Under the pieces are notes generated by a model. That model searched no databases. It saw only the letters and a list, made by a program, of their open reading frames with translations, and had not been told where the DNA came from. 33,393 nt of DNA, from positions 67,797 through 101,189 of the forward strand of contig JAGTQE010000004.1 in the NCBI GenBank assembly GCA_018396635.1. Direction: 5' to 3'. Shown one piece after another: positions 1-33,393 of this stretch. The translations under genes and the position numbers were made by a program. Numbering within the stretch: position 1 is the first letter of the stretch; each line of letters opens with the position of its first letter. This DNA is from Candidatus Bathyarchaeota archaeon. GTDB taxonomy: Archaea > Thermoproteota > Bathyarchaeia > Bathyarchaeales > DTEX01.

Positions 1-2
1 CA

Positions 3-677
3 TTTAAAAAGCCCAGAGCGATTGATGAAGTCAACGTTATTGGGACAATAAACCTCCTTGAAGAGAGCTTAAACTCTCACGTTGAAAAATTCATTTTCAC
101 ATCATCATGCGCCGTTTATGGTAGGCCAATCTACATACCTATCGACGAGAATCACCCAACAAACCCCTTATCCCCATATGGCATCAGTAAGCTCTCGGCG
201 GAGCATTACTGCAGGGTGTTCTATGAGACGTATGGGCTTAAAACCGTAATCCTAAGGCTTTTCAACGTTTACGGCCCGGGGCAAGAGCGCAGCCCATATC
301 GGGGCGTCATATCCAGCTTCATAGACGCGTTAAGAAGCGGCAGGGCTCCGGTTATATTTGGCGATGGGGAGCAAACCAGAGACTTTGTATTTATCAGCGA
401 TGTTATTAATGCTCTTATGCTTGCCCTAAAAGCTAAGGATGTTGGAGGGATGACATTCAATATAGGCTCCGGCGTAGAGACGAGCATAAATAAAGTCGCC
501 GAATATCTACTGAAAATTTTTAGGTTAAATGTTAAACCAATTTATGCCGAGGCGAGAGCTGGCGACATAAGGCGTAGCTGCGCAAACATAAACAGAGCTA
601 GAGAGATTCTGGGATTTAAAGCAAATATATCATTGGATGAGGGTTTAAAGAGATATGTGAAGGCGCTAGCGTGGTGA
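3..677 (+). CDS. NAD-dependent epimerase/dehydratase (GalE-like), 5' truncated by window edge
   Basis: This is the C-terminal two thirds of an extended short-chain dehydrogenase acting on a nucleotide sugar. The frame is open from base 3, so the start and the N-terminal NAD-binding GxxGxxG lie outside the window. The visible part carries the catalytic serine region (SSCAVYG, about nt 99-119) and the catalytic YxxxK (YGISK, nt 177-191). It also carries the family's later landmarks RLFNVYGPGQ, FGDGEQTRDFVFISD and FNIGSG. These features fit UDP-glucose 4-epimerase or a related 4,6-dehydratase/epimerase; the substrate cannot be fixed from sequence. It ends five bases before the next gene, a GT2 glycosyltransferase, and a GT4 follows. 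The likely job is therefore supplying an activated sugar for surface glycan or protein glycosylation. The family assignment is firm, the exact reaction is not. Confidence 0.88.
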   Translation, partial: FKKPRAIDEVNVIGTINLLEESLNSHVEKFIFTSSCAVYGRPIYIPIDENHPTNPLSPYGISKLSAEHYCRVFYETYGLKTVILRLFNVYGPGQERSPYRGVISSFIDALRSGRAPVIFGDGEQTRDFVFISDVINALMLALKAKDVGGMTFNIGSGVETSINKVAEYLLKIFRLNVKPIYAEARAGDIRRSCANINRAREILGFKANISLDEGLKRYVKALAW

Positions 678-681
678 ATTG

Positions 682-1464
682 ATGGAGAAGCCGCTGGTCT
701 CAGTTATCACTTGCGCCCACAATGAGGAAAAATACGTTGGAAAATGTCTAGCAAGCGTTAGAAGAGCCTTAAAGGGCATTAATGGCGAAATAGTTTTCGT
801 CGCCGACCGATGTAACGATAATACCGCGGAAATAGCGAAGAGATTCAACGTCGAGAAGCTTATAATTAAGACGTGGAAGAGGTGGAAAAACAGCTACGCC
901 GAATCCCTACAAACAGGATTCCTCAATTCCTCAGGAAAATACATAAGCATAGTAGACGCGGACATAATTCTACCAGAAAATTTCTTCAAGGAAATGCTGC
1001 CATTAATCAGAGGAAATATAGCATCAGTCTCAGCGAGAGTAGAAACCTACCCCTCAACCCTGCTTAATCGCATAATTTATGCATGGGAAAAAACTCATGA
1101 AATAACTCCCTTCCTAAGGGAGCCACGAGGGGCTGCACGAGTTATAAAAAGAGATGCTCTTTGCAAGATTAATGGATTTAAAGATAGCAGAGCGCCTGAC
1201 ACATATATTGACTTGGAATTGAGAAGAAAAGGCTACAGAAGTCTGTATTATGATAAAGTTAAGGTTTGGCACATTCGCGAAGTTACCTTAAGAAAAGTTG
1301 TAAATGGTCAGCTATTTTCTGGCTTTGCGAGATATCAATTGAAAGTTAGCTTTATGAGAACGTTAGCTCACTCTATTTTTAGGCTTCGCCCATTAGTCGC
1401 TTGCGGATGGCTAATAGAATGGCTGAGAGGAGAATTAGATGAGAGTTGCAGTTGTTGTAGATAA
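682..1464 (+). CDS. Glycosyltransferase family 2
   Basis: A 260-residue GT-A fold glycosyltransferase that would transfer a sugar from a nucleotide or lipid-phosphate donor. The N-terminus has the nucleotide-binding strand VSVITCAHNEEKYVG (residues 6-20). VDAD at residues 91-94 is the metal-binding DxD-type motif. The C-terminal part lacks a clear membrane segment, so the enzyme is probably cytoplasmic or peripheral. I chose ATG 682 over TTG 679 because GGTGA (673-677), which includes the stop of the previous gene, sits four bases upstream as a ribosome-binding site. The end overlaps the next gene by 26 bases, suggesting translational coupling. The donor and acceptor are unknown; dolichol-phosphate sugar synthase-like activity is one alternative. 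Confidence 0.87.
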   Translation: MEKPLVSVITCAHNEEKYVGKCLASVRRALKGINGEIVFVADRCNDNTAEIAKRFNVEKLIIKTWKRWKNSYAESLQTGFLNSSGKYISIVDADIILPENFFKEMLPLIRGNIASVSARVETYPSTLLNRIIYAWEKTHEITPFLREPRGAARVIKRDALCKINGFKDSRAPDTYIDLELRRKGYRSLYYDKVKVWHIREVTLRKVVNGQLFSGFARYQLKVSFMRTLAHSIFRLRPLVACGWLIEWLRGELDESCSCCR

Positions 1465-2584
1465 CCCAAATTATTTTGGAGGAGGAAACAAATTCGCATC
1501 AGACCTAATAAAGATGCTCAAAATGTACAACCATGATGTGGCCCTATGTGCATGGGAAAAACCTGTGGAAGGAAAATGCTATGAAAGCTTTTTAGATATT
1601 GAAGAGGTTTATCTTCCATCATTTTTAACTAAGAAAATTAAAGGTAAACTTTGGAAGATAGCATTCGCCTCATCTTCAGCAATAAAAAAATGTATGAAAA
1701 AATTTAAGCCAAATATTATAATCAACGCCAATGTTGAGCCAGCGGCCTTTAGGGGTATAAAGGCCGCTAAAAAAGTTTTTTATTGTCATTTTCCAACAGA
1801 ATTAAAAGTCTATAAGTATACTCTCCTCTATCTTCTATATAGAGTCCCATACTGGTTCTGGCACTATAAAGAGATTGAAGCTATTGATGCGATTGTCTGT
1901 AACTCATATTACACCAAGAATATTGCTTATTTATGCTGGAAGCACCATGTTCCAAAGGATAAGTTTCATGTTATCTACCCTGCAGTTGATATCTCAGCTT
2001 TCAGAAGAGAGATCAGAAGAGAAGAAAAAATCTGCTATGTGGGAAGAATAGATGCAAACAAAGGTATCGACTATGTGATCGATGCATTTCTAGAAGTATA
2101 TGACAAGATAAACATTTCTCTAGAGATTGTTGGGGGCGTAAGTAGTCAAGAAAACGTGCGCTATTATGAGGGGATACTAAAGCCTAGAGTAGATGCTCTT
2201 CGGCGGAAAGGCTTCCCCATAAAATTAGAGGTCAATGTGCCCTACTCTCGGATAGCTGAGACTTTACTTTCTTCAAAGGCTATGGTATCCTTTAATCCAG
2301 AGGAACATTTTGGCATAGTTCCAGTTGAGGCTCAAGCAGCTGGCTGTCCACCCATAGTGGCTAGGGGAGGGGGACAATTGGAGACAGTTAAGCATTGCGA
2401 GACAGGTTTTCTTGTGGAAAACCCCCAAGAAATTAGCAGCTACTTGGTGGCGTTGTTTGAGGATAACAAACTCTGGTCGAAGATTAGCGAGTCTGCAAGA
2501 AAATGGGCCTCAAAATTTTCCCTAGAGAATATTGCAAGGGAATGGGATGCCCTTCTTTCTTCACTTTCCTCAGAGGTACATTAG
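1439..2584 (+). CDS. Glycosyltransferase family 4 (GT-B fold)
   Basis: A 381-residue GT-B retaining glycosyltransferase. The N-terminal Rossmann half begins MRVAVVVDNPNYFGGG with the glycine-rich acceptor-side loop. The C-terminal half has YVGRIDANKGID (about 200-211), the usual start of the nucleotide-sugar domain. EEHFGIVPVEAQAAG follows, holding the E-x7-E pair (E289 and E297), and then a VARGGGQ loop. The general form resembles ALG11 or archaeal mannosyltransferases, but the sugar is not determinable. It starts inside the end of the preceding GT2 gene, behind a GAGAGGAG ribosome-binding site. Its stop overlaps the stop of the convergent MFS gene by four bases. With the upstream epimerase and GT2 it makes a small glycosylation operon. 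Confidence 0.9.
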   Translation: MRVAVVVDNPNYFGGGNKFASDLIKMLKMYNHDVALCAWEKPVEGKCYESFLDIEEVYLPSFLTKKIKGKLWKIAFASSSAIKKCMKKFKPNIIINANVEPAAFRGIKAAKKVFYCHFPTELKVYKYTLLYLLYRVPYWFWHYKEIEAIDAIVCNSYYTKNIAYLCWKHHVPKDKFHVIYPAVDISAFRREIRREEKICYVGRIDANKGIDYVIDAFLEVYDKINISLEIVGGVSSQENVRYYEGILKPRVDALRRKGFPIKLEVNVPYSRIAETLLSSKAMVSFNPEEHFGIVPVEAQAAGCPPIVARGGGQLETVKHCETGFLVENPQEISSYLVALFEDNKLWSKISESARKWASKFSLENIAREWDALLSSLSSEVH

Positions 2585-3750
2585 TATTTTAGTGGTGCTA
2601 AAGTTATTGTTGCCGCAGTAATTATAGTTCCACCGATGATGAAGGGCAGGTTGATGTTTATTCCCGCTAGGAAGCCGCCTATAGCTGGGCCGACTATTAC
2701 GCCGATTGTTCCAAACAGCGATACCATGTTAATGTCTTTTGCCCTTTGATCATCTCTTGCATAGATTTGCATTAGCGTTTGTTGGGCTGGTGTGGATATA
2801 GATGCGCCGATAATGTCGTGCAGAAACCAGACTGCCGCCGCTGTGATTAAATTTGGAGCAAATGCGGCTAATACATGCGGTAAGCCTATGAATGTGTTGC
2901 CGATCATAAACATCATCTTATAGTTGACATTCTTCCTCGCATATAGTTTGCTTACCAGCAGCATTGGTAGGCCGAAAGTGAAATGATGTATTCCTAATAT
3001 AATGGAGAGAGCTGAAGAGTCTATTGCAAACTTCTTTAAAAAGAAGAGGGTGAAGATGAAAACGCTATGGCATATGGCGAAGCCAAGATTAAATAGCAAG
3101 CTAAAGGCGCATAGAATTTTCAGTTCCCTAGAAATATCAAACCTATACGTTTCCAGCACGCTCCTTCTAGAGACCATCGGTCTGGCAGGCTCATCCACAA
3201 GGAGCTGAAATATTAGGAAGGCGCAAAAAAGCAGTAAACTAATGAAGATAAAGGATCCCTGAAAGCCTAAGATGAGTATTAAGGGGCTTGTGGCGAAGAA
3301 ACCTAGACCTGATAGGATAAGTTCTATGCCCTGAATCCTCGCAAAAATTTTTGCGTAGCTAGATCTAAAGTGCTCAAATATTAACGCATTTTGCACAGTC
3401 GCCCTTAAGCGGAGACCAATATCATCAACGATCTTCACTGCAGTTAGTTCCCAAACACCCCTCAGAAAATAGATTAGAAATGAAGATATTGAGTTCAAGA
3501 GCATTGCAACTGAGCATAAAGTCTTACGCCTCCAAACATCGGCATGTACGCCGATAAAAACCGTTACGAGAAAACCTATGAGACCGGAGACCGAGATCAT
3601 AGCTCCCATTGTTGGAAGAGATATCCTAAGATAGTCAAGGTATAATGTGAAGAGCAAACCGAAAGCCCCGGTATAAAAGCCGATTATCGCTAAAATTACC
3701 GCAATAGCAATAAGGTTTCTGCTCATAATGCTCCTATTTCTGGAAGGCAT
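2581..3750 (-). CDS. MFS transporter (12-TM)
   Basis: A 389-residue protein made almost wholly of hydrophobic segments separated by short charged loops. The motif GVHADVWRRKTL, between the second and third segments, matches the conserved MFS loop 2-3 signature (G-x3-D-R-x-G-R-[RK]). A comparable loop near the middle (SKLYARKNVNYK) marks the second half. Secondary transport of a small molecule across the cytoplasmic membrane is expected; the substrate is unknown and drug export is one option. The ATG at 3750 has no ribosome-binding site, but an AT-rich box near 3774-3785 lies about 29 nt upstream, fitting a leaderless transcript. The alternative ATG at 3726 has AGGAG four bases before it and would give 381 residues. 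The gene converges on the GT4 gene and is not co-oriented with any obvious partner operon. Confidence 0.85.
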   Translation of the reverse strand: MPSRNRSIMSRNLIAIAVILAIIGFYTGAFGLLFTLYLDYLRISLPTMGAMISVSGLIGFLVTVFIGVHADVWRRKTLCSVAMLLNSISSFLIYFLRGVWELTAVKIVDDIGLRLRATVQNALIFEHFRSSYAKIFARIQGIELILSGLGFFATSPLILILGFQGSFIFISLLLFCAFLIFQLLVDEPARPMVSRRSVLETYRFDISRELKILCAFSLLFNLGFAICHSVFIFTLFFLKKFAIDSSALSIILGIHHFTFGLPMLLVSKLYARKNVNYKMMFMIGNTFIGLPHVLAAFAPNLITAAAVWFLHDIIGASISTPAQQTLMQIYARDDQRAKDINMVSLFGTIGVIVGPAIGGFLAGININLPFIIGGTIITAATITLAPLKY

Positions 3751-3892
3751 AAAACATTACTTTTACATTGGTTTAGTTAAAGCTTTCTCAGCAAATTCAT
3801 GAAGCGGCACAAGCCACGGCCACCAAATAAAAGATATTGGAGAGAGTCATAAAGGCTAGAAAAGGAAAGATTTTTGAGATATATTGGAAGAT

Positions 3893-3905
3893 GGCGCTAA
3901 GCGCT
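3893..3905. repeat. Palindrome GCGCT-A-AGCGC, copy 1
   Basis: An intergenic 11-nt hyphenated palindrome (3894-3904) within a 12-base string, GCGCTAAGCGCT, that recurs exactly at 14366-14377 upstream of the hydrogenase operon. Here it lies about 30 nt beyond the dehydrogenase stop and about 145 nt upstream of the MFS start. It could be a regulator binding site or chance. Confidence 0.3.
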
Positions 3906-3935
3906 ATGAAATGGCTATTGTTGGCTCCAAGGCGT

Positions 3936-4952
3936 CTACGCTAGAAAACTAAGTTTCGTGTAATCCACCGCGTTTAATGGTTTTTCGCCAGAAAAGAACC
4001 TCCTGAAATCTTCTACGATGACACCAAATAACATGCTTCTTCTTTCATCGGATAGTCCGGCTATATGTGGCGTAAGAAAAACATTTTCACCTAACTCATA
4101 GAGCTGGTTTTCTGGCGGCAGCGGTTCCTCCTCAAAAACGTCCAGCGCTGCCCCCGCTATCCATTTTTCCTTTAGGGCTTTGTATAGGGCCTTTTCATCC
4201 ACTAAGGCGCCTCTCGCAGTATTTATAAGAAAAGATGTTGGCCTCATTCTTCTAAGCTCCTTTTCGCCTATCATGTGATATGTTTCAGGTGTTAGGGCTG
4301 CGTGTAAGCTAACTATGTCGGAATTTGACAGCAGGTAATCCAAATCGGTCTTCTCCACTTTATAATCCTTTAGCTCCTCTAGCGATACGTAGGGGTCAAA
4401 AACCAGAATTTTAACATTAAATGGTCTGAGGAGATTGACGAGCTCACGGGCAACAGCGCCAAATCCAATTAAGCCTACCGTCTTATTTCTAAGGTCATAT
4501 GTTTTTTCAGTTCTCTCCTCTTTATACCTCCAGTTTTTTCTCCTCATGGCGTTTATATATTGCGGTATGGCCCTCAAACAGTTTAAGATCATGGCTAAAG
4601 TGAACTCGGCAACTCCAACAGCTATGGCTGATGCCGCATTAACAACAACTATACCTCTCTTAAAAACTTCCTCTGTGACATATGGTTTCACGCTTCCAGC
4701 GGCATGACCTATAATTTTAAGCTTATTGGCTTTGTTTAAAACTTTCTCAGTGAATTTTGGAGAGCCCCAGCTAGTTATACAGCCGTCAATATCAACTATA
4801 AGATCTGCAAGTTCATCCTCGCTTAGATTTCTATCGTAGGGGTTAAATATTATTTCAGCAATTTCTCGAAGTTTATTCTCATCCTCAGGCCTTGAAACCT
4901 GTCCATATAATCTTCTTGGAATCGTTACTAGAACCTTAACTTTTTTGTCCAA
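3936..4952 (-). CDS. D-isomer specific 2-hydroxyacid dehydrogenase (phosphoglycerate dehydrogenase-like)
   Basis: A 338-residue NAD(P)-dependent oxidoreductase that interconverts 2-hydroxy and 2-keto acids. The central nucleotide-binding loop reads GLIGFGAVARE (about 160-170), a GxGxxA form of the usual GxGxxG. The catalytic set is complete: Arg247 in NTARGAL, Glu276 in DVFEEEP and His296 in TPHIAG. The length fits the family without the C-terminal ACT domain of serine-pathway phosphoglycerate dehydrogenases, so a catabolic reductase is as likely as SerA. It uses a TTG start at 4952 behind a strong GGGAGG ribosome-binding site. It lies 16 nt after the TIM-barrel isomerase gene in the same operon, which suggests a shared sugar-acid pathway. 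The substrate is unknown. Confidence 0.88.
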   Translation of the reverse strand: MDKKVKVLVTIPRRLYGQVSRPEDENKLREIAEIIFNPYDRNLSEDELADLIVDIDGCITSWGSPKFTEKVLNKANKLKIIGHAAGSVKPYVTEEVFKRGIVVVNAASAIAVGVAEFTLAMILNCLRAIPQYINAMRRKNWRYKEERTEKTYDLRNKTVGLIGFGAVARELVNLLRPFNVKILVFDPYVSLEELKDYKVEKTDLDYLLSNSDIVSLHAALTPETYHMIGEKELRRMRPTSFLINTARGALVDEKALYKALKEKWIAGAALDVFEEEPLPPENQLYELGENVFLTPHIAGLSDERRSMLFGVIVEDFRRFFSGEKPLNAVDYTKLSFLA

Positions 4953-4968
4953 CTTTCCTCCCTCAGAT

Positions 4969-5772
4969 CTATAATTTGCTAAGGATACCCCTTAGAAAAG
5001 ATACGTCTCTTCTGGTGATCTCTATGATTCTTTCGATGCTCTCATGATACTCGCTATGGAGTGATACTGGGCCATTAAAGCCTATATCCTTAAGTATTTT
5101 GAAAACACTCTCCCAGGGAACCAATCCATCTCCTAGAGGAACAGTTCTAGCAACCCATCCTTGATCAGTTTTAAACCAGCCGAAATCTTTTACGGCAACC
5201 ATAACTATTTTGTCGCAGAGCATGTCCATGCCCATTAGCCACCCGGCAAGTCCCCCCTCAACAGCCATATGCCCTGGATCTATATATGCGCCAATATGCT
5301 TCGGCTCAAACCCATCAAGTATCAAATCCACCACCGCAGGCTCAGCCGTTACAAACATGCCTGAATGTATATGAAGCCCAGCAGTAACCCCATAGTTTTC
5401 ACAGAGCTTTTCAATCTTCTTAAGATTCTCACGAACCTCTTTAATCTGCCTTCTGATATTTCCGAACCCCTTATACCTCCAATATCCTAGTTTAATATAT
5501 TTTATTCCCAGCTCCGATGCCCTAGAAAAAGTTTCCTCAGCATACGGCTCATCTGCAGATGTTATAGCCGTCGTTATCATAGGTACACTTAAATTCATCT
5601 GCTTAAAAATCTCCAGAAATTTAGGGAGCTTCTCTGAGATATCCTTCGGCTCTATATGTCCTCCGGGTCTAACCGTTAGGTCAATGCCCTCAAACCCCAT
5701 ATTAGATGCCAGGGACGCAAACTCCTCAATCGGCATTTGCTGAAACATTTTAGAGAACAATATTATCTTCAT
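4969..5772 (-). CDS. Sugar phosphate isomerase/epimerase (xylose isomerase-like TIM barrel)
   Basis: A 267-residue protein of the AP-endonuclease-2/xylose isomerase-like TIM barrel family, which uses a divalent metal to isomerise or epimerise sugars. Candidate metal ligands lie at barrel strand ends: GLHIHSG, AYIDPGHM, VAVKDFGW and VSLHSEYH, the last giving the C-terminal glutamate. It begins MKIILFSKMFQQM. The ATG at 5772 is preceded by GGAGGT with a good spacer. It is the first gene of a two-gene operon with a 2-hydroxyacid dehydrogenase. It is a distant paralogue of the epimerase at 14804-15592, with which it shares fold but little sequence. The exact substrate is not inferable; hydroxypyruvate isomerase-like activity is a possible alternative. 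Confidence 0.82.
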   Translation of the reverse strand: MKIILFSKMFQQMPIEEFASLASNMGFEGIDLTVRPGGHIEPKDISEKLPKFLEIFKQMNLSVPMITTAITSADEPYAEETFSRASELGIKYIKLGYWRYKGFGNIRRQIKEVRENLKKIEKLCENYGVTAGLHIHSGMFVTAEPAVVDLILDGFEPKHIGAYIDPGHMAVEGGLAGWLMGMDMLCDKIVMVAVKDFGWFKTDQGWVARTVPLGDGLVPWESVFKILKDIGFNGPVSLHSEYHESIERIIEITRRDVSFLRGILSKL

Positions 5773-5818
5773 AACGTTCTACCTCCATCTACTTCTATAC
5801 TACCTTAAGGGCGACACG

Positions 5819-5826
5819 CTTATAAG
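5819..5826 (-). promoter_or_regulatory. Probable TATA box of the isomerase-dehydrogenase operon
   Basis: CTTATAAG on the minus strand, about 50 nt upstream of the ATG at 5772. A start about 25 nt downstream would leave a short leader containing the GGAGGT ribosome-binding site. Confidence 0.45.
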
Positions 5827-5988
5827 ATCTACAACTTGTGGTTTCAACGATCTCCAACTTTGTTTTCAGTCTCTAAATTATTCTATAGAAATGGATGACA
5901 GTTTATGCGAGCGTCTAAAGTTTAACTGGTAATGGAACCATTCCTATTAAGAAAACAAAGGTAGCGCATTAAGATAAAAGAGCCGGGA

Positions 5989-5997
5989 TTTTATAAA
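5989..5997 (+). promoter_or_regulatory. Probable TATA box upstream of the NuoC-like gene
   Basis: TTTTATAAA lies about 55 nt before the ATG at 6048, in an otherwise empty divergent region (5773-6047). The predicted transcript would carry a leader of roughly 30 nt without a clear ribosome-binding site. Confidence 0.4.
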
Positions 5998-6047
5998 CAT
6001 CAATTTTATTAGAGGACAAAAGATCATTATACATTGGGTTTCCTAAG

Positions 6048-6482
6048 ATGTTTAAGGTAGAGGCGGAGGCAGTTAGGAGACTGCTGGATCGATTCCAGCA
6101 TCGTATATTGGATTTTTCAGCCCCTAAGATTAATCGCGTTTTCATTCTTATAGATAGAGAGGATCTTAAAGAGGTTGTAAGGTTCCTAGTAAGCGAGGGC
6201 TTCATGCACCTATCAGCTATCACAGCGCTCAATGCCGGAGACAGCATTGAGATCCTCTATCATTTTAACGGGGGCAGCATTCTGGCGACCTTACGCGTTA
6301 AATTACCCCAAAATGATTACATCATACCTACAATAACGGATCTTATTCCAGGGGCTATGCTGCATGAACGTGAAGCCCACGATCTCTTTGGAATTAGGTT
6401 TGAAGGAAACCCGGACCTAAGGCCATTAATCCTGCCAGAAGATTGGCCGGCAGGTATCTATCCTCTGCGTAAAAAAGATTAG
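6048..6482 (+). CDS. Hydrogenase subunit, NuoC/30-kDa-like (CooU/EchD type)
   Basis: A 144-residue soluble subunit homologous to the complex I 30-kDa subunit (NuoC). The diagnostic stretch MLHEREAHDLFGI (about 104-116) matches the family signature E-R-E-x2-D-[LIVM]-[FY]-G. The acidic-aromatic tail LPEDWPAGIYPLRKKD resembles the end of NuoC-like proteins. In HycE and HyfG of enterobacteria this domain is fused to the large subunit; here it is separate, as in CooU and EchD. It docks on the catalytic large subunit, which is encoded in the facing operon at 12658-13878. It heads the plus-strand arm of the hydrogenase locus, with a 200-nt gap and a separate promoter before the next subunit gene. 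The start has no evident ribosome-binding site. Confidence 0.85.
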   Translation: MFKVEAEAVRRLLDRFQHRILDFSAPKINRVFILIDREDLKEVVRFLVSEGFMHLSAITALNAGDSIEILYHFNGGSILATLRVKLPQNDYIIPTITDLIPGAMLHEREAHDLFGIRFEGNPDLRPLILPEDWPAGIYPLRKKD

Positions 6483-6602
6483 GATGAAAAATAAAACGTA
6501 ATCGCATAGTTAATTTTCTACTCTTTCAGTGTTGGCAATTCAAAGTTATCAGTATTTTAGGGAATGGTAATGCGTAATTGATGAAGAATATATGGTGCAG
6601 TA

Positions 6603-6613
6603 AAGTATATAAT
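6603..6613 (+). promoter_or_regulatory. Probable TATA box for the membrane-subunit genes
   Basis: AAGTATATAAT in the 6483-6681 gap. Transcription would start near 6635, upstream of the GGTGGAGG at 6665-6671. This suggests the three membrane genes can be transcribed apart from the NuoC-like gene. Confidence 0.4.
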
Positions 6614-6723
6614 TGGTTTTGTTAATCTGATTTTCTGAAGCATAGAGGCTGGTGTCGCCATAAAGGTGGAGGCTGAGGATAATTATCTTAGCTGAGTATT
6701 ACCCTCTAACGCTCGCGGCAATA

Positions 6724-8670
6724 TTGATGCCGATTATCGTAGCCATTTTATCTCATCCTATCGCTCGAGCCCCAAAGATTGGAAATAGTTTGGCGAAGGC
6801 TTTATGTGTTATCACATCCTACGCCACGCTTCTAATGTTGCTTAGATTAGCTCAAATAGTGGTGGAGAAGGGGCCAGTTGTAAATTCTTTTCCAATAGCG
6901 TCCTTGCCTCTTGGAGAGCTTGTGTTGACAGTTTATGTCGATGAGCTGGCATTAATTCCCACAGTTTTCTTTGCATTGTTCGCATCTGCCGCAATAACTT
7001 ACTCCGTCAAGTATCTTAGCCCAGAAAACAAGTATCGCCCAGTGCCAAACACCTTTAATAGAGGCTTTTCATTCATGCTGCTTTTTCTAGGCTCATTAAT
7101 AGGATGCTGCTTCTCAGGCAACATGATATTCTTCCTAATCTTCTGGGAGATAACAAGTATCTGCTCATTCTTCCTCGTCGGCTTCTGGCAAGACGATCCC
7201 AAATGCGTAGCAGCCGCCTTTAAAACCTTTATTATGCTGCATATTGGCACATTCGGCTTATTAATTGGCTCAATACTAGCATACCTAACTGTCGGAACAT
7301 GGGAAATTCATGCCTGGAGCCACAGCCTTCCCAATCACCCCATTATGCCTCTAGTGATTTTACTGTTTCTTATTGGACTTTTACCTAAAGCCGTCCAATT
7401 CCCATTACACAGCTGGTTTCCGGATGCAACGGTTACGGCAACTCCTATAATAGTTTATGTTCACAATGGTTTCATATCGGCTCTATACGCTTTCCTGAGG
7501 TTTTTTGGTCAGATATTTGCTCCCTCAATTAGATCCGCAGAGATGCTCCCCGCACTATCCCTGATTTTCGGCAACCCTAGTATTTTGGCATTCATAATGT
7601 CCCTTGTAGGCGCCCTAACATCCATCTTAGCGGCATTCTTCGGATTACTGGAGAATGAAAGCAAAAGGGTTGTAGCGTATTGCGACATCTCCGCGTTGGG
7701 GAGCACGGTTATGATCCTTGGATTTGCCACGTCTCTAGGGTTTGTCGCCGGTTTACTCGGTATGATTTATCATGTTCTTTTCACTGCGCTCATATTTCTG
7801 GCTCTAGGCGGAGCGATATTTCAGGTCGGAAAAACATCGATGGATTTTATGGGAGGATTAAGCAGGTATATGCCGATCACAACCACCATTGGAACCATAG
7901 GAGCCCTTTCTATGGCTGGTTTTCCCTTTCTCGGCTACTTCACAGCCTTATGGCTTGGGATCTACGCCGCGTTAGAATTGAATGCTCTAATATTTATCGT
8001 TTTACTCTTGTTCAGCTCTATTCTAAAAACCGCCGCCATCCTAAGAATGATAAATACTGTTTTCTTCGGCAAAGCCATGGAATATAAGGGAAAGATTACT
8101 GAACCATCTGCGTTAATGCTATTTCCAATGCTTCTTCTCCTAACATGTCTCTTCGTCTTTGGAGCTTATCCTCAACTGCTACTAAACCACCTGGTGATAC
8201 CGGCAGTAAGCCGTTTGCAGCCAGACTCTAAATTAATATTGGTGATGGGCGACATCATCGCAGGGGCCGGTCTCTGGAACCCGCTTCTAGGCACGCTCAT
8301 CTTCCTATTATATTTGGGCTTGGTTGCCACACTAATTTATTTGGCTTTAAAGAGAGGAGCGGTTTATGCGGAAAAGGCTTATGTCAGAAGAGAAGAGACC
8401 TTTAAGCCGTTTATCTGTGGAGAGGACGTGAATCTGCTGGATGAGGTTCGCGCCCGCCATTTCTATCACATCTTCACTAATGTTGTAAAGATTGACGCAA
8501 TCTGTCATGCCCTTAACATTGACAGGTTTTATTACGCGTTGGCGGAAAAATTCTTCGCTTTTTGTAGAGGATTGCTCCGCTTGGATATTCGACAGAAATA
8601 TTTTCCCGCAGTTTTATCCTTCACTCTTGGAGCTTTAATCATGATAATATTAGCGGTTCTGGTGGGTTAA
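6724..8670 (+). CDS. Hydrogenase membrane subunit, NuoL/HyfB-like proton-conducting antiporter family
   Basis: A polytopic protein of 648 residues or slightly more, of the Proton_antipo_M family, with around 16 hydrophobic segments. It should form an ion-translocating channel of the hydrogenase. Family landmarks are Glu142 in FFLIFWEITS (TM5), Lys222 in LLPKAVQFPLHSW (TM7) and His247 in VYVHNG (TM8). The C-terminal extension carries FICGED, typical of HyfB/CooM-type large antiporter subunits. The TM12 position that is usually lysine is Thr354 (HVLFTALIFLA). The frame is open back to 6664, and the only good ribosome-binding site (GGTGGAGG, 6665-6671) faces ATA/ATT codons at 6679-6684. The true start may therefore be upstream, at a non-standard codon, rather than at TTG 6724 or ATG 6727. 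It is followed after two bases by the HyfE-like gene. Confidence 0.88.
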   Translation: MMPIIVAILSHPIARAPKIGNSLAKALCVITSYATLLMLLRLAQIVVEKGPVVNSFPIASLPLGELVLTVYVDELALIPTVFFALFASAAITYSVKYLSPENKYRPVPNTFNRGFSFMLLFLGSLIGCCFSGNMIFFLIFWEITSICSFFLVGFWQDDPKCVAAAFKTFIMLHIGTFGLLIGSILAYLTVGTWEIHAWSHSLPNHPIMPLVILLFLIGLLPKAVQFPLHSWFPDATVTATPIIVYVHNGFISALYAFLRFFGQIFAPSIRSAEMLPALSLIFGNPSILAFIMSLVGALTSILAAFFGLLENESKRVVAYCDISALGSTVMILGFATSLGFVAGLLGMIYHVLFTALIFLALGGAIFQVGKTSMDFMGGLSRYMPITTTIGTIGALSMAGFPFLGYFTALWLGIYAALELNALIFIVLLLFSSILKTAAILRMINTVFFGKAMEYKGKITEPSALMLFPMLLLLTCLFVFGAYPQLLLNHLVIPAVSRLQPDSKLILVMGDIIAGAGLWNPLLGTLIFLLYLGLVATLIYLALKRGAVYAEKAYVRREETFKPFICGEDVNLLDEVRARHFYHIFTNVVKIDAICHALNIDRFYYALAEKFFAFCRGLLRLDIRQKYFPAVLSFTLGALIMIILAVLVG

Positions 8671-8672
8671 TC

Positions 8673-9320
8673 ATGGAAATACTGTCTGCCATAACTTTAG
8701 TGGTTGCAGCGCTCATAACTGCTTTAGGCTGCTTCGCTGAGAGCACCCGTCGAACAATAATACTTCTCTCTGTTCAGGCTATAGCGATAGGCTCCGTTAC
8801 GCTTGTCCGCTGCCTAATCGACCTAATAATTGGATTAAATGTTGAAGCCCTCATACATTTCTTCATCGCCTTCGCAGAGTGGTTTTCAGCGGCAGTTGTC
8901 GTTCCCCTTATACTTTACTGGGGGGTTGTGAAGACTGAGAACGTCGTTGATGCGCCTATAGTCGGGGCGCGAAGGCTAGCTATACTGGTCATATCAACGG
9001 CAATCCTATACATGTTTTTGTGGATTTTTCAGCCCCAAATACTACAAGAAGAAATAGCAACTCTCTCATTTTGTATGCTCATGTTCTCTTTCTCAGTCTT
9101 TCTCATGGTTACTAGGCGAGATTCCCTGAAGATTCTTACTGGGCTAAATATGGCTGAAAACTCCCTTTACCCGCTTCTGGCAGAAATTCCAATAATGCTT
9201 GTACCCTTCATTCTAACCCTAATGATATTTGTAACCGCGATAGGAACATACATAATTGTTGAAGCCTACAGGGATCACGGCACAACGCTAGTTGACCGCT
9301 GGAGGTGGCTGGGCAACTAA
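8673..9320 (+). CDS. Hydrogenase-4 component E-like membrane subunit (NuoK-like C-terminal half)
   Basis: A 215-residue integral membrane protein with six to seven hydrophobic segments, the length of HyfE (about 216). The second half holds KILTGLNMAENSLYPL, which resembles the conserved glutamate-containing TM motif of HyfE and the related NuoK. In complex I-like enzymes this subunit links the antiporter subunits to the catalytic arm. The ATG at 8673 is two bases after the previous stop, and GGTGGG in that gene's end serves as ribosome-binding site. The stop overlaps the next start as TAATG. Confidence in a HyfE-like role comes from size, motif and position between NuoL-like and NuoN-like genes. 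Confidence 0.8.
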   Translation: MEILSAITLVVAALITALGCFAESTRRTIILLSVQAIAIGSVTLVRCLIDLIIGLNVEALIHFFIAFAEWFSAAVVVPLILYWGVVKTENVVDAPIVGARRLAILVISTAILYMFLWIFQPQILQEEIATLSFCMLMFSFSVFLMVTRRDSLKILTGLNMAENSLYPLLAEIPIMLVPFILTLMIFVTAIGTYIIVEAYRDHGTTLVDRWRWLGN

Positions 9321-10798
9321 TGTACTCCCTGCTCCCACTCTTAACACTAATAGTTCCACTCTTCTCCGGGGTCTTATGCCTCTTCACATGCCTATTCAGA
9401 TTCCTAGAGGAGTTTTCGAGAAGGATGTCGAAGATACTGCTGTTGATCAGCGCCGCCTTAAGCCTAGCACCGCCGTTAACAATGATCCCATATTGTGCTG
9501 TGGGCGAGGTTCTAGAGACCACGGGGCTAGGTTTAAGGGCGGACTCCTCAAATATCGCCGCGCTAGTAAGCACAGCTACACTCTTTTTCCTAGTCTCAAT
9601 CTATAACATGGGCGCTGAGAAGGGCGGTCGGCTGAAACCCGGAGTATACAACTTCTTTCTGCTTCTCTTTTTATGCTGCATGTTTGGGCTATTGCTCTCC
9701 TATGATCTATTCGGCATATTTCTATTCGTAGAGTTGGTCATAGGCGTATCAATAATACTTGTCGCCCACAACACGATTAAAGCGGCAACGGAAGCAGCCT
9801 TCAAATACTTGATTATTACCGCTATAAGCGCGCTGTTTGTTTTGATCGGTGTTTTAACCATATATATTCTGACCGGCGAATCGAATATTCTGCATCTGCT
9901 CAGCGACTCTGAGAAGCAGGCAGCGCTAGCTGAGAACCCGCGTCTACTAATGTTCATCGTAGCCTGCTTTATAGTTGGGCTAGGTGCAGACATAGGGCTT
10001 GTCCCCTTCCACGGCTGGCTTCCCGACTGCCTCCCAGCATCCACAATAATCATTAACGGATTCACTGCGATGGAGCCGATCCCCCTAATCCTAGCCCTCC
10101 ATAAGCTGGTTGCCCCACTATACAGAATCTATCCTTCAAATGTTATGCTAGCTTTTATGCTTGGAACAGGATTAATTTCGATGATTTTCGGAGCACTTAT
10201 GGCCTACTCCCAAAAAGACTTCTTTAGGATGGCTGCCTACTGCAGCATAGATGAGTATGGGCACTCGCTCTTCGCCCTGAGCCTACTCTCATCTCTAGAA
10301 ATGCAGAGCTTTATAATCGGACAATTCTACTTAATAAACAGCACGCTGGCAAAGACGGGGCTAATATTGAGCTTAGGTTCAGTCTACTTTAAATCCGGAA
10401 GCTCAGACATGGACTCACTTGGCGGCCTAGCTGAAAAAATGGGTAAGACGGCATTAAGCTACGTGATATGCGCCTTCTCACTGACCGGCATCCCACCGAT
10501 GAGCGGCTTCTACGCGAAACTTCTCTTTTTCAGCGCATCCTACATATTCTTCTATGAGTATGGAAACTCGATGCTAGCAATTCTAATGGTAACTTTAATG
10601 GTCTGCATCTCCATAATCTCATTCGTCTTTTTAACACGCTCATTCCACAGGATCTTTCTCGGTAAGAGTCGAACAAACATTGATGTTAAGAATGATGTAC
10701 CCATGTTAATGTGGCTGCCCACAATTATTTTGGCGATGGCAACGTTGGTTTTTGGGATTCGCCCAGACCTTCTACTAAGGTTTATAAGCCCAGTTTAA
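9320..10798 (+). CDS. Hydrogenase membrane subunit, NuoN/NuoM/HyfF-like
   Basis: A 492-residue polytopic Proton_antipo_M protein with about 14 hydrophobic segments. I chose ATG 9320, which overlaps the preceding TAA, because GGAGGTGG at 9301-9308 is correctly placed. GTG 9305 would lie inside that site. The TM5 glutamate is present (Glu138, FLFVELVIG) and the TM12 lysine is present (Lys345, STLAKTGLIL). The normally invariant TM7 lysine of the PFHxWLPD region is Asp224 (GADIGLVPFHGWLPD), and the TM8 region has Glu252 (FTAMEPIPL) where a lysine or histidine is usual. The protein clearly belongs to the antiporter family, but its charged chain is rearranged, so its ion pumping may be altered. 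It is last in the plus-strand arm and converges on the minus-strand arm. Confidence 0.88.
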   Translation: MYSLLPLLTLIVPLFSGVLCLFTCLFRFLEEFSRRMSKILLLISAALSLAPPLTMIPYCAVGEVLETTGLGLRADSSNIAALVSTATLFFLVSIYNMGAEKGGRLKPGVYNFFLLLFLCCMFGLLLSYDLFGIFLFVELVIGVSIILVAHNTIKAATEAAFKYLIITAISALFVLIGVLTIYILTGESNILHLLSDSEKQAALAENPRLLMFIVACFIVGLGADIGLVPFHGWLPDCLPASTIIINGFTAMEPIPLILALHKLVAPLYRIYPSNVMLAFMLGTGLISMIFGALMAYSQKDFFRMAAYCSIDEYGHSLFALSLLSSLEMQSFIIGQFYLINSTLAKTGLILSLGSVYFKSGSSDMDSLGGLAEKMGKTALSYVICAFSLTGIPPMSGFYAKLLFFSASYIFFYEYGNSMLAILMVTLMVCISIISFVFLTRSFHRIFLGKSRTNIDVKNDVPMLMWLPTIILAMATLVFGIRPDLLLRFISPV

Positions 10799-10806
10799 CC
10801 TAGCAC

Positions 10807-11322
10807 TTAGGCCTCTCTGCTTCTTCTATAGAAAACCCACTCTTTAGACTTAACGTCAAGCCCTAAATCGATCATCAGCCGTTCAATCAACTGTTGCAGG
10901 GCGTATCCACTGCTGCTAACAATCTTTATTAATTGATATTCAGATGTGTAAACGGTATATTGCTCCTCTCCACCAGCCTCTGCGACCACATCTTCCCTCT
11001 GGACAACATTCCCCATTATGTAAACAGATATCTTTGCATCCAAGTACTCTCCTTCATAGATCTTCAGCGTAGAAACCTTCTCTTCAGATTCCTCTACTAT
11101 AACGGGACTTTTGGCCTCCTCATGAAAAACTATTTTCTTATGATTTGCTGGAACTATTTGCCTGATTTCCGAGACGGTTTGCTCATTCTCTTCAATTCTT
11201 CTAAACCCATACTTCTCGATAAGATACTCCTCAAGCAACTTATATTCTGTGTGCCTAAACACAACACCCTTTAACAATAAGACAACAAGCTCACGTGATT
11301 GCTGAGGCAAGATGCGCTTCAA
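10807..11322 (-). CDS. Unrecognised protein at the end of the hydrogenase operon
   Basis: I do not recognise this 171-residue protein. It looks soluble, with no signal peptide or membrane segment. A basic, hydrophobic N-terminal part (to about 60) and a C-terminal alpha/beta part (about 85-171) flank a charged, Glu-rich linker (EEAKSPVIVEESEEKV). No cysteine is present, so it is not an iron-sulphur or nickel-cysteine protein. It is co-directional with, and about 40 nt behind, the ferredoxin subunit gene, so it is probably the last gene of the hydrogenase operon. An assembly, regulatory or stabilising role is possible but unproven. It does not resemble HycH/HyfJ or HypC as far as I can see. 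The start is uncertain: TTG 11322 lies directly on a GAGG, while TTG 11310 would be better spaced. Confidence 0.65.
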   Translation of the reverse strand: MKRILPQQSRELVVLLLKGVVFRHTEYKLLEEYLIEKYGFRRIEENEQTVSEIRQIVPANHKKIVFHEEAKSPVIVEESEEKVSTLKIYEGEYLDAKISVYIMGNVVQREDVVAEAGGEEQYTVYTSEYQLIKIVSSSGYALQQLIERLMIDLGLDVKSKEWVFYRRSREA

Positions 11323-11360
11323 CCTCGGTTAATTCATATATAATGGAAAACTAATAAACT

Positions 11361-11699
11361 TTACTTAACGATAAGCCCATTCTTGTCAAAGGTCACTATC
11401 TCGAACTGTGTACTCATTTTAATCGCTCCTTTCGGACATATTTCAGCGCATTGCCCGCATAAAATGCACCTAGAGATATTAAAGGCTACTTTCCTCTCCT
11501 CCGCTGAAGTTATCACGCCACCGGGACAGACTCTCACGCATAACATGCATCCTATGCATGCGTCCCTATCATAAGTTAGTTTACCTCTAAATCGCTCCGG
11601 GACCGGCACCATCCTCCCCGGCTTAGTAATATATTCTACCGTAACAGGTCTACGAAATAGCGATCTCAAAGTCTCGTAAAGCATCTTTCCAACTCTCAA
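11361..11699 (-). CDS. Hydrogenase ferredoxin-like subunit, two 4Fe-4S clusters (NuoI/HyfH/EchF/CooX type)
   Basis: A 112-residue iron-sulphur protein that relays electrons between ferredoxin and the catalytic subunits. It has two complete CxxCxxCxxxC sets: C48, C51, C54, C58 (CIGCMLCVRVCPGG) and C78, C81, C84, C88 (CILCGQCAEICPKG). Each should hold one [4Fe-4S] cluster. The N-terminal 30 residues have the basic, proline-containing run typical of NuoI-like subunits docking on the membrane. It uses a TTG start at 11699, with GGTGA seven bases upstream overlapping the stop of the NuoH-like gene. Its place directly after the NuoH-like gene matches NuoH-NuoI order. Confidence 0.92.
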   Translation of the reverse strand: MRVGKMLYETLRSLFRRPVTVEYITKPGRMVPVPERFRGKLTYDRDACIGCMLCVRVCPGGVITSAEERKVAFNISRCILCGQCAEICPKGAIKMSTQFEIVTFDKNGLIVK

Positions 11700-11710
11700 G
11701 ACGCTTTCAC

Positions 11711-12661
11711 CTACAGTCCCGCTGCTGACAAAATGATGGATGAAAGCGATAATGTTAATGGAACCATCCAGTAGAATTTAAGAGCTTGACCTATTTTTAA
11801 TCTAGCTAGGATTGTACGCGGCACGGTCATCGTGGTAAACATGATAAGTAGGGCTGTAGTTAGGCACAAAGATAAAGATATGCCGGAGTTTAGCGGAGCA
11901 TTTTCCCATAATAGTGATGGAATATAAAGGAAGACAATTGATGCGAGCAGCGTTAGAGCAAAGTTTGACGCCGCTTTAGCTATCTTCGCTAGCGCTAAGT
12001 ATGGCCCACAATACTCGACGAGGAGACCATATATTATCTCGGTTTTCGCCTCCGGTATATCGAAGGGAATAGCTGACGATGCGGCTGGCATACATAATAG
12101 GAACGCTGCCGCTGCGAGGCTCATGCTTGGGCGAGATGCCGCTAACGGCAAACCTAAGTTAGCCTGAAACTTTATGATTCTATCGATCGCTAGAGATGGA
12201 GTCGATCCAAACGCTACAGATATCACGGCGATAAACATTGGGACCTCATAAGCTATCATCATGCTCATCTTTCTAGAGAAGCCTATTGCACTATAAGGGT
12301 TACCTGAAGCCGAGCCCCCAACCATCAAAGCTATGGATGACATTGCGAGCAGATACATAACCACTATCAAGTCGCCAATCATACTTAACCCGAAAAGAAT
12401 GCCAGATAGCAGTATGGACGCCCCCAGAAGTGAGACAGCAGCGGCAATCATAGGCATAATCTCAAACACTCTCACCGAGGCTGTTAGAGGAATAACTCTT
12501 CCCTTATTAAATAGCTTAATTAAATCATAAAAGGGTTGGATGACTGGCGGCCCGATTCTCTTCTGCATTCTAGCATGAAGTTTCCTATCTATGCCTTCAA
12601 AGAGAAGACTTATTAATAGAACAGCTGGAAAAGAAATGATTAGGGCTATTGCCGCATTCAC
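11711..12661 (-). CDS. Hydrogenase membrane anchor subunit, NuoH-like (EchB/HyfC/CooK)
   Basis: A 316-residue integral membrane protein with about eight hydrophobic segments. It anchors the catalytic subunits and forms the junction with the ion channel. Family signatures are RKLHARMQKRIGPP (about 26-39), equivalent to the ER-x-R-x-Q-x-R-x-GP of NuoH. IPFDIPEAKTEIIYG in the middle is the conserved acidic loop facing the catalytic arm. It starts with GTG, which overlaps the large-subunit stop as GTGA (12658-12661). GGTGAG within the preceding gene is the ribosome-binding site, so the two are translationally coupled. The gene order small-large-NuoH-NuoI is tightly conserved in group 4 hydrogenases. 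Confidence 0.92.
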   Translation of the reverse strand: MNAAIALIISFPAVLLISLLFEGIDRKLHARMQKRIGPPVIQPFYDLIKLFNKGRVIPLTASVRVFEIMPMIAAAVSLLGASILLSGILFGLSMIGDLIVVMYLLAMSSIALMVGGSASGNPYSAIGFSRKMSMMIAYEVPMFIAVISVAFGSTPSLAIDRIIKFQANLGLPLAASRPSMSLAAAAFLLCMPAASSAIPFDIPEAKTEIIYGLLVEYCGPYLALAKIAKAASNFALTLLASIVFLYIPSLLWENAPLNSGISLSLCLTTALLIMFTTMTVPRTILARLKIGQALKFYWMVPLTLSLSSIILSAAGL

Positions 12662-13878
12662 TTTTCTCTCACCACACGCCTTAAGGCATCCAGGCTAACA
12701 ACCTTGGATTCCCCGCTCCTCTGATCGACGATTGTTACTCGATTTGTGCATGAGAGGCATGGATCTATGGAGGCCACGATAACTGGTATATCTGCAATCT
12801 CACACCCTAACAGCATAGATTTCAACCCTATTAGATTAGAAAATGTTGGAGTCCGCACTTTTAGTCGTCTTAAACCCCCCTTCCCATCGGTCTTAACAAA
12901 ATAAAAGAGTTCACCTCTCGGAGCCTCAACTAGAGAGACCGCCTCACCCTCAGGAATTCTCCTCATAAGCCTAAGAACGTTCTCTTCTGGTCGGATGGGC
13001 CCTTCTGGAAGTTTTTCTAAAATCGCTCTAATTATATTTATTGACTCAAAAATCTCCAGAACCCGAACTTCGATTCTAGCGTGAACGTCGCCGTCTCTTC
13101 TCGTAATTACTGAGAAGTTTCCCTTTAGATCATTATAGGCGGCGTAGGGGTGATCCCTTCTAACATCGATGTCTACTCCAGAGCCCCTCGCTGTAGGCCC
13201 AACCACACATAACTTTAGTGCCTCGCTATAGTCTAGAACCCCCAAACCACAAATTCTCTTCTCAACGGTTCCATCCGTGAAAATATCGCGAACATATTTG
13301 ACAGCTTTCTCCATCTCCTTCATGCAAGAGTTTATTTCACTCGCTATTTGAGGTGTTAAATTCCATCTAACTCCACCTATGGTATTCATTGCATGGTGGA
13401 TTCGGTTACCAGTGATCTTCTCGAATAGATCGAGAATTTTCTCCCTCACATGCCATATGAACATGAAAAGTGTATCAAACCCAATCTCGTAAGCCATAAC
13501 ACCAAGTAGGAGAAGGTGGCTGTGAATTCTTTCCATTTCAAAGATCAGCGTCCTAAGATAGAGGGCCCGTTCTGAGGGAGCTATGCCGCCAATCTCCTCT
13601 AACGCTTGGATGAAGCATGTTGTGTGGCTGTGGGAGCAGATTCCGCATATACGCTCAATTAAGTAAAGCGTCTGAATCAAGTTGCGGCCTTCGGCGAGGG
13701 CTTCTATACCCCTATGAACATGACCTAGAACCATGTCCACATCGATAACCTCCTCTCCTCTCACAGAAACCCTTAATGAAACAGGCTCCTTAAGAGCCGG
13801 GTGAACCGGCCCGAAGGGTATGCGCAGCCTAGCATACTCCACCTCGACTTCCTTCTCCACATTACGTTCAACAACCAT
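12658..13878 (-). CDS. Group 4 NiFe hydrogenase large (catalytic) subunit
   Basis: A 406-residue NiFe hydrogenase large subunit (HycE/HyfG/CooH/EchE family) that catalyses H2 formation or oxidation. Both nickel-binding cysteine pairs are intact: C78 and C81 in ERICGICSHSH, and C374 and C377 in DPCLSCTNR. It is therefore a hydrogenase and not a complex I NuoD, which lacks these cysteines. About 26 residues follow Arg380 (VTIVDQRSGESKVV...), resembling the tail removed from HycE by the endopeptidase HycI. A maturation protease should therefore exist elsewhere in the genome; none is in this window. The start at 13878 follows GGTGAGATG, which contains the stop of the small-subunit gene. The NuoC-like domain is not fused but encoded at 6048-6482. 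Confidence 0.95.
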   Translation of the reverse strand: MVVERNVEKEVEVEYARLRIPFGPVHPALKEPVSLRVSVRGEEVIDVDMVLGHVHRGIEALAEGRNLIQTLYLIERICGICSHSHTTCFIQALEEIGGIAPSERALYLRTLIFEMERIHSHLLLLGVMAYEIGFDTLFMFIWHVREKILDLFEKITGNRIHHAMNTIGGVRWNLTPQIASEINSCMKEMEKAVKYVRDIFTDGTVEKRICGLGVLDYSEALKLCVVGPTARGSGVDIDVRRDHPYAAYNDLKGNFSVITRRDGDVHARIEVRVLEIFESINIIRAILEKLPEGPIRPEENVLRLMRRIPEGEAVSLVEAPRGELFYFVKTDGKGGLRRLKVRTPTFSNLIGLKSMLLGCEIADIPVIVASIDPCLSCTNRVTIVDQRSGESKVVSLDALRRVVREK

Positions 13879-13889
13879 CGCAGATCATC

Positions 13890-14312
13890 TCACCTAAACT
13901 TGCTCATAACGGCTGTAATAATCCCGCTAGCTATCGCCTCCGGCCTGGGCGGACACCCCACAATATATGTATCTACTGGAATAATTCTATCAACCGGCCC
14001 CTCAACCATCTCGCTGCCGAGAAACGGGCTTCCTGAAGAGGCGCATGTACCCACGGCAACGACAACTTTAGGCTCAGGAATCTGCTCATAAACTCTAATT
14101 AAGCGAGGTAACATCTGGCGTGTAACCGGTCCTGTAACCAACAATACATCAGCGTGGCGCGGCGAACCAACGAGCAAACAGCCAAAACGTTCAAGATCGT
14201 AACGCGGAGTAAAGGCAGCAACTATCTCAATATCGCAGCCATTACACGAACCAGTGTTAAGATGAAATATCCAGGGAGACTTTATGCGACCCCTCGAAAC
14301 AATCCTGAACAT
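13890..14312 (-). CDS. Group 4 NiFe hydrogenase small subunit (NuoB/HyfI/EchC/CooL type)
   Basis: A 140-residue small subunit holding the proximal [4Fe-4S] cluster next to the NiFe site. The four expected cysteines are present: C23 and C26 (GSCNGCDIE), C90 (GTCASSG) and C120 (VGCPPRPE). The short length without extra C-terminal clusters is typical of group 4 and NuoB, not of uptake hydrogenases. There is no twin-arginine signal, so the complex faces the cytoplasm. It is the first gene of the minus-strand arm. The ATG at 14312 has no ribosome-binding site and the transcript is likely leaderless or nearly so, from the AT-rich box at 14346-14355. Confidence 0.94.
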   Translation of the reverse strand: MFRIVSRGRIKSPWIFHLNTGSCNGCDIEIVAAFTPRYDLERFGCLLVGSPRHADVLLVTGPVTRQMLPRLIRVYEQIPEPKVVVAVGTCASSGSPFLGSEMVEGPVDRIIPVDTYIVGCPPRPEAIASGIITAVMSKFR

Positions 14313-14345
14313 TGTAAATCTAAAAGCAATAGCTTAAACATACAC

Positions 14346-14355
14346 ATATTATTTT
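14346..14355 (-). promoter_or_regulatory. Probable TATA box of the hydrogenase catalytic operon
   Basis: AAAATAATAT on the minus strand, 34-43 nt before the small-subunit ATG. Initiation about 25 nt downstream would leave a leader of around 10 nt. The palindrome at 14365-14377 sits just upstream, where an archaeal activator or TFB-region regulator could bind. Confidence 0.4.
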
Positions 14356-14364
14356 CGCTTTCAA

Positions 14365-14377
14365 AGCGCTAAGCGCT
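14365..14377. repeat. Palindrome AGCGCT-A-AGCGCT, copy 2
   Basis: A 13-nt hyphenated palindrome immediately upstream of the proposed TATA box of the hydrogenase operon. Twelve of its bases (14366-14377) are identical to 3894-3905. The position is suitable for a regulatory operator, though no regulator gene is in the window. Confidence 0.35.
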
Positions 14378-14599
14378 CATCCGGATGAAACACATTTTCT
14401 TAAAAGTTATTCACGGCGGGGTTGTTGTTCTCATAATTGGGATAGAATCATGAGAGGAATAGATATTAGTGTGGGGTAAGCGCACCTTAATCTCAGCGTA
14501 CTAGTCTCAGGCGATATATACCCTTCCCTGTCAAAAGCTCTTAACTTTTGGTTGGAGGCCGCCGCCGGGATTTGAACCCGGCCTCCGGGCTCCACAGGC

Positions 14600-14629
14600 T
14601 TATACCACCAGCATGATTATGCGTGGTGT
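14600..14629 (-). other. tRNA-His intron in the anticodon stem (position 29/30), 30 nt
   Basis: Removing these 30 bases restores a perfect 5-bp anticodon stem. The junctions form a bulge-helix-bulge. Exon GUAC (14635-14632) pairs with intron GUAU (14605-14602), and it is flanked by 3-nt bulges GG^A and AA^G cut after the second base. An internal CACCA/UGGUG helix closes the intron. The usual 37/38 site is uninterrupted. Confidence 0.85.
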
Positions 14630-14644
14630 CCGTACGCTACCAGG

Positions 14645-14669
14645 CTTCGCGGCTCTAGTTTTTGAGCCT
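14645..14669 (-). other. tRNA-His intron in the D-loop (about position 15/16), 25 nt
   Basis: Removal gives a standard D-arm. The intron holds a GGCUC/GAGCC hairpin (14668-14664 with 14655-14651). It fits a bulge-helix-bulge with bulges AG^A and AG^C and a central helix of three pairs plus one A-A mismatch. AG occurs at both junctions, so the cut can shift by up to two bases without changing the mature product. Confidence 0.75.
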
Positions 14670-14713
14670 CTACGTTACGGCGGCCACGCCATATATTCTT
14701 TTCACATCTTTAA

Positions 14714-14721
14714 CTTTTAAG
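14714..14721 (-). promoter_or_regulatory. TATA box of the tRNA-His gene
   Basis: CTTAAAAG on the minus strand is centred about 33 nt before the mature 5' end. This places transcription start a few bases upstream of G-1. Confidence 0.5.
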
Positions 14722-14756
14722 TATTTCTTCTTAGGATGTACTAACTCTACAAAATC

Positions 14757-14768
14757 AAAATATATTTG
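14757..14768 (+). promoter_or_regulatory. Probable TATA box of the fucosidase operon
   Basis: AAAATATATTTG, about 25 nt before the GTGGAGGG ribosome-binding region at 14789-14796. It would give a short leader of about 15 nt before the GTG start at 14804. Confidence 0.45.
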
Positions 14769-14803
14769 TTGTGTGGAAAGTATAAAGGGTGGAGGGAACG
14801 GAT

Positions 14804-15592
14804 GTGAAGTTGGCAGTTCAGGAGAACCTGATCCCTGGAAATACGATTCTTGAGAAGCTTCAGAACGCTGAGAAATATGGTTTTGAGGGGGTTGAGGTTT
14901 GGGGTAACGATTTACCGCAGCGCTTTAAGGAGGTTAAAGATGCTTTAAGCGCTTCAAGAGTTAAGATATCAACTGTTTGTAGTGGATATGGGGGAGACTT
15001 GCTTGGGCCGGATCGCAAGACAAGGGAAATGGCAATTGAGGGTATAAAGGAGAGGCTTAAATTATGTGCTGAGCTCGGCGGGGTCGGCGTGATAACTGTG
15101 CCAACGTTCAGTGGTCCCAAGATCCCAGATCTCTACCCATGGATGGCTGATGTTAGGGAAGTTGAGAAGAAGATCCTTATAGAGGAGTGTAAGATTTTAG
15201 GTAAGTGGGCTGACGATGTAGGGGCATATGTTCTGCTTGAACCTTTAAACCGCTATGAGACCCACCTAATAAACAGACTTCAGCAAGCGGTTGAGATATG
15301 TAATGTCGTTGGAGCGGAGCATGTTAAAATCATGGCGGACTTCTTCCACATGAATATTGAGGAGGCAAATATTGCTAAGAGCATTGAGGAGGCTGGTGGC
15401 TACATCATGCACGTCCACCTAGCCGACAGTAACCGCCTACTACCCGGCTACGGGCACACGGACTTCAAGTCCGGCTTCGAAGCCCTCAAAAAGATTGGAT
15501 ACAAAAACTTTATGGCGCTTGAATGTAGAATCCCAGGAGACCCAAGTATAGAGCTGCCCAAATGCGTCAATTACCTGAGAAGTTTAATCTAG
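14804..15592 (+). CDS. Ketose 3-epimerase-like TIM-barrel enzyme (tagatose/psicose 3-epimerase family)
   Basis: A 262-residue xylose isomerase-like TIM barrel. Metal-binding and catalytic residues of the D-tagatose/D-psicose 3-epimerase type can be placed. These are Glu146 in LLEPLNRYETHLIN, Asp179 in MADFFHMNIEE, His205 region in HVHLADSNR and Glu240 in MALECRI. The LEPLNRYE block is particularly close to that family. GTG 14804 is chosen because GGGTGGAGGG (14787-14796) is correctly spaced before it; GTG 14789 would lie inside that site. It heads an operon with a Gfo/Idh/MocA oxidoreductase and a GH29 fucosidase, so the natural substrate may be a ketose from a deoxy- or rare sugar. Myo-inositol or hydroxypyruvate isomerase-like activity is possible. 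Confidence 0.85.
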   Translation: MKLAVQENLIPGNTILEKLQNAEKYGFEGVEVWGNDLPQRFKEVKDALSASRVKISTVCSGYGGDLLGPDRKTREMAIEGIKERLKLCAELGGVGVITVPTFSGPKIPDLYPWMADVREVEKKILIEECKILGKWADDVGAYVLLEPLNRYETHLINRLQQAVEICNVVGAEHVKIMADFFHMNIEEANIAKSIEEAGGYIMHVHLADSNRLLPGYGHTDFKSGFEALKKIGYKNFMALECRIPGDPSIELPKCVNYLRSLI

Positions 15593-15638
15593 ACAACCTA
15601 CAAATTGACCTGGCTTAGTGTTGCTGGAGGTAAATTCA

Positions 15639-16652
15639 ATGAAGATTCGAGTTGGATTTGTTGGTTGTGGCGGGATAGCCCAGAGACATATGGAGGCTCT
15701 CTTCAAAAACCCCAATGTAGCGCTTATTGCCTTCTGCGATATAGAGATAGAAAGAGCGAAAAGGTCCGCTGAAAAGTTTGGTGCTGAGGATGCTAAAGTA
15801 TTTGATAATGCTGGGAGCATGTTCGAGAAGGTTGAGCTGGATGCAGCGTTCTTCTGTATCCCACCATATGCGCATGACGCTGAGATGGTTGCAATAGAGC
15901 ATAATGTGCCATTCTTTGTTGAGAAGCCGATAAACCTCTACCTTGACCAAGCAAGAAAAATAGCCTCAGCCGTTGAGAAAAGGAAAATCCTCACCAGCGT
16001 CGGATATATGAACCGGTATAGGAAGGGGGTTCAAATAGTTAAAGAGGTACTTCGCGAGGATCCGCCGATACTTGTGTTAGGCGGCTGGATCAGCGGTACG
16101 CCGAAGCCGTCACCAGAGACGCCGATATGGAGATGGTGGATAAGGAAGGAGAAGAGTGGGGGGCAGTTCCATGAGCAAGTAACCCACACAGTTGACCTAG
16201 CCAGATTTTTATGTGGAGAGATAAACGAAGTTTGCGCGTATCCAGCTAAGGGCTTCAATAGAAATGTCCCGCCGGAATACAATATTGAAGATGCAAGTGT
16301 AGTTAATGTGAAGTTTGCTAATGGCGCCATTGGAAGCTTTTGGGCTTCATGTTCAGCTAATGCTGGTGGAGGGGGTGTAACGTTAAGCATATATGCCAAT
16401 AAAACTACTGCGCTCTTCACACGCTGGGAACATGATTTAAGGTTGCTCCGCATGAATATGGAGCCTCTAGAGGTTCCGGGAGAACCAAATATATTTGAGA
16501 TAGAAGATAATGCTTTCATAGACGCCATTAGACTTAACGATCCATCAAAAATCCTATGCACATATATGGATGGCTTAAAGACTATGGAAGTAACGATTGC
16601 AGCTAATATATCCATGGAGACCGGAAAACCAGTTAAACTTCCATTACCTTAA
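15639..16652 (+). CDS. Gfo/Idh/MocA family oxidoreductase
   Basis: A 337-residue NAD(P)-dependent sugar or inositol dehydrogenase-like protein. The N-terminal Rossmann fold shows VGFVGCGGIAQRH (GxGGxA, residues 6-18). EKP at 95-97 is the family's catalytic lysine motif. The C-terminal domain has the substrate-face pattern GGQFHEQVTHTVDLARFL, where the His and Asp residues usually bind sugar hydroxyls. ATG 15639 is preceded by GGAGGT (15624-15629). It lies about 46 nt behind the epimerase gene and 47 nt before the fucosidase gene. Oxidation or reduction of a sugar released by the fucosidase is a reasonable inference; the substrate is not known. Confidence 0.9.
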   Translation: MKIRVGFVGCGGIAQRHMEALFKNPNVALIAFCDIEIERAKRSAEKFGAEDAKVFDNAGSMFEKVELDAAFFCIPPYAHDAEMVAIEHNVPFFVEKPINLYLDQARKIASAVEKRKILTSVGYMNRYRKGVQIVKEVLREDPPILVLGGWISGTPKPSPETPIWRWWIRKEKSGGQFHEQVTHTVDLARFLCGEINEVCAYPAKGFNRNVPPEYNIEDASVVNVKFANGAIGSFWASCSANAGGGGVTLSIYANKTTALFTRWEHDLRLLRMNMEPLEVPGEPNIFEIEDNAFIDAIRLNDPSKILCTYMDGLKTMEVTIAANISMETGKPVKLPLP

Positions 16653-16699
16653 ACATTCATATTTCATTTTCAAGTTCAAGCTATTTGGAGGAATTGAAA

Positions 16700-17917
16700 A
16701 TGTCTTCAAAAGCAAAATTTACTTTTCCTGAGAGGTTAAGATGGTGGATTGAAGCCAGATTTGGAATGTTCATCCACTGGGGCCTGTACGCTATCCCAGC
16801 ACGCGGAGAATGGGTAATGTACTGTGAGCGTATACCTAAATCCGAGTATGCCAAACTGGCCCGAAGATTCAATCCTAAAAGGTTTAATGCCGACGAGTGG
16901 GTTGCTTTAGCTAAGGAGGCTGGCATGCGATACATGGTTCTGACGACTAGGCATCATGATGGCTTCTGTCTCTGGGATAGTCAAGTCTCAGACTTCACGT
17001 CTGTTAAGGCTACGCCGGCAAAGAGGGATTTTATAGCCGAGTATGTTGAGGCTTGCCGCAGAGCCAATATGCGGATAGGCTTTTATTATTCGCTCCTAGA
17101 TTGGCGCTGGCCGGAATACTGGGATGGACCCGCCAAGAACCCTGAAGGATGGGCTAAATTCCGCGATTACGTGCATGCGCAGGTCCGCGAGCTCATGACT
17201 AATTATGGGAAAATAGATATACTTTGGTATGATGGCGCATGGCCGTATAAGGCTGAAGATTGGCAATCTGACCGCCTGAACGCCATGGTCCGCAGCCTAC
17301 AGCCGGACATAATTATAAATAATCGTTCCGGGCTTCCAGAAGATTTTGAGACTCCGGAGCAGCATATAAGATACTATGATAGGCCATGGGAGTCATGTAT
17401 GACTATAGACGAGTCATGGTGGGGTTATCATGCAGGCGACAAGCACCTCAAAAGCCCCCTGGAGATCGTTAGGTTACTTGTCCGCTGTGTTGCAGGAAAT
17501 GGAAATTTACTCCTTAATGTCGGCCCTATGGCTGATGGAAGCATACCAGAAGCCTACAAGCGTAGGCTTAGGGCCGTCGGCGAGTGGCTTAAGCGGAACG
17601 GTGAGTCGATTTATGGCGCTGGCTCAGCGCCTTTCAGTGCAGCCCACCTTGGACAGGTTACGGCTAAAGGCAACAGGGTTTACATACATGTGTTTTATTG
17701 GACAGGTAAAGGCGAGATATGCGTTGCGGGAATAAAGAATAAAGCTGTCGGAGCCTATATGTTGGCAACAGGTGAAAGTTTGCCATTCGATCAGAGGGAG
17801 GATCGCCTCTTTGTTAAGGGGCTCCCAAGAAGGGCCCCGGACCCGATAGATACAGTTATCGCTATAGACCTTGAGGGCGAGCCCGAGGCGGCTCCACCAT
17901 CCTTCTGGACTAAGTAA
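16700..17917 (+). CDS. Alpha-L-fucosidase, GH29
   Basis: A 405-residue retaining glycoside hydrolase. GH29 signatures are RFGMFIHWGLYAIPA near the N-terminus, TTRHHDGFCLWDS (H85, H86, D87) and ILWYDGAWPY, in which Asp178 is the expected nucleophile of the W-x-D-G motif. It releases L-fucose from non-reducing ends; the acid/base residue varies between subfamilies and I cannot place it. There is no signal peptide, so it appears to be cytoplasmic and would act on imported oligosaccharides, although no transporter is in the window. ATG 16700 follows GGAGG (16687-16691) at a good distance. The C-terminal 80 residues form the beta-sandwich commonly found after the barrel. It is the third and last gene of the operon. 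Confidence 0.92.
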   Translation: MSSKAKFTFPERLRWWIEARFGMFIHWGLYAIPARGEWVMYCERIPKSEYAKLARRFNPKRFNADEWVALAKEAGMRYMVLTTRHHDGFCLWDSQVSDFTSVKATPAKRDFIAEYVEACRRANMRIGFYYSLLDWRWPEYWDGPAKNPEGWAKFRDYVHAQVRELMTNYGKIDILWYDGAWPYKAEDWQSDRLNAMVRSLQPDIIINNRSGLPEDFETPEQHIRYYDRPWESCMTIDESWWGYHAGDKHLKSPLEIVRLLVRCVAGNGNLLLNVGPMADGSIPEAYKRRLRAVGEWLKRNGESIYGAGSAPFSAAHLGQVTAKGNRVYIHVFYWTGKGEICVAGIKNKAVGAYMLATGESLPFDQREDRLFVKGLPRRAPDPIDTVIAIDLEGEPEAAPPSFWTK

Positions 17918-17923
17918 GCGCAG

Positions 17924-17937
17924 TTAAAATTAATTAA
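17924..17937 (+). promoter_or_regulatory. TATA box of the purine operon (leaderless start)
   Basis: TTAAAATTAATTAA is centred about 31 nt before the purS ATG at 17962, and no ribosome-binding site intervenes. A leaderless purS transcript is therefore likely. The T-run at 17950-17959 may also serve as the terminator of the fucosidase operon. Confidence 0.5.
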
Positions 17938-17961
17938 CTCCTAGCCTTCCTTTTTTCTTCT

Positions 17962-18210
17962 ATGAGATATGTTGCCAGGGTTGAGGTTAGCCTAAAGCCT
18001 GGGCACTCCGACCCTGAAGGTGAGACCACTAGGGATGCTCTTGTGGAGCTTAAGTATCCTATTGAGTCCGTTAGGGTTAGTAAAGTTTATGAGATAATTT
18101 TTGAGGCTGAATCGATTGATGAGGCTAAGGTTAAAGTTGAGGAGATGTGTAGAAGGCTTTTAGCGAATCCAGTTAAAGACGACTATAAGTATAGCATAGA
18201 GGAAGTTTAA
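17962..18210 (+). CDS. purS: Phosphoribosylformylglycinamidine synthase subunit PurS
   Basis: An 82-residue subunit that bridges PurQ and PurL and helps channel ammonia in FGAM synthetase, the fourth step of IMP synthesis. The sequence shows the typical pattern VEVSLKPGHSDPEGETT near the N-terminus. YPIESVRVSKVYEI and a C-terminal CRRLLANPVKDDY follow, both characteristic of PurS, and the length is normal. It starts at an ATG with no ribosome-binding site, directly downstream of a TATA box. Its stop is two bases before the purL start, so purS, purL and purQ form one operon. Confidence 0.95.
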   Translation: MRYVARVEVSLKPGHSDPEGETTRDALVELKYPIESVRVSKVYEIIFEAESIDEAKVKVEEMCRRLLANPVKDDYKYSIEEV

Positions 18211-18212
18211 GG

Positions 18213-20600
18213 ATGATGGGGCGAATATACATTAGAAGGAGAGATGTGCCCTTCGAACTCTATGAAGTCAATTTGCTTGAGGCTGGTGATGAGGAGCTTG
18301 TTAAGATAAGTGAGGAGATGGGCTTAGCGCTAAACCTTGAGGAGATGCGGGCCATAAAAGCATACTTTATGGGGAAGGGTAGAAACCCAACAGATGTCGA
18401 GATGCAAGCTCTTGGGCAGACATGGAGCGAACACTGCTTCCATAAAACCTTCAAGGGAGTAGTTGTCCTTCCAGATGGGCGTAAAATAGACTCACTCTTT
18501 AGGACATTTATAGCTAGAGTTACACGCGAACTAAATATGCCTTGGTGTATATCCGTCTTTGAGGATAACGCTGGAATAGTCCACTTTGAGGGCGACTATG
18601 GAGTAGCCGTTAAGGTTGAAACCCATAATCATCCATCCGCAATAGAGCCCTTCGGCGGCGCAGCGACAGGCATTGGCGGAGTGATCCGCGATATTCTCGG
18701 CGTATGGGCTGACCCAATAGCGTGCACAGATGTTCTCGGATTCGGTCCACTAAACTATGACTATAATAGGCTTCCGCCCGGAATAAAGCATCCAAAATAT
18801 ATTTTTAGGGGTGTTGTTGCGGGGATAGGGCACTATGGAAATAATATGGGTATACCGACTGTTAACGGAGCAATATATTTTGATGAGAGCTACGTGGGGA
18901 ACGTAGTCGTGTACTGCGGCTGCATTGGCATATTACCCATAAGCAGGTATGTGAAGAAAGCTAAAGCTGGGGATCACCTTGTCTTAGCTGGCGGGAGAAC
19001 TGGTCGTGATGGAATACATGGCGTAACCTTTGCATCGCTGGAATTAACGGAGAAATCTGAGGAGGTTTCTAGGCCAGCTGTACAGATAGCCAATCCAATA
19101 GAGGAGGAGAAGCTTAAGAGGGCAATAATATCTATAAGGGATCTAGGCTTAGCCTCATCCATAACCGATCTAGGCGGTGGAGGGCTCTCAAGCGCTATTG
19201 GAGAAACAGCATACAAGTTTAACTGCGGGGCGCATGTGGAGCTCGACAAAGTCCCACTTAAGTATCCCAATATTGCGCCATGGGAAATCTATATTTCTGA
19301 ATCCCAGGAGCGTATGCTCCTAACAGTTCCGGAGGAAAACTTAGATAAGGTTTTAGAGATTTTCCGCGAAGAGGATGTGGAGGCAACATCGGTCGGTAGA
19401 CTTACAGATGACAGGGTCTTAAGAATATTTTATGGAGGCTTTAAGGTTGCGGAGATCGATATACCATTCCTATTTAATCCACCTAAATCATATAGGGCCG
19501 CCATTTTCGTTAAGCCTGATCTTAAAGAACCTATATTCAATGAGCCGGATGACTTAACAAACTTCCTTCTAAAGATTCTCTCATCACCAAACATTGCCAG
19601 TAAAGAGTCAGTTATTAGGACATATGACCATGAGGTTAAAGGGAACACTGTTTTAAAGCCACTCTGTGGGAAGAATAATGGTCCGAGCGACGCAGCCGTC
19701 ATAAAACCTTTAGATAATTCATGGAGGGGGATAGTGATATCATGCGGAATGAACCCGCAGTACGGTAAGATCGACGCCTACTGGATGGCGGCTTCCGCAA
19801 TAGATGAAGCCATAAGGAATAATGTTGCTGTTGGAGGTAGAAGAATAGCATTACTCGATAATTTTGTTTGGGGTAACCCCGAAAAGCCCGATAGAATGGG
19901 GTCGCTTGTAAGAGCTTGCATGGCATGCTATAGATTCGCTAAGGGCTTTAGAACCCCATTTATTTCCGGAAAAGACAGCCTATATAATGAGTCGCCGCTA
20001 GGCCCCGTTACGCCAACTCTCCTCATAACGGCCGTTGGGATAGCTCCAGACGTTAGAAGGATTGTCTCAATGGATCTTAAAGAGCCTGGAAACCTGCTAT
20101 ATATAGTTGGGCGAACATATGCCGAGCTAGGTGGATCCGAATACTATAGGGCTAGAGGTTTCCTAGGAAGGAGTGTTCCAAAGGTTAGGTTGAGGGAGGC
20201 TAGGCGAAACATGAGGGCGATACTCAGGGCTATTGATAGGGGGTATGTGAGGGCCTGCCATGATATATCTGAGGGCGGGCTAGCTGTAGCGGCTGCTGAG
20301 ATGGCGCTGGCCGGAGGATTAGGCTTAGAGATATGGCTGGAAAACGTTCCTAGAGCACATGAAGTGCAAAGAAACGATTATGTGTTGTTCTCTGAGTCGA
20401 ACAGTCGCTTTCTAGTTGAGGTTCCGGAGAAGTATAAGGAGATGTTTGAGTTAACGGTTAGGAATGCGCCGTATGCTCTGATAGGCGAGGTTAAAAATGA
20501 TAGATCATTCATTATTAACGGACTTGATGGGAGACGCATAGTGAATACGGATGTAGAATCCCTACTAAGAGCGTGGAGGAATCCCTCCTTCGGAGACTGA
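18213..20600 (+). CDS. purL: Phosphoribosylformylglycinamidine synthase subunit PurL
   Basis: The 795-residue synthetase subunit converts FGAR, ATP and ammonia into FGAM. Landmarks include QTWSEHCFHKTF, with the catalytic histidine of the SEHC motif, and ETHNHPSAIEPFGGAATG, with the nucleotide and FGAR-binding residues. DLGGGGLSSAIGE, KDSLYNES and CHDISEGGLAVA in the second half also belong to the family. It is the stand-alone small-type PurL without fused PurS or glutaminase domains, at the long end of the family range. Two adjacent ATGs (18213 and 18216) follow GAGGAAG at the end of purS. purQ begins six bases after its stop. Confidence 0.96.
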   Translation: MMGRIYIRRRDVPFELYEVNLLEAGDEELVKISEEMGLALNLEEMRAIKAYFMGKGRNPTDVEMQALGQTWSEHCFHKTFKGVVVLPDGRKIDSLFRTFIARVTRELNMPWCISVFEDNAGIVHFEGDYGVAVKVETHNHPSAIEPFGGAATGIGGVIRDILGVWADPIACTDVLGFGPLNYDYNRLPPGIKHPKYIFRGVVAGIGHYGNNMGIPTVNGAIYFDESYVGNVVVYCGCIGILPISRYVKKAKAGDHLVLAGGRTGRDGIHGVTFASLELTEKSEEVSRPAVQIANPIEEEKLKRAIISIRDLGLASSITDLGGGGLSSAIGETAYKFNCGAHVELDKVPLKYPNIAPWEIYISESQERMLLTVPEENLDKVLEIFREEDVEATSVGRLTDDRVLRIFYGGFKVAEIDIPFLFNPPKSYRAAIFVKPDLKEPIFNEPDDLTNFLLKILSSPNIASKESVIRTYDHEVKGNTVLKPLCGKNNGPSDAAVIKPLDNSWRGIVISCGMNPQYGKIDAYWMAASAIDEAIRNNVAVGGRRIALLDNFVWGNPEKPDRMGSLVRACMACYRFAKGFRTPFISGKDSLYNESPLGPVTPTLLITAVGIAPDVRRIVSMDLKEPGNLLYIVGRTYAELGGSEYYRARGFLGRSVPKVRLREARRNMRAILRAIDRGYVRACHDISEGGLAVAAAEMALAGGLGLEIWLENVPRAHEVQRNDYVLFSESNSRFLVEVPEKYKEMFELTVRNAPYALIGEVKNDRSFIINGLDGRRIVNTDVESLLRAWRNPSFGD

Positions 20601-20606
20601 CCGACT

Positions 20607-21416
20607 ATGAAGATAGGGGATATTAGAGTCTGCATAATTAGGGTTGGCGGAACCAACTGTGACGCCGAGACGAAGCGAGCATTCGAGGATCTTGGGGCTA
20701 GGGCATCAATACGCCACTTAAATGAGGTGTCTAAGAGGAGGGATCTGCTCGACTATCATATACTCGTTTTTCCAGGAGGATTCTCCTATGGCGACTATGT
20801 TAGGGCAGGGGCTATTCTGGCGAAAACAGTGATGTCGAGAATTGGTAAGGAGATAAGGCTATTTATAGATGAAGGCAGACCAATACTTGGAATATGCAAT
20901 GGTTTCCAGATACTCGTCGAGGCCGGGCTACTTCCAGGGCTTAATGGTATAAGCGATTATCCAGAAGCCGCCCTGGCGACAAACATTCCAATAGGATATA
21001 GGTGTATGTGGGTTTATCTAAAGCACGAAGGTGATGGAAGATGTGCCTCAACATGGCTTATACCTAAGGGGCGTATTCTTCGTATGCCAGTAGCCCACGC
21101 CGAGGGGAGGTTTATCTTGTCAAGCGAGAAAGACTTGGAGAGGCTGATAGATAATGGACAAATAATCCTGAGATACTGCGATGAGAACGGCGAGTATGCT
21201 AACGGACGCTTTCCAGAGAACCCTAATGGCTCACTCTACGATATAGCTGGCATATGTAACCCTGATGGAACAATATTTGGCTTAATGCCACACCCTGAGA
21301 GGGCATATTATGGCTGGCAGCTACCGGACTGGACTAGGATAGGGAGACCGCCAAAGTATGGGGACGGTAGGCTAATATTCGAGTCTATAGTGAAGCATGT
21401 TGCGAAGAAGTTTTAA
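20607..21416 (+). CDS. purQ: Phosphoribosylformylglycinamidine synthase glutaminase subunit PurQ
   Basis: A 269-residue class I glutamine amidotransferase that supplies ammonia to PurL. The triad is complete: Cys97 in ILGICNGFQ, and His229 and Glu231 in LMPHPERA. FPGGFSYGDYVRAGA carries the oxyanion region typical of PurQ. It is about 40 residues longer than many bacterial PurQ proteins, with added segments around 140-155 and at the C-terminus, as in some archaeal forms. The ATG at 20607 follows GGAGACTGA at the end of purL. It completes the purSLQ operon. Confidence 0.95.
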   Translation: MKIGDIRVCIIRVGGTNCDAETKRAFEDLGARASIRHLNEVSKRRDLLDYHILVFPGGFSYGDYVRAGAILAKTVMSRIGKEIRLFIDEGRPILGICNGFQILVEAGLLPGLNGISDYPEAALATNIPIGYRCMWVYLKHEGDGRCASTWLIPKGRILRMPVAHAEGRFILSSEKDLERLIDNGQIILRYCDENGEYANGRFPENPNGSLYDIAGICNPDGTIFGLMPHPERAYYGWQLPDWTRIGRPPKYGDGRLIFESIVKHVAKKF

Positions 21417-21483
21417 CAGATAGACGCCACGTTAGATAAAAATAATCTTTGTAAACGTATACATTGTTAAAGTCTAAAAAGAG

Positions 21484-22557
21484 GTGGTTAACCTGAGAGG
21501 ATGTGAATCTACTAGCTCGGAAGTTAGGGTTGTGCTGGTTGGAGTTGGAGCAATGGGCTGCGAAATAGCTAAGCTCCTGCTAAGGAAGAAGGGCGTAAGA
21601 GTTGTTGGCGCTGTTGACCCAGCCCCCGACAAAGCTGGAAGGGACATAGGTGAGGTCATTGGCCTTAACAGGAAGCTTGGAATAACAATACTTAAAGATA
21701 TTGGAGATCTGAATGTTGAAGCCGACGTAGCGATACATGCAACCACGTCATTCCTTAATAGGGCTTATCCGCAGATAATCGAGTTAATTAAGCGAGGGTT
21801 TAACGTAATATCAACATGTGAGGAATTATCCTACCCATTCATTGTGAGCGAAGAATTATCAAAGGATATCGACGCCCTGGCTAAAAAATATGGTGTGACT
21901 GTTCTGGGGACTGGAATAAACCCCGGCTTTCTAATGGATACTCTAGTGATAGTGCTCTCAACGGCGTGTCAAGACATCAAGCGCATAAGCGTGGAAAGGG
22001 TTATTGACGCCGCTAAACGTAGACTGCCATTCCAAATTAAGATTGGGGCCGGGTTGAGCCCTGAAGAGTTTATGTTAAAGGTTTCTAGGGGTGATATAAC
22101 CGGGCATGTAGGCTTAAAGCAGTCGATAGCGATGATAGCTGATGCATTAGGCTTAAAGCTTGATAGGATTTACGAAGAACCGATAGCGCCCATAATAGCG
22201 GAGAAGGAGGTAAAAAGCGCTTTCATAACTGTGAAGCCCGGCTTAGTTGCAGGTTTACATCAACTCGCCTATGGAGCTATTGGCGGCGAGAACATGATAA
22301 CTCTTTCTTTTAAGGCTTATATTGGTGCGGCAGAGGAATACGATTCTATAATAATTGACGGCACACCTCCGATAATCGAAAAGATATCGCCATGCATACA
22401 CGGGGACATTGGAACAGCAGCGGTCATAGTAAATCTAATACCTAAAGTAATCAACGCGCCCTCCGGACTGAAAACCATGAAAGACATTCAATTACCCTCA
22501 GCTATCCTTGGAGACATGAAACTATTTATAGCAAAGAGATCTAAAAGTCTCTTCTGA
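21484..22557 (+). CDS. DapB-like NAD(P)-dependent oxidoreductase (2,4-diaminopentanoate dehydrogenase-like)
   Basis: A 357-residue Rossmann oxidoreductase. VVLVGVGAMGCEIAK (about 16-30) is the dinucleotide-binding loop. IHATTSFL and the later GTGINPGFLMDTL follow the pattern of the dihydrodipicolinate reductase-like group that includes 2,4-diaminopentanoate dehydrogenase. The length fits that group and is longer than true DapB, so lysine biosynthesis is unlikely. The start is uncertain: GAGGTG at 21481-21486 overlaps GTG 21484 and is better spaced for CTG 21493 than for the GTG itself. It sits directly before an acetamidase/formamidase homologue, suggesting amino or amide compound metabolism. 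The substrate is not known. Confidence 0.75.
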   Translation: MVNLRGCESTSSEVRVVLVGVGAMGCEIAKLLLRKKGVRVVGAVDPAPDKAGRDIGEVIGLNRKLGITILKDIGDLNVEADVAIHATTSFLNRAYPQIIELIKRGFNVISTCEELSYPFIVSEELSKDIDALAKKYGVTVLGTGINPGFLMDTLVIVLSTACQDIKRISVERVIDAAKRRLPFQIKIGAGLSPEEFMLKVSRGDITGHVGLKQSIAMIADALGLKLDRIYEEPIAPIIAEKEVKSAFITVKPGLVAGLHQLAYGAIGGENMITLSFKAYIGAAEEYDSIIIDGTPPIIEKISPCIHGDIGTAAVIVNLIPKVINAPSGLKTMKDIQLPSAILGDMKLFIAKRSKSLF

Positions 22558-22567
22558 GGGATTTTCT

Positions 22568-23509
22568 TTGGTCAGAGTTAGCTTTAAGGATATAGGCTTA
22601 AGATATACTCTGAGCCCATATGAGAAGCCTGTGGCTCACATTAAGCCCGGCGAAGAGATAACTGTGGAGGTTGAAGATGCATCATCAGGCCAGATTAGAA
22701 TGGAGAGCGACTTGAGGGATAGAAGTAAAGTGCCATTTGGGAATCCCCTAGTTGGGCCGATATATATTGATGGAGCTAAGCCGGGTGAATCTATTATTAT
22801 ACAAGTGAAGGATATTAGGCCTACAATAGGTCAGGGCGCAATATACTCATCAGAATTCAATGAAAAGTATCTCACAGAGGTTCCCATACTGAGGTTTATG
22901 GGGCTATCGTTTCCACGCAAGACGAAAATATGCAGAATCATAAATGGATCAGTCCTCTTTGACGGTTTAAAGCTACCATATAAGCCTATGATTGGAACGA
23001 TTGGAACAGCGCCCTATCCAGAGGCCGAGTGCATTTCCTCAAGCGTGATTCCTGGAAGACATGGCGGAAACATGGATCTGCCAGACATCTGCCCAGGAAG
23101 CAAAGTGATTCTACCAGTGTTCCATGAGGGCGCTCTACTCTACTTAGGCGACGTACACGCAATTCAAGGCGATGGCGAAATATTCGGCACAGCTGTGGAG
23201 ATGCCGGCTGAAGTAACCCTAAAGGTTGATGTCTCTAGGGAGAATGTGAACTGGCCGAGGATAGAGAATGCAGAGGAAATAATGTATGTTGCAACAACGG
23301 GCGCTGGGAGAAGCTTTGAGGACGCTGTGAGGATAGCCTTCTTAGAGCTAGCGGTATACATGGAGAAAGAGTATGGTATAGATAGGATTAGCGGATTAAT
23401 GTTATGCTCCTTAGTTGGAAAGATTAGCGTGGGAAATTTATGGGCCGTTGCTGCAAAAATTAAGAGAAAATATTTGGAGGAGTTTTCAGCTACAGGGATG
23501 AGGCGATAA
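22568..23509 (+). CDS. Acetamidase/formamidase family protein
   Basis: A 313-residue FmdA/AmdA-family amidohydrolase expected to hydrolyse a small amide to an acid and ammonia. Family stretches are IRMESDLRDRS near 45-55, NPLVGPIYIDGAKPGE, PGRHGGNMDLPDICPGS and LYLGDVHAIQGDGEIFGTA. The last holds the conserved Asp, His and Glu around the metal centre. Length is normal for the family. A TTG start at 22568 follows GAGGGA seven bases upstream. It lies ten bases behind the DapB-like oxidoreductase gene, so the two should be co-transcribed and may act on the same compound. Which amide is cut is unknown. Confidence 0.88.
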   Translation: MVRVSFKDIGLRYTLSPYEKPVAHIKPGEEITVEVEDASSGQIRMESDLRDRSKVPFGNPLVGPIYIDGAKPGESIIIQVKDIRPTIGQGAIYSSEFNEKYLTEVPILRFMGLSFPRKTKICRIINGSVLFDGLKLPYKPMIGTIGTAPYPEAECISSSVIPGRHGGNMDLPDICPGSKVILPVFHEGALLYLGDVHAIQGDGEIFGTAVEMPAEVTLKVDVSRENVNWPRIENAEEIMYVATTGAGRSFEDAVRIAFLELAVYMEKEYGIDRISGLMLCSLVGKISVGNLWAVAAKIKRKYLEEFSATGMRR

Positions 23510-23520
23510 GCATGGATTTG

Positions 23521-23552
23521 AAGGGTTAATGGAGACGACCAACCCTTTCTTT
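23521..23552 (+). terminator. Hairpin with T-rich tail after the acetamidase gene
   Basis: AAGGGTT (23521-23527) and AACCCTT (23541-23547) form a perfect 7-bp stem with a 13-nt loop followed by TCTTT. It ends just before the next ATG at 23554. It could end the acetamidase operon or occlude the start of the radical SAM gene; archaeal terminators often need only the T-run. Confidence 0.35.
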
Positions 23553-23553
23553 A

Positions 23554-24690
23554 ATGGAGAAAAAGATCGCATTGACACACCTGGTAGATCTGTTAGAGAA
23601 AAAGAGGAAGATCGCCGCGAATCTAGAGGATATTTTAAGCGTTGATTCTAAGAGAACCGCACTTAACGACCACCACTCCAGAAGAAAGCCTAGGCCATGT
23701 GGCATGACCATACATACTGGTGTTGGCTGCAGCTACCTGTGCGCCTACTGCTATATTTATGACATGGGATTCACTGCTGTTCCAAAGCCATACCCGCTAA
23801 AGCCTGAAGAGATTGTTTACGCGCTCACGCAAAATCCATACATAGTTCCTGAGAGGACATTGGCAGCCTATGGCTCAGTAACTGAGCCCTTTCTTCCGGA
23901 AACAGTCCACCGGGCAATTGAATATATGAGGGATATTTGGAGGTGGCTAAATCTACCCACACAATTATCAACAAAGGCCATTTTAACAGATGATATTATT
24001 TCCGGGGTTCTCTCAGGAGACCCGAACGCCAGCGTACTTATAACAGTTGTTACCCTATCTAATAGGAGGTTAGAGCCAAGGGCTCCGGATCCACTAAAAA
24101 GGATTGAGAGCGCTGGAAGGGCCCTGGAGAAGGGATTAAAAGTTTCCCTGTTTATTAGGCCAATAATCCCCGGGGTAACCGACAGGGAAGCTGAGAAAAT
24201 ACTTACTGCCTCAGCTGATAAGGGCATAGATTCAGTTGTTTTGGGATCCTTGAGAGTTACTGAGAGCATTCTTTGGAGGCTTGAGAAGAGCGGGGTTGCA
24301 AGGGAGGAGATTGAGAAAAGGCTGGCCGAACCGCTTAAGGGTAGTGGGCAGATAGAGGTAAGATCCTCAGATCTAAAGGATAAGATTAGAAGACTCGCTG
24401 AAGAATTCGGGTTTAAAGTTTTCAGAGCGGCATGCGAAGCAAACATTTATTCTCATGGAAGGTACTGTGCGATGTGTCGCATAGGTCCATGTAACATTGA
24501 TGTGAAGGCGAAAGGCTTAGACGAAGAAGACCTAAGAGATCTCCTTGAATATTTGGGCATACGATACCTTGGCGTCGAGGTGGACGATAAAGCCGTGAAG
24601 ATAATGTTAAGGAAAACGGGAATAGATGAGCGCATAAAATATCTCGTAAGCACAGCAACATATCGGAAAACGATCATCATAAAGGCGTGA
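23554..24690 (+). CDS. Radical SAM protein of the spore-photoproduct-lyase-like family
   Basis: A 378-residue radical SAM enzyme. C59, C63 and C66 (CSYLCAYC) form the CxxxCxxC site for the SAM-binding [4Fe-4S] cluster. YGSVTEPFLPE and VSLFIRPIIPGVTD belong to the SPL-like barrel. No cysteine lies between residues 67 and 293, so the hydrogen-donor cysteine of true spore photoproduct lyases is absent and DNA photoproduct repair is doubtful. A second group, C294-x10-C305-x2-C308-x4-C313, probably holds an auxiliary iron-sulphur cluster. The C-terminal 60 residues form a small charged domain. There is no clear ribosome-binding site before ATG 23554. The function is unknown and the neighbours give no firm clue. 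Confidence 0.82.
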   Translation: MEKKIALTHLVDLLEKKRKIAANLEDILSVDSKRTALNDHHSRRKPRPCGMTIHTGVGCSYLCAYCYIYDMGFTAVPKPYPLKPEEIVYALTQNPYIVPERTLAAYGSVTEPFLPETVHRAIEYMRDIWRWLNLPTQLSTKAILTDDIISGVLSGDPNASVLITVVTLSNRRLEPRAPDPLKRIESAGRALEKGLKVSLFIRPIIPGVTDREAEKILTASADKGIDSVVLGSLRVTESILWRLEKSGVAREEIEKRLAEPLKGSGQIEVRSSDLKDKIRRLAEEFGFKVFRAACEANIYSHGRYCAMCRIGPCNIDVKAKGLDEEDLRDLLEYLGIRYLGVEVDDKAVKIMLRKTGIDERIKYLVSTATYRKTIIIKA

Positions 24691-24843
24691 CTTCTCAAGA
24701 TCGCATTTCGGTTAGCGTAGGCATACTTAAGTCGATATCCAAAAATTATTTAAGAGGATTTGCTCCACCATAATCTTTATTATTGAGTATTGAGGCAGGC
24801 GCTGTCGGAGCGGTGTCGGCGATGGATAGTGAGGGTGAAGAGG

Positions 24844-24960
24844 ATGCGAGTGGGCATCGCAGCCATAAACATTCCTTGCTCATACAATTTTTCACTTGCT
24901 GTTAGCAGGTACAGTCCCTGCGCATTAATAGTAGTATTTCCTTATAGGTGGACTTTATGA
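24844..24960 (+). CDS. Possible 38-codon small ORF before the MgtE-like gene
   Basis: An ATG with a GGTGAAGAGG stretch upstream opens a 38-residue frame beginning MRVGIAAINIPCSYNF. Its TGA overlaps the MgtE-like ATG as ATGA. The overlap and the purine-rich site hint at translational coupling, perhaps as a leader peptide. The peptide resembles nothing I know and could be chance. Confidence 0.2.
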   Translation: MRVGIAAINIPCSYNFSLAVSRYSPCALIVVFPYRWTL

Positions 24961-26156
24961 ACCATCATCCTCAGTATTCTCTCTCAAAAACATTTAGAGA
25001 ATGCCTTTTATCCTTCAACTTTGACTTTTTAGGCCTAATAGCTGGCGGGGTTCTTGCGGCTCACATGCATATTTTCAGGTTATCGCCATGGGTTATCACA
25101 ACTTATCCGGCAGTTTTAAGTGCGAAGGGGATAATAGCTGGCATACTTGCTGGCAGGCTGGGCACCGCCCTACACATTGGCATAATATACCCAAAATTTA
25201 TTGGCAATACTAGGAGTTTCTATACTCTACTTAGCTCTCTCATAACCATGACCCTGATAATAAGCGTGTTTATGAGCCTTATCGGGTCTCTGATCGGCTT
25301 ATTTCTATGGGGAATAAGCCTAATAGACATGCCTAATATTGTGTTATCGGTTATTGGAACGATGGCTCTTGGGCTTACAATATCTCTCTTAACGATCTTT
25401 GTATCATTTGTCTCATTTAAGAGGGGGCTGGACCCAGACATAGTTGTTTATCCAGTAATGTCTACGACAGCCGACGTAATAATAACAGTCTATTATATCA
25501 TTGTTGTAATAATCTTCTTCCTTAACAGCATTGGAAAGGCAATTATTATCTCAATTAACGCCATATACCTAATATTTTCAGCCCTGATACTCCTACGTAA
25601 CCTTCATAACAAGGAGTTTATCAAAAATATTAGGGAAGTATTTTTAACACTACTTATAGTCTCATTTATAGTTAACTTTACTGGAACATTTTTAGGCAAA
25701 ATAAGCGCCGTGATTGAGGAGAGGAGGGAAGTATACATTGTTTATCCATCTTTAATCGATATGATAGGTGATGTAGGCTCTGTTGTCGGCTCGGTTACGA
25801 CTACTAAGCTAGCGTTAGGCTTACTCTCCCCTTCTCTCAGCTCCTTAAAGGGGATTAAGGAGCAAGTGTTCGGCTCATGGCTAGCATCAATAATAATCTT
25901 CGTTATATTGTCATTTCTATCGCTTATAATGGGCGGTGCGCTTGAGATCTCCTCTTTCATTACCTTTACGCTAACCCTGTTTATGGCGAACTTTATCGCC
26001 ATACCCGTGATATCTCTTCTTTCGTATTCTGTTTCTATTGAAACTTTTAAGAGGGGGTTTGACCCAGATAATTTTGTTATTCCAATCGAAAGCTCGCTCG
26101 CCGATAATCTAACGACAATAGCGCTCTTCATCTCTTTGCTCGTGATCTATAGGTAA
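24957..26156 (+). CDS. Internally duplicated MgtE-type divalent cation transporter, no CBS domains
   Basis: A 399-residue polytopic membrane protein made of two MgtE-type transmembrane repeats. Each repeat carries the cation-path motif, KRGLDPDIVVYPVMSTTAD (nt about 25417-25473) and KRGFDPDNFVIPIESSLAD (nt about 26050-26106). This corresponds to the G-x-DP-x5-P-x4-x-D signature of MgtE and SLC41. Bacterial MgtE has one such unit plus cytoplasmic N and CBS domains and works as a dimer; here two units are joined and the sensor domains are missing. Mg2+ or a related divalent ion is the expected substrate. ATG 24957 is preferred over GTG 24948 because of GGTGG five bases upstream. The next gene, 48 nt away, encodes a PhoU-TrkA_C protein that may supply regulation. 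Confidence 0.87.
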   Translation: MNHHPQYSLSKTFRECLLSFNFDFLGLIAGGVLAAHMHIFRLSPWVITTYPAVLSAKGIIAGILAGRLGTALHIGIIYPKFIGNTRSFYTLLSSLITMTLIISVFMSLIGSLIGLFLWGISLIDMPNIVLSVIGTMALGLTISLLTIFVSFVSFKRGLDPDIVVYPVMSTTADVIITVYYIIVVIIFFLNSIGKAIIISINAIYLIFSALILLRNLHNKEFIKNIREVFLTLLIVSFIVNFTGTFLGKISAVIEERREVYIVYPSLIDMIGDVGSVVGSVTTTKLALGLLSPSLSSLKGIKEQVFGSWLASIIIFVILSFLSLIMGGALEISSFITFTLTLFMANFIAIPVISLLSYSVSIETFKRGFDPDNFVIPIESSLADNLTTIALFISLLVIYR

Positions 26157-26203
26157 ATTTAAAAGCCTTCCAAAAAATAATAATTTTAGGAGAATTATCG
26201 GGG

Positions 26204-27436
26204 ATGTATAGGAAGGAGAGAATAAGATACCGGCCCATATCTGTTAGGGAAATTCTCTTAGAGATGAAGAATCTCTCTGAGCTGATGATTGACCTAGCTT
26301 ACTCTGCAGCACTATTTAATGATAAAGATCTTGCGGAGGACGTTATTGAGCTTGAGGAGAAGGTTGATACACTAGCTTTTCTCCTAGATATGGAGATAAT
26401 GATAGCGGCCAGAGATGCTGAGGATGCACGCATACTTTCAGGCATAGCTAAGATCGCTTCTGCAGCCGATAAAATTTCAGATGCCGCTGGTGACATAGCG
26501 GCTATAGTCCTGCGGGGAATAGGCGTCCACCCAATCATATCAGATATTTTTGAGAGAGCTGAGGAAAGGCTGATAAGAATAAAGGTTCCTCCAGATTCGC
26601 CGGTCGTGGGCGCTAGACTAATAGATTTAGACCCGGCCTCAATGGGTATGGATATAATAGCTATTCATAGAAACAGGGATTGGATCATAAATCCCAAAAA
26701 TGATGAGAAAATAATGAAAGATGACATTCTAATCGTGCGGGGAGTATCTGCTGGAATAAACGAATTCAGGAGTAAGATTGGCGATAAGCAGATAAGGTAT
26801 GAGGGGCCAGCGCTCAGGGAATTTAAGGGCGAGAAATGGTTTAGAGACATAGTTGAGCGTTTCGTTGAGCTCAAAGATACCTCCGAGCTGATGATAGCTC
26901 TAGCTTACTCGGCACTTGTAATGAACAGTAGGGAGCTGGCTGAAGAAGTATATATGCTCGAGGAACATGTTGACAGAATGCACACAGACTTTGAACTTCT
27001 AGTCTTATCAAGCAAACTCAATGAAAGCGATGTTAGAGGCATCCTTGGCTTAATAAGGCTGGCTTTGGCTGCAGAGAAAATATCTGACGCAGCTGCTGAG
27101 ATTGCTGAGGTGATTTTGAGAGGAATTGAGCCGCATCCAGTCATAAAAATAGCCATAAGAGATGCTGAGGAGACGGTTGCGTATGTTCGGGTTAGCGAAA
27201 GTTCACCATTAGTAAATAAAATGTTAAAGGAGACACGCATACCTGAGGAGACTGGGATGAGAATTCTGGCAATAAAAAGGGGTGATAAATGCATGAGACC
27301 TAAACCGGATACAAGAATCGAGGCTGGAGACATCCTAATAGCGTCTGGCTACTCAGGTGGAAGGGAGGATTTAATCAAGTTAGCGGCTCCTGAGTTTGAG
27401 TTCTCGGAAACGAATATTTGGGAAGAAAGCCAGTAA
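26204..27436 (+). CDS. Duplicated PhoU-TrkA_C domain protein (probable transporter regulator)
   Basis: A 410-residue soluble protein built from two copies of a PhoU-like helical domain followed by a TrkA_C (RCK C-terminal) domain. The first PhoU copy has SELMIDLAYSAALFNDKDLA and KISDAAGDIAAIVLRGIGVHP; the second has SELMIALAYSALVMNSRELA and KISDAAAEIAEVILRGIEPHP. Each is followed by a beta-rich unit starting with SPVVGARLIDL or SPLVNKMLKET and ending in DDILIVRG or GDILIASG. TrkA_C domains bind small ligands in ion-transport regulation, and PhoU-like helices bind metals or membrane partners. Being next to the duplicated MgtE-type gene, it is probably that transporter's regulatory subunit; this is inference. 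ATG 26204 has an AGGAG 12 bases upstream. Confidence 0.87.
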   Translation: MYRKERIRYRPISVREILLEMKNLSELMIDLAYSAALFNDKDLAEDVIELEEKVDTLAFLLDMEIMIAARDAEDARILSGIAKIASAADKISDAAGDIAAIVLRGIGVHPIISDIFERAEERLIRIKVPPDSPVVGARLIDLDPASMGMDIIAIHRNRDWIINPKNDEKIMKDDILIVRGVSAGINEFRSKIGDKQIRYEGPALREFKGEKWFRDIVERFVELKDTSELMIALAYSALVMNSRELAEEVYMLEEHVDRMHTDFELLVLSSKLNESDVRGILGLIRLALAAEKISDAAAEIAEVILRGIEPHPVIKIAIRDAEETVAYVRVSESSPLVNKMLKETRIPEETGMRILAIKRGDKCMRPKPDTRIEAGDILIASGYSGGREDLIKLAAPEFEFSETNIWEESQ

Positions 27437-27466
27437 ACCTTCTTGTTAAATCATACCCGATAGCGT

Positions 27467-27484
27467 CTAGAATTTAAGTTCTAG
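27467..27484. terminator. Hairpin between convergent genes
   Basis: CTAGAA and TTCTAG form a perfect 6-bp palindromic stem around a TTTAAG loop, midway in the 56-nt gap between the PhoU-TrkA_C and pyrophosphatase genes. A bidirectional terminator is possible; no T-run follows. Confidence 0.25.
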
Positions 27485-27492
27485 CAGTAAAC

Positions 27493-29460
27493 TTAAATTA
27501 TATGTGTGGCGTAAATCAGCGCAGCTGTCCCAATCAAGTTTATAAATATGTCTAATGATGGTCCAGCAGCATCCTTCAGTGGGTCGCCGACCGTGTCGCC
27601 TATAATCGACGCCATGTAGGTTGACTCCTCCCTTCTCCTTCCACTGCCTTCAATGCGCTTCTTAGCGTTGTCCCATGCTGCACCGCTTATACACATGTTT
27701 AATGAGAGCGGTAATGTTGTGGCTAGGTTCCCGACAATAAATCCCCCTATGGCTTCTGGGCCTAAAAGCAGCCCAATGGCGAATGGAGCTACAATCGATA
27801 TTATTGCTGGATAGAACATTCCTTTTAAAGCAGCTCTCGAACTTATATTTATACACTCTATGTAGCCAGGCTTATGTTTATTCCCCCTCGGCTTCAAATC
27901 TTCCCTGATATGCCTTCTAATGGCCTTGATCATTATGTGGGCAGCTTCGCTGACAGCTTTTATTACCAGAGAGCAGAGGACAAATGATAGGGAGCCGCCG
28001 ATAAGCATTCCAGCTACCACAACCGGGTTTACTATGTCAATGGCATTCAGTCTAGCGGCGCTCAGGTAGGCTGAGAATATAGCTACCTGCGCCAACGCTG
28101 AGGTCCCTATCGCATAAACCTTGCATGCTGCCTTCGTTGTGTTGCCTATGGAATCGAGCATATCCATTGTTCTGCGAAGATCTGCATTAGCTTTTGACAT
28201 CGTGATTAAACCATTCGCATTATCAACTATGGGTCCATATGCTGAGAGGGCTACAAAGGTGGCCATTATGGATAGGAAGCCGATTGCTGAGAGCGTTATG
28301 CCATATAATCCTTCAAAACGATACGCTAAGAAGACTACCGCTGAAAGCGTTAGCGTTGGCATGAAGACTGCCTCTAGACCCGTAGATAAACCTGTCAAGA
28401 TGTTTACCGCTGGTCCAGAGCTCGATGCGGACACTATCTTCTTAATGATCTTCCCTCTAGGTGAAGTGTAGTAATTAGTTATGTGGGCTAGTAGCATTAT
28501 AGCGATTATCCCCACCAGAGTTGCATAGAATGCCTTGAGGTTGCCGAATAGAATCTGCGATAATATGGCTGAGAAAAGGGATGCGAAGAACGCTGAGATA
28601 TACACTCCCAAGAAAATATGTCTCCTATGATTCTTACTCAAGACCTTAAATAAGAACAGACCAACCATTGAAGAGATTAAACCAAAACCCAAGGCTAACA
28701 TCGGGTATGTTAAGCCCGCGGCTCCGCGTACCAGTGCTCCAAGCATCATTGCTGCAATAAGTGTGCAGACATAGGATTGGAATACGTCTGAGCCTGTGCC
28801 AGCAACATCACCAACATTGTCACCGACTTGATCTGCTATTACTGCTGGGTTGCGTGGATCATCTTCCGGCAGACCTATTTCAACCTTACCTACAAGATCG
28901 GCGCTTATATCAGCAGCCTTAGTATATATTCCCCCGCCAACGCGTGCAAATAGGCCAACTAGGCTCGCTCCAAACCCTAAACCGACAAGGTTCTCCGGGT
29001 TTTCGTATCCTGAGGCAGAAAATAGTAGGTGTAGTGCGCTAACAATAAAGAGGCCAAAGCCAGTTAACAATAAGCCAGTAGAGATTCCGCCCTCAAGCGC
29101 CATTAGGAAGGCTTTATGGAAGCTCTCTTTAGCCGCCTCAGCTGTTCTAGAATTTGTATTAACCGCTATTAGGGTTCCCAGGTAGGCTGAGAGTGCTGAG
29201 AAGAATGATCCAACAGAGAAGGTTATGGCTGTAAATAGATTGAAGAGCAGCCCCATCACCACAGCTAAGACTACACTAAATATTAAGACTAAGAGAAATT
29301 GATGGTTTAGATAGGCTACGGCTCCATCCTTAATAATCTTTGATAGTTCGAGTATCCTCTCAGATATGTTACGCTTGCGGAGAATATTGTAGACTATGAA
29401 GACTGAGAAGACTTGAGCTACAACGCTCATCACTAAAACAACCAACATAAGCAGGATCAA
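27493..29460 (-). CDS. hppA: Membrane-bound proton-translocating pyrophosphatase
   Basis: A 655-residue integral membrane pyrophosphatase with about 16 membrane segments that couples PPi hydrolysis to ion pumping. The substrate site is present in ADISADLVGKVEIGLPEDD (about 183-201), IADQVGDNVGDVAG and, near the end, GDTVGDPLKDAAGPS. The first of these is usually DVGADLVGKVE, so Gly is replaced by Ser. The K+-dependence determinant is Lys443 in GNTTKAACKVYAIG, the residue of K+-independent H+-pumping enzymes; K+-dependent forms have Ala there. The following CKV replaces the usual TKG or GKG. The TTG start at 29460 has GGTG just upstream. It converges on the PhoU-TrkA_C gene and faces away from the MATE gene across a 202-nt divergent region. 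Confidence 0.95.
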   Translation of the reverse strand: MILLMLVVLVMSVVAQVFSVFIVYNILRKRNISERILELSKIIKDGAVAYLNHQFLLVLIFSVVLAVVMGLLFNLFTAITFSVGSFFSALSAYLGTLIAVNTNSRTAEAAKESFHKAFLMALEGGISTGLLLTGFGLFIVSALHLLFSASGYENPENLVGLGFGASLVGLFARVGGGIYTKAADISADLVGKVEIGLPEDDPRNPAVIADQVGDNVGDVAGTGSDVFQSYVCTLIAAMMLGALVRGAAGLTYPMLALGFGLISSMVGLFLFKVLSKNHRRHIFLGVYISAFFASLFSAILSQILFGNLKAFYATLVGIIAIMLLAHITNYYTSPRGKIIKKIVSASSSGPAVNILTGLSTGLEAVFMPTLTLSAVVFLAYRFEGLYGITLSAIGFLSIMATFVALSAYGPIVDNANGLITMSKANADLRRTMDMLDSIGNTTKAACKVYAIGTSALAQVAIFSAYLSAARLNAIDIVNPVVVAGMLIGGSLSFVLCSLVIKAVSEAAHIMIKAIRRHIREDLKPRGNKHKPGYIECINISSRAALKGMFYPAIISIVAPFAIGLLLGPEAIGGFIVGNLATTLPLSLNMCISGAAWDNAKKRIEGSGRRREESTYMASIIGDTVGDPLKDAAGPSLDIFINLIGTAALIYATHII

Positions 29461-29627
29461 ACACCAACCCTCTACAATCCCTTAAGCGAATCGATCACTT
29501 CCGCATTTTTCTCCATTACAGAAATGGATATTAGTAAATGACTGAAATATAAGCGTTCTGCCACCTAAAATAGCTGACAGCCAATATAATGCCGCTTCAG
29601 CCCTACCTACACAACCATAATAGTAAG

Positions 29628-29637
29628 CTTTTTAATT
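29628..29637 (+). promoter_or_regulatory. Probable TATA box of the MATE gene
   Basis: CTTTTTAATT is centred about 30 nt before ATG 29663, and no ribosome-binding site intervenes. The transcript is probably leaderless. Confidence 0.42.
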
Positions 29638-29662
29638 GTCGTCTATTTAATTATGCTATATT

Positions 29663-31075
29663 ATGTCTGATGGCGACTCCAGCGACTTCAGCTCGATTGC
29701 CAGATATCGAGATAAAATTGTTAGTGGGCCGATTTTCAGCATGCTGCTGCGGCTAGGCGCGCCCCCGCTCTTAAATCAGCTAATTATTGTCGCCTATAAT
29801 ACTGCCGATGCATATTGGCTAAGCCAGTATAGCGATGTTGCTGTGGCAGTTCCAAGGCAAACTTGGCCCATCATAATGCTTTTTCAAGCGTTAGCTATGG
29901 CTTTGACCGCAGCATGCCTTAGTATAGTTTCTCAGTATGTTGGTGGAAAAGCATATAGGGAGGCCAGCCGATCAGCTTCACGGTTTTTCACCATACTATT
30001 CTTTGCGGGAGGCATGTTCTGCGTCGCGCTTATGGTTTTGAGGGGCGTGATCTTTACTTTTATAATTTCTACCCCTCCAGAAATCTTCGGTGATGTACTT
30101 AGATATTCGGGCGTAATTGCGTTCGACATATTTTTAAATTATATATCGATGACTTTTACAACGCTTTTACAGAGTTTAGGTGATACTAGGAGACCCGCCC
30201 TAGTTAATGCCGTTGCAGTCAGCCTAAATATGCTGCTTGACCCCTTCTTAGTTCTCGGCATAGGCCCCTTCCCTAGGCTGGGTGTCGTTGGAGCCGCTCT
30301 TACAGATGTTATGGGTAAAATTATATCGGCACTTACATTAGCATATATTATTAAAAGAGACTATCCGGATTTGAGGATAACGTTCACTAAGGACATAGAT
30401 TTTAAGTGGGCTGCTCTGGTTGTCCGCATAAGCTTACCGATATTTATCTTAGGATTAACGAATAGCTTCGCCTTTCTAATACAGCTAAGAATAGTGAATA
30501 GCTTTGGGGTAGTTGTGGCTACATCTTATGCAATAGGGTTCGTTATAATGGATATTGTTGATGCAGCCCTCTTTGGGCTTAGTGGAGCAACGGCAATAAT
30601 GATCGGCCAGAACCTCGGAGCTGGAAATATTAGGAGGGCTAAGGAGATTGCATATAAGTCTTGTCTCCTAGTGTTTAGTCTAGTGGCTGCGGGGGCCACC
30701 ATTATCTACCCAATTAGAGCATCTTTAATAGAAGTATTTACTGAAAGCCAGCCAATAATAATTGAGACGAACCTATTTCTCCAGAATCTGTTGCCCACGC
30801 TACCATTCTTCGGTTTAACGATGGTAGCCATGTCGACAGGCAGGGGCTCCGGCTACACACTGATCCCAACGCTAATTGGAATATTTAGGCTATGGGGCAT
30901 TAGAATTGGATTAGGATACTTGCTTGCCTTCATCCTTGGAATGGGCTCATTTGGGGCGTGGCTAGCAATAGCGCTGAGCAATGTTGTGGGAGGCATAGCT
31001 TCAATTTTCTGGATAAAGTATGGGAACTGGGCCAAACCAATAGTTAGGCGAGAAGCCTCTGAAAGACGGAGTTAA
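29663..31075 (+). CDS. MATE family efflux transporter
   Basis: A 470-residue membrane protein with about 12 hydrophobic segments in two similar halves. Each half opens with a MATE-type first helix: PIFSMLLRLGAPPLLNQLI for the first and VVRISLPIFILGLTNS for the second. QSLGDTRRPALVNAVAVSLN and GRGSGYTLIPTLI are further conserved parts. It should export cationic or drug-like compounds in exchange for Na+ or H+; the substrate is unknown. The ATG at 29663 is probably leaderless. It diverges from hppA and ends two bases from the convergent Hsp20-like gene. Confidence 0.9.
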   Translation: MSDGDSSDFSSIARYRDKIVSGPIFSMLLRLGAPPLLNQLIIVAYNTADAYWLSQYSDVAVAVPRQTWPIIMLFQALAMALTAACLSIVSQYVGGKAYREASRSASRFFTILFFAGGMFCVALMVLRGVIFTFIISTPPEIFGDVLRYSGVIAFDIFLNYISMTFTTLLQSLGDTRRPALVNAVAVSLNMLLDPFLVLGIGPFPRLGVVGAALTDVMGKIISALTLAYIIKRDYPDLRITFTKDIDFKWAALVVRISLPIFILGLTNSFAFLIQLRIVNSFGVVVATSYAIGFVIMDIVDAALFGLSGATAIMIGQNLGAGNIRRAKEIAYKSCLLVFSLVAAGATIIYPIRASLIEVFTESQPIIIETNLFLQNLLPTLPFFGLTMVAMSTGRGSGYTLIPTLIGIFRLWGIRIGLGYLLAFILGMGSFGAWLAIALSNVVGGIASIFWIKYGNWAKPIVRREASERRS

Positions 31076-31077
31076 GA

Positions 31078-31527
31078 TCAGCGTAGCCTTTGCTTTACCC
31101 CCAACACGCGCAGTTTTAGCCGCAGAACACCATTCACATAAGACTTCTCCAAAAGCTTTACATTTCTAGGTATCTCCACCCTTTTAGAGAAGCCTTCTCC
31201 ACCCTTAACCTCAAGCACGCCATCACCAATTTTTACATCTACTTTTTCAGGCGGTCCTGGGACTCTCGCCACAAAGATTATGTTTTCCCCATCCTCAATG
31301 ATGTCATATAGCCAATCATGTTTTTCCACAGGTTCTTCTTGAATGTTAAAAATTCTTTTGATCTCCCTCATCCAGTAAATTAATGCTAAAACCACAACAG
31401 ATCCAAGCGTTATTCCTAAAAGTCCTCCTTTAACTTTAAATATTACTATGAGGAGCGCTACCGCTAGAATGGTACCAATCCCTAGGATAAGGTTTAGCAG
31501 CACTTCATCCATTCCTGTTTTGGACAT
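31078..31527 (-). CDS. Membrane-anchored Hsp20-like domain protein
   Basis: A 149-residue protein with two N-terminal membrane segments (about 8-30 and 33-53) and a cytoplasmic beta-rich domain from about 67. The C-terminal part follows the alpha-crystallin pattern. VARVPGPPEKVDVKIGDG is followed by VLEVKGGEGFSKRVEIP and YVNGVLRLKLRV, the last being the G-x-L-x-[LIV] strand of Hsp20 domains. Small heat-shock proteins are normally soluble, so an anchored form is unusual and suggests a role at the membrane. The ATG at 31527 follows GGTGA at the end of the UPF0182 gene, ten bases away, so the two are one operon. A chaperone or stability partner for the UPF0182 protein is a reasonable inference only. 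Confidence 0.72.
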   Translation of the reverse strand: MSKTGMDEVLLNLILGIGTILAVALLIVIFKVKGGLLGITLGSVVVLALIYWMREIKRIFNIQEEPVEKHDWLYDIIEDGENIIFVARVPGPPEKVDVKIGDGVLEVKGGEGFSKRVEIPRNVKLLEKSYVNGVLRLKLRVLGVKQRLR

Positions 31528-31537
31528 GATTATTCAC

Positions 31538-33393
31538 CTAACTGAGATCTATCTCTATATAGTGAAGCTCTATTATCCCCTCAAAGTTGATTAATATGCC
31601 GACATTTAATCTTTCGCCGCTTCTCCAAACGAAGACTCTCTTCGCATTATATTGTTCACACAACCTTATAAAATTACTTAGACATCCCTGAACATTATCC
31701 CAATCAGCATTGGAAATATATTTGACGCTATCTATTAGGAAGGATACGTGGGGGCGAATCTCTGCGGGTTTAAATACGCTTAAACCAGCGCCTTCAAGCA
31801 CCCCAATTATCCTAGAAATCTTCTCTTCTAGGTTTACTTCCGGCTTAGTTGGTGGAGCTTGAACGCCAGCAACCCTGAAGAGGAAGGATCGGAAGCTCTC
31901 CTCTATGGTTGAGCCCAAACCCACATAATATTCTCCGGTAAAGTCTGCTCCAACGGTCGCTATTACACCTATCTGCGTGACAACCCCTCCTCCTGGCGCA
32001 GTATACACTGGAATTACGAATACATCAAACCCCCCAATCCTATAGAAAATTTGGTTGCCTACACGCGGACTTCTAAGCAGAGTCTTTAGGGCTGCGAAGT
32101 CCGGGTTTCTCTCCAAAGCCTCATTTACGGCAGTCGGCCCAAGAAGTTTAGTTCTGCTTTCCAAGGGAACCTTATAGAATATCATGTCTCCAGTATATGG
32201 ATAATCATTCCTAACAATCATGTAGCCAGCCAAATTCTCTCCAAGGGCTCCACGGAGTTCGAGTGAAAGTATGCCAACAAATTCCGGCTCATCAAAGCAA
32301 TGGGGTTGCGCTATAATATAATATGTGTCGATCCCTCTAGGTATAACGTAGAATTCCTTTGCAGCAATGAAGATTGCGGGATCTGTTACATGAAAGAAGT
32401 TATACATGTTAACCCTCCACTCAAAAAGCTCCTCAGGATACCTTAACTGATCCCTGAGCCATTCAGGTATATCCGTTTGGACATAACCGCTATAAGCCTC
32501 CTTAAACACTTGACTGAAGAAATCATCTCCAGTAACAATCACCTGAACATCACCATCATATACGTCTATCAGCGCGTAGCCTACTAGCCTACCAAATTTA
32601 TTGCCATCGCTCCAGGGGACATGTCTCGTGTCAAGGAAAATAATTAGAGGCATAGCCCAGTATGTCCGCTCGCCATCGGTCACAGGCCATATATCAATCC
32701 GCTGCCCGGCAACTTCATACGTAAAGTATGGGAATAGGAGGCTCATGCGTTCGAAGACATCCCTATACCTTAGAACCCTCATAACCGTTGTAGGGTAGGA
32801 TAGGAGGAAGTTTGGCTCAAATATCCAGCTCAGCGGCGGGGCAAGATCTACACCGCCCTTACCATTATAAAAATATCCTCCCACCTCAGCGCTCGCTGTT
32901 CTGTTTTTTGGAAATGCGACCCATGTCCCCTTGAAGAGGCCGCCCTCACCATAATATATCCTTCTCTGCGGAAAGAATTTGGATGCATCAACAATCTTCC
33001 CTGTATGTGCATCAAGCATGAGGAAACCGTTGGGAACATGCGTATAAACAAAGTGAGTTGCATACCATCTATCTTCCGGCCTAACGCTTTGCGGCAAGAT
33101 TAAATCCATTGAGGCGCTCCAGTAAAGTGAGCCATTAAAACGTAAGATGTCAACCTCAGCAAAGTCAACGTAAGGTATTAAGCCTATCTCAGGTCTGAGT
33201 TTGTCGAAAGAAGCTTGCTGATCCCACAGGCGCACCTTCTCTAAGAGACTCTTAACTCGTTCAATGTATCCATCTATCTCACCCGGAGGTATTGTAGAAA
33301 GCCCGAATTCATAGGGCTTCTCCCTCACCGCATCTAGATCGGCTAAATACCTGTTAACGGAGATCATCTGCGCAATGTATGGTCCAAGCATAT
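31538..33393 (-). CDS. UPF0182 family membrane protein, C-terminal part (5' end outside window)
   Basis: At least 617 residues of a UPF0182 (COG1615) protein are visible, and the frame is still open at the window edge. Members are usually 800-950 residues, with membrane helices at the N-terminus followed by a large extracytoplasmic domain. What is seen matches that large domain, so the ATG at 33391 is internal. Features include the PYIAQMISVNRYLADLD start of the domain, RYYGEGG-like aromatic stretches, MIVRNDYPYTGDM and GGGVVTQIGVIATVGADF near the C-terminus. The function of the family is not established. It is co-transcribed with the membrane-anchored Hsp20-like gene. Confidence 0.82.
   Translation of the reverse strand, partial: MLGPYIAQMISVNRYLADLDAVREKPYEFGLSTIPPGEIDGYIERVKSLLEKVRLWDQQASFDKLRPEIGLIPYVDFAEVDILRFNGSLYWSASMDLILPQSVRPEDRWYATHFVYTHVPNGFLMLDAHTGKIVDASKFFPQRRIYYGEGGLFKGTWVAFPKNRTASAEVGGYFYNGKGGVDLAPPLSWIFEPNFLLSYPTTVMRVLRYRDVFERMSLLFPYFTYEVAGQRIDIWPVTDGERTYWAMPLIIFLDTRHVPWSDGNKFGRLVGYALIDVYDGDVQVIVTGDDFFSQVFKEAYSGYVQTDIPEWLRDQLRYPEELFEWRVNMYNFFHVTDPAIFIAAKEFYVIPRGIDTYYIIAQPHCFDEPEFVGILSLELRGALGENLAGYMIVRNDYPYTGDMIFYKVPLESRTKLLGPTAVNEALERNPDFAALKTLLRSPRVGNQIFYRIGGFDVFVIPVYTAPGGGVVTQIGVIATVGADFTGEYYVGLGSTIEESFRSFLFRVAGVQAPPTKPEVNLEEKISRIIGVLEGAGLSVFKPAEIRPHVSFLIDSVKYISNADWDNVQGCLSNFIRLCEQYNAKRVFVWRSGERLNVGILINFEGIIELHYIEIDLS

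Follow-up and report, generated by a model that had tools for sequence, protein, structure and literature searches.

How a complete histidine tRNA could be produced from a gene that is interrupted twice, at positions away from the common 37/38 site, and by which enzymes, is the question raised by a locus on the minus strand of the window (the whole 33,393-nt stretch of DNA that was analysed) from an uncultured bathyarchaeon. We confirmed that the locus is a tRNA-His(GUG) gene with two introns at unusual positions. Read on the minus strand, it runs G-1, GCCGCCG, UA, ACGU, AG, a first insert of 25 nt, CCUGGUAGCGUACGG, a second insert of 30 nt, and then GC-CUGUGGA-GCCCG-GAGG-CCGGG-UUCAAAU-CCCGG-CGGCGGC-C. 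Both G-1 and C73 are encoded, flanking an acceptor stem of GCCGCCG and CGGCGGC; the T-arm is complete (CCGGG UUCAAAU CCCGG), and the 7-nt anticodon loop CU-GUG-GA, with U33 and a purine at 37, is closed by CGGGC/GCCCG once intron 2 is removed. G-1 opposite C73 is encoded here and in all relatives with the 5' end at the expected place. Without both inserts, a 74-nt tRNA with the GUG anticodon, the G-1:C73 pair and a full cloverleaf is obtained, and ARAGORN names this spliced 74-mer tRNA-His(gtg), in agreement with the initial annotation, which had identified the gene by the same anticodon and pair. The introns lie at 15/16 and 29/30, the 37/38 site is intact, and the three exons are collinear within 129 nt. 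A split or permuted tRNA was ruled out, as the exons are adjacent and in order.

Table. Features of the tRNA-His(GUG) locus in the window, listed in the order of transcription.
Feature	Position	Strand	Remarks
Possible TATA-like element CTTAAAAG (tentative), -29 to -36 from G-1	14714..14721	-	read off upstream sequence
tRNA-His(GUG) precursor gene, G-1 (14685) to C73 (14557)	14557..14685	-	
Exon 1, G-1 to G15, GGCCGCCGUAACGUAG	14670..14685	-	exon sequence common to intron-free relatives
BHB-1 central helix, 5' strand ACGU, positions 10-13	14672..14675	-	also the 5' D-stem strand
Intron 1, 25 nt, at 15/16, AGGCUCAAAAACUAGAGCCGCGAAG	14645..14669	-	
BHB-1 central helix, 3' strand GCGA, inside intron 1	14647..14650	-	3/4 pairs, outer one an A-A mismatch
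Exon 2, C16 to G29, CCUGGUAGCGUACGG	14630..14644	-	
BHB-2 central helix, 5' strand GUAC, positions 24-27	14632..14635	-	
Intron 2, 30 nt, at 29/30, ACACCACGCAUAAUCAUGCUGGUGGUAUAA	14600..14629	-	
BHB-2 central helix, 3' strand GUAU, inside intron 2	14602..14605	-	
Exon 3, G30 to C73	14557..14599	-	anticodon GUG, variable loop GAGG, T-arm; no 37/38 intron

Very probably, this sole tRNA-His gene found in the genome encodes a precursor with two bulge-helix-bulge (BHB)-type introns outside 37/38 that would be cut by EndA and joined by RtcB; judging from the sequence comparisons, both introns are almost certainly removed by the cell's tRNA-splicing enzyme. The decisive support for predicting two introns is comparative, namely four intron states, near-identical exons and the retention of the helices. 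A validated tRNA-His pattern matched in 93 of 151 genomes belonging to the order, almost always at a tRNA-His, and once in the window's genome, and a scan of named genomes with a tRNA-His pattern led mostly to Candidatus Bathyarchaeota MAGs. Candidatus Bathyarchaeota is placed in the Thermoproteota by GTDB, and the lineage clue to Thermoproteota that had been drawn from the introns held. Near-identical exons were found among the relatives with no intron (e.g., L115, L117, L119, and L120 from the same family, L076, and L163), with the 15/16 intron only (L075, L104, L108, L112, L113, L114, L116, and L118), with the 29/30 intron only (L164, Candidatus Hecatella orcuttiae), and with both (the window, L105, L106, L107, L109, L110, L111, L121, and L148). 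The intron-free relatives (e.g., L115, L117, L119, and L120) read UAACGUAG-UCUGGUAGCGUACAGGC, whereas the window reads UAACGUAG-(intron)-CCUGGUAGCGUACGG-(intron)-GC, and the exon continuity is precise at both sites. Across the copies, the 15/16 intron is 18-32 nt and the 29/30 intron 18-30 nt long, and the sequences diverge. A different 18-nt D-loop intron, near 20/21, was seen in the tRNA-His of another family (L074 in G028). Another intact tRNA-His in the genome, which the initial annotation had named as evidence that would count against its model, was not found, nor was any other GUG tRNA, by pattern or T-arm scan. Two tRNA-His genes (L104 and L105) were observed in the G008 MAG; L105 adjoins purL, as in G004, and L104 resembles the G006 copy and lies on a contig of 6.5 kb in a MAG with a listed contamination of 5%. 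We rejected a duplication on these grounds, and the contig with L104 probably stems from contamination by a G006-like strain.

The relatives also bear on the origin of the introns. About 18 of the roughly 38 tRNA genes detected in this genome are interrupted, frequently by two introns and in many cases at sites other than 37/38 (as counted by a heuristic parser on an inventory made from pattern and family searches plus fetched stretches), so tRNA-His is one instance of a genome-wide pattern. Well-scoring examples outside 37/38 include tRNA-Asn (8/9 and 30/31), Arg-UCU (9/10, together with 37/38), Arg-CCG (29/30), Leu-UAA (22/23), and Val-UAC (25/26 in two genes, also together with 37/38); the intron-bearing loci of this genome (G000) include, e.g., L171, L173, L172, L180, L029, and L182. 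TRNA-like loci with inserts of 53-80 nt were also seen in L176, L179, L023 (+ strand), and L030, with intron structure and isotype beyond the parser, and the one in L176 adjoins a 5S rRNA gene. Transposition of tRNA introns has been proposed for Thermoproteales (Fujishima 2010, cited in PMC4090602), and a recent arrival of the BHB introns by this route would suit both this abundance, including the other 29/30 introns in tRNA-Arg, and the differing presence and absence among close relatives. Such an origin, although compatible with the splicing model, is unlikely: the best intron pair across the tRNAs of this genome scored 9, and the median maximum of shuffled introns was 10, so the introns of different tRNAs are not alike and give no sign of transposition. 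The 15/16 intron, moreover, occupies the same site and neighbourhood in three families, which suggests age and repeated loss. Divergent sugar-isomerase and MocA-type oxidoreductase neighbours accompany tRNA-His in genomes of these families (f1, f3, and f5), which is indicative that at least those copies are orthologous. In a tree from EndA alpha, EndA beta, and RtcB, intron-free copies are nested in a family whose other members generally have the 15/16 intron, and the G006 copy lacking the 29/30 intron falls inside a genus whose other scorable members have both; some deep nodes are weak (22-60% support), and for this reason we claim no number of gains or losses. Most simply, the 15/16 intron would be old and would have been lost cleanly more than once.

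Under the two-intron splicing model, the tRNA-His precursor would measure ~129 nt without its leader and trailer, and the exon strand two bases upstream of each 5' cut would pair with four consecutive bases close to the 3' end of that intron. This pairing would leave two 3-nt bulges, each cut after its second base, predicted as AG^A and AG^C for intron 1 (BHB-1) and GG^A and AA^G for intron 2 (BHB-2). A heterotetrameric (alpha-beta)2 EndA with a crenarchaeal-loop lysine may then cut both introns, the 3' tRNA ligase RtcB would join the exons to a 74-nt tRNA-His already carrying G-1, and the D-arm would fold after splicing. Subunit assembly, cutting, ligation, and this order of events are predictions from the sequences. 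The points against the model are modest folding of the isolated precursor, the lack of an exon-side outer helix, and the failure to find RtcB in the MAG.

Around intron 2, the bulges GGA and AAG lie on opposite strands with the 4-bp central helix GUAC/GUAU between them, and all four pairs are kept in 10/10 copies. The description of this motif as textbook in the initial annotation goes too far, as the helix includes one G-U pair and the exon-side outer helix is missing. Around intron 1, the bulges AGA and AGC are present and three of the four central pairs form in the window copy, with the one mismatch that had been noticed traced to the outer A-A pair; all four pairs form in L104, L106, L108, and L110. 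Central pairs 2-4 of BHB-1 and the first two pairs of its intron helix are kept in 17/17 copies, and the intron-2 helix has two-sided changes among relatives (C-G/U-A, A-U/G-C). Central helices and first intron-helix pairs are thereby kept in essentially every intron copy despite the divergent sequences, though these pair counts lean towards BHB, as our parser required some pairing when choosing the cuts; the exon continuity with intron-free genes is independent of that choice. The exon-side outer helix is absent in both motifs (the next outer pairs, by inspection, are A9-C and C23-C31), so both belong to the relaxed (HBh'-like) type, which is known among non-canonical introns (PMC4090602). 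When the isolated precursor was folded at 37 C, the central helix had a probability of ~0.38 for BHB-1 and ~0.11 for BHB-2 in the window, and near zero in several relatives, which suggests that the motifs must form co-transcriptionally or with the help of proteins. BHB-1 occupies bases 10-13 and BHB-2 bases 24-27, and the D-stem (10-13 with 22-25) therefore cannot coexist with the motifs, whereas the two motifs are compatible with each other by pairing; the GCG(N) of intron 1 imitates the 3' D-stem strand GCGU. Folding of the D-arm, as this pairing suggests, probably follows excision.

To place the introns without reference to the first model, we used a BHB-aware parser that anchors on T-arm and acceptor, allows at most two introns whose junctions resemble a BHB, and gives each resulting cloverleaf a score. 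Its best solution, reached blind, has the same introns as the initial annotation (25 nt at 15/16 and 30 nt at 29/30; 37/38 intact), with a score of 42.6 against 30.9 for the next different solution. Dinucleotide-preserving shuffles of the core (n=400) reached a maximum of 34.4, and base-shuffled genome loci gave no solution scoring 37 or above. An alternative cut of intron 1 (23 nt, after position 16) ties in score, and cuts shifted one or two bases upstream yield an identical mature sequence; the 25-nt intron was chosen because both cuts then fall in 3-nt bulges and the D-loop has the length found in intron-free relatives. ARAGORN found no tRNA in the window and did not call the unspliced gene with introns either forbidden or allowed; with introns allowed, tRNA-His was also called when intron 1 alone was removed. 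The Rfam tRNA model RF00005 does not recover the gene in a whole-genome search, even with the cut-off relaxed to E<=10, and Rfam matches to mascRNA and tmRNA were dismissed as sub-threshold T-arm matches. The expectation that a finder allowing only 37/38 introns would miss the gene is thus correct for ARAGORN and RF00005 but does not extend beyond such simpler finders, as tRNAscan-SE 2.0 in archaeal mode searches for non-canonical introns by default (PMC8450103). Simple tRNA annotation of such genomes will report tRNA-His as missing. It is very improbable that EndA removes only intron 2 and the D-loop insert stays as an expanded D-loop. Some organelles have tRNAs with large insertions, and the A-A mismatch of BHB-1, with three central pairs only in most copies, would agree with this reading; however, the D-loop of intron-free relatives is a normal 9 nt, the GCG of a retained insert would compete with the D-stem, the bulges and helix are kept in 17/17 copies though the insert varies from 18 to 32 nt and is otherwise divergent, and ARAGORN makes no call when only intron 2 is removed.

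Removal of both introns also calls for suitable enzymes, and the genome carries two PF01974 (EndA-type) genes. EndA alpha is closest to the Aeropyrum pernix EndA (3p1z_B, E 9e-45) and to 2cv8, with near full-length alignment; the Tyr/His/Lys triad is kept in all copies, and a lysine found in all aligned relatives aligns with A. pernix K44 (GIPKPKS vs DVEKPRG). K44 belongs to a crenarchaea-specific loop and is needed for broad specificity (PMC6379350). Triad and loop lysine of alpha are thus as in the A. pernix (alpha-beta)2 enzyme (3p1z/3ajv; PMC6379350), unlike EndA beta, whose best single-domain match is the Methanocaldococcus alpha4 enzyme (1a79) and whose catalytic His is replaced in 11/11 aligned copies. 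The suggested check of the genome for a heterotetrameric endonuclease gave the expected outcome: of the two genes, one is catalytic and the other lacks the catalytic His, and the pair fits a broad-specificity (alpha-beta)2 enzyme with predicted assembly. A search of this MAG for RtcB found none, although its completeness is estimated at 99% and many of its tRNA genes have introns. The ligase is present in 87/101 genomes of the order and in 8/10 genus-mates, making an assembly gap likelier than a real absence. A decayed pseudogene with chance insertions, the functional gene being missing from the assembly, would be in keeping with a 35-contig MAG that apparently lacks RtcB, but is exceedingly improbable given that the exons are intact at every position, with all stem pairs, G-1, and C73 in place, that at least 8 other genomes with intact exons have both insertions at the same sites, and that the scans gave no other GUG tRNA.

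The arrangement is rare but known, and what is new is a well-supported bathyarchaeal case. Thermoproteales and other Crenarchaeota are already known to have 29/30 introns and tRNAs with more than one intron (PMC4090602, PMC4033280, PMC8450103), and non-canonical introns there were described by Marck and Grosjean (2003) and Sugahara (2007, 2008), as reviewed in PMC4090602 and PMC4033280. Like those of Thermoproteales, the present BHB introns are short, outside 37/38, relaxed, several per gene, with 3-nt bulges around a central helix and an (alpha-beta)2 endonuclease (here predicted from genes); the lineage differs, being Bathyarchaeia, as does the lack of any sign of intron transposition in the genome. 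The open-ended list of positions in PMC4090602 includes 29/30 and does not name 15/16. The split tRNA-His(GUG) of Nanoarchaeum equitans is likewise a disrupted tRNA-His with a relaxed BHB and an (alpha-beta)2 enzyme (here predicted) (PMC4090602), but its two pieces are joined in trans at 37/38, whereas the three exons here are ordered within 129 nt. Among the open-licence papers searched, none was found that deals specifically with the tRNA introns of Bathyarchaeia. The case adds Bathyarchaeia to the lineages whose tRNAs carry several introns at non-canonical positions, and agrees with the proposal that broad-specificity EndA and tRNA introns evolved together. Its main use lies in the four intron states on one set of relatives: copies with none, either, or both introns form a natural series for the gain and loss of BHB introns and for their independent cutting. 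Conceivably, and we put this forward tentatively as somewhat short of an even chance, a bathyarchaeal clade may have independently gained a Thermoproteales-like load of non-canonical introns without detectable transposition, of which tRNA-His would be the clearest case, with an old 15/16 intron, a 29/30 intron, both motifs sequestering D-stem strands so that the D-arm waits for splicing, and each intron lost cleanly several times.

The proteins of the window match ordinary prokaryotic genes in Pfam and NCBIfam. A cluster of NuoL/N-like, NuoH-like, NuoB-like, and large-subunit genes was seen at 6724-14312, and the large subunit keeps the RICGIC and DPCLSC motifs typical of group 4 [NiFe] hydrogenase. 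A protein near 2,4-diaminopentanoate dehydrogenase (Ord), under the curated cut-off, is encoded at 21484-22557, and a membrane-bound (Na+ or H+) pyrophosphatase gene lies at 27493-29460.
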